This document shows, one piece after another, positions 1 through 64,000 of a stretch of DNA of 64,000 bases. Origin of the DNA: Oenococcus kitaharae DSM 17330. GTDB taxonomy: Bacteria; Bacillota; Bacilli; Lactobacillales; Lactobacillaceae. The stretch is taken from the NCBI RefSeq assembly GCF_000241055.1, contig NZ_CM001398.1, positions 1,413,163 to 1,477,162 on the forward strand, read 5' to 3'. Within the stretch, counting starts at the first letter, position 1; each line of letters starts with the position of its first letter. Under the pieces are notes generated by a model that saw only the letters and a list, made by a program, of their open reading frames with translations, had not been told where the DNA came from and did no database searches. Position numbers and translations under genes: made by a program.

Positions 1-174
1 TGGTCGGTTATTTTAGGCAATGTTTTGGGTTTTATCGTTGGAGAACTTTCAAAACAGGCCTATATACCATGGAAAATTTCAATCATCTTTCTAGTTATTG
101 GCGAAGCAGCCGCGATTCTCATCACGACAATTTCTCAATCAGCCGACAATTCGAAAAAAAACACCGATCAATAA
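1..174 (+). CDS. C-terminal fragment of an integral membrane protein
   Basis: The reading frame is open from the window edge to TAA at 172-174, giving 57 residues. It holds two hydrophobic stretches, roughly residues 1-15 and 24-43, followed by a polar tail (SQSADNSKKNTDQ), as expected for the last membrane helices of a transporter-like protein. The 5' part lies outside the window, so the family cannot be named. It converges with pepT and shares a bidirectional terminator with it. Confidence 0.6.
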   Translation, partial: WSVILGNVLGFIVGELSKQAYIPWKISIIFLVIGEAAAILITTISQSADNSKKNTDQ

Positions 175-190
175 TGATTCGGTGTTTTTT
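158..190. terminator. Bidirectional intrinsic terminator
   Basis: AACACCGA (160-167) pairs with TCGGTGTT (179-186). A T-run follows on the plus strand and an A-run precedes it (T-run on the minus strand). It serves both the plus-strand membrane gene and pepT, whose stop codon is at 190-192. The stem overlaps the end of the upstream gene. Confidence 0.85.
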
Positions 191-1413
191 TATTTAGATT
201 GTAAAGCAATAATCTTAAGGACCACGTCAACAGCTAGTTCCATGTCCTGAACTGAAGCAAATTCATATGGGCCATGTAGATTCTCAGCCCCGGTAAAGAT
301 GTTCGGTGTCGGCATACCTAAGAAAGTAATTTTAGAGCCATCCGTACCGCCGCGAACCGGCGCCTCATTAGGCGTAATGCCTAATTCTTTATAAGCTGCT
401 TCTGCTAATTTGACCGACTCGAGATGATCCTTTAAAACATCAGCCATATTGTAGTATTGGTCGTATTGATTTAAATCCAAAACAGGATGCGAATATTGTG
501 CATTGACCTGTTTAACAGCATCCGCAAGAATTTGTTTGCGCTGTTTGAGGCCATCGCGCTTAAAATCGCGAATAATCAAATGCGCCTCAGCTGAATCACC
601 ATCACCATTGAGATCCAGCAGATAATAATAGCCTTCATCACCACGTGTATTTTCTGGGCGCTCATTTGGCAGCAAATTAAAAGCATCAATGATTGCAACA
701 ATTGGATTAATCAATTTGCCATAACCTGATGAAGGGTGAACTTGCGTGCCTTTGGCCTTGATTGTTGCTGCAGACGCAGAAAAAGTCGCCCACTGCAGCT
801 CTCCTTTGATTGCGCCGTCGACTGTGTAAGCAAATTTAGCACCGAAATTCTTCGTATCAAAGTGATCGGCCCCAATGCCTATTTCCTCATCTGGCCCGAA
901 AGCAATCTCGATTTCACCATGCAGCATTTCTGGATGATCCAGCAAATACGACATAGCTGTAATAATCTCAGCCACGCCGGCTTTATCATCAGCACCTAGC
1001 AAAGTTGTACCGTCCGTCGTGATTAAGGTATGACCCTTATAATTGTGAAGATTCGGGAAAACAGCTGGATCCAAACTGACACTGTCGCTGAGTTTAATAG
1101 CTGACTGGCCATCGTAATTTTCATGAATTTGCGGCTGGATATTTTCAGAATTAAAATCAGCTGTATCGACATGCGAAATAAATCCAATCGGCGTAACCGT
1201 TTCTTTGCCTTTACTTGCTGGCAATTTAGCAAACACATAGCCATCGGGCATCGTACGGACATCAGAGAGGCCGATTTGTGTTAATTCTTCGGACAATTTC
1301 TTCAAAAAGGCAACTTCTTTTGGATCGCTTGGAACTGTCTTTGACGCTTCATTAGATCGTGTATTTATCTTGGCGTAGCCAATAAAACGGTCAACTAATT
1401 TTTCGTACTTCAC
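190..1413 (-). CDS. pepT: Peptidase T (tripeptide aminopeptidase)
   Basis: A 407-residue zinc metallopeptidase of the M20B family that removes the N-terminal residue from tripeptides in the cytoplasm. Family hallmarks are visible: GFISHVDTADF near residue 80 (metal-ligand His and Asp), GADDKAGVAEI near 140 (bridging Asp), PDEEIGIGADHF near 173 (catalytic Glu pair) and GGTDGS near 357. The length is normal for PepT. The start ATG overlaps the trmK stop by 4 bp (ATGA), so translation is probably coupled and it is the last gene of a dnaG-rpoD-trmK-pepT string. In a peptide-dependent lactic acid bacterium it would complete peptide breakdown. Confidence 0.97.
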   Translation of the reverse strand: MKYEKLVDRFIGYAKINTRSNEASKTVPSDPKEVAFLKKLSEELTQIGLSDVRTMPDGYVFAKLPASKGKETVTPIGFISHVDTADFNSENIQPQIHENYDGQSAIKLSDSVSLDPAVFPNLHNYKGHTLITTDGTTLLGADDKAGVAEIITAMSYLLDHPEMLHGEIEIAFGPDEEIGIGADHFDTKNFGAKFAYTVDGAIKGELQWATFSASAATIKAKGTQVHPSSGYGKLINPIVAIIDAFNLLPNERPENTRGDEGYYYLLDLNGDGDSAEAHLIIRDFKRDGLKQRKQILADAVKQVNAQYSHPVLDLNQYDQYYNMADVLKDHLESVKLAEAAYKELGITPNEAPVRGGTDGSKITFLGMPTPNIFTGAENLHGPYEFASVQDMELAVDVVLKIIALQSK

Positions 1414-2102
1414 ATTAACACCTCATCAATCTCTTTTATTTCTTCTTGCAAACTATCGTATCGCAAACTTCCCTGCTGCTTCGACTCTTCGAGAATTTTT
1501 TTAATATTGGCTAAGTGCTTACGCTTTTTCTGCCATTTCAGACGAAAAACATCCGAATTTTGCTCTAGGAGAAAGGGCCCGAACTTCATCTGACGGTTCG
1601 TTAAGGTTTTGGGCTTGCCAGCAGCACAGGAAACAATAATCTCATAAAAATGCCGGCCTTCCTGAATAATCTTTTCATCAGTAATGGTGCGCTTTTGCTG
1701 AATAATCACTTCTCTAACCATGCCTTCTTCATTATTCGCCTGCAAAATAAGAAGACTATCTGCCAAAAATGTTGGTATCTTTTCAATTAATTTAGCAATG
1801 AGTTCGCCGCCCATGCCAGCCATCACGATCGTATCAATATCATCGTCTTCCTGAAGAACGCTTAGACCGCTTCCAAGGCGGAGTTCAATTTGCTGAGGAT
1901 TATCTAAATCTGCTAATTCAATCTGCTCTTGGGCTGAAAACAAAGGCCCCTTTCTCACATCAGAAGCAATAATAAAAGGTGATTTAGCTGTTTCTAAAAG
2001 CGCAATCGGGATTGCCGCGTGATCGGTGCCAATATCAGCGACACGAGCGCCATTCGGGATCAAACGATAGATTGCCATTAAGCGATCCGACAATTTTGCC
2101 AT
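1410..2102 (-). CDS. trmK: tRNA (adenine(22)-N1)-methyltransferase TrmK
   Basis: A class I SAM-dependent methyltransferase of the TrmK/YqfN family, which makes m1A at position 22 of tRNA. The SAM-binding motif VADIGTDHAAIPI lies near residue 24 and the second motif (DTIVMAGMGGELIAKLI) near residue 95; the C-terminal third is a charged helical region, as in the family. I start it at the ATG at 2102 because GAAAGGA lies 8 nt upstream; a longer frame begins 13 codons earlier without a ribosome site. It follows rpoD after a hairpin and overlaps pepT by 4 bp. In many Firmicutes trmK also sits directly after rpoD. Confidence 0.93.
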   Translation of the reverse strand: MAKLSDRLMAIYRLIPNGARVADIGTDHAAIPIALLETAKSPFIIASDVRKGPLFSAQEQIELADLDNPQQIELRLGSGLSVLQEDDDIDTIVMAGMGGELIAKLIEKIPTFLADSLLILQANNEEGMVREVIIQQKRTITDEKIIQEGRHFYEIIVSCAAGKPKTLTNRQMKFGPFLLEQNSDVFRLKWQKKRKHLANIKKILEESKQQGSLRYDSLQEEIKEIDEVLM

Positions 2103-2122
2103 AAATAAATCCTTTCGAGAAA

Positions 2123-2151
2123 ATAATAAAAAACCGAACACTAAGTTCAGT
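2123..2151 (-). terminator. Intrinsic terminator after rpoD
   Basis: On the minus strand ACTGAAC (2151-2145) pairs with GTTCGGT (2139-2133), including one G-U pair, and is followed by TTTTTTATTATTTT. It lies in the 68-bp gap between rpoD and trmK, so trmK-pepT probably depends on read-through or an unseen promoter. Confidence 0.75.
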
Positions 2152-2170
2152 TTTTAAACCATGAAAAACT

Positions 2171-3526
2171 TTATTCTTCCATGAAATCCTTTAACTGCTT
2201 AGAACGGCTTGGATGACGTAATTTGCGTAAAGCCTTGGCTTCAATCTGCCTAATTCTCTCACGCGTGACGCCAAAGACACGGCCGACTTCTTCCAAAGTT
2301 CGAGTCTTACCATCTTCTAGGCCAAAGCGCAGACGCAAAACATTCTCTTCGCGCTCCGTCAAAGTACCTAAGACTTCCTCTAACTGGTCCTTAAGCATCT
2401 GATCAGAAGTGGACTCGATCGGTGATTCGCCTTCATTGTCTTCAATAAAGTCGCCCAAATGAGAATCATCTTCTTCACCAATAGGAGTTTCCAAAGAAAC
2501 CGGCTCTTGGGCAATTTTTTGAATTTCACGCACTTTGTCAGCTGTTAATTCCATTTCAGCACCAATTTCTTCAGGCATTGGGTCACGGCCAAGATCCTGA
2601 ATCAGTGTACGCTGAATTCTAATCAGTTTATTAATTGTTTCAACCATATGAACAGGAATTCTGATCGTTCTCGCCTGATCAGCAATCGCACGTGTAATTG
2701 CTTGACGAATCCACCAAGTGGCATAAGTCGAGAACTTGAAGCCTTTGGTATAATCGAACTTCTCAACAGCCTTCATCAAGCCCATGTTGCCTTCTTGGAT
2801 CAAATCAAGAAAATGCATGCCGCGGCCGACATAACGTTTTGCGATTGACACAACCAGACGCAGGTTGGCTTCAGCTAGTTCCTGACGAGCTCTTTGACCA
2901 TCTGCACCGCCCTTTTCGATTCTTTTAGCAATCTCGACTTCTTGAGTGGCATTTAACAGTGAAACACGCCCGATTTCCTTTAAATACATACGGACCGGAT
3001 CATTGATTTTAACACCTTTAGGGGCTGATGAAGCCGCCGAAAGTTCTTCTTTGCTTGGATTATTTGTCTTCGTATTCAGTGACTTTTCGGAAGGATTTCC
3101 GTCTTCATCGACAATTGAAATACCGGCATCTTCGACTTTTTCAATTAATTTATCAATTTGGTCAGCGTCCAACGAAAAAGGCTTAGCCATCTTTTCTTCC
3201 AGATCGTCATAAACAACTTGACCAGCTTTTTTGTTCTTTTTGATGAAAGCTTTTAGAGCCTTATCGTAGGCTTTTTCATCAAAATCAGCAGAAGCATGAT
3301 CCTGATTCATATTAGCGGGCTGATCGGCTATTTTCACAATTTTGTTTTTGTCTGCCGCAGTCAGTGTCTTTTTCTCTGCACGGTCTGCTTTTTGGTTGTT
3401 CTTTTGAGCTAAGCGCAACAAAACTGCTTTTTTATCTTTTTTCAAAAAACTGACATCAGCCTCAGTCAAAGCCTCTTGAATTTCTGCAACAGTGTTTTTC
3501 TCAGAAACAACAATTTTTTTAGTCAT
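2171..3526 (-). CDS. rpoD: Primary RNA polymerase sigma factor SigA/RpoD
   Basis: The housekeeping sigma-70 factor (451 residues), which directs RNA polymerase to the TTGACA/TATAAT promoters seen in this window. The order is: a lysine-rich, poorly conserved N-terminal region (about 1-160), region 1.2 ([16 protein letters not shown]), regions 2.1-2.4 ([33 protein letters not shown]), region 3, and region 4.2 ([18 protein letters not shown]) close to the C-terminus. It overlaps dnaG by 8 bp, the classical macromolecular-synthesis pairing. The N-terminal extension is longer and more lysine-rich than in Bacillus, as in several lactic acid bacteria. Confidence 0.98.
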
Positions 3527-5381
3527 GTTTGTTCTCCGCCTTTTCTTTCATTAATTTTGCCAATTTGACATTCAGTTCTTTAATTTGATCGCTTTGATTT
3601 AAATTAATAGCAGTCTGGATTTGCGATTTTAAATTCAAAATCTGTTTTTCAAAGGGAATCCTCACGGTCAACTGCCAGATATAATCATCAATTGCATCAG
3701 TGTTAGCTGTCGAATAAAGGGCCAATTGCTGATTAATCAGCGGTGCAAATTTTTCTTGCTCTGCTGCTGTCATATTTTCCATCAGTGCCGATCCAATCGA
3801 TTCCATTCCCGGATGTCTGCTGCGAAAACCCTTAATGAGAAAATAATATAACTGGTTTTCAGGGCTTTGAAAAACAAAAGTCTGATTTTTTTCTATCTCT
3901 TTAAACACAGATTCATGGTAAATAGCCGAAACGATCATTTTTCTTTCGATCATCGCCTGCTGTCCACTGATTGGATCGCGTAAGCTAGTTGCGGCGCCGG
4001 CTGGTACTGGGGCTGGCCCAGGATCTGGCTCAGCGAATCCTTGTAGACCGGTTTCCCGAGTCTGCGGGCTGTTTCTTGTAAGCTGTGTTAAGGATTGATC
4101 CAAAACAGATCTGCTAAGCCCGAACTGATCGGATAGTTTTTTTAATGTCAGATCATTCGCAATTGGATCAGGATGCTCTGACAAAAAAGTCAGCAAATCA
4201 GTTGTATAAGCACTAAGGTCGGCTGTATTACTCAAATTGCGATTGTGTTTCAAATACTCCAGCGCAAAATCGTTGATAGAACTGCTGTCCTGCTCGAAAA
4301 TTTGCTTGAGAGCTTCTGGCCCCTTTTCCTGCAAATACTCATCCGGGTCTTTACCAGCCGGAATGGTCACAATATCGACTTGGAGATGAGGAAACTGTCT
4401 GGTCTCGGAAATTGCACGCCAAGTCGCATTCTGCCCCGCTGAATCACCATCATAAGCAATTGTCAGCTTTGGACTGTTGCGAGAAATTAATTGCAGCTGT
4501 TCTTTAGTCAGACTCGTACCCATTGACGCAATGCCATAATCTACGCCGGCTTTGTGTGCTGCGATCACATCCAAGTAGCCTTCCAGCAATAAGAAACGCT
4601 GGGAAAGTTTGGCCGCTTGTTTGGCCTGATCAAAATGATAGAGTAGCCTGGATTTTTTGAAGACTGCCGTCTCCTTGGAATTAATATATTTAGCAGAATT
4701 AGTCGAGTCTAGTGTGCGGCCTGAAAAACCAACCACATTGCCATAACTATCTTTTAGTGGAAACATGACGCGATTAGCAAAGACATCATGAAAACTGCCA
4801 TCATCATACTGAGAAATCAGCCCCGAGGTCAATTGTTCTTCTATTGGAATTTTTTTCTCATCAAAAAATTGGTGTAACGACCAATCCGAAGGAAGATAAC
4901 CGAGTTGAAAATCAATCATCGTCTGACGATCAAGATGACGATCTTTTTCAAGGTAATGCAATGCCTGTCCAGACAAGTCTGTGTTTAAAAGCAGGTGATT
5001 AAAAATCTCAGCCGCCTGCTTATTAAGATCGATCAGGTGCTGTTCTTGTTCATTGAAACGGCTGCCGGCATTTTCCGTATATTTTTGATCAATATGAATG
5101 CCCAGGCCAGAAGCAAGTTCCATCACAGCTTGAGGGAAAGATAGGCCCTTTTTTTCAGATAAAAAGTCAAAAACATTGCCGCTGCGGCCGCAAGAATAGC
5201 ATTTATACCGCTGCCCTTCTTCATCCACTGTAAAGCTAGCGGAATTCTCAGAAACGAAAGGGCAAAGTCCCCAATAATATTTGCCTTTTTTCTTCAGATC
5301 CACATATTGGCCGATAATGTCAACGATATTAGCGGCATCTTTTACCTGTTCAATTGTCTCTTTAGGAATTAAAGCTGCCAT
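3519..5381 (-). CDS. dnaG: DNA primase DnaG, with an altered zinc-binding site
   Basis: Makes RNA primers at the replication fork and works with the replicative helicase. Three domains are visible: an N-terminal zinc-binding domain (about 1-100), the TOPRIM catalytic core ([16 protein letters not shown] near 265 and IAYDGDSAG near 315) and a C-terminal helicase-binding domain. Length (620) is normal. The zinc site is odd: the usual Cys-His-Cys-Cys set is C40, V43, C61, C64 here. The codon for residue 43 reads GTT, not a His codon. The gene opens a unit with rpoD and has a near-perfect promoter ending only 14 bp before its ATG, leaving room for an untranslated leader of about 8 nt with no Shine-Dalgarno. 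Confidence 0.96.
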
Positions 5382-5395
5382 TAGATCGAGACTAA

Positions 5396-5424
5396 ATTAT
5401 ATGCTGAATACTTGACTTTGTCAA
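5396..5424 (-). promoter_or_regulatory. Consensus sigma-A promoter of dnaG-rpoD
   Basis: On the minus strand TTGACA (5424-5419) and TATAAT (5401-5396) are separated by 17 bp, a full consensus match. The predicted start point is about 5389, only about 8 nt from the dnaG ATG at 5381, so the transcript would be almost leaderless. Confidence 0.85.
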
Positions 5425-5430
5425 GTAGAC

Positions 5431-5461
5431 AAAAACGTGCCACTACGGGCGCTTGGCACAT
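5431..5461 (-). terminator. Intrinsic terminator after glyS
   Basis: On the minus strand TGTGCCA pairs with TGGCACG (one U-G pair) around an 11-nt loop, followed by TTTTTG. It separates the glyQ-glyS unit from the dnaG promoter just downstream. Confidence 0.8.
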
Positions 5462-5515
5462 TATTTTATTTAAAATACCAGATTATGTTAACTTAAATGA
5501 GCTTAACGGCGAGAC

Positions 5516-7588
5516 TTATTTTGTAACGATTTTTCTAAAATCACCGAAAGTAGAAATCTGGTCATTTAGCAAGTTAATCTGTGCGAGCCGGTTCTTTTTA
5601 ATCTGCGGGTCTTTGTCCAAAATCATATTGCTGTCAAAATAATCATTGATTGGATCTTTCAAAGAGACAAAGTAATCATAAATCCCCTGATCCTTTAATT
5701 GCGAAATTTGCTCAGCGAGATATGCTTGGCTGGCAGAATATAAGGCCTTCTCCGAATCATTAACAAACAAATCCGGATCGACTTGTTCTTGACTAGGATT
5801 CTTTTCTGCCAAACTCTGTACACGCGCTAAAGCTTCGACAACTGCTTTGAAATTCGTATCATCTGCGTGGCTAGCCAAAAAACTAATCCGTCTTAAAATC
5901 AATTCCACGTCACCCTGTTCGATCTTACTTGTTGCAGCATCGAGCAAATCATAGCGACTGCCATCGGAAAGCTGGCGAATTCGGTCAACAATAAAAGCAT
6001 TAAGCTGTGCATTAATGCGGGTTAAATTCTGATCTTGTATTTCCGCAAAAGATCCCTGTTTAGCGAGGACTAGGCCGTTTAAATTCGTGAGAAGTTCTTT
6101 CAAAGAAAAACGCCACTTTTGATCGGCGATAATCCGAACCATCCCCAAAGCTGCTCGCCGCAAACCATATGGATCGTTTGAGCCAGAGGGAATCAAGCCG
6201 CAAGCAAAAAAGGAAAAGAGGCTGTCCAACTTATCGGATAGTGCCAATAAAGCGCCCACTCGGCTCTGCGGCAGGCTGCCTTCAGAAGAATTCGGTAAAT
6301 ATTGTTCAGAAAGTGCTTGTGAAACAACGGCATTTTCACCGAACAGGCCAGCATAAATTCCTGCCATCGTGCCCTGGAGTTCGGAAAACTCGCCTACCAT
6401 CGCAGTCGTCAAATCAAATTTATAGATTTGACTAGCACGCTGCAAGTCTTGCGTTTCTGACTCGGAAAAACCCATTTTGTCAGCCAACAAAGCTGCAATT
6501 TTGGAAACACGTGCCATATGCTGGACCACGGTACCGATTTTTGCGTGGAAAATCAAATGATCTGCCTTAGCCATGAAGAAATCAATTGAATGTTTCTGAT
6601 CCTCTTGAAAGAAGAATTTTGCATCCTCCAAACGGGCGATTAGCACCTTTTCATTACCAGAAATGACATTATCCAAATGGTCGCCATTACCATTTCTGAC
6701 AGAAATAAAGTGCGGCAGCAGCTGGCCTTGTTCATCTGTTAAATAAAAGAAACGCTGATTGTCACGCATACTTGTGATCAAAACAATATCTGGCAGCGAG
6801 AGATATTTTTCAGAAAAACTACCCGCAAAAGCTGTTGGATATTCAACAATATTATTGACTTCCTCCAGCAAATCTTGGTCAATGTGCAAATGCCAGCCAT
6901 GCTGATCAGCCAATTCATGGATTTGTTTCCTAATCGTTTCTTTTCGGGTCTGGGCATTGGCAATCACAAAAGCGTCGGCTAAATCTTTTTCATAATCATC
7001 AGCTTGTGCAATTTCCACCTCACCAGTATTGAGGAAACGATGGCCGCGCGTCACGCGTCCAGCCTTCACATCTAAAACTGTGAAAGGAACAACATCCGTA
7101 CCTAGCAGCGACACAAGCCAGCGAATTGGACGAACGTACTCTAATTTAAAGTCAGCCCAGCGCATATAGGTCGAGAACTTCATTTGTTCAACAACTTCAG
7201 TCGCAATATTTTTAAGGATTTCAGAGGCAGCAACACCTTCAACATGTTTCGTCAGATAAACATAGCCATCCTTCTCCGTAAAATCATCAGGCGACATTTT
7301 CTGGCCGCGAGCAAAACCTTGTGCCGCTTTGGTCCACGCACCATCAGAATCTTTAGCAACTTTTAGTGAAGGTCCGCGATGTTCTTCATCTGTTGAATCA
7401 GAGAAATCAGCTAAATTTTTGACTAAAATAGCCAGACGTCTCGGCGTAGAAAAAGGAAGCACGTGGTCATAGTGTAAAAGATGTTCTTTTAGAAAATCCT
7501 CGCTGCGAGAAACAAGCTGATTTTCAGCGCTCGTAACAAGATGAGCTGGTATTTCTTCCAGACCAATTTCTAATAAATAATCCGCCAT
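5516..7588 (-). CDS. glyS: Glycyl-tRNA synthetase beta subunit
   Basis: The 690-residue beta chain of the bacterial alpha2beta2 glycyl-tRNA synthetase, which binds the tRNA while GlyQ forms glycyl-adenylate. It begins MADYLLEIGLEEIPA, the standard family start, contains the HD-like central region (KADHLIFHAKIGTVVQHMARV near 345) and ends in the anticodon-binding-like domain (VNDSEKALYSASQAYL). It is the third gene of the glycine T-box unit, 3 bp after an SseB-like gene that normally is not there. An intrinsic terminator follows. Confidence 0.97.
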   Translation of the reverse strand: MADYLLEIGLEEIPAHLVTSAENQLVSRSEDFLKEHLLHYDHVLPFSTPRRLAILVKNLADFSDSTDEEHRGPSLKVAKDSDGAWTKAAQGFARGQKMSPDDFTEKDGYVYLTKHVEGVAASEILKNIATEVVEQMKFSTYMRWADFKLEYVRPIRWLVSLLGTDVVPFTVLDVKAGRVTRGHRFLNTGEVEIAQADDYEKDLADAFVIANAQTRKETIRKQIHELADQHGWHLHIDQDLLEEVNNIVEYPTAFAGSFSEKYLSLPDIVLITSMRDNQRFFYLTDEQGQLLPHFISVRNGNGDHLDNVISGNEKVLIARLEDAKFFFQEDQKHSIDFFMAKADHLIFHAKIGTVVQHMARVSKIAALLADKMGFSESETQDLQRASQIYKFDLTTAMVGEFSELQGTMAGIYAGLFGENAVVSQALSEQYLPNSSEGSLPQSRVGALLALSDKLDSLFSFFACGLIPSGSNDPYGLRRAALGMVRIIADQKWRFSLKELLTNLNGLVLAKQGSFAEIQDQNLTRINAQLNAFIVDRIRQLSDGSRYDLLDAATSKIEQGDVELILRRISFLASHADDTNFKAVVEALARVQSLAEKNPSQEQVDPDLFVNDSEKALYSASQAYLAEQISQLKDQGIYDYFVSLKDPINDYFDSNMILDKDPQIKKNRLAQINLLNDQISTFGDFRKIVTK

Positions 7589-7591
7589 GAT

Positions 7592-8401
7592 TTACTTTTC
7601 CTCCTTAAGCTGCACAATTTGACCCATTTGGGCACGCATGGGTGCGTCAATGACAATGCCGTTCGCCGCGATATGGTCATCTAAATAAAAATCGCCTAAT
7701 TTCTCTGATTGCAGAAGGTCGTCTTTTGTTAAGGCAACAACGGCAATATCAGGATCATAAAAATGTTTTGCAAAGGGTTCTTGCGACCATTCTTTCAATT
7801 TAGCCAAATCAGTGAAAACCGGGATCCAGTTGCTCTCATCTGCACCATTGTGCAGGGTGAGATATGAATGATGTTCCTGCTGCTGTTCTTCAAAAAGATG
7901 TCCAGGGACAATAAAACTCAAACGATTTATTGCGTTTTCCGTGAGAGCCATATCATCATTAATGCCAAGCTGCCTTAGAATGGCATCATTATGGAGACTT
8001 TTTTCCAATAAGTCCGCTCTTGGCAGAATAGAAGTTTCGTAATCCTCTGCCGTTAGACTGTAATCAATCAGTGTGTGGTCAAAAATAATACCATCCAAGC
8101 CTTCATTTTTGACAATCTGGATTGCCTGATCAAGCATCAATTCTTTAGTAAGCGGGAAATTCAGATTGAAATCATCTTTTAAAACGCGTTTAGCCAGCTG
8201 CTCACTGGTAAAAAGCAGCAAATAGCTTCTTCCAGCGGTCGTTTTATATCGAAAATTGACTTCTAAAAAGAAATGGCCGAACAGCAGAGCTGCTAATAGG
8301 TCCTGTTTAGTAAACCAATCCTGTTTGGAAGGATGATCGACATTATGCTTGAGAAGTTCTGCTAATTGTTCAGCACTGAAACGGCTCTCATTTTCCACCA
8401 T
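7592..8401 (-). CDS. SseB-family-like protein inserted between glyQ and glyS
   Basis: 269 residues without signal peptide or membrane segment. Two halves look alike: residues about 50-105 ([20 protein letters not shown] ... [11 protein letters not shown]) and about 160-262 ([15 protein letters not shown] ... ANGIVIDAP). The pattern, a strand with PVFT or LLFT, a helix, then a G-I-V/I-I-D strand, is that of the SseB N-terminal domain, so this may be a tandem-domain member. The function of such proteins in Firmicutes is not established. The start overlaps the glyQ stop by 14 bp and glyS follows after 3 bp, so it is co-translated with both synthetase subunits and placed under the T-box. Family call by eye only. 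Confidence 0.6.
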
Positions 8402-9362
8402 GGTGCTGCTCCTGACTGGCTCTTTTGGTTAATTTTTTTGTATAAATACCCTTTTTGCCGATGTATTTTTCCCTCGAATCCTGATCTTTTAACAGTGGAA
8501 AAGACAACTTGGCCCGCGCCAAGATAAATTCATTAGCAACGCTGTGAGCCATGCTGCGGATTCGATGCAGATAACTCGCTCTTTCGGTAACGGAAATAGC
8601 ACCTCTTGCATCAAGCAGATTGAAAGTATGACTGCACTTTAGAATATAGTCATAAGCCGGGTGAACCAATCCGAGGGCTAACAGGCGTTTAGCCTCTTTT
8701 TCAAATTGATCAAAATTAACTAACAGCATTTTTTCATCAGACTGTTCAAAGGAATAAACCGAATGTTCATATTCCGGCTCTTTAAAAATATCGCCATAAA
8801 GGACGCCGTTTCCCCATTCCAAATCATAGACAGACGGTACGTCTTGGATGTATGAGACCAGCCTTTCCAGACCGTAGGTAATCTCAGCTGTTACCGAGTC
8901 TACTGGAATAGAGCCGACCTGCTGAAAATAGGTAAATTGGCTGACTTCTTGGCCATCCAGCCAGACTTCCCAGCCGATTCCTGCAGCACCCATAGACGGA
9001 TTTTCCCAGTTATCCTCGACAAAACGAATATCGTGCTCCAAAGGATTGATCGTTAATTTTTCCAGGCTTTGTAAATAAAGTTCTTGAATATTTTCCGGAG
9101 ATGGTTTCATCACAACTTGAAATTGGTGATGCTGAAATAAGCGATTTGGATTTTGACCATATCGGCCATCGGCAGGACGTCTCGAAGGCTGTACGTAGGC
9201 TGCGTGCCAAGGTTCCGGCCCGTTTGCCCTTAAAAATGTATAGGGGCTTTGTGTACCTGCACCAACTTCATTATCATAAGCCTGCATGAGGTTTGCGCCT
9301 TGACTTGCCCAATATCCTTGAAGTGTGAGAATTACATCCTGCATTGATAATTTTTTTGTCAT
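8388..9362 (-). CDS. glyQ: Glycyl-tRNA synthetase alpha subunit
   Basis: The class II catalytic chain that activates glycine. It begins [18 protein letters not shown] and contains the signature motifs: [20 protein letters not shown] near 35, [35 protein letters not shown] near 125 and [12 protein letters not shown] near 165. Length (324) fits the family (about 295-320). Expression is expected to follow glycyl-tRNA charging through the T-box leader just upstream. Confidence 0.98.
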
Positions 9363-9411
9363 TAACGATTACTCCCCGTTCAATTATGATGCCAATGGCT
9401 GACTTTGAAAA

Positions 9412-9550
9412 CAAAAAAAATCCCGACAGCACATCGATGCTGCCAGGACGCTTGCACGCGGTTCCACCTGACTTCCGCCAAAAATGGCGACACTTTACTT
9501 CCAAACACACTCAACAATCGCCACACTGTCTCATCGTACGTTTGAACACA
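9412..9550 (-). ncRNA. Glycine-specific T-box riboswitch leader
   Basis: The minus strand carries the T-box core AGGTGGAACCGCG (9469-9457), which binds the NCCA end of uncharged tRNA. It is followed by a terminator hairpin (TCCTGGCAGCA pairing with TGCTGTCGGGA, 9449-9421) and a T-run. Upstream, CAAAC and GTTTG close a hairpin of about 45 nt with GGC, a Gly codon, in its apical part (9522-9520), a candidate specifier. A second small stem (GTCGCC/GGCGG) precedes the core. When glycine is scarce, uncharged tRNA-Gly should stabilise the antiterminator and switch on glyQ and its partners. The T-box core is certain; stem I and specifier are tentative. Confidence 0.9.
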
Positions 9551-9555
9551 AACAA

Positions 9556-9584
9556 ATAATACTATTTTCAAAAAATTAAAACAA
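9556..9584 (-). promoter_or_regulatory. Promoter of the glyQ T-box transcript
   Basis: On the minus strand TTGTTT (9584-9579) and TATTAT (9561-9556) with a 17-bp spacer. The predicted start is near 9549, giving a compact leader of about 190 nt to the glyQ ATG. Confidence 0.55.
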
Positions 9585-9706
9585 TGGTATGCAGCAGACT
9601 ACGGCATCATGACAGCACAGTAATATACACACATTATTGTCAGATGGTAGGTCTTGGTTTGACGAACTGGAAAGCGTACAGTCAAACATGAAATGATCTT
9701 TTAATC
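9585..9706. other. Intergenic region between the T-box promoter and the iminopeptidase gene
   Basis: No gene is visible here. It contains an inverted repeat GTTTGAC (9657-9663) and GTCAAAC (9681-9687) with a 17-bp centre, and a looser pair TGACA (9610-9614) and TGTCA (near 9637-9642). I could not identify a convincing -10 box for the plus-strand gene; TTGACG at 9659-9664 is a possible -35. The repeats could be an operator or an mRNA leader hairpin. Confidence 0.35.
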
Positions 9707-9723
9707 AAAGGAGGATTGATTGC

Positions 9724-10602
9724 ATGAAAATTGAAGAAGGCTACATGCCCTTTCGCGGGTTTAAGACCTATTATCGTATCGTTGGTGAAGCCAATGGCAA
9801 GGCACCCTTGCTTTTAATTCACGGCGGCCCCGGATCGTCGCATAACTATTTTGAACTGCTGGATGACTATGCTGAAACTGGCGGCCGGCAGCTGATCATG
9901 TACGATCAAGTCGGTTGCGGCAAGTCTTCCTTGCCAGAGGACGAATCCGTCTATGTCAAGGAAACCTGGGCCGAAGAATTGATTGCCCTGCGCCAATACC
10001 TGCACCTAGATGAATTACATATGCTAGGACAATCTTGGGGCGGGATGCTGGAAATGCTCTACCTCACTCAGTACGACCAGACTGGTGTCAAGAGTGTCAT
10101 GATTGACGGCTCGCCAGCCTCAATTAAATTATGGACGCAAGAGCAACATAGGTTAATTTCCTACTTGAGCTACGAAGACCGTCAAGCGATTGCCGAAGCT
10201 GAACGGACTGGCAACTTCTCTGGGCCGAAATACCTGGCTGCTAACGACCGTTACATGGAACGTTATTGTTGGGATGACCCGGATGAAAGCTCACCAGAAC
10301 CGCTCCGTCGCAAAACTAACGGGAAACGGGCCAGCCTGATTGCTGAAGGCCCCAACGAATTTACAGAGAACGGCACTATCAGCGACTACGATGTAACCGA
10401 TGATTTGCACAAGATTCACGTGCCAGTGCTGGTAACCAGCGGGACAGATGATTTGTGCACACCATTGATCGCCAAATCCGTTTATGACCATATTCCTGGA
10501 GCAAAATGGCATTTGTTTGCCAATAGCCGTCACCTAGCATTGTTGGATCAGCGTGATAAATTTATTTCTGTGCTGGATAGCTGGTTAAAAGCAAACGATT
10601 AG
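9724..10602 (+). CDS. pepI: Proline iminopeptidase (alpha/beta hydrolase, S33)
   Basis: Releases N-terminal proline from peptides. The 292-residue sequence carries the oxyanion motif HGGPGSSH (33-40), the nucleophile elbow GQSWGG with Ser104, the acidic residue in SGTDDLCTP (D242/D243) and the catalytic His in NSRHLAL (H270). It closely resembles lactobacillus PepI in length and motifs. The start is set by AAAGGAGG at 9707-9714. It is the only plus-strand gene in a 29-kb minus-strand stretch, stands alone with its own terminator, and uses more GC-ending codons than its neighbours, which fits acquisition by transfer (inference). Confidence 0.95.
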   Translation: MKIEEGYMPFRGFKTYYRIVGEANGKAPLLLIHGGPGSSHNYFELLDDYAETGGRQLIMYDQVGCGKSSLPEDESVYVKETWAEELIALRQYLHLDELHMLGQSWGGMLEMLYLTQYDQTGVKSVMIDGSPASIKLWTQEQHRLISYLSYEDRQAIAEAERTGNFSGPKYLAANDRYMERYCWDDPDESSPEPLRRKTNGKRASLIAEGPNEFTENGTISDYDVTDDLHKIHVPVLVTSGTDDLCTPLIAKSVYDHIPGAKWHLFANSRHLALLDQRDKFISVLDSWLKAND

Positions 10603-10610
10603 AGATGATT

Positions 10611-10652
10611 GAAAAAGCCCATGACCTGTGATGAACAGATTGTGGGCTTTTT
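10611..10652. terminator. Bidirectional intrinsic terminator
   Basis: AAAAAGCCCA (10612-10621) pairs with TGGGCTTTTT (10643-10652). A T-run on each strand lets it end both pepI and the convergent M20 peptidase gene. Confidence 0.85.
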
Positions 10653-10692
10653 GATTCTTTTAGGGTCGCTCTTTCACAACTTATTTAGTGTT

Positions 10693-11853
10693 TTATTGCA
10701 AATATTCTATAGCGATTTTTTCGTAGATTGCAGCGGCCTGCAGATAGACCTTCAAATCCAAGTGCTCATCAACAGCATGGGCACAATCGTCAGATTCCGG
10801 TCCGAAAATCAAAATTGGGAATTTTGCAGTTCCCTTGATATATTCAGAGGCCTCATTAGCACCCGAGCCAGCTACCAAGCTTCCCGGAAAACCACTGATT
10901 TCCTGAATCGCTTTTTGGGCTAGACGTGTAAAATCACTTACCTTCTGAACCGGCAATGGCAGTTCCGGAAAGACAATTTCTAATTTCAGCTTTGCAACCG
11001 AAGATTGGTTCAACTGGTCGATAATTTGTTCAAGTGATTGAATAATCTCGTCATTGCTGACCTCAGGGATTGTTCGCATATTGCCGCCTAAAACAGCAGA
11101 ATCGGGAATCTGATTCAACTGTTTCCCACCTTCGATCGTTGTAAAGGCATTCGTAAATGAACCTAAAATCTCATTTTTTTGCGTCAAGCTCTTAAAGTAT
11201 GTATCAAATCGATCCATGACTTGACGCAAAGCGTTAATGGCATTGATGCCATTTTCAGGCCTGGAAGAATGAGCGCTTTTTCCAGTTGCAAAGACACGAT
11301 AATCGATCACACCTTTGTTTGTGTAGCCTATCTGAAATTCCTTGCGCGGTTCACCTAGAATTAAAGCCGTAACGTCATCTAAGGCACCGCTTTGTGTGAC
11401 CTGTTTGGCACCAATTTCGCTTGTCTCCTCGCCAACCGTCCCGATTAATTTGAGACTGCCGCTAAAATTCGATCCAGCTCTGACAATCGCTAAAGCAGCT
11501 GAAGTCAGCGCAGACAATCCGCCTTTCATGTCATCCGCACCGCGTCCATACAAGATATTGTCCTGAATTTCAGCCTTAAATGGATCATGTTTCCAAGTTG
11601 ACAAGTCACCAGCCGAGACCGTATCCTCATGTCCAGAAAACGCCAGCACCTTGTTGCCAGGTTTTTTACCCTTAATCGTCAAAACCAATGACTTTCTGCC
11701 AGTATCAGCCTCGATAAAACGGCTTTGAACATTATCATAACCTGAAAATAAGTCGCTAATATAGGCAGCCACGGCTGCTTCGTTCTTGTTATCAGTCTCG
11801 AACTGGACAATTTTTTGAAAAATCTCGATTTTTTTTGAATCTGCTAAAACCAT
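10693..11853 (-). CDS. M20-family peptidase / ArgE-DapE-like deacylase
   Basis: A 386-residue zinc hydrolase of the ArgE/DapE/CPG2 group. Metal and catalytic motifs are clear: FSGHEDTVSAG near residue 73 (His and Asp), GRGADDMKGGLSAL near 105 (bridging Asp), GTVGEETSEIGAK near 140 (catalytic Glu pair) and a C-terminal FGPESDDCAHAVDE (His). The dimerisation domain lies between. The substrate cannot be told from sequence: succinyl-diaminopimelate, N-acetylornithine and dipeptide-type amides are all handled by relatives. AAGGGGA lies before the ATG, and TGATACAAT just upstream could be an extended -10, so it may have its own promoter after recO. Confidence 0.85.
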   Translation of the reverse strand: MVLADSKKIEIFQKIVQFETDNKNEAAVAAYISDLFSGYDNVQSRFIEADTGRKSLVLTIKGKKPGNKVLAFSGHEDTVSAGDLSTWKHDPFKAEIQDNILYGRGADDMKGGLSALTSAALAIVRAGSNFSGSLKLIGTVGEETSEIGAKQVTQSGALDDVTALILGEPRKEFQIGYTNKGVIDYRVFATGKSAHSSRPENGINAINALRQVMDRFDTYFKSLTQKNEILGSFTNAFTTIEGGKQLNQIPDSAVLGGNMRTIPEVSNDEIIQSLEQIIDQLNQSSVAKLKLEIVFPELPLPVQKVSDFTRLAQKAIQEISGFPGSLVAGSGANEASEYIKGTAKFPILIFGPESDDCAHAVDEHLDLKVYLQAAAIYEKIAIEYLQ

Positions 11854-11887
11854 ATAATCCCCTTCATTTTCAGATTATTGTATCAGT

Positions 11888-12658
11888 TCAGTCATTGTTT
11901 GTGCGTTTGATTTCTAAGCCGTTCATCTGCTCAATAAAACTACGAGCTCGTGTTTTCAAGCCAATTTGACGATCGTAAATTAAATTAATCACACGCTGCA
12001 AGCTGCGCTTAATCTTGTCAGAAACTTTGATTGAATGAATTTTTTCAAGGTCTAGGCGAGAAAACATCCTCAAATAGTAAATAGCAGCCGGGTCGGCATG
12101 CAAACGATGTTCATCCATGGCAAAGTGTTGTTTGGCCAAGATGCCATTATATTTTTCTGAAAAATCGAATTCACCTTGCTGAGTATGATCAATTGGGTCA
12201 TCAATCAGATTGGGTTCAACACCAAAAACAGTCAACAATTGAATTTCGAAAATATTGGCAATGATTTGAGGATCAAGACCTGAATTAATCTTTTCAAGAC
12301 CAGTGGCCAGCATTCGATACCAGCGATCGATGGGCTGATGCTCCTCAAAAGCGGCAGCCAGCAGTTCAGCAATATGGCTGGCATAGGCATTTAAAAGGAT
12401 ATCCAATGAAATTTGCTGATACAAACTGATTTGATCAATCGAATTTAAATATCCAAGCCCATTATTTTTGGGCAATCTGCCAAAAAAAGTGCCATGCGCA
12501 AAAAGCTGAGTCACGATTTTCATCTGACTTTTGGCTTTTTTGCTGCCGCGGCAGAGATAAGTATTGATACCGATCCCAGGGCTGATGATTCTGATAAGAG
12601 AATCATTTTCCGAATAGTCGCGTACACCGATAACGATGCCGGAAAATCTATCATCCAT
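11888..12658 (-). CDS. recO: DNA repair protein RecO
   Basis: Helps load RecA on SSB-coated DNA in the RecFOR pathway. The 256-residue sequence has the N-terminal OB-fold ([20 protein letters not shown], then [11 protein letters not shown]) and a helical C-terminal domain starting near residue 80. The family's zinc-finger cysteines are not present, as in many Gram-positive versions. Its start codon abuts the stop codon of era, the usual era-recO order. Confidence 0.95.
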
Positions 12659-13587
12659 TAGTTGTCTTGTTTGGAATTATAGCCCAGTTCCTGTAAAGCC
12701 TGCGGCCGTTCGCGCCAACGCGGTTCGACCTTAACCCAAGTTTCCAGATAAACTTTGTCGCCCAGCAATGGTTCGATATCTTTTCTAGCAAGCTGACCGA
12801 TTCTCTTAATCATGCGGCCCTGCTTGCCGATGATAATATTCTTTTGAGAAGCGCGTTCAACAATAATCGAAGCTTGGATGTGCAGCTTGGCATTTTCGCC
12901 ATCTTTTTTCATTGAATCAATCACAACCGCAATCGAATGAGGAACTTCCTGCTCTGTGAGCTGTAAAATCTTTTCCCGAATTAATTCTGAAACTAAAAAC
13001 CTTTCCGGATGATCAGTGACCTGATCTTTATCAAAATACTGTGGTCCAGGATTGAGCTTACCAATAATATTTTCAACCAAATCCGGAACCTGCTCGCCAG
13101 ACAAAGCAGAAATAGGATAGACTTCTGACCAGTCAATCGCATTTACCGTGTAACTATTAATCGTATTGAATAAATCATTTTTATTTTTGATAAGGTCGAT
13201 TTTATTAACCAACAAATAGATCGGCGTGTTTTTGATTTGTTTTAAGCGATTAATAATAAAATCATCGCCAAGGCCGCGTTTTTCAGAAGCATCTACCACA
13301 AATAAAACTGCGTCAGCTTCATTCAATGCACCAAGACTGGCTTTTTCCATATACTGATCCAAACTGTTATGCGGTTTATGAATGCCCGGCGTATCCAAAA
13401 ACACCACTTGAGCATTATCTGTTGTATAGATGCCGGCAATTTTATTACGCGTCGTTTGTGCCTTGCTTGAAATGATGGCAATTTTTTGTCCAACGATATA
13501 ATTTATTAACGTTGATTTGCCGACATTCGGTCTGCCAATAATTGCCACAAAGCCAGATTTAAAATCTTTTTCCAAATTAGTCTCCAT
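12658..13587 (-). CDS. era: GTPase Era
   Basis: A GTPase that binds the 3' end of 16S rRNA during 30S maturation. The G domain shows [10 protein letters not shown] (G1), [12 protein letters not shown] (G3) and NKIDLIK (G4); the C-terminal KH RNA-binding domain follows ([32 protein letters not shown]). 309 residues is normal. It follows dgkA after 1 bp and touches recO. Confidence 0.98.
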
Positions 13588-14025
13588 TTAATAATTAAAT
13601 AAATTATGTATGCCAAGCCAATGCCAGAGATAAGGCTGCAAAATAATTGCCAAAATCGCAAATTCAATCATCACAGCAAATACAACACCAGCTGCCGCGA
13701 CATCTTTAGCCAATTTTGCAAGATCATCATAACGATCGCCTACAGTTAAATCAACAATTGCCTCAATGATAGTATTCAAAATTTCTGCAATGATCGCAAA
13801 AGAGACCGCAATCGTTACCCAAAGCCAATCCGAACGAGATAGATGGAATTGAATGCCAACCCATAAAACGGCAAGAGCAATCACGATATGAATACGAAAA
13901 TTCCGTTCCCGGCTCAGCATGATCCAGACCCCGTTAAATGCATTAAAAAGCGCAACAAAAAAATTCTTGTTGCGTTGATATGTTTTCCTTTTTGGCCACA
14001 ACGGTTTTTTATCTTGTAAGCCCAT
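13588..14025 (-). CDS. dgkA: Undecaprenol/diacylglycerol kinase, DgkA type
   Basis: A small integral membrane kinase (145 residues) with a basic N-terminus and three membrane helices (around 45-62, 70-92 and 112-140). The catalytic signature of the family, AEILNTIIEAIVDL near residue 80, is present. In Gram-positives this family mainly phosphorylates undecaprenol. It overlaps ybeY by 17 bp in the conserved ybeY-dgkA-era cluster. Confidence 0.95.
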   Translation of the reverse strand: MGLQDKKPLWPKRKTYQRNKNFFVALFNAFNGVWIMLSRERNFRIHIVIALAVLWVGIQFHLSRSDWLWVTIAVSFAIIAEILNTIIEAIVDLTVGDRYDDLAKLAKDVAAAGVVFAVMIEFAILAIILQPYLWHWLGIHNLFNY

Positions 14026-14470
14026 ATTCCTCTAAAATCGCATCCTGTAAACCGAACATTTCGTCTTCTGCTGCCTGACTTTTAGTATGATCATAACCTA
14101 AAAGATGCAAAAAACCATGTACAGCCAAATAAGCCAACTCTCGGTTGTAACTGTGACCATATTCTTCTGCTTGGTGTTTAGCATGATCCAAACTAATAAA
14201 AAGATCACCAAGCTCCTCGGGAACACCTTCGATGTGAATGCGGTCCGCCTCTTCTAAAGCAAAAGAAATCACGTCAGTTGCGCGGTCGGTATCACGATAC
14301 TGTTTATTAATTTTGTGAATTTCTTCATCGTCGACAAAATTAACAGACATTTCATAATCGTGATCCAATTTCATAAAGACTGCTGCATGCTGCAAAACAT
14401 CCTTCACGAGAGCCGCATCGTCATTGTTCACTTCTTCTTGTTTGTCGTCTAGCACAACAACATCAAGCAT
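14009..14470 (-). CDS. ybeY: Endoribonuclease / rRNA maturation factor YbeY
   Basis: A zinc-dependent protein for 16S rRNA 3'-end processing and ribosome quality control. The metal-binding motif AVHGFLHLLGYDH is close to the C-terminus (H-x3-H-x5-H type), preceded by the TDVISFAL motif. I start at the ATG at 14470, which overlaps the phoH stop by 8 bp and has GAAGGGA upstream; an in-frame start 15 codons earlier lies inside phoH and would add a non-conserved segment. Confidence 0.95.
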   Translation of the reverse strand: MLDVVVLDDKQEEVNNDDAALVKDVLQHAAVFMKLDHDYEMSVNFVDDEEIHKINKQYRDTDRATDVISFALEEADRIHIEGVPEELGDLFISLDHAKHQAEEYGHSYNRELAYLAVHGFLHLLGYDHTKSQAAEDEMFGLQDAILEEYGLTR

Positions 14471-15449
14471 CTTTTTTCTGTTCCCTTCTCTTTTCATCTC
14501 GTTCATAGGCATCAACGATTAATCCTACCAATGGATGACGCACAACATCATCGTGTGTAAAGGTGACCATACCGATCGATTTAACACCCTCTAAGATCCG
14601 ACGAGCCTGAATCAGCCCAGATTGTTTTGACCCCTTAGGCAGATCAATTTGTGAGATATCACCATTAATCAGCATACGCGAATTAAATCCGAGCCGCGTG
14701 AGGAACATTTTCATTTGCGCAGGCGTCGTATTTTGTGCCTCATCCAAAATAATAAAAGCATTGTCCAAGGTACGGCCACGCATATAGGCTAAGGGTGCTA
14801 CTTCAACAATCCCTCTCTCTAATAAGCGGCTGCTTTGTTCAGATCCGATGATAGCGTCCATGGCATCATAAATCGGGCGAAGATAGGGATCGACTTTTTC
14901 CTTTAAATCACCTGGCAGAAATCCTAAGGATTCCCCCGCCTCAACAGCTGGCCGTGTGATAATAATTCGGTCAACATCACCTTTTTTCAAAGATGAGATC
15001 GCCATAACAACAGCTAAATAGGTCTTACCAGTTCCAGCCGGTCCGATGCCGAAAGTAATCTCATTCTTTTTAATCGACTGAATATACTGACGTTGCCCAA
15101 TGTTTTTGACGCGAACCGGACGATTTCTCGCGTCATTGATCAAGGTATCGGAGTAAAGCTCTGTGAAATACTCCAAAGTCCCCTTTTTCTGCATTGTGAT
15201 AGCACTTGCAATATCCGACGGTCCAATCTGGATATGTCTTTTGATCAATTTGACCAAAACTAAAATCACGTCTTGTGCAGCTTGGACGTGTTCCTCTGGT
15301 CCCTTAACAATAATTGAATTGGCTCGCTGACTGATTTCGACATTAAAGCCCTCTTCTAAAATCGTGAGAAACTTGTCTTGATTGCCGACGATACTTTGCA
15401 GTTGTTCAGGACTTTCTAAAGGAAATTCGCGGTTAATTATCTGACTCAT
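14463..15449 (-). CDS. phoH: PhoH-like ATPase
   Basis: A 328-residue P-loop ATPase of the PhoH/YbeZ family, found next to ybeY in most bacteria and thought to act with it on RNA. The Walker A motif GPAGTGKTYLAV lies near residue 136, Walker B (AFIILDEAQNTT) near 230, and an N-terminal KH-like region precedes the ATPase. It overlaps the yqeY-like gene upstream by 4 bp and ybeY downstream by 8 bp. Confidence 0.95.
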   Translation of the reverse strand: MSQIINREFPLESPEQLQSIVGNQDKFLTILEEGFNVEISQRANSIIVKGPEEHVQAAQDVILVLVKLIKRHIQIGPSDIASAITMQKKGTLEYFTELYSDTLINDARNRPVRVKNIGQRQYIQSIKKNEITFGIGPAGTGKTYLAVVMAISSLKKGDVDRIIITRPAVEAGESLGFLPGDLKEKVDPYLRPIYDAMDAIIGSEQSSRLLERGIVEVAPLAYMRGRTLDNAFIILDEAQNTTPAQMKMFLTRLGFNSRMLINGDISQIDLPKGSKQSGLIQARRILEGVKSIGMVTFTHDDVVRHPLVGLIVDAYERDEKRREQKKDA

Positions 15450-15895
15450 TGAGCTCCTAATTTTGTTTTCACGAGCGATGCAACTTTAGCACCGTCTGCG
15501 CGACCCTTAGTCTTAGCTGAAAGGACGCCCATGACTTTACCCATTTCTCTCAGGCCGCTTGCATTCAACTGCTGAATTGTCTGAGAGACAAGATCATCTA
15601 ATTCAGCCTCAGTCAGCTGTTCAGGCATATACTTGGCCAGCACTTTGATCTCATCTTCAGTCTTCTCAACTAGATCCTGTCTTTTGCCCTTTTTAAAATC
15701 AGCAATTGAGTCATTTCTAGATTTAACTTCGCTTGCCAAAACAGCTAGCGTCTCGTCATCAGATAGATCATGACCTAATTCAATCTGCTTATTCGAGATG
15801 GCCGCCTTGGCCATTCTCAAAACACTGAGCGTTTCTTTGTCCTTGGCTTTCATCGCTGTAATGATAGCTGCTTGAATATCGTTTGTTAGACTCAT
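15446..15895 (-). CDS. yqeY: GatB/YqeY domain protein
   Basis: 149 residues, related to the tRNA-binding tail domain of GatB, as in the family: LTNDIQAAIITAMKAKDKETLSVLRM at the N-terminus and GLREMGKVMGVLSAKTKGRADG near the C-terminus (the quoted regions are separated by a helical middle). The function of stand-alone YqeY is uncertain; transamidation-linked or tRNA-related roles are proposed. It follows rpsU through a weak terminator, the standard Firmicutes order. Confidence 0.93.
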   Translation of the reverse strand: MSLTNDIQAAIITAMKAKDKETLSVLRMAKAAISNKQIELGHDLSDDETLAVLASEVKSRNDSIADFKKGKRQDLVEKTEDEIKVLAKYMPEQLTEAELDDLVSQTIQQLNASGLREMGKVMGVLSAKTKGRADGAKVASLVKTKLGAQ

Positions 15896-15921
15896 TTCTC
15901 TCCTAGTTATTAGTAATTATA

Positions 15922-15946
15922 TAAAAAAAGGCCTTGCGGCCGTTTC
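15922..15946 (-). terminator. Weak intrinsic terminator after rpsU
   Basis: On the minus strand GGCC-GCAA-GGCC followed by TTTTTTT. The stem is only 4 GC pairs, so partial read-through into yqeY-phoH is expected, which would keep rpsU expression above the rest. Confidence 0.6.
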
Positions 15947-15950
15947 CAAA

Positions 15951-16145
15951 TTAATGATCGTTACGAGCACGCTTACGAGCACGCTTTTGTGCGGCCTCGC
16001 TCTTTAACTTGCGAGCCACAGAAGGCTTGACATAAAACTCACGCTTGCGAACTTCCTGAAGGGTACCGTCTTTTGCGACACCGCGCTTGAAACGACGAAG
16101 TGCATCATCAAACGATTCATTATGACGAACAATAATACTTGCCAT
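15951..16145 (-). CDS. rpsU: 30S ribosomal protein S21
   Basis: A 64-residue basic protein: [18 protein letters not shown] at the N-terminus and an Arg/Lys-rich C-terminus, typical S21. I start at 16145 because AAAGGAGGGGG lies just upstream; a frame opening at 16244 would add 33 unrelated residues and run across the promoter. First gene of the rpsU-yqeY-phoH string. Confidence 0.97.
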
Positions 16146-16194
16146 GTTATATCCCCCTCCTTTCGTGTCCGATTTACTTGCGTATGACCTAATA

Positions 16195-16223
16195 ATTATG
16201 ACATTTTTAGGCTTAAATGGCAA
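16195..16223 (-). promoter_or_regulatory. Promoter of rpsU
   Basis: On the minus strand TTGCCA (16223-16218), 17-bp spacer, CATAAT (16200-16195) with an extended TGT before it. The -35 box lies in the last codons of polC, so rpsU is transcribed separately from the polC unit. Confidence 0.6.
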
Positions 16224-19200
16224 ACAAATCCATTTGATTGGCATCTGTCATACCATCCAGCATATGATTCTGATCCATAAAATCGATCAAAGTCTTGTTA
16301 ACAGAGCCGCGTTTGGCCAAATCTTCTTTAGAAATAAAGTCGTGTTCAGCTCTAGCTGCAACAATGGCTTTAGCCACGTTATCGCCCAGGCCGGGTAATG
16401 TGATAAAAGGCAGGATAATTTGATTTCCCTTGATTTTCCAATCAAAAGCTTCGGATTCATAGAGATCAACCATTTTAAACTCGATGCCGCGCTGCCAGGC
16501 TTCATTGGCAATCTCATAAATGGCAAGTGTTTTCGATTCTTCTTTATTCAAATCATTGTAACGGCTGCGGTAACTTTTCACGAGTGCTTGAACTTTATTT
16601 TTCCCTTGCGTAATCCCGACAGCATCTAGTGTCTTATCTTTGGCACGGACAGAGAAATAAGCTGCGTAATAAATGGCTGGGAAATAAACCTTGAAGTAAG
16701 CAATACGGAGTGCCGAGGTCACATAGGCTGCAGCATGTGCACGAGGAAACATATACTGAATCTTCTGCATCGATTCAATATACCAGTTCGGTACTTTCGG
16801 ATGTGCTTTCAAAATAGCCATGTGCTCATCGGAAATTCCTTTACCTTTACGCACTTTTTCCATAATTTGAAAGGCATCAGACGAGTCTAGCCCAAAGGAC
16901 ATTAAATCGGTCATGATCTTATCACGGGTTCCGATAACAGTACCAATGTTGGCCTGCCCAGCTTTAATCAATTCATCAGCGTTGCCATTCCAGACGTTCG
17001 TTCCGTGAGACAATCCGGAAATCTGCAGCAGTTCGCCAAAATTATGCGGCTTTGTCTGCTCAAGCATACCGCGGACAAAGTTGGTCCCGAATTCCGGAAT
17101 GCCTAAAGTACCTGTGTTGGACATAATTTCCTCTGCAGTTACCCCAAGAGCTTTGGTCGATGTAAACAAGGATAGAACACCTGAATCGTTGACAGGAATC
17201 GTTTTAGGATCAATGCCGGACATATCCTGTAATGCTCGAAGCAAGGTTGGATCATCGTGGCCTAGGATATCCATTTTCAAGACATTATCATGAATTGAAT
17301 GGTAATCCAGATGGGTCGTTTTCCAGTTGGACTTTGTATCATCGGCCGGGAATTGAATAGGCGTGAAATCATAAACATCATGATTAGCTGGAATAATGAT
17401 GATACCACCAGCATGTTGACCGGTTGTTCGTTTAACACCTGTAATGCCGTCAGACAAGCGGTCTTCTTCAGCCTTGCGGTAATGAATCTGCTCTGATTCC
17501 TCATAATTTTTAACCATGCCATAGGCAGTTTTTTCAGCAACGGTACCAATTGTTCCGGCACGAAAAACATTGTTTTCACCAAACATGACCTTCGTATAAT
17601 TATGCGCGATCGGCTGATAATCGCCAGAGAAATTCAAATCGATATCCGGTACTTTATCACCTTTAAAACCTAAGAAGGTCTCAAATGGGATGTTTTGCCC
17701 ATCGCCAATTAAGAGTGTGCCGTCAATCGGATTTCGTTTTTCCGGCAAATCAAAACCTGATGAGATCGTATCGTCATCAACGAACTCAGTATAATTACCA
17801 TTTCTGGAACGATAATGTGGTGGTAGAGGATTGACTTCAGTAATACCCATCATCGTCGCAACTAGTGACGAACCAACCGATCCACGCGAACCGACGATAT
17901 AACCGTCTTTATTTGATTTATCGACCAGGCGCTGACAAATAACATAAATAACCGCATAGCCGTTACCAATAATCGCGTTCAACTCACGATCCAGACGTTT
18001 TTGGATAATATCCGGCAACGGGTCGCCATACATTTCTTTGGCACGCGCAAAGGTTTTTTGTCTCAGAATTTCTTCTGAACCTTCAATTTTCGGTGTTGAT
18101 AGTCCTTTTTTCAAAGGCTGAACATCATCGATACTGTCGGCAATCTTGTGGCTATTTTCGACAACAATTTCATACGCCTTATCTTCACCAAGAAAACTAA
18201 ATTCATCTAACAGATGCTGCGTTTTTTTCATCGACAAATCGGCTAAGCGATAACGTGTTTCACCGCCTGCTGATGACCGAGCAATTTTTGAATTCAACAG
18301 AATTGTTCGATAAATGCGGTCTTTTTCGCCAACATAATGCACATCACCAGTAACTACTAATGGTTTTTTCAACATTTCGGCTAAGTTGACATAATCACGA
18401 ATAATTTGCCGCAAAGCTCCATCGTCTTTAATAAATCCCGACTCAATTCGCGGTTGATAATTCTCTAAGGGCTGTACTTCAATGTAATCATAGCCAACTC
18501 GGTCGGCCAGTTCACTAGCCTTGTCGAGTCCTTCACGCGCAAGCGTATCAAATAATTCACCAGAAACATCGCCCGAACCAACAAGCAGCCCTTCATGATA
18601 TTTTGTTAACAGGCTTTTAGGAACACGAGAAACACGATAGTAATAATTAACATTCGACTCAGAAACCAGCTTGTATAAATTCTTCAAACCGATCTGATTT
18701 TTCACAAGGATCGACAAATGTGTCGGCCTTGTTTGACGCCAGCTGTCATGATCATCTGTATGCTCGTTCAATTGCTCATCGTAGACGATACCGTACTTCT
18801 CTTCAGCTTCTTTTAAAAACAGATGCAGCAGCATCCCAGTTGCTGTCGAATCGTCAATCGCGCGATGATGGTGCTCCAAATTAACATTGAACTTCTTAGA
18901 CAAAAAATCGAGTGTATAACGACCAAAATTCGGGTACAGCCAGCGAGCCAAATTCAACGTATCCAAAACCAATGTGTCGATTTTAGGCAATTGATGCTGC
19001 ACTAAAGCATGATTAACAAAGCCATAATCAAAGCGAATCACATTATGTCCAGCTAGGATAGTTCCCTTATAAAAATCCTGGAATGAGCTCAGTACTTCAG
19101 CTTCGGGCTTGCTATTCCTAACAAGATCATCGGTAATTCCTGTCAGATTGATTGTTTGTTCAGACAGAGGGAAACCAGGATTGATGAATTCATCAAAAGT

Positions 19201-20526
19201 ATCCAACACAGTACCATGTTTCATTTTGACTGCGGATAACTGAATAATTTTATCTGAAACAGCCGACAAGCCAGTGGTTTCAATATCGAAAATTGTATAT
19301 TCAGAATCGGATAACTTCTCATGCTGCGTGTTTATTGCAATCGGTTCACCATCGGCAACAAAATTAGCTTCCAAACCATAAATTGCTTTGACACCAGTCT
19401 TGGCGCTGGCCGCAGCTGCTTCAGGAAATGCCTGAACATCCGCATTATCCGTGATCGCTAAAGCAGGCTGCTGCCACTGCGCTGCCTGATCAAATAATTC
19501 ACTAGCCGAATTAACAGCATTTAACGCCGTCATTGTGGTGTGCGCGTGTAGCTCGATACGATGCTCCTTTCCTTCTGGAACAGGATCACTGTCGGCTTCT
19601 TTTTTGACAGTTTGCAAATCATTAATATTCAGAGACAATTCGCCGCCCATAAAATCATCCACAGCAACACGACCACGAATTTTCACCCAAATTTGAGAAG
19701 GAATATTTTTTAGTACGGCGTTGTCTTTGGCATTCCGTGAGAAAACTTTTGCCGAAATCGAGTTCGTATAATCAGTCACTTCAATCGTTAAAATGGCACC
19801 GCCACGGCGTGTCTCACGATAATCCGATTTATAAACGTACCCTTCGACAACTACATTGTCCCCATCGGAAACCTGGTCAATTGGCGTCAATTTACTCGAT
19901 TTAGGAATTGCATTGCCTAAGAGCACATTTGTGCTTATTTCTGGCGCCGCTAATTGTGCGACAGAGGCCGCGGATTCATGTATTTCAGCTGCCTGAGATG
20001 TTTCAAACTGTTCTTGAATCTCAGCTTGCTTTTCACTATCGACATTAAAAGTAAATGGCAGGTCAACACCTAATTTCTTGTAAATATCGATAATATCTGC
20101 ATGCAAATTCGTAAAGTAAGACACGCCCGCTTTTGTCGTCAGCAAGGCTTCAATACCACTACCAGTATCTGCAAAATTGATACCGGCTGAAATTTCATTA
20201 GTAAATGGTGTGTTTTTATCCAAAATAGAAAGGACAAGATGCCAATATTCACCTAGCTGTGTTATACCAGCCCGCTCTGCAACTTGAAATTGAAAGACAC
20301 AATGAATATTTTCTTTCACGAAAGTGTCTTTAGTATCAATGATTAGACGGCCTAAAACCGTGGGAAGCAGAAAATGATCACTAGTAAAACTAAAAACCCA
20401 CTGCCGTTCATCTGGATCAACTAAAACACTTTGAAGTACGGCACCATCTAATTTCTTAGACAGCTGATCGTCGCCATGTCCGATTTGTTCCAAGAGAATT
20501 TTTAATTTAGAGTCATTTTCATTCAT
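16213..20526 (-). CDS. polC: DNA polymerase III PolC-type alpha subunit
   Basis: The Gram-positive replicative polymerase with built-in proofreading (1437 residues). Order: N-terminal domains, OB fold (about 225-310), first part of the PHP domain (from about 325), inserted DEDDh 3'-5' exonuclease (about 410-575; [21 protein letters not shown] motifs all present), rest of PHP, palm ([12 protein letters not shown] near 962), fingers, and C-terminal helix-hairpin-helix. The PHP site is degenerate: where relatives usually read MSQMDA and TDHAVVQ, here are MTALNA and TDNADVQ, so one Asp and one His metal ligand have become Asn. It follows proS after 4 bp. Confidence 0.98.
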
Positions 20527-20530
20527 GCTG

Positions 20531-22240
20531 TTATTTTAGTTCACTAAATTTATTTTTTAGATACAAAACAAGATCATTTACAGAAATTTTTTCGGATGTT
20601 TCCTCACTTCTTGCCTTAACCTCGACAAGTTTATCAGGCGCATCGCGGCCGACAACAACTCTGATTGGGATACCGATTAAATCTGAGTCCGCAAATTTAA
20701 CACCGGGCCGTTCCTTTCGATCGTCAACTAACACCTCAAATCCAGCTGCTTGTATTTCTGTTTCAATTTGAGCACTTAGCGCTTGTTGAGTTGCATCTTT
20801 CGTATTCATGATGATGACATGCACATCAAAAGGTGCTACAGCCTTAGGCCAAATGAAACCTTTGTCATCATTTGATTGTTCAGAAATTGCCGACAATAGG
20901 CGTGAAACACCAATACCGTATGAACCCATGATCATATCAGTTAACTTTCCTTGGTCGTTTTGAATTTGGCCGCCCATTTTGCTTGTATAAAATGTGCCAA
21001 GTTTAAAAATGTGTCCGATTTCAATTCCCTTAGTGAAAACTAACTTGCCTTTTCCATCAGGTGCGAGGTCTCCCTCTTTAGCAGTTCGAAAACTGCCAAT
21101 TTCAAAATTCGTCAAATCACGATCAAGATTGAAATTGGCATAGTGCTTGCCATCCTGGTTTGCCCCAACAAACCAATTTGCTTCATTGCTGATCGTTCGA
21201 TCAACTAAAATACGCAGTTTAGAGTCTGCACCTATTGGTCCGAGCGAGCCAAAATGTGCCCCTAATGTCTGGAAGACATCCTTTTCGTTTGCCTCAACTA
21301 ACGAGTCCGCATTCAGAAAATTCTTAACCTTAATTTCATTAACTTCGTCATCTCCCGGAAGCAACACAGCGACGAATTGCTCGTCAGCTTTGAAAACGAT
21401 CATCTTGGCAATTTTATGCTCAGAAACCTGCAGTAATTGGGCGTCATCAGTAACTGTTCGCGTATTCGGGGTATCAACAAGGTGAAGTTCTCCGGCCGCT
21501 TCGGATGGTTTTTTGCTTTCAAAGAAAGTTTCTGCCATTTCGATATTTGCTGCATAGTTCCCTTGATCCGAATAGGCAATCACATCTTCACCAGTATCGG
21601 CAATTGCCTGAAATTCAGCTGAAGCTTTGCCGCCCATATCACCAGCATCAGCAATGATTTCACGGTAATTCAGCCCTACGCGTTTAAAAATCGTCTTATA
21701 AGCTGCTTCCATTGCATCGTAAGCCTGATCTAGGCCTGCTTGATCGGCTGAAAAAGAATAGGCATCTTTCATAATGAATTCGCGGCCTCTTAGCAAACCG
21801 TTTTTTGGACGCAGCTCATCTCGAAACTTTTGTTGAATCTGGTACACAATCAAAGGCAGTTTCTTGTAAGATTTGATCTCATCAGCAAAAATTCGTGTAA
21901 ACGTCTCTTCATGTGTCGGTGCCATGATAAAATCACGTGCCTGTCTATCCTTGAGCTGGTACATTTGAGGACCATATGTATAAAATCGACCTGAACTCTT
22001 CCATAATTCAGCTGGAATCATTTCTGGCATCAGCATTTCATTAGCATCAATTTTGTCCATCTCCTGTCGGATAATGGCTTCAATTTTGTTAATCACGCGA
22101 TCTGCTAGTGGCAGATAAGCAAAAATACCGCCTGCTAGCTGTCGAATAAATCCGGCACGCAGCATTAAGATGTGACTTTGCACCTGTGCATCACTGGGAA
22201 CTTCTTTCTCAGTTGGTATAAACATTTTGGATTGTTTCAT
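20531..22240 (-). CDS. proS: Prolyl-tRNA synthetase
   Basis: A class II synthetase (569 residues) of the bacterial type with an editing insertion between motifs 2 and 3. It starts [20 protein letters not shown]; motif 2 ([23 protein letters not shown]) is near residue 140, the INS editing domain runs about 225-390 and the anticodon-binding domain is C-terminal. It lies 4 bp after rseP and 4 bp before polC, the common rseP-proS-polC order. Confidence 0.97.
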
Positions 22241-22244
22241 TTCT

Positions 22245-23516
22245 TTACCTCAATAAATCATTAATCGTAACTGCGATCATTAATAAAATTATAAATACAA
22301 CACCGGAAATCATCACAACTTGATTAGTTTTCTCAGAGAGAGGCTTTCTGCGGATCGCTTGGATCAAATTCAGCAGAAGTTTCCCGCCATCTAAAACTGG
22401 AATTGGGATCAAATTAAAAATGCCAATGTTTAAACTTAGAAATGCCGTTAAACTTACAACACTTAAAAATCCAGCAGCAGCTGCGCTGCTGGTTGTTTGC
22501 GCAATTGCTACAGGACCTCCCAGTTGATCGAGGCTGGGGTGAGTGATTAAGTGCAAAAAGGCAGAACCGATCATTGTTGCGCCTTGATAGAAACTTGAAA
22601 AAGCATAATTAACTCGCTGATTTAATCCTGTTCCTGTATCCTGCTCAACGCCAATCAGATATCTGGTCTGTCCTGACTCAACTGCTTTACGGGGCTGAAT
22701 AGATATGGTCCGCTGCTGGCTGCCTCTTTTAAAAGTAACCTTAATAGGCCGATCCCCCACCGATGTGACAGCCTGTGTCAATTGATTCCAACTATGTACT
22801 GATCGGGTATTTATTCGCGTAATCACATCGCCTTTTTTCAGACCTTGTCTTGCGGCGGGATAACCTGGCATTGGATCAATCTGCGAATTGGACAATGGCA
22901 CACGAGGTAAAGCCGCTGACAAGCCGATAAATAAGACAAAAGCAAGCAAGAAATTCATCAATGGCCCAGCAAAATTAACGATTGCCTGTTTCCAGATTGC
23001 AATATTTGGTAATTGTCTATTTTTAGGCGCTAATTCGAATTGACGATCTTCGGAAATTTTTATCTGAGTATTTTCGGCCAAACGATAGCTGACGTCCACA
23101 TTTTGGTCCTCATTAATAGTGCCGGAAATAATAAAAGTTTGGTTGGTATCCAATTCCTTGATTCGCATCAATTGTGTGTCCGAATCGGCTGGCGAATCCG
23201 AAATATCTATTTGATTAACAACCTGTTTTTTTTCATCAGCAAATTTGAGTTTCACCAATTTTCCCGGTCGTAAATCCTCAAGATACTCATTTTGCTGGTC
23301 TCCACCTGCCATTAAGACATATCCGCCAACAGGCAGAATTCGTATGACATAGTTGGTACCGTGCCAATTTTTGCCGAATATTTTAGGACCCATCCCTATC
23401 GAAAATTCATAAACCACAACACCGAATTTTTTAGCCGCAAAGAAATGGCCAAATTCATGAACCGTGACAATCAGGCCGAAAACTAGGATGAAAGCAACAA
23501 TCGCAGTTAAATTCAT
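22245..23516 (-). CDS. rseP: Site-2 metalloprotease RseP/RasP
   Basis: An intramembrane zinc protease (423 residues) that cuts anti-sigma factors and signal-peptide remnants. HEFGH (H20, E21, H24) sits in the first membrane helix, a PDZ domain occupies about 205-290 ([19 protein letters not shown]), and the third metal ligand lies in the C-terminal [14 protein letters not shown] motif. Several membrane helices are visible. It overlaps cdsA by 4 bp. Confidence 0.95.
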
Positions 23517-24313
23517 GCTGTCAGTCCAATCAAAACGATAATCGGCATGACGATCAGCATGGAATCAAAACGATCGAGAATACCGCCGTGACCCGGCAAG
23601 AGAGTACCGGAATCTTTGACACCAAAATACCGTTTTAAGGCTGATTCAATCAAATCTCCGAATTGGCCTGCAATCGAAAGAACGAGAGTAGCCAGTACAA
23701 TTTCAAACAGTGAAAAATGAGTTGCAAAATGCGTACTTTCTGCAAAAATAATTGCCACGATTGTCGCTACTGCAGTCCCGCCGATAGAGCCTTCCCAAGT
23801 TTTATTCGGACTAATTTTTGGTATCAGCTTGTGTTTACCCAATTTTCTGCCAATTATGTATGCAAAACTATCCGTCAGCCAAACAATAATCAGTCCGAAA
23901 ACGAACGCCATCCAGTTTTCGGCCCTTGCCTGTAAGAAGAAATGAAAGCCGAAACCTATATATAAGACCCCTAGTGAGAGAGCACCGGCATCATCGAAAC
24001 TAAGTTTGTTATTCGACAAAACCGTTGTCAGCAGCAACAGGAAAATAAACAAATATATTAAAGTTCTTGGATTTAAGAAAGCCGGTGCCGGCAGCAAACG
24101 CCAAAAACTATTTGGTAAAATGGTGACAACAACAGCCACAAAAGAGACTAAAGCCTCAAAGCTGACAAGCAGCCGTTTTTTCATGAATAGTAGTTCGCCT
24201 ACTGCAATCACGCCTAATAACGAAATCAGAATAGTTAAAGGAATGCCCCCTTTAATTACAAAAGGAACGAAAATGGCCAGAGCAACAATTGCTGTAATAA
24301 TTCGAGTTCTCAT
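23513..24313 (-). CDS. cdsA: Phosphatidate cytidylyltransferase
   Basis: Makes CDP-diacylglycerol from phosphatidic acid and CTP in the membrane. 266 residues with seven or eight hydrophobic helices; the C-terminal signature is clear (SALKRYFGVKDSGTLLPGHG followed by GILDRFDS). It overlaps uppS by 4 bp and rseP by 4 bp. Confidence 0.96.
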   Translation of the reverse strand: MRTRIITAIVALAIFVPFVIKGGIPLTILISLLGVIAVGELLFMKKRLLVSFEALVSFVAVVVTILPNSFWRLLPAPAFLNPRTLIYLFIFLLLLTTVLSNNKLSFDDAGALSLGVLYIGFGFHFFLQARAENWMAFVFGLIIVWLTDSFAYIIGRKLGKHKLIPKISPNKTWEGSIGGTAVATIVAIIFAESTHFATHFSLFEIVLATLVLSIAGQFGDLIESALKRYFGVKDSGTLLPGHGGILDRFDSMLIVMPIIVLIGLTA

Positions 24314-25068
24314 GATTCCTTTATCTTACCAAAGCGCCGATCGCGTTTTCCAAAAGAAGCCAACGCGAATTTGAAATCCTCTCCAGAAAAATCTGGCCAC
24401 AATTTTTCAGAAAAAATAAATTCAGAATAGGCCGCCTGCCAAAGAAGAAAGTTGCTGATTCTTTTTTCTCCGGAGGTTCGGATAATCAAATCAGGATTAG
24501 CCAAATCTCCTAATTGCTTCGTTAAGAGATTTTCTTGAAACAACTGATCGTTTATCTGGTCCGGTTGAATAAGACCCTCCTGGACTTGTCGTGCAAGCGA
24601 TTGTGCGGCATCCACGATCTCTCTTCTGCCGCCGTAATTAAAAGCAAAATTTAAAATCATACCAGTGTTTTGCGAGGTGTCTGCAACAGCTTTCTCGACG
24701 GCTGACCGTGTTTTATCAGGTAGGCCATCGACTTCACCGATCACTTCAACTTTGATATTATTTTCAATTAGTTCAGGCACAAACAGATTAAAAAAATCTA
24801 TAGGCAAGTGCATTAAATAACTCACCTCAGTAGCTGGTCTGCCCCAATTTTCCGTTGAAAACGCAAAAAGAGTCAATACTTTGACTCCAAGTTGATTGGC
24901 AACAAGCGCAATCTTTTTCACATTTTCCATGCCGGCTTTATGTCCGAAAACTCTTGCCTGGTGTTGACGTTTAGCCCAGCGCCCATTACCGTCCATGATA
25001 ATCGCAACGTGCTTGGGAATCAGCTGATCGTTTTCCTTAGAACTCGCTGCATTAAAAAAAACCATCAA
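24310..25068 (-). CDS. uppS: Undecaprenyl diphosphate synthase (isoprenyl transferase)
   Basis: A cis-prenyltransferase producing the lipid carrier for cell-wall synthesis. MDGNGRWAKRQ near residue 27 holds the catalytic Asp; FAFSTENWGRP near 74 and RTSGEKRISNFLLWQ near 198 are the other conserved motifs. 252 residues, overlapping frr by 4 bp. Confidence 0.97.
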   Translation of the reverse strand: MMVFFNAASSKENDQLIPKHVAIIMDGNGRWAKRQHQARVFGHKAGMENVKKIALVANQLGVKVLTLFAFSTENWGRPATEVSYLMHLPIDFFNLFVPELIENNIKVEVIGEVDGLPDKTRSAVEKAVADTSQNTGMILNFAFNYGGRREIVDAAQSLARQVQEGLIQPDQINDQLFQENLLTKQLGDLANPDLIIRTSGEKRISNFLLWQAAYSEFIFSEKLWPDFSGEDFKFALASFGKRDRRFGKIKES

Positions 25069-25607
25069 ATCTCCATTAATTCTTTTTCTTTGTTATCCGC
25101 AATTTGATCAATATCTTTTATTTCCGAATCGGCTACTTTTTGAACATCCTCTTCGGCTTTATGGCGCTGATCTTCGGACAAATCCTTGTCTTTTTTTAAA
25201 TCATTCATAAAGTCTCGACGAATGTTTCGACTAGCAACTTTTGCCTTTTCGGCCTCGGCTTTGACTTGTTTGACCAAATCTTTACGACCATCCTCAGTTA
25301 GGATAGGAATCATCAGACGGATAACATTACCATCGTTTTGAGGCGTCAAACCAAGATCACTCGCAAAAATAGCCTGCTCAATAGATTTCAATGAGCTTTT
25401 GTCGTAAGGCGTAATCAGTAATATCCGTGCCTCCGGAACTTGTATACTAGCAAGTTGATTTAGCGGCGTCGGGGCACCATAATACTCAACCTGAATTTTA
25501 TTAAGCATATTCGGATTTGCTCTGCCGGCACGAATGTTGACCAATTCATTTTGAAAGGCTTTGCTGGCCTTTGCCATTCTATTTTTTAAATCTGCTAGAT
25601 CAATCAT
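25065..25607 (-). CDS. frr: Ribosome recycling factor
   Basis: Splits the post-termination ribosome together with EF-G. 180 residues with the family core NIRAGRANPNMLNKIQVEYYG and VKQVKAEAEKAKVASRNIRR. Slightly shorter than the usual 185. It touches pyrH (1-bp overlap). Confidence 0.97.
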   Translation of the reverse strand: MIDLADLKNRMAKASKAFQNELVNIRAGRANPNMLNKIQVEYYGAPTPLNQLASIQVPEARILLITPYDKSSLKSIEQAIFASDLGLTPQNDGNVIRLMIPILTEDGRKDLVKQVKAEAEKAKVASRNIRRDFMNDLKKDKDLSEDQRHKAEEDVQKVADSEIKDIDQIADNKEKELMEI

Positions 25608-26338
25608 TATCTGGATCCTTTAATTACTGTTCCGATATTTTGTCCTTCAATGGCTTTCTTAATATTGCCAGGCTCATTCAAATTAAACACAACCAAAGGC
25701 ATATCGGTATCCTTTGCCATAGCACCTGCGGTTGAGTCCATAACCTTTAATCCTCTTTGCAAAACTTCATCGTAGGTCAGTTCGCTGAATTTAACTGCAT
25801 CGGCAAACTTGCGAGGATCAGCATTATAAACACCATCGACACCATTTTTACCCATTAAGATTGCATCAGCATTAATCTCAGCGGCGCGAAGAGCTGCTGT
25901 TGTATCTGTTGAAAAATAAGGTGAACCAGTACCAGCACCAAAAATGACAATTCTGCCCTTCTCCAAGTGACGAATTGCACGTCCACGAATATAAGGCTCA
26001 GCGATTTGTCTCATTTCGATTGCTGTTAAAACACGTGTATCGACACCTGCCTGCTCCAAACTATCAGCTAAAGATAGGGCATTCATCACTGTACCCAGCA
26101 TACCGATATAATCGGCTCTTGCTCGATCCATACCTGCTTCAGCAGCCGGTTCCCCACGCCACAAATTGCCACCGCCATTGACGATTGCAATTTGGATTTC
26201 CGGATATGTCCTCTTAATTTCAGCTAATTCATTTGCAACACGACGAACCGTTGGCAAATCAATTCCGGTTCCAGATTTACCAGCTAGTGCTTCTCCTGAA
26301 AGTTTGAGTAGTACACGATGAAATTCTATTCCAGCCAT
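25607..26338 (-). CDS. pyrH: UMP kinase
   Basis: Phosphorylates UMP to UDP; hexameric amino-acid-kinase fold. [11 protein letters not shown] at the N-terminus, [26 protein letters not shown] and the ATP-site region [20 protein letters not shown] are present. I start at the ATG at 26338, 4 bp after tsf; the longer frame (26365) would add nine residues encoded inside tsf. The Shine-Dalgarno is weak, so coupling to tsf is likely. Confidence 0.97.
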
Positions 26339-26342
26339 AGAA

Positions 26343-27221
26343 TTACCCGTTGATCTGTTTAGCAATTTCTTCAGCTAAACTCGTCTCTTGTTTCTCAATG
26401 CCCTCTCCAACTTGGTAACGGACAAAAGATTCTACTTGAGCACCTTGCTGCTTCAAATATTCGGCAACTGTTTCACCATCACCCTTAACAAAAGGCTGAT
26501 TCAGCAATGCCAATTCATCCAAGAATTTGCCTAAACGGCCCTCAACAATTTTTTCTTTGATGCTATCAGGCTTGCCGCCCAAATCATCGGCTTTCATCTG
26601 GATTGCCTTTTCGTGTTCAACAACTTCACTTGGAACATCTTCTCTGCTGAGATATTTCGGTGCAATGGCTGCGATATGCATCGCAATGTCTTTTGCAACT
26701 GCAGCATTTCCGCCTTTAAGCAAAGCGATGACTGAAATCTGACCGCCAAGATGTGAATAATTACCAAAAACCTCGTCATCTTTTTTCTCAATCAGGCTGA
26801 AACGGCGAAGCGTAATTTTTTCGCCAGTGTGTGCCGATGTCTGTACGATTTCGTCATTAAGGGTGCCGTCATCAACAGGCAAAGCCAGTGCGGCTTTTAA
26901 ATCTGCCGGCTTATTTTTGAGGATTGTAGATGCTACCGTATGCAGAAGTGCCAAAAACTGATCATTGCTGGCAACGAAATCAGTTTCCGAATTCAACTCA
27001 ACAATCACTGAACGATTGCCTTCCTCAGCGACATAGGTCATACCTTCAGCAGCCACACGATCTGCCTTTTTCGCTGCCTTAGCCACGCCGCGTTCTTTCA
27101 AAAGGTCAATGGCTTTTGCCATATCGCCATCAGCTTGGACGAGCGCTTTTTTTGCATCCATGATACCTGCGCTGGTTTTTTCGCGCAGTTCTTTAACTTG
27201 TGCTGCAGTAATTTGTGCCAT
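26343..27221 (-). CDS. tsf: Elongation factor Ts
   Basis: Nucleotide exchange factor for EF-Tu (292 residues). N-terminal UBA-like domain with [19 protein letters not shown], then the EF-Tu-contact region [15 protein letters not shown]. It follows rpsB with a hairpin in between, the usual arrangement. Confidence 0.98.
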
Positions 27222-27233
27222 TTTCTTTACCTC

Positions 27234-27258
27234 ACAAAAAATCGCCTAAAAAGGCGAC
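27234..27258 (-). terminator. Terminator-like hairpin between rpsB and tsf
   Basis: On the minus strand GTCGCC-TTTTTA-GGCGA followed by TTTTTT. The stem is short; it probably trims tsf expression relative to rpsB rather than stopping transcription fully, since tsf has no obvious promoter of its own. Confidence 0.65.
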
Positions 27259-27264
27259 TTATTT

Positions 27265-28059
27265 TTAGTTGTTTGATGAAACTTCTTTGTCTTCTGTATC
27301 AACAGGCTGACCTGCGTCTACCTGCTCGCCAGCCGCATCAGCGAAGCCTTCTTCAACAGAAGCCTCGCCTGCGTCTTGTCCCTGGCGGCCTTCAATAATG
27401 GCGTCTGCCATCTTCGAAGTAATTAATTTAACTGCACGAATTGCATCATCGTTTGCAGGGATCTTAACGTCAACCAAGTCTGGGTTTCCGTTAGTATCGA
27501 TCATTGCTACGACCGGAATATTTAATGTACGTGCTTCTTTAACAGCGATTTCTTCTGTTTTTGGGTCAACCACAAACATAACATCAGGAATGTCTTCCAT
27601 GTCCGCAATGCCACCAAGGAACTTTTCCAACTTTGCTTTTTGTTTGCCCAACTGAGAAGCCTCTTTCTTAGGAAGCTTGTCAAAGGAACCGTCTTCTTCA
27701 GCGGCTCTGAGTTCCTTTAAACGGTTGATACGAGTCTTGATCGTATTCCAGTTAGTCAGAGTGCCGCCAAGCCAACGATGATTAACATAGGCAACGCCGG
27801 CGCGTTTTGCTTCTTCTTCGATTGCTTCGGTAGCTTGTTTTTTAGTTCCGACAAACAAGAAGTTTGCGCCATCGGCTGCTTCGCCTTTGACCCAGTTATA
27901 GGCATCATCTGCCATACGTAAAGTTTTTTGTAAATCGATGATATGAATACCATTACGAGAGGTAAAGATATATTCATCCATCCTTGGATCCCAGCGCCTA
28001 GTCTGATGACCGAAGTGTGCGCCGGCCTCTAAAAGTTCTTTCATTGAAATTGCAGCCAT
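27265..28059 (-). CDS. rpsB: 30S ribosomal protein S2
   Basis: 264 residues: [20 protein letters not shown] at the N-terminus, [20 protein letters not shown], and [20 protein letters not shown], all diagnostic. The C-terminal 30 residues form an acidic tail. First gene of the long unit running to polC; AGGAGG precedes the ATG. Confidence 0.98.
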
Positions 28060-28085
28060 TTTGGCCTCCTAATGTTTTTGTCCTT

Positions 28086-28145
28086 GCAGAAACTTCTACT
28101 GCTTTGCCGACTCCAAAGAGCAACGGGCAAAGCATCTATTTCTGC
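28086..28145 (-). promoter_or_regulatory. Structured rpsB mRNA leader, probable S2 autoregulatory element
   Basis: In the leader of about 105 nt the minus strand can form a long two-part hairpin: GCAGAAA (28145-28139) with TTTCTGC (28092-28086), and inside it TGCTTTGCC with GGCAAAGCA. There is no T-run, so it is not a terminator. Feedback by S2 is known in other bacteria; that this stem serves it here is inference. Confidence 0.55.
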
Positions 28146-28170
28146 TGTGTATTGGCGAATGCCGTTTAAT

Positions 28171-28199
28171 AGTTTACCTGAATTGCGGGGCAATTACAA
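28171..28199 (-). promoter_or_regulatory. Promoter of rpsB operon
   Basis: On the minus strand TTGTAA (28199-28194), 17-bp spacer, TAAACT (28176-28171). It overlaps the last codons of the upstream methyltransferase gene. Confidence 0.55.
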
Positions 28200-29186
28200 G
28201 CCTATATACCGTTCCTTCTCCGCACGGGTCAAGCGTTTAAAACGGCTTTCAAAACTTAAAGCCTCATGTTTGCTCGAAAATTTTTCACGATAAACTAAAG
28301 TCAGCGGATGGTGTTTATCTACTTTTGTAAATTTAGCACCTCTCTTGGCCTGGTGGGCAGCAAAACGACGGTCGACATCATCACTCGTTCCTGCGTAAAG
28401 AAAATTATCTGCCGTCTGGATAACATAAAAATAATAATCTCTTTTTTGAAGCAGCTCTTTGATTTCAGGTGTGTAATTATCCTGCCGATTATAAATTACA
28501 AGCGGCTTATCGATCTGAACTTTTGCATTGCTGGCCTGTTTGATAGCCTTGACGAGAACCATTTTAGCTTGGCTCTCTGCCTTGCCGTAGACGAATCGTA
28601 TTTTGCTAATGCCAAACCCATTTGCAATTGCCTCACTGAAAATATTCGCTATTTTTTCAGCACGATATACAAAATATAGTTTGCCCCTTGATTTCAGATA
28701 TTTTTTTGACTGTGAGAAAAGCGTATGCAAATTGAAGTTACGGCCATGTCTTGCAAGCGACCGGGATGGGTCCGGGCTCTTGGAAGCGTAATCCTTCTCA
28801 TCAAAATATGGTGGGTTAGACATAATCAGATCCAGCGAATTCAATGGAAAAATGTCAGCAAGCTGATTAACGTCTGCCTGGAAACTTTGAACCCGATCTT
28901 CAAGATTATTCAGTTGAATTGATCTTTTTTCCAATTCGAATAAATCTGAATCAATTTCAATCAACGAAATTTTGCCGCTGCTTTTACGTGCGTAAGCCAA
29001 CCCGATGATGCCGCTGCCGGATCCAAAGTCAGCAGCTCTCTGCCTTTGAGATCGGCTGTCATCGATAAAATCGGCTAAAATCAAAGCATCAATCCCAAAT
29101 TTGGGCAAGGAATTATTCTGAATAATTTGCAGTGAATCTGTCACATTTTCAATCTTTTCCTGCGTTTGTAAGGTGTTTTTTGACAT
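28194..29186 (-). CDS. TrmN6-like N6-adenine methyltransferase fused to a GIY-YIG domain
   Basis: 330 residues. Residues 1-245 are a TrmN6/YabB-type methyltransferase expected to modify adenine in tRNA: ADFGSGSGIIGLAYA (SAM site, 52-66) and the catalytic SNPPYF motif (123-128). Residues about 249-330 are a GIY-YIG nuclease-like domain of the YazA/UPF0213 type (FYVIQTADNFLYAGTSDDV, then RRFAAHQ and FESRFKRL). In Bacillus these are two neighbouring genes (yabB and yazA); here they form one uninterrupted frame. The role of the YazA domain is unknown. It is transcribed away from plsC, with only 20 bp between the two start codons. Confidence 0.88.
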   Translation of the reverse strand: MSKNTLQTQEKIENVTDSLQIIQNNSLPKFGIDALILADFIDDSRSQRQRAADFGSGSGIIGLAYARKSSGKISLIEIDSDLFELEKRSIQLNNLEDRVQSFQADVNQLADIFPLNSLDLIMSNPPYFDEKDYASKSPDPSRSLARHGRNFNLHTLFSQSKKYLKSRGKLYFVYRAEKIANIFSEAIANGFGISKIRFVYGKAESQAKMVLVKAIKQASNAKVQIDKPLVIYNRQDNYTPEIKELLQKRDYYFYVIQTADNFLYAGTSDDVDRRFAAHQAKRGAKFTKVDKHHPLTLVYREKFSSKHEALSFESRFKRLTRAEKERYIGL

Positions 29187-29206
29187 TTCTCTATATAATA
29201 ATAGTC
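29187..29206. promoter_or_regulatory. 20-bp divergent start region (trmN-like / plsC)
   Basis: The whole gap between two divergent ATGs is AT-rich and contains TATAAT (29194-29199) on plus and TATTAT (29202-29197) on minus. With these as -10 boxes both start points fall within a few nt of the start codons. No good -35 is visible for either, so the calls are weak. Confidence 0.4.
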
Positions 29207-29830
29207 ATGTATGTGTTCCTTTTTCGAATCATTCAAGCAATTCGCTGGATAATTAACGGCAAATTAAACATTCAGGGCCGCACTAATATCCCTGAAAATG
29301 AACAATTCATTCTCGTTGCGCCGCATCGCACTTGGTGGGATCCCTTGTGGTTTGCCATTGCTCTACTGCCCAAGAAGTTCATTTTCATGGGAAAGAAAGA
29401 ACTATTTAAAAACAAACTTTTCGCCTGGGCCCTTCGAAAAGTTGGCGTATTCTCTGTCGATAGACAAAATCCAGGCCCGTCGGCGATTAAAATTCCCGTT
29501 AAAGAATTGAAAAGCGGCAGCCGAAATTTCATGATTTTCCCTTCCGGTTCTAGGCACTCCTCCCAATTAGAAGGCGGTGCGGTAGTAATTGCCAAAATGT
29601 CTGGTAAAAGCCTTCTGCCAGTAGTCTATCAAGGACCATTAGCTTTCAAGGGTTTATTTAAAAGAGGGTCGTCTACGATCGCTTTTGGCCCGCTTATTGA
29701 GGTGGGACGAAAAGATTCGATGGCTGATACGATTAATAAGATGCAGGCTGCGTTTACCAAACTTGATCAGCAAATCGATAAAGATTGGCATTACGTTGAC
29801 CAGCATCCAGAAAAAAAGAATCAAGACTAA
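29207..29830 (+). CDS. plsC: 1-acyl-sn-glycerol-3-phosphate acyltransferase
   Basis: Adds the second acyl chain in phosphatidic acid synthesis. 207 residues from the ATG at 29207: an N-terminal hydrophobic segment, the catalytic HRTWWD box (H40-D45), and FPSGSRHS near 123, the lactic-acid-bacterial form of the FPEGTRS motif. A frame opening at GTG 29132 would add 25 residues but overlaps the divergent gene and lacks a ribosome site. No Shine-Dalgarno precedes 29207 either, and TATAAT ends 7 bp before it. Confidence 0.9.
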   Translation: MYVFLFRIIQAIRWIINGKLNIQGRTNIPENEQFILVAPHRTWWDPLWFAIALLPKKFIFMGKKELFKNKLFAWALRKVGVFSVDRQNPGPSAIKIPVKELKSGSRNFMIFPSGSRHSSQLEGGAVVIAKMSGKSLLPVVYQGPLAFKGLFKRGSSTIAFGPLIEVGRKDSMADTINKMQAAFTKLDQQIDKDWHYVDQHPEKKNQD

Positions 29831-29862
29831 AAAACAAACCTCAAATTGGGTTTGTTTTTTTA
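29831..29862 (+). terminator. Intrinsic terminator after plsC
   Basis: AAACAAACC (29832-29840) pairs with GGGTTTGTTT (from 29848), followed by T7. The end of yneF on the other strand lies just beside it. Confidence 0.8.
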
Positions 29863-30066
29863 ATAATTTTTTTTCATTTGTGCCATCATCTGATTGATCT
29901 GCTTTTGGCTCAAATTTCTGCCCATTGAAGCACCCAACTGACGAAGCATCTGCTCATTGATTGGTGGGTTCTTTTTAAGATAACTTTTCAGTGTAAAACG
30001 AGAAACTATCATTCCCGCCGCAAAACCAATAACCAATCCAATCAGCACAAACCATATCCAGTTCAT
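29860..30066 (-). CDS. yneF: YneF family (UPF0154) small membrane protein
   Basis: 68 residues: one N-terminal membrane helix (IWFVLIGLVIGFAAGMIVSR) and the conserved cytoplasmic part LKKNPPINEQMLRQLGASMG followed by KINQMMAQMKK-type sequence. The family is widespread in Firmicutes and of unknown function. It lies 3 bp after the ynzC-like gene. Confidence 0.92.
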   Translation of the reverse strand: MNWIWFVLIGLVIGFAAGMIVSRFTLKSYLKKNPPINEQMLRQLGASMGRNLSQKQINQMMAQMKKNY

Positions 30067-30069
30067 CTA

Positions 30070-30375
30070 CTATCTCAGTCCTTTCTTTTTTTGAATATCA
30101 ATTACCTTTTTAGGAGTAACTTCCTTACCATTCTTATCGAAAATCTGCATCATTTCAACCTGAGACCGAAAAGCTTTACGAAAATTTGCCAAAAAAGCCG
30201 CTCGAAGTGTTTTCTGCTCTTCTTTCTCTGACTCGGTTAATCCCTGAGCCGTCTTTTGCTTTGCAGCTAGTTCGTTAATTCTTGCTCTCAAAGCCTCATT
30301 TGCGGCCTGTTCATCTTCGTCAACGATGAATTTCGGTTCATTATGTTCCTCTTCGGATCTTGAATTATCAGTCAT
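30070..30375 (-). CDS. DUF896 (YnzC/UPF0291) family protein
   Basis: 101 residues from the ATG at 30375, which has GGAGA 7 nt upstream; the longer frame (30435) runs into the promoter region. The DUF896 core is visible: RINELAAKQKTAQGLTESEK, then LRAAFLANFRKAFRSQVE and GKEVTPKK. A charged N-terminal 25 residues precede it. In Bacillus ynzC lies in the SOS-controlled yneA-yneB-ynzC operon divergent from lexA; here it is directly divergent from lexA. TATAAT at 30400-30395 on the minus strand is a likely -10. Confidence 0.88.
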   Translation of the reverse strand: MTDNSRSEEEHNEPKFIVDEDEQAANEALRARINELAAKQKTAQGLTESEKEEQKTLRAAFLANFRKAFRSQVEMMQIFDKNGKEVTPKKVIDIQKKKGLR

Positions 30376-30428
30376 CAGAAATCTCCATACTTGCATTATA
30401 CAAAAAATAATGATTTTCTTAAATTTAA

Positions 30429-30468
30429 CGAACATGTGTTTGTTTTACTTGAAATGTTTGGCTATAAT
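30429..30468 (+). promoter_or_regulatory. lexA promoter with overlapping SOS (LexA) box
   Basis: CGAACATGTGTTTG (30429-30442) matches the Gram-positive LexA operator CGAAC-N4-GTTYG. The lexA promoter is TTGTTT (30440-30445), 17 bp, TATAAT (30463-30468), so the operator overlaps the -35 box and supports autorepression. The same box is upstream of the divergent DUF896 gene. Confidence 0.85.
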
Positions 30469-30503
30469 TGCATATAGCAATATCTTAGCAGGAAGGGATT
30501 CAA

Positions 30504-31142
30504 ATGACTGAAACAAAACAACTCGGTGTTCTCCGCTATATATACGAAAAACAGAACGAAAAAGGATACCCTCCTACGGTGCGTGAAATTGGCGAAGCAG
30601 TGGGGCTTTCATCTACTTCAACTGTCCATGGCCATATTGAGCGTCTGGAAAAACACGGATTACTACATAAAGATCCAACTAAACCGCGTGCTATCGAAAT
30701 CACTGAAAAAGGTCTCAGAGCGCTAGGCGTGCCAGTAACTCCCGGTAAAGTGCCAGTCATCGGAATTGTCACTGCAGGTATACCTATCTTGGCCGTCGAA
30801 CAAAATGCCACCGAGTTTCTTCCCCTTCCAGATGACCTTGAGCGTTTTGAAGGTGACCTTTTCGTCCTGCGTGTGTCCGGTACTTCGATGATCAATATCG
30901 GCATTTTGGATGGCGATATGGTTTTTGTTCGTAAACAAGATTATGCAGACAATGGCGATATTGTTGTGGCCATGACTAGTGACTTTGGCAATGGCGAAGG
31001 CGAAGCCACGGTCAAGCGTTTCTTCAAGGAAGCAGGCCATTATCGCTTGCAACCTGAAAATGACACCATGGCACCGATTATTGTCCATAATGTCGCTATT
31101 TTGGGCAAAGTTGTTGGTCTGTATCGTAATTCAATTTATTAA
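30504..31142 (+). CDS. lexA: SOS regulator LexA
   Basis: 212 residues. N-terminal winged helix ([20 protein letters not shown]), hinge with the Ala-Gly cleavage site in GIVTAGIP (near residue 90), and the S24 protease domain with the nucleophile Ser in [10 protein letters not shown] and the catalytic Lys in EATVKRFF. RecA-stimulated self-cleavage lifts repression of SOS genes. GGAAGGG precedes the ATG. Confidence 0.97.
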
Positions 31143-31192
31143 ACTTTATTGCTGAAAAAGCCGCTTATTTGTTAGAATGGTTTTTGTAGCTC

Positions 31193-31281
31193 GGAGATAT
31201 GGCAGAGCGGTAATGCAGCGGACTCGAAATCCGCCGAACCGATGTAGAGTCGGCGCCGGGGTTCGAATCCCCGTGTCTCCT
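31193..31281 (+). tRNA. tRNA-Ser (anticodon CGA)
   Basis: GGAGATA (31193-31199) pairs with TGTCTCC (31274-31280). The anticodon stem CGGA-CTCGAAA-TCCG exposes CGA, which reads UCG. A long variable arm follows and the T arm GGGGTTCGAATCCCC is standard. CCA is not encoded. The base after the acceptor stem reads T, whereas serine tRNAs normally have G at the discriminator position. Confidence 0.93.
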
Positions 31282-31364
31282 TCCAATTTCTCTCAAACGG
31301 ACAGATCAGATATCATTTTGGGTCAATATTTGTCTATTAATTAAAAAGGGAGCAATGCACTGCA

Positions 31365-32189
31365 GTGAAAAGCAAAAGAGACGTCCTCTTAAAATCTTTT
31401 TTAATCTTTTTCTCAACGATTATTTCATTGATCCTTGGTTCAATCCTGGGTTCAATTCTTATTTCTGTTTACCGTTCGTTATTTTATAACAGTACACTTG
31501 CAGCAAATCGAGATCCTGTTTTGTTAAGCTGGCTAGCTATTTTAGGTGAAACATTTGCCATACTTTTTATTTTCCTTTTTAATCACTTCTTTTTTAAAAT
31601 CAGAGTTTCATTCTTTAATCACGGTTTCTTTCTTGGATTGAAAGTAGCCTCGCCAAGTATCTTGTTTATTGTGATAAATTTTCTTGTGTTTTCAAGCCAA
31701 AAACATCATCTAACGTTGTTTGAACTTTTTACTGCTGTCGCAGTTTCGCTCTCGGTCGGTATTTTTGAAGAGTATGCGGCACGTGGATTAATGTTGGGGA
31801 ATCTGTTGTCAGGAGGCGGCCGCACATTTAGTTTCTTAGCAGCAAATTTGTTGTCAGCGATGTTTTTTGCAGGCCTGCATCTGATAAACCTCTTTTCAGC
31901 CAGCATAGCCGTGACAGCTATTCAAATGATTTACGTTTTTGCCCTCGGGCTGATTTTCGCCTCCGCCTACATATTCAGTAAAAACCTGTCGGTCACAATC
32001 CTGATCCATGCTCTCATCGATGGTTTGGCTTTCGCAGCTAATCCGCAAGCCATTTTCGGACTTGGCAATCCCAAAGTAACCGTGACTCAGTTCGCTTTTC
32101 AAGGTATCCTATTGATTATTTTTCTGTATTATACATTTCGCATATTCAAAAAAAATAATCTGGTCGAGGTATCTAAAAAATGGTCCTAA
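31365..32189 (+). CDS. CPBP family intramembrane metalloprotease
   Basis: 274 residues with about seven hydrophobic helices and the CPBP (Abi) motifs: EEYAARGLMLG near residue 130, FFAGLHLINL near 168 and LIHALIDG near 215. The family includes prenyl-protein-type proteases and bacteriocin self-immunity proteins; no bacteriocin gene is visible nearby, so the role is open. The start is GTG at 31365 with AAAAAGGGAG upstream; an ATG at 31355 is in another frame. Its stop overlaps the convergent holA stop by 3 bp. Confidence 0.88.
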   Translation: MKSKRDVLLKSFLIFFSTIISLILGSILGSILISVYRSLFYNSTLAANRDPVLLSWLAILGETFAILFIFLFNHFFFKIRVSFFNHGFFLGLKVASPSILFIVINFLVFSSQKHHLTLFELFTAVAVSLSVGIFEEYAARGLMLGNLLSGGGRTFSFLAANLLSAMFFAGLHLINLFSASIAVTAIQMIYVFALGLIFASAYIFSKNLSVTILIHALIDGLAFAANPQAIFGLGNPKVTVTQFAFQGILLIIFLYYTFRIFKKNNLVEVSKKWS

Positions 32190-33187
32190 ACATTATTTGA
32201 AAGAAACATTTCAAATAACATCGTCGGATCTAGTGTTGTCGACTTGAGTCGAAAATCAATTTTGGCTAAATCCAAGTAGGCATTCGACAATTGCGGCATC
32301 GTTTGGACGCTGACAGCTTGATTAGCTAATTTTGCCCTATACGGATGTATTTTAAGTTTTTGAGCAAGTTGCGTATCATTGATTGATAGAGCTTTAGCTT
32401 GAATCAAAAGACGGTACTGGGATTGAAGCAGTGCATTGATTCGAATAGGCGCTTCTCCTCGATCAATAAGATTAACGTACAGCTGCAAGGCTTTATCCAA
32501 ATGGCGCCGGTTAATCTCAGTGACCAGATCGAAAGCAGATTCATTCAATTCGGCAGTAACTAGTTCATTGATTTCTTCATGCCCAATGGCTTTCCCTGAA
32601 ACACCAAAAAGTATTAGTTTGTCCAAATTAGTCATGACCAGTCGCAGGTCAAAAGCCAAACGGCGCAGATAGTAGTTAATAACATCGTCAGCTATTAATA
32701 CATGAGCTAGTGACAGATGCCGTTTGACAATTTTGAAAACTTCTCTCTCAGGCAATGGTTCAAAATCAACCTGTTCCCCACTCTTAAGAAGAGTTTTAAC
32801 GATTTTTTTGCGTTTATCTATTTCAATACCAACTGTATTTACGATCAAGGTATTTTCCGATTCGGGATTCTGAAGATAATTCAAAAAAATCTTTTCATCC
32901 TGCTTTTCCAAACTGCCCTTAGATGTCAAAAAAACAGGTTGATCCATGATAACAAAACGCCGTCCACCACTGAAAGACATTGTGGCAACATCTTGTAGAA
33001 CAGCTGGAACTGACTGATCTCTCATATCACTTCTAACAAAGTCCCAAGAACGAAAATTCGCTTCGATTGACTGCTCGATTTTTTTAAAACTCTGTTCTGC
33101 TAAAAAATCTTCCTGGCCAGAGAATAAAAGAACCGATGGTAAGGTATTCTGTCTTTGCAATTGTTTACTAAAATCACTCGGTGTCAT
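32186..33187 (-). CDS. holA: DNA polymerase III delta subunit
   Basis: Clamp-loader subunit that opens the sliding clamp. 333 residues from the ATG at 33187 (TPSDFSKQLQRQNTLPSVLL, then FSGQEDFLAEQSF), matching the HolA/YqeN start. The longer frame (33280) would add 31 residues lying inside comEC. It overlaps the comEC 3' end by 14 bp. The comEC-holA order is common in Firmicutes. Confidence 0.92.
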   Translation of the reverse strand: MTPSDFSKQLQRQNTLPSVLLFSGQEDFLAEQSFKKIEQSIEANFRSWDFVRSDMRDQSVPAVLQDVATMSFSGGRRFVIMDQPVFLTSKGSLEKQDEKIFLNYLQNPESENTLIVNTVGIEIDKRKKIVKTLLKSGEQVDFEPLPEREVFKIVKRHLSLAHVLIADDVINYYLRRLAFDLRLVMTNLDKLILFGVSGKAIGHEEINELVTAELNESAFDLVTEINRRHLDKALQLYVNLIDRGEAPIRINALLQSQYRLLIQAKALSINDTQLAQKLKIHPYRAKLANQAVSVQTMPQLSNAYLDLAKIDFRLKSTTLDPTMLFEMFLSNNV

Positions 33188-35471
33188 CAAAATCTCTCGT
33201 AAAAGTCTCAAAAAAGCCCTTGTGTCCAGTATAACGAAAACGGATTGCACCATTGGTCTGGGTGTTAAAAACGTGAACATGAAGTTTATCCATCAAAGAA
33301 ATGACCTCTGCTTTGGGATGACCATAGCGATTATGACGACCTGCTGAAATTAGTCCATAGGTTACTTGCCATTTTTTGAGAACCTCAGCGTCGCTAGAGG
33401 TATTTGAACCATGATGCCCTAATTTGAGCAAATCGACTTTCAGTCCTGGAAACCTGCGGCTAATCTGATTTTCCCCTTCTTTAGGCAAATCTCCAGCAGT
33501 GAAGAATCTTAGCGGACCCAAAGTCGTCCACAGTGCGATTGAATCCTCATTCTCAGCTTTACCCTGCCCAAAGGGATGCAATATTTTAAAAGGAAAACCT
33601 GGCAGATTTGATGAATTGGTTACTTCAATAACCTGAGTTCCTGCTTTTATGAAAGGCTGAAGCTGAATTTTAAAGGGGTCCGTCTGCTTCATACCAGCTG
33701 GAATCAGTATATGTTTGACGCTCATGAGATTAAGAATATCCTTGGCGTTGCCGATATGATCCATATCACCATGACTGAGTACTAAATAATCTAAGCGGCC
33801 AACTCCGATTGATTGCAAATAATTAACAATGATAGACTGCCCCTGATTACTGCCGCCTTTTGTAATCTGCCAAGGCTTCTTGGGCAAACCAACTCGGCCG
33901 CCCGTATCCATGAGAACAGTCTGCTGGTTACGAGGTGTGCGAAGAAATGCCGAATCACCTTGACCGATATCAAAAGTTGTTAATTCACCGTCTTTAGGAA
34001 AATGAATAACAAAAAAGCTAACAGCTAAAATGCTCGTAAAAAGTACAGCAGCAACTCGTTGGCGAATCTTCTTCCTATCAAAAAGCATGAATATCAAGCA
34101 AATTAACGGAATAACTAGAAAATCAGCCAGTTTTCCGAAATATATCTGGCCCGGCAAACGAGCAATCCATTCCACGCTCTCAGTAAAAATCTGAATCACA
34201 AAATTCAAGAAGCCTAAAACAGGTGGAAAAATAATTTGTACCGCAATAGCTAAAAAAACTAGGGGCAGAATGAAAATACCAAAAATTGGAATAGCAATAA
34301 AATTTGCCGGCATACTAAGAAAATGCCAAGAATATTTTGCAGCCAAAACAATTGGCAAACTGGCCAAGCTCATGAGGAGACTTGTTTTAAACGTTCCAAG
34401 GCGATATGTATACATCAATGCAAAACTAAGCAAGTATGACAGCTGACCGCCAATATTAAACAAAATCATCGGTGATATAAAAAGTCCGATCATTAAGGCG
34501 CCGGACCAAATAAGCTCCTTGCTCACGCGTGCTTTCACCAAACTTGCTCCTAAAGACAATTCGGTCGCGGCAACAGGACGAATTAAAGATTGAACCCCTC
34601 CAGCAAAAATAAAAAATATTGGCAGAAAAAGAGCAGTCACAATTGTATTGTGTTCTTTAATAAGATGGATTTTTCTCAAAATTTTTCTCAAAAAAATAGC
34701 AAAATAACTTACTTGAAAGCCAGAAATACTAAATAAATGAATTAGACCTAGATTCGTCACGCCTGGATAACGATCATAAAAATCACTATCTACATTGCCG
34801 ATTAAAAGTGCCTTGGCATAATCAGATAAAGGGCTGGGCAGCTTATCCAACTGGTTGATTAATAATTTTCGCAAACGATGCGTCATGAAAACAATCCAGT
34901 CATATGGATTTTTCGGTCGTAAAACAGATATTTTTACAAAACGAACCTTGCTGATTTGATTGCTGACTGACTGAGTATGGTAGTAACTGCGAACATCAAA
35001 CTGCTGAAAATTGGTTGGCCGCATCGGCTTGGAAATTCGCCCATTTACCAAACAACTCAAATTTTTTTGGTTTGTTTCCCAAAAAAGTTTTTCAGTTTCT
35101 GAACCAATAGTGGCATACATCAGAATTTTTTGTTTCCGCTGCTGGTCAAAAGCCTTCACTTTAAGCTGGTCGCCATCAACGGCAACATCATCGGCAAAAA
35201 TGCGCAGACGCAACGTTGTTTGGTCATTATTAGGCAACGTTTTAGCTTCAAATGTGGATTGAAAATTAAAAAAACGCAACAAAAATAACAAGGAAATCAG
35301 TAAGGCTGCAATCATGGTCTGCACAGATTTTCCCAGTAAAATTCGGGTAATAACAGCTAACAGCAAGCCAACGGTCAGCAGACAGCAATTGAAAAAAACG
35401 GCACTTATGGCCGCAATTAGCAGGGACAAAATCAAGGCGTCCTGTAGAACTGACTTATTGAACCGTGACAT
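33174..35471 (-). CDS. comEC: DNA uptake channel ComEC
   Basis: 765 residues. N-terminal OB-like region, central competence domain with many membrane helices (about 230-480; LIHLFSISGFQVSYFAIFLR), and a C-terminal metallo-beta-lactamase domain (LSHGDMDHIGN near 575, LGHHGSNTSSDAEVL near 695). It carries transforming DNA across the membrane. The reading frame is intact and overlaps comEA by 17 bp. Confidence 0.96.
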   Translation of the reverse strand: MSRFNKSVLQDALILSLLIAAISAVFFNCCLLTVGLLLAVITRILLGKSVQTMIAALLISLLFLLRFFNFQSTFEAKTLPNNDQTTLRLRIFADDVAVDGDQLKVKAFDQQRKQKILMYATIGSETEKLFWETNQKNLSCLVNGRISKPMRPTNFQQFDVRSYYHTQSVSNQISKVRFVKISVLRPKNPYDWIVFMTHRLRKLLINQLDKLPSPLSDYAKALLIGNVDSDFYDRYPGVTNLGLIHLFSISGFQVSYFAIFLRKILRKIHLIKEHNTIVTALFLPIFFIFAGGVQSLIRPVAATELSLGASLVKARVSKELIWSGALMIGLFISPMILFNIGGQLSYLLSFALMYTYRLGTFKTSLLMSLASLPIVLAAKYSWHFLSMPANFIAIPIFGIFILPLVFLAIAVQIIFPPVLGFLNFVIQIFTESVEWIARLPGQIYFGKLADFLVIPLICLIFMLFDRKKIRQRVAAVLFTSILAVSFFVIHFPKDGELTTFDIGQGDSAFLRTPRNQQTVLMDTGGRVGLPKKPWQITKGGSNQGQSIIVNYLQSIGVGRLDYLVLSHGDMDHIGNAKDILNLMSVKHILIPAGMKQTDPFKIQLQPFIKAGTQVIEVTNSSNLPGFPFKILHPFGQGKAENEDSIALWTTLGPLRFFTAGDLPKEGENQISRRFPGLKVDLLKLGHHGSNTSSDAEVLKKWQVTYGLISAGRHNRYGHPKAEVISLMDKLHVHVFNTQTNGAIRFRYTGHKGFFETFTRDFDDTE

Positions 35472-36183
35472 AGTCTTTCAATTTTTCAACAGTCTTTTCG
35501 CCAAAACCGGAAACATTTTGCAGATCCTCAATTTTTTTGAAGCGGCCATGTTCATCACGATATTTGATAATATCATCAGCTTTTTTCTCACCGATTCCAC
35601 TAATCGTTTGTAAACGACTGGCATCAGCCTGATTTAAATCAATCTTGCTTTCTCCTGTATTTCCATTCGATGTCTCCAAGGAAGCCGTATTAGCAAAAGC
35701 ATTCTCTTCAACAGATGGTGCTGCAAACTGTGCCGGTATCTTTTCACCTTTCTTTGGTACATAGATGACCTGGCCAGGAGTGGCTGCTGCAGCAAGATTC
35801 AACTGATTCAAATCTGCGTCTGCGTTGACACCACCAGCTAGATTAAGCGCCGATTGTATAATTTCGCCGCTTTTCATCTTGACTACCTGCGAATGTTGGA
35901 CCGCACCTTTAACATCAACAAAAAAAACTGTTTGATCCCGATTCTGTTGATTTTTTTCAGTTGCTTGTTTATTTTCCGCTGAACCAGTTTGCGAATTCTT
36001 CTCAGAATAAGCCTGCGCCGGGTTCGATGAAACCATCAAAGAATCATTTTCAGCTTTAGAACTCTGACTAAAATAAAATAAAAGACATATGCCGGAAACA
36101 AAAACTAGTCCGGCACATGCCCACAAAATTTTAGGATTCATCCCTTTTATTTTAGTGATATATGTTTTTAAAAAATCGCTCAT
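35455..36183 (-). CDS. comEA: Competence protein ComEA (DNA receptor)
   Basis: 242 residues: a membrane anchor (about 18-36), a Ser/Gln/Asn-rich linker, an SLBB-like domain (FFVDVKGAVQHSQVVKMKSG), and a C-terminal double helix-hairpin-helix DNA-binding domain (IDLNQADASRLQTISGIGEK, then DLQNVSGFGEKTVEKL). It binds incoming DNA outside the membrane and feeds ComEC. Confidence 0.95.
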   Translation of the reverse strand: MSDFLKTYITKIKGMNPKILWACAGLVFVSGICLLFYFSQSSKAENDSLMVSSNPAQAYSEKNSQTGSAENKQATEKNQQNRDQTVFFVDVKGAVQHSQVVKMKSGEIIQSALNLAGGVNADADLNQLNLAAAATPGQVIYVPKKGEKIPAQFAAPSVEENAFANTASLETSNGNTGESKIDLNQADASRLQTISGIGEKKADDIIKYRDEHGRFKKIEDLQNVSGFGEKTVEKLKDYVTVQ

Positions 36184-36217
36184 ACTTATTTGTACGAGTT
36201 GAGATGCATTTTTTTAA

Positions 36218-36724
36218 TTAATTGGCAAAACGACCCTGCGTGTATGGCAGATTGTCCGGCACTTTAGTGGGTGCTTCCGGGTCGAACGATCGTAAATAAT
36301 TAACGAAATCGTCAAAGCGCTCAGGATAAGCATTGACACCATAAATTAACTGTTCGCCCTTTAAGTTTCGTGAGTGAAAACGAATACCCCACTCGACATT
36401 CTTATCGGAATTATAATCAACTGGCGCACGATAATCAGCTTCCCAAGGCTCTATAAAACCTAGTACTACATCTGAATAGTGATCCCATACACGGCTTAAA
36501 TCCGTGAATTTTTCGTCATATTTCCAGTTAAAAGCTGCATGTGTATCCTCAGCGATATGTGGATTATAGAAATCAAAATTTTCGTCCAAAATATCTGCAA
36601 TCTCTTCTTGAGGTTGTCGGCGGACATAAAAAGCATGGCCGTTAATTCTTTTTGTGTAAACATAGTCAAAACCATAACTGATGTTGCCAATATAAAAAAC
36701 TAAATAATCTAATCTAATGGTCAT
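36218..36724 (-). CDS. Hypothetical protein, 168 residues
   Basis: I do not recognise the family. The protein is soluble, rich in Asp, Tyr and Trp, with no signal peptide or membrane helix. Recognisable blocks are TIRLDYLVFYIGNISYGFDY at the start, a central WDHYSDVVLGFIEPWEADY and a C-terminal AYPERFDDFVNYLRSFDPEA. It begins 1 bp after the pepP stop, so it is translated with pepP. Codon use looks like the neighbours. It could be a lineage-specific protein of the Oenococcus group. Confidence 0.75.
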   Translation of the reverse strand: MTIRLDYLVFYIGNISYGFDYVYTKRINGHAFYVRRQPQEEIADILDENFDFYNPHIAEDTHAAFNWKYDEKFTDLSRVWDHYSDVVLGFIEPWEADYRAPVDYNSDKNVEWGIRFHSRNLKGEQLIYGVNAYPERFDDFVNYLRSFDPEAPTKVPDNLPYTQGRFAN

Positions 36725-36725
36725 A

Positions 36726-37814
36726 TTAATTCTCGATTGTGATTAGGTCTCGTGTAATACCGTCAGTGAGGTTTTCAAAACCGTCTTTTGTCACGAGAAT
36801 ATCATCTTCAATACGGACGCCGCCTAGTCCAGAAAGATAGATTCCTGGTTCGATTGTCAGCATCTGGCCGCTCACAGCTTCATCTGTCGACCTAGGAGAG
36901 ACTGCCGGGCCTTCATGAATGTCCAGTCCTGCACCGTGACCGCCGCCGTGATTATATTCTTTATCAAACCCTTTCGATGAGATGTAAGCACGAGCAGCCG
37001 AGTCAACATCGCTGAGTGAAACATCCGGTTTGACTGCCTCAATAGCGCGTTTTTGCGCCTCTTTGACAATTTCATAAATGTTTCTTAATTTATCATCAAC
37101 CGGCCCAACAGCCAATGTCCTCGTAATATCAGATGTGTAATGGTGATAGTAGTAACCAAAATCAATTGTCAGCAAATCGCCCTGTTTAATTCGACGTTCG
37201 CTAGCGGTGCCGTGAGGCTTGGCAGAATTTTCTCCGGAAGCTACGATTGTATCGAAACTAGTTTTTTCAAGCCCTTCTTTACGCGCAAAATAATCCAGTT
37301 GGTTTGCAATTTCTCTTTCAGTCTGTCCCGTCTTAATCCAGTTTAATAATTGGTTAAACGCAGCCACCGATCGCCGAGTCGCTTGGCGAAGATTTTCAAT
37401 CTCATCGACATCCTTGATTTCGCGCAAAGCTTCTATCGGTGCAGGCGTTGGGACGAAATTGGAATCTAATTCGCTATCCAGAAAATCAAAAACGTTAAAG
37501 GGAAGATTCTCTTCGAAGCCTACCGTGTCTGCTTGCCACTCGTTCAGAGCTTTAGCAGTATCACCGTAATAATCTCTCGTAATTTTTAGGTCAACCCCGT
37601 CAGGCAAATTTCCGGTCAAGGCTTCTTCATAACGGCCATCAGTAACAAGCAGCGCGTGCGTCCGGTCCAAACTCAACATGCCTTCGCCTGAGCCTGCATC
37701 AAAGCCTGTCAGATATTCAATATTAGTGCCCTGATAAATTGTCATGGCATCTACCTTCAACACATCGAATAACTTTCTTAATTTCTCTATTCTTTTCTCA
37801 AAATCATATTTCAT
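36726..37814 (-). CDS. pepP: Xaa-Pro aminopeptidase (M24 family)
   Basis: 362 residues, cleaving the bond before proline at peptide N-termini. The N-terminal creatinase-like domain (YLTGFDAGSGEGML, LLVTDGRYEEAL) is followed by the pita-bread catalytic domain with its dimetal ligands: IDFGYYYHHYTSDITRT (two Asp), HGGGHGAGLDIHEGP (His), TIEPGIYL (Glu) and GVRIEDD (Glu). It looks closer to lactococcal PepP than to PepQ. It comes after the rpmA terminator and 1 bp before an unknown gene. Confidence 0.9.
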   Translation of the reverse strand: MKYDFEKRIEKLRKLFDVLKVDAMTIYQGTNIEYLTGFDAGSGEGMLSLDRTHALLVTDGRYEEALTGNLPDGVDLKITRDYYGDTAKALNEWQADTVGFEENLPFNVFDFLDSELDSNFVPTPAPIEALREIKDVDEIENLRQATRRSVAAFNQLLNWIKTGQTEREIANQLDYFARKEGLEKTSFDTIVASGENSAKPHGTASERRIKQGDLLTIDFGYYYHHYTSDITRTLAVGPVDDKLRNIYEIVKEAQKRAIEAVKPDVSLSDVDSAARAYISSKGFDKEYNHGGGHGAGLDIHEGPAVSPRSTDEAVSGQMLTIEPGIYLSGLGGVRIEDDILVTKDGFENLTDGITRDLITIEN

Positions 37815-37825
37815 AGATACCTGCC

Positions 37826-37851
37826 TAAAAAAAATAGCGGTAAACCGCTAC
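37826..37851 (-). terminator. Intrinsic terminator after rpmA
   Basis: On the minus strand TAGCGG-TTTA-CCGCTA followed by T8. It separates the ribosomal protein genes from pepP. Confidence 0.85.
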
Positions 37852-37863
37852 TCACAAAAAATT

Positions 37864-38181
37864 TTAATCAACTGCTTCTAATTTTGACTGATATTCTTCT
37901 CTAGAATAAACAGATGCTTGTCTCTGTGCCTTGCCCTTGCGTTCAAAACGAACAACACCATCTGCTAATGCATAAAGAGTATCATCGTCACCACGGCCAA
38001 CATTGTTACCTGGGTAAATATGTGTGCCGCGTTGGCGGTAAATAATTGTGCCTGCTAAAACATCTTGTCCATCGGCACGCTTAGCGCCAAGACGACGTCC
38101 TGCAGAATCACGACCGTTGGAGGATGATCCGCCTCCCTTATGGTGGGCTAACTTAATTAGATTTTCTAACTTCTCAAACAT
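37864..38181 (-). CDS. rpmA: 50S ribosomal protein L27, with atypical N-terminal extension
   Basis: 105 residues; the body from [15 protein letters not shown] onward is a normal L27, whose N-terminus reaches the peptidyl-transferase centre. Firmicutes L27 carries a leader such as MLKLNLQFFA that the protease Prp removes. Here the leader is [11 protein letters not shown], of similar length but without the QFFA cleavage motif. The prp gene normally between rplU and rpmA is missing: only 10 bp separate them and they hold the AGGAGG of rpmA, which fixes the ATG at 38181. The C-terminal tail is also longer than usual. Confidence 0.96.
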
Positions 38182-38191
38182 GTCGTCCTCC

Positions 38192-38494
38192 TTAAACGCT
38201 CTCGATCAATACTTTAGAATATGGTTGACGGTGACCTTTTTTAACATGGCCATGCTTTTTAGCCTTGTACTTAAAGGTAACAACTTTTTTCTCTTTGCCC
38301 TGCTTAGCAACTGTGCCGGTAACCTTCGCACCAGCCACATATGGATCACCAAATTCGCCATTTGCGAGCAATACTTTATCAAAAACAACTTTATCGCCTT
38401 CGTTGGCTTCAAGCTTCTCGATGAAGATAGCGTCTCCCGCTTCCACACGATACTGCTTGCCGCCAGTCTCGATAACTGCGTACTTATTAGCCAT
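38192..38494 (-). CDS. rplU: 50S ribosomal protein L21
   Basis: 100 residues: [20 protein letters not shown], then [18 protein letters not shown] and [12 protein letters not shown], diagnostic for L21. Start at 38494 set by AAGAGGAGG; a frame from 38575 would cover the leader RNA. Confidence 0.97.
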
Positions 38495-38501
38495 TAACGG
38501 C

Positions 38502-38576
38502 CTCCTCTTATACTCACCGTGGCGGTGGACTAAGTCTCTTAATACCGCTTTAGAGTGGTTGAAGCTTTGCAACAAC
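38502..38576 (-). ncRNA. L21 leader RNA upstream of rplU
   Basis: The region between the promoter and the rplU ribosome site contains CCACCGCCACGGTG (hairpin CACCG/CGGTG) just before AGTATAAGAGGAGG, plus an upstream AAGCTTCAACCACT segment. Position and the conserved hairpin fit the L21 leader family described for Firmicutes, thought to mediate feedback by a ribosomal protein. Call from position and one hairpin; a covariance search would settle it. Confidence 0.65.
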
Positions 38577-38582
38577 TCGTTT

Positions 38583-38612
38583 ATTGTATCAAAAAAGACC
38601 CTTTCAGGTCAA
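38583..38612 (-). promoter_or_regulatory. rplU promoter overlapping an intrinsic terminator
   Basis: On the minus strand TTGACC (38612-38607), 18-bp spacer, TGA-TACAAT (38588-38583). The same stretch forms GACC-TGAAA-GGGTC plus T6 (a terminator for the upstream 38616-39128 gene), so the terminator stem doubles as the -35 and spacer of the next promoter. Confidence 0.6.
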
Positions 38613-38615
38613 CGC

Positions 38616-39128
38616 TCAGCTCTTAATCCCTAACTTATAGAGCCTGGAATCAACACTCAAATCTTTTTGAATTTGAGCGGCAACTCGTCCAGCCTGTGAA
38701 TCAGACTCGGTCGCAGATTTTGCGGACTGCTGAACGATCACGGAAAATTTAGCGTGGAGTACCGAAGCGATATCACCATCAATCAGATATCTCCCCTTTT
38801 GAGCCGCCTCAATGGTAGCAAGAACACCACCTTTGTCTCCTGCTGCGGCTTCTAATTTATCAAAATCCGCAGTTGATAAGTTTTGGCCATTTTCAGAGAT
38901 CAGCTGGTCAACATCTTTTTTGATTTTGGTGACTGTCGAACCTTGAGTCGGCTGATATTTACCAAGATCAGTAAGCAGCGTATCAATGTTGTCTTTGGAT
39001 CGCTGGACTTGTCTATATTGTTTCTCAGACATCTGAACGCCGCCAAAAGAAGCCCGCGGGTACAAAAAATACGCTGCCACCAGCAGAACCACAACAACAG
39101 ATGCTAAAATCCAAAAACTTTTTTTCAT
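38616..39128 (-). CDS. Hypothetical membrane-anchored protein
   Basis: 170 residues. One N-terminal hydrophobic segment (SFWILASVVVVLLVAAYFLY) with a positive start, then a helical, polar domain (LTDLGKYQPTQGSTVTKIKK) facing outside. No lipobox cysteine and no known domain recognised. A terminator follows and tRNA-Arg lies 7 bp upstream of its start, so it may be read from the tRNA transcript. Confidence 0.7.
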   Translation of the reverse strand: MKKSFWILASVVVVLLVAAYFLYPRASFGGVQMSEKQYRQVQRSKDNIDTLLTDLGKYQPTQGSTVTKIKKDVDQLISENGQNLSTADFDKLEAAAGDKGGVLATIEAAQKGRYLIDGDIASVLHAKFSVIVQQSAKSATESDSQAGRVAAQIQKDLSVDSRLYKLGIKS

Positions 39129-39135
39129 AATTTCA

Positions 39136-39209
39136 TGCGGAAGGTGGGACTCGAACCCACAACCTGCGGATTAGAACTCCGATGCTCTATCCAGTTGAGC
39201 CACTTCCGC
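39136..39209 (-). tRNA. tRNA-Arg (anticodon UCU)
   Basis: On the minus strand GCGGAAG pairs with CTTCCGC (39143-39137). The anticodon loop GTTCTAA within CGGA/TCCG shows TCT, which reads AGA. The D arm GCTCAACTGGATAGAGC and T arm GTGGGTTCGAGTCCCAC are standard; the discriminator is A and CCA is not encoded. Confidence 0.95.
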
Positions 39210-39246
39210 GTACTTTTAGTATAGTCAAAAAACTAACTATTTCACA

Positions 39247-40173
39247 CTAACCCAAGAAAAACTCGTCGCGATAGGCAATTTGCAAATCTTGAATATTATC
39301 CCAATACCAATTTAAAAGCCAAGCATATTTCAATAGCACTGACAGAAACGTCTCAGAGTCATTCTTATCAGATACCCGAAAACGCCACTGTGCATGGCCA
39401 ATGCGATCAACAACTTGTGTAAAATATAATTTCAAGCTGCTGTTCAAGTTTAACAAAAAACCATCATCAAGCGCAACAATATCTACTTGATTTGCCTGTG
39501 CTAAAATAAACAACCTATCGCTAACGGCAACTGGCAGATCCGCTTTATTTATTTCTAGCTGAGCGTCATTTTCTGCTTGAATGATATTTAAATCAAGCAC
39601 GAATTGGTCTTCTTGCAATACCTCAGCAAGGTCATTCAGCGCTTTGACAGTTAATTCAAGCTGTCTGCTGCTTAGATGTTTACCAATATCAGATGTAAAA
39701 AGAGCCAATAGCCCATTTGGTTCGATAAAAAACCGCTGATGACGGATATCAAAATATAGGATTCTGATCTGCAGATTTGCTTCTTGCAGATAAAAACCGC
39801 CGGCTGCAATCGCAGCGGGGACAAAGATAAATTCAAAGTTCGGCAGAACACGTGAACGCAATCCTAGAGATAATTTATTTTGGCTATCAAGCGTCGAAAA
39901 AAAATCATTGTTTTTAAAAGAAAGCAGCCTGATAAACAATTGCGACAGCCAAAAGCCATCGTCAAATCGAAATAAAGGTGCAAATTCAGTCAACGGGCCG
40001 GACTGAAGCTGTACAAACATCAACTCTCTGATCGCGAGAATATTATCAACTGGGTTCTTCGCACTTAAAAATTGTTTAAGAGCCCGACTCAAAGCAGCTA
40101 CGCGCCTGCTATCAAGGTCAAGATGCTGTTGAAAAATTGCTAATTGTGCAAGTGATCTGTCCTGATTCGCCAT
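39247..40173 (-). CDS. Hypothetical protein, 308 residues
   Basis: I do not recognise the family. Soluble, no signal peptide or clear membrane helix; aromatic- and leucine-rich (FAPLFRFDDGFWLSQLFIRL, LLKYAWLLNWYWDNIQDL). The start codon shares a base with the stop codon of the 40173-40877 gene, so the two are a co-translated pair. The tRNA-Arg gene lies downstream. Codon use resembles the neighbours and nothing suggests a mobile origin. Confidence 0.72.
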   Translation of the reverse strand: MANQDRSLAQLAIFQQHLDLDSRRVAALSRALKQFLSAKNPVDNILAIRELMFVQLQSGPLTEFAPLFRFDDGFWLSQLFIRLLSFKNNDFFSTLDSQNKLSLGLRSRVLPNFEFIFVPAAIAAGGFYLQEANLQIRILYFDIRHQRFFIEPNGLLALFTSDIGKHLSSRQLELTVKALNDLAEVLQEDQFVLDLNIIQAENDAQLEINKADLPVAVSDRLFILAQANQVDIVALDDGFLLNLNSSLKLYFTQVVDRIGHAQWRFRVSDKNDSETFLSVLLKYAWLLNWYWDNIQDLQIAYRDEFFLG

Positions 40174-40877
40174 TAATTTTCCTTATTTAAGAAGTTCAGA
40201 TAGTCAACATACAGGTGTCCTGCCTGCTCTAAAAAGTGCGAAAAACTGCCAAAATGTTTCTCAATCTGCTCCTGCTCAAGTTCCAAAACCGCTTGTTCCT
40301 TTTGCAGGCGTAAAATTTCGGTCTGATTTTCTTGCATACTCTGTTCGGAAACAATTCCCGGTTTGCCTGCATATATTCGGTTGGCACGATGCAATTCCTT
40401 CAATTGATCATCTCTATTTTGGACAAAAGACGGGTCATCCATGAAATCGCGCAGTTCATTTATAACCGGGTCGTTAAAAATGAATTCAATCCGAATAACA
40501 TCCAAAATACCAAAAGTGCGTGCTGAAGGCCACCTGCCAAATAAGATCTCATAAACACCAGTTTTAACCTCTCTAAAGAAGAAGAAAGGAAAATAAATCT
40601 GGAGATAAGCAAGCAGTTTAGGAACCAAAAATTCGGCCAATTCGGGTTGAATTGTTTCGGTCATGTTGCTTAAAAAATAATTTGGGTCAGCATGCCGCCA
40701 ATGCCTGATTTTTTCGTTAAAGCGCGCAGAATCAAGTAGTTCATAAATCGACAAATAGTCACTTTCGGCAATCGCTTTTTTGATTGATGTCAAATAATCA
40801 ATCTTATTATTAATCAGATTATTCAAAAGCGGGACTTTATTTTCCCCTACTAAATGAAGATTCAACTGTTTTGTCAT
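40173..40877 (-). CDS. Hypothetical protein, 234 residues, C-terminal coiled coil
   Basis: No family recognised. The N-terminal two thirds are mixed and aromatic-rich (LQIYFPFFFFREVKTGVYEI); residues about 180-215 (ILRLQKEQAVLELEQEQIEK) should form a coiled coil. It begins just after the glnA terminator and is translationally joined to the next unknown gene. The predicted ribosome site (AGGG 3 nt before ATG) is poor. Confidence 0.7.
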   Translation of the reverse strand: MTKQLNLHLVGENKVPLLNNLINNKIDYLTSIKKAIAESDYLSIYELLDSARFNEKIRHWRHADPNYFLSNMTETIQPELAEFLVPKLLAYLQIYFPFFFFREVKTGVYEILFGRWPSARTFGILDVIRIEFIFNDPVINELRDFMDDPSFVQNRDDQLKELHRANRIYAGKPGIVSEQSMQENQTEILRLQKEQAVLELEQEQIEKHFGSFSHFLEQAGHLYVDYLNFLNKEN

Positions 40878-40894
40878 ACCCTAATTTTTGCAAA

Positions 40895-40919
40895 GAAAAA
40901 CGCCTTTGAACAGACGTTT
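40895..40919 (-). terminator. Intrinsic terminator after glnA
   Basis: On the minus strand AACGTC-TGTTCAAA-GGCGTT (one U-G pair) followed by TTTTC. Ends the glnRA transcript. Confidence 0.75.
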
Positions 40920-40945
40920 AATAAATATTATTTTCTTTTAAACAA

Positions 40946-42289
40946 TCAGAACGTTTCCAGATACTGATCGAGTTCCCATTTTGAGACCGATGCACGGTAT
41001 GACTGATACTCAAGCTTCTTAGCTTCAACGAATGTGTCGGCAATACGCTTGGAGATAGCAGCCGTAACAACTTCATCACGCTCCAAATTCTGTACAGCTG
41101 CAAGCAGTGTGTCCGGCAAATCTTTAATTCCGGCCTTCTGTCGTTCATCAGCATCCATACGGAAAATGTTTTTATCAACTGAATGCTCAGGAGTAATTTT
41201 CTTTTCAATACCGTCAAGGCCAGAAGCCAAAACGACTGCAAATGCCAAATATGGATTGGCCGTTGGATCTACCATTCGTAATTCCAAACGTGTAGCAGCA
41301 CCACGAGATGCTGGGATACGAACCATCGGTGAACGGTTAGAAGCAGACCAAGCAATATAAACAGGCGCTTCAAATCCAGGCGTCAGACGTTTGAATGAGT
41401 TCACTGTCGGGTTGGTAATTGCGACAAAATTCTCAGCATGCGTCAGCAAGCCGCCTAAGAAATGATAAGCAGTCTCAGATAGGCCTAATTTATCCGTGGG
41501 ATCATCAAAGACATTTTTGCCATCTTTTGAGAGGCTCATATTCGTATGCATACCATTACCATTAATACCTGCAATCGGCTTTGGCATGAAAGTAGCATAA
41601 TAGCCATATTTACGTGCGACTGTCTTGACAATGAGTTTGAAAAGCTGGATATGGTCAGCAGCTGTAACAGCATCCGCATATCTGAAATCAACTTCATGCT
41701 GTCCTGGGGCTACTTCGTGATGGGCAGCTTCAACTTCAAATCCCATCTTTTCCAAAGTCAGAACAATTTCACGACGAACATGTTCTCCAAGATCAAGAGG
41801 CGCCAAATCGAAATAGCCGCCGTTATCATTGAGTTCCATGGTTGGCTTGCCGTCTTCACCGACTTTGAACAAGAAGAACTCTGGCTCAGTACCAACATTG
41901 AAATCAGAAAAGCCGTCTGCCTTCATCTCACGAAGCACACGAATCAAATTATTACGCGGATCGCCCTCAAACACTTCACGACTACTTGTGTAAACATTTG
42001 CGACAATCATCGCAACCTTACCATCGTGTTCGCCAGTCATTGTGTCCGGCAAAATCTTAAAGGTATCCAAATCAGGATACAAGTACATATCAGACTCTTC
42101 AATTCGAACAAAGCCATCGATAGAAGATCCATCAAACAATAAATTATTGTCAAGAACCGTGTCAAGTTCGCTGACGGGAATTTCAACATTTTTAATCATG
42201 CCGAAGACATCCGTAAACATGACTCTTAAGAAATCGACACCTTCTTCTTTAACTGCTTCTTTTATTGCTGCTTTCGTTAATTTTGCCAT
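40946..42289 (-). CDS. glnA: Glutamine synthetase type I
   Basis: Makes glutamine from glutamate, ammonia and ATP. 447 residues, the GSI-alpha (Gram-positive) length. Motifs: [20 protein letters not shown] near 50, EPEFFLF near 135, [15 protein letters not shown] near 190, [10 protein letters not shown] near 246 and the [15 protein letters not shown] loop near 325. There is no adenylylation-site insertion, as usual for this type. The glnR stop and glnA start share one base, so the pair is co-translated and under GlnR. Confidence 0.98.
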
Positions 42290-42621
42290 TAATGCTTTTC
42301 CAACCTTCCGATTTTCAAAAATTCGTTTTCCAAAGAATGAACAAAATCTTTCTTCTCATCACGCCGGCTATTCACGCGATTCGTCTCATAAAGACTATGA
42401 ATATCCTTCAGGCTATCCCCAGACTCCATCATTGTACGAATCTCGATTAAACGCTCGACGTCATTTAAAGAAAAACGCCTTTGTCCACCTTTACCTCTTT
42501 TCGTAGTAAGCAAATCCTGACTTTCGTAATAGCGAATTTGTCTATCAGAAAGATTCGTCAGTGCGCGAACCGTACTGATGGGTAAAATCGCTAAATCTTT
42601 TTTTAATCGCTCATCAATCAT
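42289..42621 (-). CDS. glnR: MerR-family nitrogen regulator GlnR
   Basis: 110 residues: N-terminal MerR winged helix ([20 protein letters not shown], then [20 protein letters not shown]) and a short C-terminal tail through which feedback-inhibited glutamine synthetase normally acts. It represses glnRA under nitrogen excess. A perfect GlnR box lies upstream at its own promoter. Confidence 0.95.
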
Positions 42622-42646
42622 TTCTTACTAAGAATATCTAACTAAA

Positions 42647-42687
42647 ATTATAGCCGCCTTTCGGGAAAAATGTTAGGAAAACTGACA
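42647..42687 (-). promoter_or_regulatory. glnRA promoter with GlnR box
   Basis: TGTTAGGAAAACTGACA (42671-42687, read on plus) fits the GlnR/TnrA operator TGTNA-N7-TNACA. On the minus strand TATAAT (42652-42647) is the -10; the -35 position (around 42670-42676) falls inside the operator, consistent with repression by blocking RNA polymerase. Confidence 0.85.
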
Positions 42688-42692
42688 TTGGT

Positions 42693-43463
42693 CTATGACT
42701 GGTTGAATTTTTTAACAATATCAATGATTTTTTGACTGTTTTTGGCAGTTTGTATCGCATCAAACCACTGAATATCCGGAAACTGGTTCTTAAAAAAAGT
42801 TAATTGGCGTTTAGCGTAATGGCGTGTATTTTGTTTAATCAATTCTTTTGTCCGGTCCAGGGACTGATTTCCGAAAAAATAATCCTTGAACTCGCGATAA
42901 CCAATCGCTTTTTTCGACTGAAAATCCCCCGGTAACATCAGCAGTTTCTCAGCTTCTTGAGGAAGTCCTTGCTGGAACATCAGGTCGACACGCCGATTAA
43001 TCCGGTCATATAAAATTTCTCTCGGCATTGTCAGACCGATCAAAAGCCCCTGATAAAGACGGTTTTCAATACCTGCTTTCGATGGAACAATTGGATGACT
43101 TTGATCAGCTAAGCGACGATCACCGATCACTGTCTGCACAAAAAAACCGGAACCGCCAACCAAAATGGGAAGCTGCCCCTTGCTAGAAAGTCCTGCGATT
43201 TTTTGTCGCGCGTCAATCATAAATTCGTGCGCGTTATAACTTTCATCTGCATTCTTAATATTGATGAAGGAATGTTTAACTTCGGACAGTTCCTCAGCCG
43301 TTGGTTTGGCACTGCCGATATCCAGCCCACGAAAAATCTGAACCGCATCTGTTGAAATGACCTCTGTTTTTAGGGCTTTAGCGATTTTGATACCAAGGGC
43401 TGTCTTCCCGCTAGCGGTAGGCCCTAAAACAACGACAATCTTTTGTTTGCTGTCAAGATTCAT
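42693..43463 (-). CDS. miaA: tRNA dimethylallyltransferase MiaA, short form lacking most of the insertion domain
   Basis: Adds the isopentenyl group at A37 of tRNAs reading UNN codons. Start at the ATG 43463 (the 43505 frame begins inside glpQ). 256 residues against about 300-315 usually. The P-loop GPTASGKT (14-21), STDAVQIFRGLDIGSAKPT, GGSGFF (103-108), LIGLTMPREILYDRI and the C-terminal RHYAKRQLTFFKNQ are present. What is missing lies between GGSGFF and LIGLTM: 33 residues remain where relatives have roughly 85-90, and the conserved HPND..R.IRALE segment is gone. That part forms the helical domain that grips the anticodon stem. The frame itself is intact. Confidence 0.9.
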   Translation of the reverse strand: MNLDSKQKIVVVLGPTASGKTALGIKIAKALKTEVISTDAVQIFRGLDIGSAKPTAEELSEVKHSFINIKNADESYNAHEFMIDARQKIAGLSSKGQLPILVGGSGFFVQTVIGDRRLADQSHPIVPSKAGIENRLYQGLLIGLTMPREILYDRINRRVDLMFQQGLPQEAEKLLMLPGDFQSKKAIGYREFKDYFFGNQSLDRTKELIKQNTRHYAKRQLTFFKNQFPDIQWFDAIQTAKNSQKIIDIVKKFNQS

Positions 43464-44208
43464 ATATTCCCTGGATTTTATCCCGTAATAAAGTTGCACG
43501 GGCAACCTGGTTCGTAATCACTGCTGAAAGAGGCTGTCTAAAGGCCCTTTCAAGATAACGCTGATCGTCCACCACCCAGGGAATGAACTTTTGTCCCCGA
43601 TTAAAGTATTTCAGAAGCAAACGATTCAGTGCAAAACGGAGATCCAAATTGATATGTTGGATTCTGTCTGCATGACAAGCAAAAAAATCTTTTGGATTCG
43701 GAATAAAAGAGAGGCGGTCTATATGTAAACGGGCATCTAAGTGATAAAGTTTCTGCAAAGTCTTGGGGTTAAAGGATTGAAATATGGTCGACCACGCACC
43801 CTGATGTTCTCGGCTTATTGCTAAAGCGTGTTCCTCAATGCCTGGATAATCAACATGGTCCGTCTTTAATTCAATTAGGAGCAGACCCTTGTAATTGATA
43901 GTGGCCAGCCAGTCGAGAAAATCTGAAAAACGCATGATTTGTAATCCCCTAAAACGTTCAGAAAACCAACTGCCAAAGTCCAAAGCTTGTAATTGCGCCA
44001 AAGTCATATCTTTGACATAACCCTGCCCATTAGAAGTTCGATCAACCTTCTCGTCATGAATGATGACCAATTCACCATCGGCAGTCATATGCAAATCAAT
44101 TTCCAAGCCATCAATCGGGTATTTTAAAGCCGCCTTAAAACTTGGCAGCGTATTTTCCGGCGCAACCAGTTTATAACCACGATGCGCAAAGACTAAAGTA
44201 TTCACCAA
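43453..44208 (-). CDS. Glycerophosphodiester phosphodiesterase
   Basis: 251 residues of the GDPD family, which hydrolyses glycerophosphodiesters to glycerol-3-phosphate and an alcohol. FAHRGYKLVAPENTLPSF (catalytic His and the HRG...ENT motif) at the N-terminus, GLEIDLHMTADGELVIIHDE (metal-binding Glu and Asp, second His) near 35. No signal peptide, so cytoplasmic. The start is uncertain: the frame opens with TTG 44208 followed by GTG 44205 and neither has a clear ribosome site. It overlaps miaA by 11 bp. Confidence 0.9.
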   Translation of the reverse strand: MVNTLVFAHRGYKLVAPENTLPSFKAALKYPIDGLEIDLHMTADGELVIIHDEKVDRTSNGQGYVKDMTLAQLQALDFGSWFSERFRGLQIMRFSDFLDWLATINYKGLLLIELKTDHVDYPGIEEHALAISREHQGAWSTIFQSFNPKTLQKLYHLDARLHIDRLSFIPNPKDFFACHADRIQHINLDLRFALNRLLLKYFNRGQKFIPWVVDDQRYLERAFRQPLSAVITNQVARATLLRDKIQGIYES

Positions 44209-44241
44209 ATCAGAATACCATGGATTTCTTTTCTTGGAAAA

Positions 44242-45501
44242 CTACTTCCGTACCTCGCCGTGGCCGAAAACTTCATACTTGTAGCTTGTGAGAGCTTTAA
44301 GACCCATCGGGCCTCTGGCATGAAGCTTTTGTGTGCTGATACCAATTTCTGATCCGAAACCAAATTCAAAACCATCTGTAAAACGTGTGGATGCATTTAG
44401 CATCACTACAGCGGCATCGATATCATTCATAAAAGCAGCGGCATGTGCGGGGTCTTGAGTCAGAATTGCTTCAGTGTGATGAGTCGTATGTTTGCTAATC
44501 CAGGAAATGGCCTCGTCCAGGCTGCCCACTATGTGAACAGCCATAATCAAATCGTTATACTCTGTATCCCAATCCTCAACACTTGCTGGAATAAGAGTCG
44601 GGTCCAGCTGCAATGCCTGTGCATCAGCACGAATTTCAACACCGGCCGTTTTCAATTCACTAACAATTTTGGGAAGAAACTCTTTAGCGATATCTTTATG
44701 GATCAAGAGCTTTTCGGCAGCATTGCACACTGCTGGGCTTTGTGTCTTGGCATTGAGAATAATTCTAATAGCCTGCTGCTGGTCTGCCGATTCATCAACA
44801 AAAATATGATCGTTGCCAGCACCGGTCTCGATTACAGGCACACTCGCATTCTCGACCACATGATTAATAAATTGACGTGATCCTCGAGGAATCAAAACAT
44901 CTACAAAGCTTCTGGCATGCAAGAGCTCATCGACCGATGCATGGCTGTTATCTGAAATCAACTGAACCATGTCCGGATTATAACCAAGCTGTGAGATGGT
45001 CTCTCTTAAGATGTGTGCCAAAAAGCTATTTGTCTGGATTGCTTCTTTACCGCCACGCAAAATGACTGCATTAGCCGACTTGACAGCTAGTGCCGCAGCA
45101 TCGATTGTGACATTCGGCCGAGCTTCGTAAATCATCGCCACCACTCCGAGCGGCACGATTTTTTTCAAAATTTTAAACCCAGCCGCGGCCTGCCATTCTT
45201 GGTCTCTGCCAGCGAGCGGATCGCCTATTTTAATAAGTGCGTGCAATGAGTCTACGATATAAGCGATTTTTTTTGAATCCAGTGCCAGTCTGTTTTGCAT
45301 AGCCAGTGTTAAATCATGATGATGCTCGTCTAATTCTTGTTGATTAACTCGCAGAATTTCTGTCTTGTTTGCCAAAATTGCATCCGCAAAAGCACCTAAA
45401 ATCGCATTTCTCTCAGCAAAACTCAGGCGAGCTAAACTAAGAGCCGCTGTTTTGGCTCGCTGCCCAATATCAATCATTTGTGTATGCAATATGTCATTCA
45501 T
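44242..45501 (-). CDS. proA: Glutamate-5-semialdehyde dehydrogenase (gamma-glutamyl phosphate reductase)
   Basis: Second step of proline synthesis, NADPH-dependent. 419 residues with the family's VPLGVVAMIYEARPNVTID region near 115 and the catalytic Cys in SPAVCNAAEKLLIH near 255. It overlaps proB by 8 bp and follows it, giving the order proC-proB-proA. Confidence 0.97.
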   Translation of the reverse strand: MNDILHTQMIDIGQRAKTAALSLARLSFAERNAILGAFADAILANKTEILRVNQQELDEHHHDLTLAMQNRLALDSKKIAYIVDSLHALIKIGDPLAGRDQEWQAAAGFKILKKIVPLGVVAMIYEARPNVTIDAAALAVKSANAVILRGGKEAIQTNSFLAHILRETISQLGYNPDMVQLISDNSHASVDELLHARSFVDVLIPRGSRQFINHVVENASVPVIETGAGNDHIFVDESADQQQAIRIILNAKTQSPAVCNAAEKLLIHKDIAKEFLPKIVSELKTAGVEIRADAQALQLDPTLIPASVEDWDTEYNDLIMAVHIVGSLDEAISWISKHTTHHTEAILTQDPAHAAAFMNDIDAAVVMLNASTRFTDGFEFGFGSEIGISTQKLHARGPMGLKALTSYKYEVFGHGEVRK

Positions 45502-46294
45502 GGCTGAACAAAGTACCGATTTCCTTGCCAGAAAGTGCTGTCAAAATGTCCGCAGGCTGAGACCCGGATAGCAGCAGCATTTCTTTATCATGCTTTAATA
45601 ATAACTCAGCTGCATTTAATTTAGTCCGCATGCCGCCTTTCCCTAAATCACTCTTGCCTGAGGAAAGAGCCAAAATGTGATCATCAACAGATTTAACTTG
45701 ATAAATTTTTTTAGCATCAGAAAATAGATGCGGATTTTTATCATAAAGGCCATCCACATCCGACAAAATAATCAAGGCATCGGCATCAATGGCGTTGGCA
45801 ACCATCGCGGCCAGACGATCATTGTCGCCAAATGAATGCTTATGATCCATCTCATCAACAGCAATCACGTCATTTTCATTAATAATCGGAATAGCGTTCA
45901 ATTGCAGTAGTTCACCCAAGGCGTTCAACATGTTATCCAGCATCTTTGGATTATCAAAAACATCGTAGGTGAGGAGAATTTGACCAGTCAGCTGGTGATA
46001 AAAAGCGAAGGTCTGGTTGTAAATGGCCATCAAATTTGCCTGTCCAATTGCAGCCAAAGCTTGTTGTTCCGGGATGGCAGCCGGTCTTTTTTTAAGTCCC
46101 AATTGATTCAAAGCGACACCGATAGCACCAGAGGTAACAAAGATCACCTCTTTACCAGAATTCCTCAATGCACAAAGTGTCTGCACAAGCTGACCAATGA
46201 CAGGCAGATTGATCTTGCCGTTTTTTAAAACTATCGTCGATGTGCCAACTTTGACGACAATCCTTTTCCAATCTTTGCTCCTATTTTTGACCAT
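45494..46294 (-). CDS. proB: Glutamate 5-kinase
   Basis: First step of proline synthesis. 266 residues from the ATG at 46294 (RIVVKVGTSTIVLKNGKINL; later INENDVIAVDEMDHKHSFGDN and KGGMRTKLNAAELL). It consists of the amino-acid-kinase domain only; the C-terminal PUA domain found in Bacillus and E. coli enzymes is absent, which is common in lactic acid bacteria. Ten extra N-terminal codons in the longer frame lie inside proC. It overlaps proC by 14 bp. Confidence 0.95.
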   Translation of the reverse strand: MVKNRSKDWKRIVVKVGTSTIVLKNGKINLPVIGQLVQTLCALRNSGKEVIFVTSGAIGVALNQLGLKKRPAAIPEQQALAAIGQANLMAIYNQTFAFYHQLTGQILLTYDVFDNPKMLDNMLNALGELLQLNAIPIINENDVIAVDEMDHKHSFGDNDRLAAMVANAIDADALIILSDVDGLYDKNPHLFSDAKKIYQVKSVDDHILALSSGKSDLGKGGMRTKLNAAELLLKHDKEMLLLSGSQPADILTALSGKEIGTLFSHE

Positions 46295-47057
46295 AACCAG
46301 CCGTTTTTTTAATCGCTTTTTCAATCACGCCCACAAAATTGTCAGCTTCAAAAGAAGCAACACCTAAAGCAGTGCTGCCGCCGGGTGATGCTACAGCTTT
46401 AATGACCTGGTCAGGCTGCTGACTGCCCTTTTGAATGGCGGCCATCGATCCCAAAACCATATCTGCTGCAATTTTGAGGCTATCTTTCTCTGAAAGCCCA
46501 AGCTTGATTCCGGACAGCTGCAGTCCTTTTAAGAACAGAGCAGCAAAAGCGGGACCGGAGCCGGCAATCGCGGAAAAAGCTGGGAACAATTCTTCGGACA
46601 GTTCTGTTAGCGACCCGATCTTGGCAAAAAATGTGTCCACCAACTGTCTATCGTGATCACTTGCAGAAGGTGCCGCCACAACAGCTGTGGTTGATCTATT
46701 AAATTCAGCATTGATATTAGGCATGGCGCGCACAATTCTGGCATCAGGCAATAGGCTTTGCAGCTGAGAAACAGTGGTTGAACCCAATAAAGAGACAACC
46801 AGACTATTGGCAAATTTTTCTGGGCCAATCGCGTGTATGATCGTACTGAGCTGCTGCGGCAAGAAGGCAAAAATGAGCAAATCTGATTTTTCAATCAGTT
46901 CATTTGCAGAAACGGAAACAACACCAATCTCAGTAGATAATTGTTGTGCGGAATGCGGTGAACTAACCAAAATTTTTTCCGGGGAGACGCCGCTTTTAAT
47001 TAGCCCCTTAATCATTGTCGCAGCTAAATGTCCGGCACCCAAAAAACCGTAAATCAT
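46281..47057 (-). CDS. proC: Pyrroline-5-carboxylate reductase
   Basis: Last step of proline synthesis. 258 residues: Rossmann motif GFLGAGHLAATMIKGL at the N-terminus, RAMPNINAEFNRSTTAVVAA near 113, and SPGGSTALGVASFE near 226. It starts 9 bp after the DUF711 gene, in the same direction. With proB and proA it gives a full glutamate-to-proline pathway. Confidence 0.96.
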   Translation of the reverse strand: MIYGFLGAGHLAATMIKGLIKSGVSPEKILVSSPHSAQQLSTEIGVVSVSANELIEKSDLLIFAFLPQQLSTIIHAIGPEKFANSLVVSLLGSTTVSQLQSLLPDARIVRAMPNINAEFNRSTTAVVAAPSASDHDRQLVDTFFAKIGSLTELSEELFPAFSAIAGSGPAFAALFLKGLQLSGIKLGLSEKDSLKIAADMVLGSMAAIQKGSQQPDQVIKAVASPGGSTALGVASFEADNFVGVIEKAIKKTAGYGQK

Positions 47058-47066
47058 ATAACCTCC

Positions 47067-48410
47067 TTAGTTTTTAAATGAATGGATCGGAGCAGGGATG
47101 TGCCCTCCTCGACTAATAAATTTCTCTGAAGATCGATTGATGACAGGCATAATCGGCGCACGGCCTAGCAACCCGCCAAAATCAATTTCGTCACCAACAC
47201 CTTTGCCTGGAACTGGAATCACACGTACGGCTGTGGTCTTATTGTTTTGCACACCAATGGCTGCCTCGTCAGCAATCATAGCGGAAATAGTCGCGGCAGG
47301 TGTGTCGCCCGGAATGGCTATCATATCAAGGCCAACAGAACAAACAGCCGTCATCGCCTCTAACTTGCTGATTGTTAGTGTACCGGCAACTGCTGCATCA
47401 ATCATGCCGGCATCTTCCGAAACAGGAATAAAGGCACCGCTTAAGCCGCCAACCCGCTGGCTGGCCATGACGCCGCCTTTTTTGACAGCATCATTTAACA
47501 GCATTAAGGCAGCAGTCGTGCCCTGCGTGCCGACTTGTTCGAGTCCAATTTCCTCCAAAACTTCGGCAACCGAATCGCCGCGCGCTGGTGTTGGTGCAAG
47601 ACTTAAATCAACAATACCAAATGGGACACCAAGTTTTTGAGCAGTCAAAGTACCAATCAGCTGCCCAATCCGCGTGATTTTAAAAGCCGTTGTCTTAATT
47701 TTTTCAGCTACGACGTCAATCGGCTGATCGCGAACCGTTTCCAAAGCACGTTTAACAACACCAGGTCCAGAGACACCGACATTAATCACAGCATCATCTT
47801 CTGAAACACCGTGGAAGGCACCAGCCATAAAAGGATTGTCTTCGACAGCATTAGCAAAAACAACCAGTTTGGCATTTGCAAGCGGGTCCTTTTCGGCAAT
47901 TTCTTTGATCGTCTCGCCCATCTTACGAATGGCATTCAAATTGATGCCTGCTTTGGTTGAAGCAACATTAATACTAGACATCAACAAATTAGTTTCCGAA
48001 AGGACCTCCGGTAAACTTTCAATCAGCATTTGTTCACTGGGTGTTGTGCCCTTTTGAATCAGGGCCGAATAACCGCCGATAAAGTCAACGCCCACATCAG
48101 CTGCCGCACGATCCAAACTATGTGCGATAGCAAGCAAGCCTTCATAATCAGAGTTCCCGGCCAGCAGTGAGATTGGCGTCACAGAAATTCGTTTGTTAAC
48201 AATAGGAACACCGAAATCCCGCTCCAATTGCTGGGCGGTTGCAACCAAACGGCCGGCTTTGTCGATGATTTTCTTGTAAACTTTTTCAGCAGTCTGTTGA
48301 CCATTTGCGCCGATACAATCTAATAAAGAAAGGCCCATTGTGACAGTCCGGATATCAAAATGTTCTTCAGAAATCATCTGGATTGTTTCATTAATTTTTT
48401 TTATGTCCAT
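47067..48410 (-). CDS. DUF711 (UPF0210/PFL) family protein
   Basis: 447 residues from the ATG at 48410, which has GGGGAA just upstream; a TTG five codons earlier is the alternative. The family is distantly related to glycyl-radical enzyme folds but its activity is unknown. Conserved-looking parts include [14 protein letters not shown] near 28, [13 protein letters not shown] near 215 and [20 protein letters not shown] near 280. No glycyl-radical motif is obvious. It is paired with an ACT-domain gene, as in most genomes that have it. Confidence 0.92.
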
Positions 48411-48421
48411 AAGTTCCCCGG

Positions 48422-48694
48422 TCAAATTTGTGAGATTGAATTGAAGATTTCTTCTCTTTGAATGTGTACAGACACCCCAAGTGCATCACCAGTCTGTTTC
48501 AGACTATTTTGCAAATCATCAAATTGTGCATCAATTTCAGTGACATCAATGAGCATACTCATCGTGAAGATGGTATCCATCAAAGTCTGGGAAACATCGA
48601 GAATATTGGCTTGTTTTTCAGCTAATGTTTTTGAAACGCCTGCAATAATACCGGGGCGGTCCTTACCAATAACCGTCACCACTGCTCTTTTCAT
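48422..48694 (-). CDS. ACT domain protein (UPF0237)
   Basis: 90 residues, a single ACT domain preceded by the typical [20 protein letters not shown]. Such domains bind small ligands, often amino acids. It lies directly before the DUF711 gene and overlaps folD by 4 bp; the ACT-DUF711 pairing suggests it senses a ligand for that protein, which is inference. Confidence 0.94.
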
Positions 48695-49551
48695 ATTACT
48701 TCTCCTTTTTGCTGTAATGCTGCAAGTAAAAATGTGTGCTGAATCAAAGTTGCAATCGTCATCGGCCCAACGCCGCCAGGCACCGGTGTAATTTGGGCAA
48801 CCTGAGCTGCGGTTTTTTCAAAATCTACATCCCCGACAGCTTTCTTGTCAACCTTATTTGCCCCCACATCGATTACTACCGCTGAAGATTTCAAATTAGA
48901 CAGATCAAACCAATTAGCTTTGCCCACCGCAACGACGATCAAGTCAGCAGATTCAGCCAGTCTCTGTAAAGTCTCACGACTAGTCTTTGAATGAGCCAAG
49001 CTAACCGTCATATCGTGATTAGTCAATGCAATGCTCATAGGGCGTCCGAACAAAACGGATCTGCCGATGACAAGCGCATTTTTACCTGCAAAATCAAAAT
49101 CGTAGTTCTCAAGCAGTTTGATCACACCGGCAGGTGTAGCAGGAATCACATAATTCTGACTGGCATCCTCAAATAGCAAACCTTGATTTAAAGCGGACAA
49201 ACCATCCACATCTTTTTCAATCGCGATCGCATTGAAAATATCGGATTCATTAATTGAGGCAGGCAACGGCGATTGTACCAAGATACCAGAAATTGTCGGA
49301 TCGCCGTTTAATCGCTTCACCAGTGCTAATAGACTGGCAGTCGTCCAAGAATCATCAATTTTGAATTCCTCAGAAGCGATACCAACCTGCTTAGCTCGTC
49401 TGATTTTCATGGCCACATACATGCTGCTCCCAGCATCGCTTTGGTCGTAAATCGTCGCTAATTTGACAGGAAAATCTGCCTGCTCGACTGATGTTTTTAC
49501 CTTATTAAGGATTTTTTTTGAAACACTTTTGCCATCCAGTAATTGAACCAT
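48691..49551 (-). CDS. folD: Methylene-tetrahydrofolate dehydrogenase / cyclohydrolase
   Basis: Bifunctional one-carbon enzyme, 286 residues. DQSDAGSSMYVAMKIRRAKQ (catalytic Tyr and Lys region) near 40, SGILVQSPLPASINES near 80, VIGRSVLFGRPM near 160 and PVPGGVGPMTIATL near 255 are diagnostic. I use the ATG at 49551. There is no Shine-Dalgarno, and an extended -10 box (TGC-GATAAT) ends 6 bp before the ATG, suggesting a leaderless mRNA. Confidence 0.96.
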   Translation of the reverse strand: MVQLLDGKSVSKKILNKVKTSVEQADFPVKLATIYDQSDAGSSMYVAMKIRRAKQVGIASEEFKIDDSWTTASLLALVKRLNGDPTISGILVQSPLPASINESDIFNAIAIEKDVDGLSALNQGLLFEDASQNYVIPATPAGVIKLLENYDFDFAGKNALVIGRSVLFGRPMSIALTNHDMTVSLAHSKTSRETLQRLAESADLIVVAVGKANWFDLSNLKSSAVVIDVGANKVDKKAVGDVDFEKTAAQVAQITPVPGGVGPMTIATLIQHTFLLAALQQKGEVI

Positions 49552-49557
49552 GCGTAA

Positions 49558-49566
49558 ATTATCGCA
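49558..49566 (-). promoter_or_regulatory. Extended -10 promoter of folD
   Basis: TGC-GATAAT on the minus strand (49566-49558). The seventh base downstream is the A of the folD ATG. No matching -35 at 16-18 bp is visible, which extended -10 promoters do not require. Confidence 0.5.
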
Positions 49567-49857
49567 TATCAAACTAGCTTCAAAAGAAGAAATGTCATTT
49601 TTTCAATTAAAGCTTGGTTCAGGTCAAACTCGTTCGGCCGAAATTAGCACAGATAGATTCAATATTAATTGACTGATAAATCATTGTAGAAAATTAAGTT
49701 ATTTTTTTAACAAAAAATTAAGACTGTCTTTACTTTTCGATAAAGCTGTCCAATACTGTGAGTTTATTGTTTTACCTCTCTTTATGGTTCAAAAAACGGG
49801 AACATGCTGGTTCAAACCCAGATGAAGGGATTCGGCTGAAGGTTATTCGGCCCATAA
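49567..49857 (+). promoter_or_regulatory. Upstream region of the dextransucrase gene
   Basis: About 290 bp without a gene. A candidate promoter is TTTACT (49729-49734), 17 bp, AATACT (49752-49757); TTGACT at 49669-49674 is another possible -35 with a weak partner. Between promoter and start lie two direct copies of GGTTCAAA (49786-49793 and 49809-49816, 23 bp apart) and GGCTGAAGG / TTCGGCC segments that could pair. I see no terminator, riboswitch or cre-like palindrome. Confidence 0.4.
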
Positions 49858-52800
49858 ATGGAAAAGAGGAATTTTTTAGTGGAAAGAAAGGCAAGAATAG
49901 ATCGAAAAAAACTATATAAATCAGGAAAAAACTGGATTATAGCCAGCACCACCGTCTTTATGATGGCGACCGGCTCAAATCTTATCACGGCACAGGCAGA
50001 CGACTTGAATCAGGAAGGCACAGCTGCACAATCAGTCTCCCCTTCGACTGCAGCTGCTAACCAGAGCGAATCGTCAGCACAAAGCACTGAACAAAGCGCA
50101 ACACAGGCAGCAACAGACGGAGAGGCTTCGACTGTAAGCACTGCTGTCACAACCATCACGCCCCACTACGTCCAACAAGCGGGGAAATGGCTTTACATGG
50201 GCAGTGACGGCGAGTTTGTTAAGGGACCGCAGACAATTGATGGCAATTTGCAATTCTTCGATGAACAAGGCATTCAAATTAAAGGCAGCTTTGAAACAGT
50301 GGACGGCTCAAGCTATTATTTCGATAGCCAAAGCGGTAACGCTGTAACAGGTTTTAAAATTATTAATAATGACTTGCATTACTTCGAAGAAGACGGCAAG
50401 GAAACAGTTAATAACTACGCCACAGATAAACAAGGCAACATTTTCTATTTTGATGAAAATGGCCAGATGGCAACCGGTGTTAAAACAATCCAAGGACAAA
50501 GCTATTACTTTGATCAGGATGGCCACATGAGAAAAGGCTATTCCGGCGTGTTTGATAATCAGGTCCTATACTTTGACAAAACAACCGGTGCCTTAGCAAA
50601 TACAAATGTGTCCAGTATTAAAGAAGGACTTACGGCACAAAATGATGATTTCACAGCTCATAATGCCGTTTATTCGACCAAAAGCGAGAGTTTTACAAAT
50701 ATTGATGGCTATTTAACCGCTGAGGCCTGGTATCGTCCGGCTGATATTCTTGAAAACGGCACTGACTGGCGTGCTTCGCGTGCTGACGAGTTTCGTCCGA
50801 TCCTGACAACTTGGTGGCCCGACAAGCAAACTGAGGTCAACTATCTGAATTACATGAAAACTCAGGGATTCATTACTAACGATCAAGACTTCAAGCTCTC
50901 TGATGACCAGCTTTTATTGAATCATGCAGCCCAATCTGTACAGGGTGAGATTGAAAAGAAGATTAGTCAACAAGGGTCAACAGACTGGTTGAAAACATTG
51001 CTGCAGACTTTTATCAACCAGCAGCCCTCTTGGAATGGGGAAAGTGAAGATCCAGGCAGCGACCATTTGCAAGGCGGTGCCTTGACTTTTGTTAACAGCC
51101 CCTTGACACCCGACTCAAATTCCAACTTCCGGCTGTTAAACCGAACACCTACCAACCAAACCGGGACCCCGCAATACGATACAGATGCTTCTCTTGGCGG
51201 TTTTGAACTATTATTGGCCAACGATGTCGATAATTCCAATCCAGTTGTCCAAGCCGAACAGCTCAACTGGCTCTACTATCTCTTGAACTTCGGGTCAATT
51301 ACAGCTGATGATCCCAATGCTAACTTTGATGGTATTCGTATTGATGCTGTTGATAATGTCGATGCCGATTTATTGCAGATTGCTGCCGCTTATTTCAAGG
51401 ATGCTTTTAAAAGCGGCTCAAACGACCAAACAACCAATCAGCACCTGTCTATTTTGGAAGACTGGAGCCACAACGATCCCGAATATATGAAAGCCCAGGG
51501 CTACCCGCAGCTAACCATGGACGATTATATGCATACACAGCTGATCTGGTCGTTGACTAAGCCGGACAATATTCGCGGCACAATGCAGCGTTTCATGGAT
51601 TATTACTTAGTCAATCGCGCAAACGACTCGACTAACAATGAAGCTGTTGCCAACTATTCTTTTGTCCGTGCACATGACTCAGAAGTCCAGACCGTGATTG
51701 CGCAGATCATTTCAGACCTATACCCCAATTCCGGAAGCGGTCTGATTCCAACGACTGATCAGCTTCAAGCAGCTTTTGAAGTCTATAATGCCGACATGAA
51801 ATCGGATGTCAAAAAATATACGCAATATAACATCCCCAGCGCTTATGCCATGCTTTTAACCAACAAAGATACCGTTCCGCGTGTCTATTACGGTGATATG
51901 TACACAGACGATGGCGATTACATGGCAAACAAGTCGCCTTACTTTGATGCTATCAGCACACTTCTGAAAGCCAGAGTTAAATATGCAGCCGGCGGACAGA
52001 GTATGGCCGTTGATAAAAACGATATTTTGACTAGTGTTCGTTTTGGCCAAAATGCAATGCTAGCCAGTGATTCAGGAGATAATCAAACGCGTCAAGAAGG
52101 TATTGGCGTGATCGTCAGCAATAATTCTCATTTGAAACTGGCTGAAAATGATCAAGTTGTTCTGCACATGGGTGCGGCACACAAAAATCAGGCTTTCCGT
52201 GCCCTACTATTAACAATTGAATCTGGATTAGAGAATTTTGATACAGATCTTCAAGCACCGGTGAAATATACGGACGCAAATGGTGATTTGATTTTTACTG
52301 CAGCAGAATTGGCTGGTTATTTGAATCCGGAAGTTTCCGGCTATCTATCAGCCTGGGTCCCTGTCGGTGCTGCTGATAATCAAGATGCCAGAACGGCAGC
52401 CGATTCGGCAACTAGTACCGATGGCAATGTTTTCCATTCAAATGCCGCATTGGACAGCAACGTTATTTTTGAGGGATTTTCTAATTTCCAATCAATTCCG
52501 ACAGCTGAACAGCATGACGATTTTACAAACGTGAAAATCGCCGAGAACGCCGGATTGTTTAAAGATTGGGGAATCACCAGTTTCCAATTAGCACCGCAAT
52601 ATCGTTCCAGCACTGACAGCACATTTTTGGATTCGATTATTCAAAATGGCTACGCATTCACTGATCGGTACGACTTAGGATTTGATACGCCGACAAAATA
52701 TGGCGATGTCGATGACCTAAGAGCGGCTATCAAAGCACTGCATGCCAACAACATTCAAGTCATGGCCGACTGGGTGCCCGACCAAATTTATAATCTGCAA

Positions 52801-54414
52801 AACCCAGAAATTATTACAGTTAACCGAACTGACTCTTATGGTCAGCCAATCGCTGGATCCGACTTGCAAAACGACCTTTACCTGGCTTACACAAATGGCG
52901 GCGGACAGTATCAAACAAAATTCGGCGGCGCTTTCCTGGAAAAACTGCAGCAGCTTTATCCCGATTTGTTTACGAAAACACAAATTTCAACCGGCCAAAC
53001 GATTGATCCTAGCCAAAAAATTACTGAATGGTCGGCCAAATACTTCAACGGTTCCAACATCCAGGGCCGTGGGGCTTATTATGTGCTGCGCGATTCAGGT
53101 ACAGACCAATACTTTAAAGTTATTTCAAACGATGAAAACGAAGCATTTCTGCCTAAACAGCTGACTAATCAGCCCGGCGAAACTGGCTTTTCTCAAGATG
53201 ATCAGGGAATTATCTTTTTCTCGACCAGCGGTTATCAAGCCAAAAACGCTTTTGTCCAAGGCGATGACGGCAACTACTATTATTTTGATAACACTGGTCA
53301 TATGGTGACTGGCCCTCAGACAATTAACGGCCGGCACTACCTTTTCTTCCCTAACGGCGTTGAAGCACAAAATGTTTTTGTCCAAAATGACCGTGGAGAG
53401 ACCTACTACTACGATCAAAGAGGCCGGCAGGTTGCTAATCAGTATGTGACTGATACGAACGGCAATAGTTTCCGTTTTGACGAGAACGGCATCATGCTGG
53501 CAAACCAATTGGCTCAAGTAGACGGTCACTGGCAATTCTTCAAATCTAGCGGCGTACAGGCTAAAGATGCCTTTATTCTAGGCAGTGATGGCAAGCTGCG
53601 GTACTTTGAAAGCGGCAACGGCAATATGGCTGTCAACGAATTCAAGGGCAGCGAAAACGGCCGGTACTATTATTTCGGTGCTGATGGGCAGGCTGTCAGC
53701 GGTTTGCAAACAATTAACGGCCGCCAGCTGTACTTTGACGATCACGGCCAGCAGATGAAAGACGCCTTTTATACGAACCAATCTGGTCAGCGTTTTTACT
53801 TCAATGCCCTCACCGGCGATTTAGTTAAAGGCAATTTCATTTATACGAGTGCCTCCAGCAGTTTCACGCCTGACAACGACTCGTCCGACAGCTATCAGGG
53901 TGATAGCCATCTTTGGTACTATGCCGATAGCCAGGGGCAGATTGTGACCGGTTTTCAAACAATCAATGGTCATTTGCAATATTTTGACGATATCAGCGGA
54001 CAGATGATCACAAATCGTTTCATGCGCCGGGCTGATGGTAATTGGATCTATCTCGATGAGAATGGTGAAGCAGTGCGCGGCATGCGGGTTATCAACGGTC
54101 TCACCAATTATTTTCGAGACGACTTCACTCAAGTTAAAGACGGATTTGCCCAGGATCCTAATAGCGGCGAAAGACACTACTTTAACGGGACTAATGGCGC
54201 AATGGTCACAAATGACTACTTCTCCCCAGACCAAATTCACTGGTATTATGCCGATGATAGCGGCCAGCCGGTCACTGGTTTTCAAACCATCAAAGGCCAA
54301 GTCCAGTATTTTGACCAAGATGGTATCCAACTGAAAGGCGGTTCACAGACTGACCCCGTTACAAAACAGACTTATTATTTTGACGATAAGTTTGGAAACG
54401 GTCAAATCCTCTAA
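49858..54414 (+). CDS. Secreted dextransucrase (GH70 glucansucrase)
   Basis: Polymerises the glucose of sucrose into dextran outside the cell. 1518 residues: KxYKxGKxW-type signal (KLYKSGKNW, then a hydrophobic core to about 47), Ser/Ala/Thr-rich variable part, glucan-binding YG-type repeats (about 110-255), circularly permuted GH70 catalytic region (about 300-1090), and a long C-terminal array of repeats (about 1095-1518). Catalytic residues are visible: nucleophile D496 in [12 protein letters not shown], acid/base E534 in SILEDWS, transition-state D607 in FVRAHDSEV. No LPXTG anchor. Length and genus recall DSR-OK of O. kitaharae (from memory). A GTG at 49879 with AAGAGGAA upstream is an alternative start. 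No terminator directly follows; the next is in the arginine leader. Confidence 0.97.
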
Positions 54415-54449
54415 TATTTCGAGAAAATGAAAAAAGTTTTAAAAAAATG

Positions 54450-54477
54450 TTGTTTTCTTCTGAAAAGCATGTATACT
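54450..54477 (+). promoter_or_regulatory. Promoter of the argHG operon
   Basis: TTGTTT (54450-54455), 16-bp spacer, TATACT (54472-54477). Start point near 54484. There is no space for a promoter between the downstream terminator and argH, so the operon transcript must begin here or read through from upstream. Confidence 0.6.
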
Positions 54478-54494
54478 AAAACTCAAGTTACATC

Positions 54495-54551
54495 ATGAAG
54501 GCGAAATCATTCACAACTTCATTTATCTCTTCTAAACTTATCCGACGATAA
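54495..54551 (+). CDS. Putative arginine leader peptide (18 codons)
   Basis: ATG AAG GCG ... CGA CGA TAA encodes MKAKSFTTSFISSKLIRR. The last two sense codons are Arg, and the stop codon overlaps the first bases of the terminator stem that follows. This is the layout of an amino-acid attenuator: a ribosome waiting for Arg-tRNA on the CGA pair would cover 54550-54560 and block the terminator, while a ribosome that finishes would let it form. ATGAAG and CTTCAT (54517-54522) can also pair. No Shine-Dalgarno is visible and the 5' leader would be only about 11 nt, so translation is assumed, not shown. Confidence 0.5.
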   Translation: MKAKSFTTSFISSKLIRR

Positions 54552-54600
54552 AACAACTTTTCTTGTGCATTTGTTCAGCACGAAATTAGTTGTTTTTTTG
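54550..54600 (+). terminator. Intrinsic terminator in the argH leader (probable attenuator)
   Basis: AAAACAACT (54550-54558) pairs with AGTTGTTTT (54588-54596), with an inner stem TTGTGC/GCACGA, followed by a T7 run. It lies between the promoter and argH, 27 bp before the argH start. It would also end dextransucrase transcripts. No T-box core or known riboswitch is visible in the leader. Confidence 0.85.
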
Positions 54601-54626
54601 TACTCAAAATTTAGGAGAATAGATAA

Positions 54627-55946
54627 ATGAAATTATGGGGTGGACGTTTTGTAAAGTCCGAAGATCCGGACATGACCGCGTTTGATAACTCTTTGCCACA
54701 AGGCAAACTGATGTATCAAGAAGATATTTTAGGATCGATTGCACATGCGACAATGCTTGGCAAACAAGCCATTATCAGCCAGTCAGATTCCGATGCCATC
54801 GTCGCAGGCTTAAAAGAAATTCTCAGCGAAATTAAAGCCGGCAGTTTGAAAATACCCGATACAGGTTTTGAAGACATTCATAGCTTTGTCGAAAGTGTCC
54901 TGACAGAAAAAATTGGCGATGCTGGTAAGAAACTGCATACAGCACGGTCGAGAAACGACCAAGTCGCCGTTGATACAAAAATGTATATCAAAAACCGCCT
55001 GCAGGGCGTTATCGCGGAAATCGACCTTTTAATCCAAGCTTTCATCGATAAAGGCAATGCTAATCCGCAAATTATGCCGGGCTACACACATCTGCAAAAA
55101 GCGCAGACTGTGACATTCAAATATTACCTTGGCGCCTATGCACAAATGCTGAAACGGGATAAAAAACGGCTATTAAACGCCATTGATGTTATGGATGAAA
55201 ACCCGCTCGGGTCCGGTGCTATAGCAGGAACGACACATGAAATCGACCGCCAACTAACTACTGACCTGCTTGGCTTTAAAAAACCAGTCGATAACTTTAT
55301 CGATGGTGTCTCTGATCGGGATTATATCATCGAAGTTCTAGCTGATTTTTCAATCATGGCCATGCATCTTTCTCGTTTGTCTGAAGAATTAATTATCTTC
55401 GCCAGTCAGGAATTCAATTATGTGATCTTTGATGATTCGCTTTCAACAGGCTCTTCGATGATGCCCCAGAAGAAAAACGCTGATTCAGCAGAATTAGTTC
55501 GCGGCAGTTCAGCCTTAATCATCGGCCAGTTAAACCAAATGCTGATCCTCATGAAAGGATTACCGCTGGCATACAACAAAGATATGCAGCTGGACAAAGA
55601 TACCTTTCTACCAGCCTTTGACCGGATTGAACACATGCTGCTGCTGATGAAAAAAATAGTCCTGACGCTGAAACTCAATTCCAAGAAATTAACAGCCGCC
55701 GTGAAAAATGGTTTTCTTAATGCCACCGACATGGCTGACTACCTGGTTAAAAAAGGGTTGCCCTTCAGGGATGCTCATGGCGTTGTCGGACAAGCAGTCC
55801 TAATGGCTGAGCAAGCTCATAAAAAATTGGAAGATTTAACACTCGAAGAATTACAACAGTGCAGCCCGATCATTCAGGACGATATCTATGAATACTTGGA
55901 TGTCAGTCAGTCAATGACTAAAGGCATCAAAAAGGAGATGTTATGA
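54627..55946 (+). CDS. argH: Argininosuccinate lyase, truncated at the C-terminus
   Basis: Last step of arginine synthesis: argininosuccinate to arginine and fumarate. 439 residues; family motifs are present (LHTARSRNDQVAVDT near 105, MPGYTHLQKAQT near 152, STGSSMMPQKKNADSAEL near 273, with Ala where Pro is usual after KKN). AGGAGA sets the start. The end is abnormal: after SQSMTKGIKKEML the frame stops at 55944, yet 30-100 bp further on the same frame resumes a plausible ArgH tail (GLADDDDAQLKIQAKLIKNA), and a +1 frame between them reads SPHSGLD. This fits small insertions near the 3' end; about 25-35 residues are lost. The main catalytic motifs remain. Confidence 0.93.
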   Translation: MKLWGGRFVKSEDPDMTAFDNSLPQGKLMYQEDILGSIAHATMLGKQAIISQSDSDAIVAGLKEILSEIKAGSLKIPDTGFEDIHSFVESVLTEKIGDAGKKLHTARSRNDQVAVDTKMYIKNRLQGVIAEIDLLIQAFIDKGNANPQIMPGYTHLQKAQTVTFKYYLGAYAQMLKRDKKRLLNAIDVMDENPLGSGAIAGTTHEIDRQLTTDLLGFKKPVDNFIDGVSDRDYIIEVLADFSIMAMHLSRLSEELIIFASQEFNYVIFDDSLSTGSSMMPQKKNADSAELVRGSSALIIGQLNQMLILMKGLPLAYNKDMQLDKDTFLPAFDRIEHMLLLMKKIVLTLKLNSKKLTAAVKNGFLNATDMADYLVKKGLPFRDAHGVVGQAVLMAEQAHKKLEDLTLEELQQCSPIIQDDIYEYLDVSQSMTKGIKKEML

Positions 55947-56056
55947 TTTCTCCCCTCATAGCGGCTTGGATTAGCCGACGACGACGATGCCCAACTGAAA
56001 ATTCAAGCGAAACTGATTAAAAATGCATTGTCAAAAAATACTAAAAATACTTCATT
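55947..56056 (+). pseudogene. Out-of-frame 3' remnant of argH
   Basis: Between the argH stop and the argG ribosome site. In the argH frame, after a second stop (TAG 55959-55961), it encodes GLADDDDAQLKIQAKLIKNA, like the amphipathic C-terminal helix of argininosuccinate lyase. The preceding SPHSGLD lies in the +1 frame. Joining them needs about +1 bp before 55947 and +5 bp near 55968, i.e. small insertions. Confidence 0.6.
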
Positions 56057-56071
56057 AATAAGGAGACTATT

Positions 56072-57292
56072 ATGTCAAAGAAAATTGTTTTAGCTTATTC
56101 CGGCGGATTGGATACCTCAGTGGCTATCCCTTGGCTCGGAGATAAAGGATATGACGTCATCGCCGTTTCATTAGATGTTGGCCAGCACGGAAAACAGATG
56201 GATGCCATTCAGAAAAAAGCTCTGAAGATCGGCGCAGTCCAGTCAATCGTGATTGATGCTAAAGATGAATTCGCTGATGATTTTGTCAGCAAGGTTATCA
56301 AATCAAACGCACTTTATGAAGGCGAATACCCTCTTCTCTCAGCTCTTTCCCGGCCTTTAATTATCAAAAAACTCGTCGAGATTGCTCATGAAAATAACGC
56401 TGTCGCGATTGCTCATGGATCTACAGGAAAAGGCAACGACCAGGTACGGTTTGAAGCTGCAATCCATGCTCTGGATCCAGAAATGCACATCGAAGCACCG
56501 ATTCGTGATTTCCAGTGGTCCAGAGAAGAAGAAATCCAGTATGCCCACACGCATGATGTACCGGTACCAATCAATTTCGACTCCCCTTACTCGATTGATG
56601 AAAACCTTTGGGGCCGTTCCAATGAGGCCGGTATTCTGGAAAATCCTTGGAACCAAGCACCAGCTGACGCCTATGCTTTGACTGTTGCCGTCGAGGATGC
56701 ACCAGATAAAGCCGACTTTGTCGATATTGAATTCAAGAATGGCCTGCCCGTCGCATTAAATGGACAGCAGATGAAACTATCTGATTTGATCAGCAAGCTA
56801 TCAGTGTTGGCCGGATCGCACGGTATCGGCCGGATTGATCACGTTGAAAACCGGCTGGTCGGCATCAAGTCCCGTGAAATTTATGAAGCACCCGCAGCTG
56901 CAGTTATCATGACAGCTCACAAGGACTTGGAAGATATTACCTTGGAACACGATGTTGCCCACTTCAAGCCGATCATTGAACAAAAGATCGCCAACCTGAT
57001 TTATAACGCCATGTGGGTCTCACCATTATTCGATGCACTCAATACTTTCATTGATGAAACGCAGAAGGTTGTTAATGGTGTTGTCAAGATGAAGCTCTTC
57101 AAAGGATCTGCCATCGCTGTTGCTAGAAAGTCGGAACACAACTCTCTCTATTCTGAAAAGCTGGCCACTTATACATCAGCCAATTCCTTTGACGAACAGG
57201 CTGCAGTCGGCTTTATGAAACTTTATACCCTCCCAGCAACTGTTTACGAACAAGTTAACCACATTCACTCAAAAGAAAAAGAAGAAATCTAA
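56072..57292 (+). CDS. argG: Argininosuccinate synthase
   Basis: Condenses citrulline and aspartate using ATP. 406 residues: PP-loop [15 protein letters not shown] at the N-terminus, [14 protein letters not shown] near 116, and [20 protein letters not shown] near 170. AAGGAGA precedes the ATG. The stop is immediately followed by the permease ATG. Confidence 0.97.
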
Positions 57293-57970
57293 ATGATACC
57301 GGTTAGTCTGGCGACTTTAGATTTCGCAGAAATGTGGCCATATCGCAAGATTTTTATCAACGGGTTGTTCAATACTTTGCAATTAACGATTTTAGCCTTA
57401 TTGATCGGATTAGCATTAGGCTTGCTTTTGGCCCTGGTTAAAGTAATTAAAGTTCCTTGGCTGAGCTTATTTGCACGCTTCTATACCTCTGTTTTTCGAG
57501 GAACCCCGCTTTTAGTGCAAATATTTCTCATCTACTTTGGCGCCAAACAAATTGTCGGCTTTAATGTCAATGCTTTCTCCTCGGCTTTGGTCGCCTTGTC
57601 TTTAAATTCAGCTGCCTATATCTCAGAAATTCTGAGAGGCGGTATTCAGGCTGTGAACATCGGCCAAACTGAAGCGGCCCGTTCTCTGGGATTTAACTAT
57701 CGGCAATCCTTCTTCTATGTAGTTCTCCCGCAAGGATTAAAATCTGTCCTGCCGGCCATGGTCAACGAAGCAATTAGTCTCTTAAAAGATACTTCTTTAG
57801 TATCAACAGTCGGCATGATGGACCTCATGCGTGCTGGCATGACGGCTCAAGGAGGTACTTACTTAGCCTTTGAACCCTTTATCATCGTTGCAATTATCTA
57901 CTACATTCTCGTCATGATTTTGACTAACTTTTCTAACAAACTCGAAAGGAATTTAAATAAATCAAAATGA
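57293..57970 (+). CDS. Amino-acid ABC transporter permease (His/Glu/Gln/Arg family)
   Basis: 225 residues, five membrane helices; NGLFNTLQLTILALLIG at the start and the EAA loop EAARSLGFNYRQSFFYVVLP near 123, which contacts the ATPase. RGTPLLVQIFLIYF is typical of the polar-amino-acid permeases. It starts directly on the argG stop, without a good ribosome site, so it is translationally coupled. No ATPase gene lies in the operon; one must be supplied from elsewhere. Confidence 0.94.
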   Translation: MIPVSLATLDFAEMWPYRKIFINGLFNTLQLTILALLIGLALGLLLALVKVIKVPWLSLFARFYTSVFRGTPLLVQIFLIYFGAKQIVGFNVNAFSSALVALSLNSAAYISEILRGGIQAVNIGQTEAARSLGFNYRQSFFYVVLPQGLKSVLPAMVNEAISLLKDTSLVSTVGMMDLMRAGMTAQGGTYLAFEPFIIVAIIYYILVMILTNFSNKLERNLNKSK

Positions 57971-58767
57971 TTAAACGTTTTTCTCTCTTAATTTTTACGG
58001 CCATGTTGGCCTTAACCACCTTATTTACACTTTCGAGCCAAGCCAAGAAACCCTTCAGTGGGCAAACGATCAAAGTTGCGACAAGTCCAAATTTCCCACC
58101 TTTTGAAAATAAAGTCGTCGATTCGGCAGGCAATTCGAAAATCGTTGGTTTTGATATTGATTTGTTGAAAAAACTGTCAAAAGACTTGGGATTTAAATTC
58201 AGTCTGCAGGAAACTGACTTCAGCGGTCTGATGGGATATTTGCAGTCTAACCGTGCAGATCTGGTTATTTCCGGCATGACAGCAACGCCTGAGCGGGCAA
58301 AGAATGTCGATTTCTCAACGCATTATTTCAATGCTAAAACCGCTATTCTTCATCCAAAAAATATTAAAATCAAATCGGTCAAAGATTTAAAAAATCTGAA
58401 AGTAGCAGCTGTTTTTAATACACAATATGTGGATCAGGTCAAAAAAATGGGTGCAAAAGTCACAGCACTAGACACAGGTACACTTGTTGCACAAGATTTA
58501 TGGAATGGCAGCGTCCAAGGTGCTATCATGGATCAAACTAAAGCACAAGATTTGATCAAAAGCCACAAAGGCTACAGTTACTACGTATTTACCAATAAAG
58601 AATTAAAACTGAGTCAGCCAAACACGTTCTCAATTGCATTTCCAAAGAACAAGGAGGCAAAACTTCAAAAAGCAATCAACAAGAAAATAAAATTATATAA
58701 AAAGAATGGGACGCTTAAAAAACTCGCCACAAGATGGATGGGCAAAAAAGTCGCCGCATATCAATGA
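57967..58767 (+). CDS. Amino-acid ABC transporter substrate-binding protein
   Basis: 266 residues of the SBP_bac_3 family: signal peptide (FSLLIFTAMLALTTLFTLSS), IKVATSPNFPPFEN, then SGMTATPERAKNVDFSTHYF (the Arg that usually holds the ligand carboxylate) and a C-terminal LYKKNGTLKKLATRWMG. It overlaps the permease by 4 bp. There is no Cys in the protein, so no lipobox; Gram-positive binding proteins are usually lipoproteins. Being co-transcribed with argHG, arginine, citrulline, ornithine or aspartate are candidate ligands (inference). Confidence 0.93.
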   Translation: MIKRFSLLIFTAMLALTTLFTLSSQAKKPFSGQTIKVATSPNFPPFENKVVDSAGNSKIVGFDIDLLKKLSKDLGFKFSLQETDFSGLMGYLQSNRADLVISGMTATPERAKNVDFSTHYFNAKTAILHPKNIKIKSVKDLKNLKVAAVFNTQYVDQVKKMGAKVTALDTGTLVAQDLWNGSVQGAIMDQTKAQDLIKSHKGYSYYVFTNKELKLSQPNTFSIAFPKNKEAKLQKAINKKIKLYKKNGTLKKLATRWMGKKVAAYQ

Positions 58768-58772
58768 CAAAC

Positions 58773-58801
58773 AAAAACCAAGCCTACGCTTGGTTTTTTT
58801 A
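58773..58801. terminator. Bidirectional intrinsic terminator
   Basis: AAAACCAAGC (58774-58783), loop CTAC, GCTTGGTTTT, T-runs both ways. Ends the arginine operon and the convergent redox operon, whose last stop codon (58799-58801) lies in the T-run. Confidence 0.9.
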
Positions 58802-60106
58802 AAAGTTGAATTTTTCATAATAAATACGCCGGGCGCGAATACCGTATTGGCGAAGCAGGCCGCGATAACCGATCATCATCCGATTTGAACCCGACATGAG
58901 AAAGGTTGCTTGGTCATGAACCCTGTTTGGCACAATCTGAGATAATTTTTGCAAATTCAAGCGATGTATTGATTCAAAATAGTGAAAACGCGGATTATTT
59001 TCGGCTATTTTTTGCATCAACTGCCGATAAACTAATTCTTTTTCATCGGAGACAGTCCAGATAAAATAGATTTCCTTGCCAGCGGCATATTGCATGGCCA
59101 GATTAATCAAAGGAAAAGCACCTGTGCCGCCAGCCAGCATGACCACTGACTGACCGTCAGCCGTTAATTCCCGCATCCGGTCATCCAAAGTGCCGTAAGG
59201 ACCATCAATTCTGGCAGTCTCACCAACTCGTAACTGGGCAATACGGCTCGAAAAATCACCATCCGCACGAATTGCCAACGTTACCTCACGAGCAGCTGCA
59301 TCGAAATTAACGAAAGAAAACGGATGGAGTTCCTTCATGTCGGCTATTTCCGGAAAAGCAATGAAGAGATAGTCCCCTGGGTGGTAGTTGTTCAAAATCC
59401 TTTGATTGCCTGAGTTGAATTTCAGTGTGATTTGCGTGACGCGAGATGCTAAGTGTTTAACTTGAGACACGTTTGCCCGGCTATAGCCACGGAATTTGCG
59501 AATAAAGAATATCGTGTAGGCTGAAAAAACAAAAAGCGAATACAAGATAAAAAGCCAGGCAAAGGATTGGATCTGCATGATGTAGCCAATCAGCAAAACA
59601 TGAATAAAGACAAAGAATGTCGCCACAATATTCAAGCGGTGCAGCCAGATCGTGACCTCATGATGAAAAAGATTCTTTTCGAAGAAACGCACGATCGTCC
59701 GTAAAAACTGGACACGTGCCGTTAGCCAATCACTCAAAAACAAAAGCGAATAAGCGGCCACAGCAATCATAATCCACAAGCCTAAATCTCCAGTTAACTT
59801 AATCAACCCATCAGAGGGCGACATTTCAGTATGCAGATAAGCTAATACAATCAAGCTTAGGCCCAGAAATGCGTGGACAAAATACATGGATGGCAGCCCG
59901 ATTAAACGATCCAGCCATTTGGGTTTAGTGCTGACAAAAATAACAAATAGCATCCAGACATAGGCAATTGTGCCCAATTGGATACCAAGGATAGCTGAGG
60001 CGGAGCTTGGCAAGCCTAAAGCCAGCGCCTGCAATAACGGCAGAGGCAATAGGAAGATAGCTGCTGACCAGAACAGTCCTAATAAATAGCGATGACTTTT
60101 AAGCAT
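58799..60106 (-). CDS. Ferric-reductase/NOX-like transmembrane oxidoreductase
   Basis: 435 residues. About six membrane helices (1-210) carry two His pairs, H78/H92 and H156/H169, with 13 and 12 residues between them, the spacing of the two heme ligands pairs in NOX/ferric reductases. The C-terminal half is an FNR-type domain: HPFSFVNF (flavin binding) near 257 and MLAGGTGAFPLINLAM near 315 (nucleotide binding). It should carry electrons from cytosolic NAD(P)H across the membrane, here probably to the flavinylated protein encoded upstream. It overlaps apbE by 8 bp. Heme would have to come from outside, as no heme synthesis genes are seen. Confidence 0.88.
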   Translation of the reverse strand: MLKSHRYLLGLFWSAAIFLLPLPLLQALALGLPSSASAILGIQLGTIAYVWMLFVIFVSTKPKWLDRLIGLPSMYFVHAFLGLSLIVLAYLHTEMSPSDGLIKLTGDLGLWIMIAVAAYSLLFLSDWLTARVQFLRTIVRFFEKNLFHHEVTIWLHRLNIVATFFVFIHVLLIGYIMQIQSFAWLFILYSLFVFSAYTIFFIRKFRGYSRANVSQVKHLASRVTQITLKFNSGNQRILNNYHPGDYLFIAFPEIADMKELHPFSFVNFDAAAREVTLAIRADGDFSSRIAQLRVGETARIDGPYGTLDDRMRELTADGQSVVMLAGGTGAFPLINLAMQYAAGKEIYFIWTVSDEKELVYRQLMQKIAENNPRFHYFESIHRLNLQKLSQIVPNRVHDQATFLMSGSNRMMIGYRGLLRQYGIRARRIYYEKFNF

Positions 60107-60944
60107 AAATTAACTCCTTTTGATCGACAATCCGATTGTTCTGCCAACGTTCTGCAATTTTGCCATAGCTGATTCTCATGCCGGAACCATCAATCGCTTT
60201 CAGCCAACTATGATCCGAAATACTCGTGGTCGCGATTGCGGTTGCCCAAATGTCGGCTTCCGTCAAAGAATCACTAATCACACTGCTGCTGATAATATCA
60301 GTAGTTCGTGTGCCTATTGCACGGTTTTGGGCAATGTTAACCAGGTGATGGCCGCGCTCAACTGTTCCAGAACTGGCGATTGCACCAGAGGTCATAGCCA
60401 GTTTGGCAGCAACTTTTCTAGTATCAAAGGGATCCGCAATTCCAAGCTGCCAGACCCAATTACTGCCAGGACGTGTAACAAACTGCATATCGCCGCCGCC
60501 AATTAGATTTGCTGCAATAAAATCATCTTCGGCCAATAGCGGAAACAGAAAGCGTTTAGCAGCCTGTTCGATGGCCCAGCCTTTTACTAGTCCGGTTGGA
60601 TCATATTGCTGTCTGCCAGCATAATCGGCCGAAAATAAATGTTGCGTCTTTTCCTCGGCCCAGCTGCTGACGGCATAAACCATTTGAAAATCCTGACTTG
60701 TTTTCTCAAACATCAGCCTGTCCTGATTAAAAGCTGTCAGCTCAGAGTCTACACGAAATGGTGAAAATACTTGATCAATATGCTTCATATAGTCGTGGAC
60801 GACCTTCGCCTGCTCTAACACAAGCCTGTTCGCTCTGGCGAATGGTTGTGTGATAATCACCTGTATCGTAAAAGGAATTGTCATTTCTTGGAACACAACA
60901 GTCAGCATGGTCCGATTTTGAATTTGTTTTGAGTATAGAGGCAT
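60099..60944 (-). CDS. apbE: FAD:protein FMN transferase (ApbE family)
   Basis: Attaches FMN from FAD to a Thr/Ser in a target protein. 281 residues from the ATG at 60944 (AAAGGA 8 nt upstream; the longer frame would lie inside the FMN-binding gene). Family regions: YDPTGLVKGWAIEQAAKRF near 160, AANLIGGGDMQF near 185, TSGAIASSGTVERGHH near 225 and DSLTEADIWATAIA near 258. Many ApbE proteins are exported lipoproteins; this one shows no signal peptide or lipobox, so it may act inside the cell before its target is exported. The target is surely the adjacent SGAT-motif protein. Confidence 0.9.
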   Translation of the reverse strand: MPLYSKQIQNRTMLTVVFQEMTIPFTIQVIITQPFARANRLVLEQAKVVHDYMKHIDQVFSPFRVDSELTAFNQDRLMFEKTSQDFQMVYAVSSWAEEKTQHLFSADYAGRQQYDPTGLVKGWAIEQAAKRFLFPLLAEDDFIAANLIGGGDMQFVTRPGSNWVWQLGIADPFDTRKVAAKLAMTSGAIASSGTVERGHHLVNIAQNRAIGTRTTDIISSSVISDSLTEADIWATAIATTSISDHSWLKAIDGSGMRISYGKIAERWQNNRIVDQKELIYA

Positions 60945-60949
60945 TGCTA

Positions 60950-61435
60950 TTATCCTTTGGACTGGTTCAAAGCATTCTGCAAAGACTTCGTGAATCCCTG
61001 CCAAGTCTCAGTCGCGCCGCTGACGGCCTGAATTTTAGAGGAATTAGCCTGAACCGATTCGCTCTCGTAGGTTGGCAACGCAATTTGGCTGACCCGCTGG
61101 TCGTGTGGATTGGTATTTGGATATTCCAGCGTGCTGACACTGGCGATTTTGCCGTTTTTAATTAAGACGCGGACTCGAACTCTTCCCCAGCGAATACGAA
61201 CCGCACTGCCTGTATAGCTCCCGTCTCGGTATGCACCTGAAGATGATGGTGCTGCCGAACCGCTGCTGGCACTGCTGATAGATGATGACGCAGCCGGGGC
61301 TGCCTGGCTGTTAGTGTTTGCCTGTGTTGTCACTGTACGAGGATCGGCCTTTTTAAAAAAGAGCAGATAACCGTCAATGGCAATTGCAAAGGCCAAAACA
61401 ATACTAATAATAAATGCAGTTAGTTTTTTTAACAT
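60950..61435 (-). CDS. Membrane-anchored FMN-binding domain protein
   Basis: 161 residues: N-terminal membrane anchor (LTAFIISIVLAFAIAIDGYL), a Ser/Ala-rich linker (about 40-68), then an FMN-binding domain with the flavinylation site AVSGATETW, where the Thr of SGAT is the expected FMN attachment residue. Topology places the domain outside the membrane. Related domains occur in RnfG/NqrC and in extracellular-electron-transfer proteins such as PplA. Likely electron acceptor of the ferric-reductase-like protein. GAAGGA precedes the ATG. Confidence 0.9.
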   Translation of the reverse strand: MLKKLTAFIISIVLAFAIAIDGYLLFFKKADPRTVTTQANTNSQAAPAASSSISSASSGSAAPSSSGAYRDGSYTGSAVRIRWGRVRVRVLIKNGKIASVSTLEYPNTNPHDQRVSQIALPTYESESVQANSSKIQAVSGATETWQGFTKSLQNALNQSKG

Positions 61436-61463
61436 GTTTCATATCCTTCACTATTTTTTTAAA

Positions 61464-62876
61464 CTATCCCTGCAAAATCAGTTCAAAAATTGTCCCTTGC
61501 GGGTGATTATCCGAAATACGAATCTGAATATTCTGCCGATCAGCCAGTTTTTTAACAATGGCCAATCCTAAGCCGGAACCAGGTACCTGGCTGCTGTGCG
61601 AGGCATCGACTCGATAAAACCGCTCAAATATTTTCTCCCGTTCCTGAGGCGAAATTCCCTGCCCCTGGTCGGCAACAGAAATGTGTGTCTGACCGTCTTT
61701 CTGCCAGGCAGAAATGGTGATCGTGGATTTCTTTGGACTATATTTGCTAGCGTTTTCCATCAAAGCAAGCAGAATTTCCCGCAATTGCTCCAAATCAGCC
61801 TTAGCATAAATGTCTGTTGGAAAATCCGTCTTGATCGTTTGCCCGAATGCAACGTTATCGCTAATATCAGCCAATAATGCCCCAATATCAACGAGTGTGA
61901 TCTCTAATGGATTTCCTTGTGCATGCGACAAATTCAATAGATTTTCGACTAAATGCTGCATCCGCTGCGTTTCTGATGAGATATATTTCAGAGAATCAGC
62001 AATAATTTCCGGGTGTTGTTTCCCACGGCGTGCAATCAATTTCAAGTGCCCATTGATAGCAGCAATTGGTGTTTTCAATTCATGTGAGGCATCAGAGACA
62101 AATTGTTTTTCCAATTTTTCTTTCTCCGACAAAGCGTCTAGCAATTGATTAAAGGAGCTTGCTAATTCATGGACTTCAATAGGTGTGGCTGGTTCCGGCA
62201 AACGGTAATTTGGCTCCTTGCCGTCCTCTGTCAGGTCCTGGCTATTGTGCTTGATAGCTGTGCTGACTTCACTCAACGAGCGCGTCAAGGACTGAGACAG
62301 CTGCCAAACACGCCAAATACCAAATATCAGCAATAAGGCAATCACGATCAGAACCGTACTCAAAGTAATCCTGATAATATCTACGACTTTATATAAATTA
62401 ATCCAGACCGTAAAATGGTTGCCATATTGAGTCGCACTTTGCGTAAAGTAGAAATGGTATGAGTCGAAATCATACCAAGATTTCATATCCAACAAATAGT
62501 GTTTGGAAAAAAACAAAGCATGATGCTTCTTGTTAGCAACTCGGGCAGCATGTTCGGAATAGAAAGTCTTGTTCGTGTGTGATTGAGCCTTGATAAAAAT
62601 GGTTTCATTATCAAAGACGTTGTTTCGCATCCAGATCTGCCAATCCCGGGCCGAATCGATGTTAGTCTTTTGCAAACTTTGCAAGTATTGGCCGGCTTCT
62701 TGAGACTGGTTCTGTACCAATTGGTAGCCCAGTACAGCTGGCAGCGAGATACCCATCCCCAGCGTAATCATGACCAGTAAAAACATATAAGAAGAGGTCA
62801 TGATGGCCGCACTACTGTTTTTTAATGGCCTGATTTTTTCAAGAAAGCTCCTGAAAGATTGTCTGATTTTCGTCAC
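61464..62876 (-). CDS. Sensor histidine kinase
   Basis: 470 residues: TM1 (about 25-50), extracellular sensor region of about 115 residues, TM2 (about 166-190), HAMP, HisKA with phospho-acceptor H265 in DASHELKTPIAAINGH, and HATPase_c (NASKYSPK, DQGQGIS, GSGLGLAIVKKL). It begins with GTG 1 bp after the response regulator stop. The ligand is unknown; the operon suggests a redox, metal or envelope signal. Confidence 0.93.
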   Translation of the reverse strand: MTKIRQSFRSFLEKIRPLKNSSAAIMTSSYMFLLVMITLGMGISLPAVLGYQLVQNQSQEAGQYLQSLQKTNIDSARDWQIWMRNNVFDNETIFIKAQSHTNKTFYSEHAARVANKKHHALFFSKHYLLDMKSWYDFDSYHFYFTQSATQYGNHFTVWINLYKVVDIIRITLSTVLIVIALLLIFGIWRVWQLSQSLTRSLSEVSTAIKHNSQDLTEDGKEPNYRLPEPATPIEVHELASSFNQLLDALSEKEKLEKQFVSDASHELKTPIAAINGHLKLIARRGKQHPEIIADSLKYISSETQRMQHLVENLLNLSHAQGNPLEITLVDIGALLADISDNVAFGQTIKTDFPTDIYAKADLEQLREILLALMENASKYSPKKSTITISAWQKDGQTHISVADQGQGISPQEREKIFERFYRVDASHSSQVPGSGLGLAIVKKLADRQNIQIRISDNHPQGTIFELILQG

Positions 62877-62877
62877 T

Positions 62878-63564
62878 TTAATCTGCTCTCAAAACATAGC
62901 CCACACCGCGTACGGTTTGGATTAATTTAGGTTGAAAATTTTTGTCGATTTTTTGACGCAAGTATCTGATGTAAACATCCGCAGTATTATATTGGCCGCC
63001 GAAATCTTCACCCCAGACATTGTCCAGCAAGTTGTCCCGGCTGACAGCCTTGCCCGCGTTTTCAATCAAATAAGTTAATAGTTGAAATTCTCTTTGAGTC
63101 AGGCTGATCGGTAATCCGCCACGAAACACACGATGGGCATCCAAATCTAAAATAAGATCAGCTACCTGAAAACGGTGTTTGGCCGGCTGCTGCTCGCGTC
63201 TGAGCACCACTCGCAATCTTGCTAACAACTCTTCGATTTCAAAGGGCTTGGTAATATAATCATCAGCACCCGAATCCAAGGCAGCCACCTTATCGCCAAC
63301 ATCATTCTTAGCTGTCATAAGGATAATCGGTACTTGACTTTTTGACTTCCTGATACGCCGTAATAACTCCAGACCGTTTCGGCGCGGCAGCATCCAATCT
63401 AATAATATGACGCTAACACGATCGGCATTCTGCTCAAAAATATCAAAGCCGCTTTCGCCGTCAGTGGCAGTCAGTACATCATAGTCCTCAAACTGCAATT
63501 CAGTTTTTAAATATGCAACAATTGCTTCTTCATCTTCAATGATTAAAATAACTGGTTTTGTCAC
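62878..63564 (-). CDS. OmpR-family response regulator
   Basis: 228 residues: receiver domain with D56 in VILLDWMLPRRNG and Lys in MTAKND, then a winged-helix DNA-binding domain (LTQREFQLLTYLIENAGKAV, YIRYLRQKIDKNF, VRGVGYVLR). I start at the GTG at 63564, which has AAAAGGAG at proper distance; the TTG at 63570 directly follows that site and cannot be used. Transcribed with the kinase downstream. Confidence 0.95.
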   Translation of the reverse strand: MTKPVILIIEDEEAIVAYLKTELQFEDYDVLTATDGESGFDIFEQNADRVSVILLDWMLPRRNGLELLRRIRKSKSQVPIILMTAKNDVGDKVAALDSGADDYITKPFEIEELLARLRVVLRREQQPAKHRFQVADLILDLDAHRVFRGGLPISLTQREFQLLTYLIENAGKAVSRDNLLDNVWGEDFGGQYNTADVYIRYLRQKIDKNFQPKLIQTVRGVGYVLRAD

Positions 63565-63597
63565 AATCAACTCCTTTTATGATTTTAAATCTATTTT

Positions 63598-63999
63598 TCA
63601 AGCAGAAATACGTTCCGATCTGCTTAAGGGTTTTAATCCTTGTTTTGTAAAGGCTGCCATACCCAGCGCAAGCAGCACGCTGGCAAGAACATCGCTAGGA
63701 AAATGAACTTGTAGATATATTCGGCTTAAAGCAATGATCAATAACCAAATAACTAATCCTATCCTAGCCATTTCCCGCATACGCTGTTTTTTCAGGTTTG
63801 CGACCATAAAGTGCCAAACAAGAAAGACGAACAAAGCTGTGCTGAAAACGTGACCGGAAGGAAAGGAAAATCCTGTATCTTTGATCAGCATCGTTTCAGG
63901 GCGCGGCCTCCTAACTAGTTCTTTTAATAAGAAACAAACCGCGTTGCCCGATAACAGCAGCATGGTCGCCCACACAGCCTCAATGTATCGCTGCCGGCG
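63598..63999 (-). CDS. PAP2-family phosphatase, 5' end outside the window
   Basis: The frame is open to the window edge. The three PAP2 motifs are present: KELVRRPRP, FPSGHVFSTA and ALSRIYLQVHFPSDV, in a protein with several membrane helices. Such enzymes hydrolyse lipid phosphates such as undecaprenyl diphosphate or phosphatidate. It ends 33 bp before the response regulator start and probably is in the same transcript. An internal GTG (63975) is not needed, as the frame continues upstream. Confidence 0.9.
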   Translation of the reverse strand, partial: RRQRYIEAVWATMLLLSGNAVCFLLKELVRRPRPETMLIKDTGFSFPSGHVFSTALFVFLVWHFMVANLKKQRMREMARIGLVIWLLIIALSRIYLQVHFPSDVLASVLLALGMAAFTKQGLKPLSRSERISA

Positions 64000-64000
64000 C

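Follow-up and report, generated by a model that had tools for sequence, protein, structure and literature searches.

The argH-argG region of Oenococcus kitaharae DSM 17330 raises the question of how arginine synthesis genes are controlled in this genus. Bacterial arginine synthesis is usually described through the ArgR repressor. Searched with its C-terminal domain model only (PF02863), ArgR was found in none of the seven Oenococcus genomes, five of which are near complete. Of 14 control genomes, 8 have the domain, as do 67 of 101 family genomes, a sample in which Oenococcus counts among the misses. Its absence is not special to Oenococcus; other genera are without the domain too.

The window, i.e. 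the whole stretch of 64,000 nucleotides analysed from this genome (G000), carries the following features around the start of argH.

54450-54477, forward strand: promoter, with the -35 box TTGTTT (54450-54455), a 16-nt spacer ending in TG and the -10 box TATACT (54472-54477)
54495-54551, forward strand: leader peptide gene of 18 codons, product MKAKSFTTSFISSKLIRR and stop, with its ATG at 54495 and the end CGA CGA TAA
54543-54548, forward strand: control codons CGA CGA, followed by the leader stop TAA (54549-54551)
54550-54599, forward strand: predicted intrinsic terminator, with a basal stem (54550-54558 with 54588-54596), an apical stem (54563-54568 with 54578-54583) and a T7 run (54593-54599)
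54519-54536, forward strand: 5' arm of an outer helix in predicted folds, within the leader codons
54610-54630, forward strand: 3' arm of the outer helix in predicted folds, containing the argH Shine-Dalgarno sequence AGGAGA (54613-54618) and start codon, with a 3-nt bulge
54627-55946, forward strand: argH, argininosuccinate lyase (TIGR00838, 515.5 bits, cut-off 279.5)

The first-pass annotation had described the promoter, the 18-codon frame with CGA CGA TAA, the hairpin with its T7 run and argH as a candidate arginine attenuator, and each element is found where it had been placed. The 5' arm of the terminator stem (54550-54558) indeed starts inside the leader stop codon.

Nine such leaders were found in the genus. 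In eight of them, the motif TTG(C/T)NN-16-TAT(A/T)(C/G)T with TG before the -10 box lies 15–18 nt upstream of the leader ATG; the ninth, at argC of genome G006, deviates, with 23 nt from the -10 box to the ATG and no TG. The predicted 5' untranslated regions are short, and transcription would start about 10 nt upstream of the leader ATG. The missing Shine-Dalgarno sequence, named earlier as the weak point of the attenuator reading, is real by eye and common to all leaders. Together with the short distance from the -10 box in eight of the nine, this suggests that initiation would be weak and the default state OFF. It had also been asked whether the argH transcript might start downstream of the terminator. 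Here, the argH ATG follows the T-run after only 27 nt, and a promoter scan gave no forward-strand site in this interval. A 9-of-12 promoter-like match at 54510-54538, a level expected by chance, lies within the leader frame and upstream of the terminator. A simple consensus scanner run over the window listed neither the leader promoter nor the terminator among its predictions. Just upstream of the leader, at 49858-54414, lies an open reading frame of 1518 residues with repeat units, which presumably resembles a glucansucrase. The DNA upstream of the leader differs in the Oenococcus genomes G003, G006 and G002 (O. oeni).

Could such an arrangement arise by accident? A scan of the window for short frames starting with ATG whose final two codons are the same and which lie beside a hairpin and T-run gave three matches, and the same scan on 30 Markov windows gave a mean of 1.8. 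Arrangements ending in two arginines and a stop beside a hairpin appeared 0.1 times per Markov window. By itself, a chance origin of the leader pattern is only moderately unlikely. The pattern stands above chance because of its conservation and because of the fold of 54480-54640, which has a z-score of -4.28 with none of 200 shuffles as good. These counts bear on a rival explanation, namely that the terminator is constitutive and partial and is joined by a start-site helix, while the leader is untranslated, its frame accidental and the control located elsewhere. The missing Shine-Dalgarno sequence would fit this explanation, as would the frequency of about 0.1 per random window.

Conservation speaks against it. 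The argH gene was found in five of the seven Oenococcus genomes, and all five carry the leader, CGA pair and terminator upstream. The argH of G005 is 98% identical to that of the window. The argH leader peptides read MKAKSFTTSFISSKLIRR in G000 and G005, MKSQILTSSSIHTNIARR in G003, MKTEIQTTLFVSSIARR in G006 and MKNEIQTTSFVSSIARR in O. oeni. Furthermore, a pattern search revealed a paralogous leader directly upstream of argC in four genomes, with the peptides MTHLQATSSFHSFNIVRR in G000 and G005, MNLSRPTSSLIFSNIARR in G003 and MTHLWLTNSLILSNIARR in G006; in G000, the genes that follow it include argC, argD, argF and carA. Seven of the nine leaders were counted as distinct, since both G005 leaders specify peptides identical to their G000 counterparts and were left out. 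All seven have an open frame 0 and a stop in each of the +1 and +2 frames. The leaders are 17 or 18 codons long, a whole-codon difference, and all nine end in CGA CGA TAA. Codons 2–6 diverge, and partial conservation is seen in the central part of the peptide, which would fit a second function of this part as a pairing arm.

The alignment across Oenococcus that had been proposed shows the frame and the terminal CGA pair kept, with terminator arms that change together; a hairpin kept without the frame or its arginine codons is not what the relatives have, since they keep the hairpin, the frame and both terminal arginine codons, as CGA. A leader with tandem codons for the end product, a hallmark of a ribosome-mediated transcription attenuator, is present. 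The untranslated leader with an accidental frame is considered very unlikely, as the leaders retain the start codon, the reading frame (with lengths differing by a whole codon), CGA CGA and the stop while codons 2–6 diverge, as a second arginine operon has the same design and as CGA is never replaced by a synonym. The five genomes represent about four lineages with shared ancestry, so that the shuffle and permutation counts given below are not clean probabilities.

A predicted intrinsic terminator lies between the leader and the first gene, as an attenuator would have it. Folded alone, the terminator at 54550-54599 has -14.6 kcal/mol, and the fold is predicted in all nine leaders although their sequences differ. 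For the nine leaders aligned with MAFFT, RNAalifold returned a different structure; an alignment of five of them was then made and used for a covariance model. In this five-sequence alignment, 5 of 34 consensus pairs are changed on both sides, all of them in the terminator. When terminator arms were reassigned among leaders, 12 of 5040 reassignments equalled or beat the own-partner pairing, a specificity that is inflated by shared ancestry. In the predicted folds, no alternative hairpin using the terminator arms was seen, i.e. no separate antiterminator.

The earlier proposal that a stall at the arginine pair would cover the 5' arm of the terminator was examined with a masking model, in which the ribosome is assumed to protect about 15 nt on either side of the A site. 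Under this assumed footprint, a ribosome at the first CGA lowers the probability of the terminator base pair from 1.00 to 0.00 in all nine leaders. Direct occlusion would suffice for read-through in the model, as had been suggested, without a separate antiterminator. The terminator pair is likewise lost in all nine leaders when the ribosome is placed at the stop codon.

A different sensor has to be considered as well. A trans-acting factor (such as a protein bound to the terminator loop) or a ligand-binding RNA might sense arginine, with the arginine codons only tuning the response. The loop core TTTGTTC (window 54569-54577) is common to four of the five argH leaders, which would suit such a factor, but it is not kept in the G003 argH leader or in the argC copies. 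No Rfam family matches the leader at the gathering threshold, and no ArgR domain was found. This explanation is regarded as highly improbable. The Rfam scan of the window returned only two tRNAs at the gathering threshold and no T-box, in agreement with the first-pass annotation, which had seen no T-box core. T-box matches exist in all seven Oenococcus genomes, with 14 in the genome of the window at E-values up to 0.001, none of them at the argH or argC operon. A sub-threshold T-box match (E 1.6e-6) lies on the minus strand at about 9441-9580 of the window (G000:C1:1422603-1422742).

Beyond the terminator, the predicted folds show leader codons paired with the ribosome-binding site of argH or argC, with the terminator enclosed. 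In the window, the duplex between the leader and the argH start region reaches -18.4 kcal/mol, and codon-order shuffles of the leader have a mean of -9.4 kcal/mol. Per 1000 such shuffles, those as good number 0 (G000), 15 (G003), 15 (G006) and 184 (G002) for argH and 58 (G000), 23 (G003) and 36 (G006) for argC. For synonymous recodings the respective numbers are 2, 12, 8 and 394 for argH and 66, 42 and 49 for argC. The z-scores of the folds are, besides the -4.28 of the window, -4.94 for G003 argH and -3.25, -4.84 and -3.95 for argC of G000, G003 and G006; they are weak for G006 argH (-1.03) and O. oeni argH (-0.12). The G006 argH duplex drops from -13.0 to -8.9 kcal/mol once CGA CGA TAA is omitted. 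The O. oeni argH leader has no detectable outer helix, yet it keeps the frame, the CGA pair and the terminator. In the five-sequence alignment, double changes are absent from the 14 pairs of the outer helix, in which 6 of 70 cells are unpaired. Since double changes occur only in the terminator, the latter is backed by covariation and the outer helix rests on the other tests.

These results can also be read as a transcription lock only, in which the arginine leader governs the terminator and the pairing with the binding site arises incidentally because pyrimidine-rich leader codons face a purine-rich site. The two argH leaders with a weak or absent outer helix, which retain the frame, the CGA pair and the terminator, agree with this, as do the lack of double changes in the outer helix and the argC duplexes, which are only modestly better than shuffles (23–58 per 1000) and synonymous recodings (42–66 per 1000). 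Against it, the duplex beats codon-order shuffles in six of the seven distinct leaders (at most 58 per 1000 as good), and z-scores of -3.25 to -4.94 are found in five distinct leaders among which the pairing registers of the outer helix differ. In addition, the own-partner pairing of the outer helix was equalled or beaten by 16 of 5040 reassignments, again a specificity inflated by shared ancestry. A purely incidental helix is judged unlikely, and a second lock at the start site probable, not certain, on these folds.

The masking model was also applied to the start site. With a ribosome at the first CGA, the calculated cost of opening the Shine-Dalgarno sequence of argH falls from 10.1 to 2.3 kcal/mol in G000 and from 8.8 to 2.4 kcal/mol in G003. 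For argC, it falls from 8.0 to 2.5 (G000), from 9.0 to 2.8 (G003) and from 10.3 to 3.6 kcal/mol (G006). For G006 argH the change is from 4.5 to 2.1 kcal/mol and for O. oeni argH from 2.1 to 2.0 kcal/mol. If the second CGA occupies the A site instead, the model gives 1.6 and 5.2 kcal/mol for argH of G000 and G003 and 2.6, 2.7 and 5.7 kcal/mol for argC of G000, G003 and G006; the values for G003 argH and G006 argC weaken the case for a second lock. A control ribosome at codon 6 leaves, in the same order, 8.8 and 3.9 kcal/mol and 6.3, 6.4 and 8.6 kcal/mol. Because this control leaves just 3.9 kcal/mol at G003 argH, the opening of that start site is not specific to the CGA pair. Hiding of the site by leader RNA and its release by a stalled ribosome were thus calculated for five of the seven distinct leaders; the effect is weak for G006 argH and absent for O. 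oeni argH. A ribosome at the stop codon would lower the cost to 4.6 and 4.3 kcal/mol for argH (G000, G003) and to 4.2, 7.3 and 5.7 kcal/mol for argC (G000, G003, G006), with an overall range of 2.5–7.3 kcal/mol. Since a ribosome at the stop codon removes the terminator pair and partly opens the site, it must leave the stop codon far more quickly than it leaves a starvation stall, and this quick release would be part of the switch.

Taken together, the reading that we favour and regard as moderately probable is a ribosome-mediated arginine attenuator with two locks, in which one stall in the leader would relieve both the terminator and the helix over the ribosome-binding site. The underlying attenuator reading of the first-pass annotation is supported by the sequence comparison. 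Stems and outer helix, and their disappearance under the assumed footprint, come from calculation; translation of the leader, stalling, termination and the direction of the response are inferred. Transcription would start shortly before the leader ATG. With charged tRNA-Arg, or with no ribosome loaded, the terminator at 54550-54599 would form and transcription would stop before argH. In transcripts that pass the terminator, the leader codons would pair with the argH ribosome-binding site and hide it. If arginine is short, a ribosome would stall on CGA CGA and sit on the 5' arm of the terminator, resulting in read-through. The same ribosome would also cover a large part of the outer helix's 5' arm, and the argH start site would be opened. 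In Bacillus subtilis, the polymerase outruns the ribosome, which disfavours control by a leader ribosome.

The choice of the codon deserves special attention. All 15 arginine codons in the seven distinct leaders are CGA. In the 55 long open reading frames of the window together with the argC region (L230), CGA accounts for 97 of 867 arginine codons, and CGA-CGA for none of 32 Arg-Arg pairs. The Oenococcus leaders clearly illustrate how a single rare synonymous codon is retained. Among 45 tRNA candidates, the arginine tRNAs have the anticodons ACG (one gene), TCT, CCG and CCT; one sub-cut-off tRNA candidate had no ARAGORN call. The ACG tRNA carries inosine, and CGA is read poorly by it. In tests with the Salmonella his leader, CGA together with any arginine codon except AGG gave the highest de-attenuation, as described in parts of PMC4046918. 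For Salmonella orf34, passages of PMC6386406 describe similar arginine regulation with rare and frequent arginine codons, CGACGA included. Since these codons served alike in that account, such control does not in principle depend on a rare arginine codon. Over the CGA pair, a small and weak hairpin (-0.8 to -3.8 kcal/mol) can be drawn in all seven distinct leaders (window 54538-54551), with its register shifted in the window; it could be a polymerase pause signal.

The leader was then sought more widely. Within Oenococcus, the covariance model found nine sense copies in five of the seven genomes, two each in four genomes and one in O. oeni; the two genomes without copies are 65–68% complete. 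It also matched the opposite strand at these sites and gave seven weak matches at other positions (E 0.019 to 0.88). Two of these seven, at L182 and L168, were examined and neither resembles the leader. Among 301 family genomes, 22 match at E-values up to 0.01, Oenococcus accounting for five. The matches in the remaining 17 were all inspected and, by eye, judged to be ordinary terminators. Strong leader copies hence occur only in Oenococcus among the 301 genomes, in a search whose stricter filters could miss distant copies. A search of a plasmid collection gave no match. In a survey of 33 loci, 26 contain argG, two of them from Oenococcus; 22 of the remaining 24 have more than 60 nt upstream of argG, and no leader ending in tandem arginine codons beside a terminator was seen there by eye. 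Two survey loci, L011 and L016, contain short arginine-rich frames. The region upstream of argH was inspected at six loci of Enterococcus, Pyramidobacter and Tepidibacter, and none has a short frame with tandem arginine codons at its end. By eye, several relatives have AT-rich repeats upstream of argG, which we take to resemble ARG boxes.

The element shares with the his and trp leaders a short leader with end-product codons followed by an intrinsic terminator before a biosynthetic operon. In contrast to these, the signal would be arginine, no antiterminator was found, the terminator starts in the leader stop codon and a predicted second helix covers the ribosome-binding site. In translational attenuators of the erm type, a stalled leader ribosome frees a sequestered ribosome-binding site, the stall being caused by the antibiotic together with the nascent peptide. 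Here, the stall would instead be caused by codon starvation and combined with a terminator. Because no separate antiterminator hairpin was found, the element is not filed with the his and trp type; judged by sequence and predicted folds, we would file it as arginine-specific ribosome-mediated attenuation without a separate antiterminator.

For Firmicutes, candidate His leaders and the Listeria rli60-ilv system are described in sections of PMC9413887 and PMC5864092, respectively. A 2010 survey states, in a passage preceding its report of His leaders, that no leader-peptide control besides the erm leader was known in this phylum (PMC2965389). Salmonella orf34-speF, as presented in parts of PMC6386406, is alike in that two consecutive arginine codons sense arginine and the next ribosome-binding site is sequestered. 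Its outputs include Rho-dependent termination and RNase G decay, and it serves polyamine synthesis, whereas the Oenococcus element would use an intrinsic terminator before arginine synthesis genes. The likeness noted here is one of design; the orf34-speF family is the DUF2618 leader before ornithine decarboxylase, whereas argH and argC follow the Oenococcus leaders. Staphylococcus aureus rbfL, another Firmicute case described in passages of PMC13009471, likewise senses arginine through rare arginine codons at which ribosomes pause, within a short frame upstream. In rbfL, this pause blocks the following start site and leads to repression, whereas the Oenococcus stall would open the start and activate, in addition to acting on a terminator.

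In the open literature of PMC, in which most subscription papers are not contained, no arginine leader attenuator was found described for Oenococcus or Lactobacillales. Oenococcus, for which the search gave no ArgR, seems to rely on leader-peptide control at both of its arginine operons. The element is compact, since one stalled ribosome would free transcription as well as translation, and it would illustrate control without an antiterminator.

Downstream of argH, the arginine theme continues with the following features.

55943-56020, forward strand: second arginine-rich frame, product MISPLIAAWISRRRRCPTENSSETD and stop, with an ATG that overlaps the argH stop and four consecutive CGA codons at 55976-55987
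56072-57292, forward strand: argG, argininosuccinate synthase (NF001770, 576.6 bits; TIGR00032, 518.2 bits; both above cut-off)
57293-58767, forward strand: amino-acid ABC transporter permease and substrate-binding protein

The families matched by argH and argG are NCBIfam equivalogs. The permease scores above the cut-off for TIGR01726, and its ATG directly follows the argG stop. The best family of the substrate-binding protein is lysine/arginine/ornithine, with a score below the cut-off of that family. Both transporter genes probably share the operon with argH and argG.

The frame between argH and argG has its overlapping start and CGA CGA CGA at codons 13–15 in all five Oenococcus genomes; the remaining peptide varies between the lineages. 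Its segment CGACGACGA has no other occurrence in the window. With a ribosome stalled in this frame, the calculated opening cost of the argG start shifts by -1.4 to +1.0 kcal/mol. As these changes have no common direction, unmasking of the argG start by such a ribosome is unsupported. The frame may set the ratio of argH to argG or affect the stability of the message. A broader and tentative proposal, to which we give somewhat less than even credence, is that Oenococcus, without a detectable ArgR, controls its arginine genes by stalls at rare codons, with two operons, two locks at each and no antiterminator, and with this third frame of at least three CGA codons reading the same signal inside the operon.

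According to sections of PMC3250461, O. kitaharae encodes arginine synthesis and O. oeni is without the pathway. In the O. oeni assembly used here, a frame change at about residue 400 breaks argH in two, and the arginine-rich frame overlaps the stop of the C-terminal part of argH.
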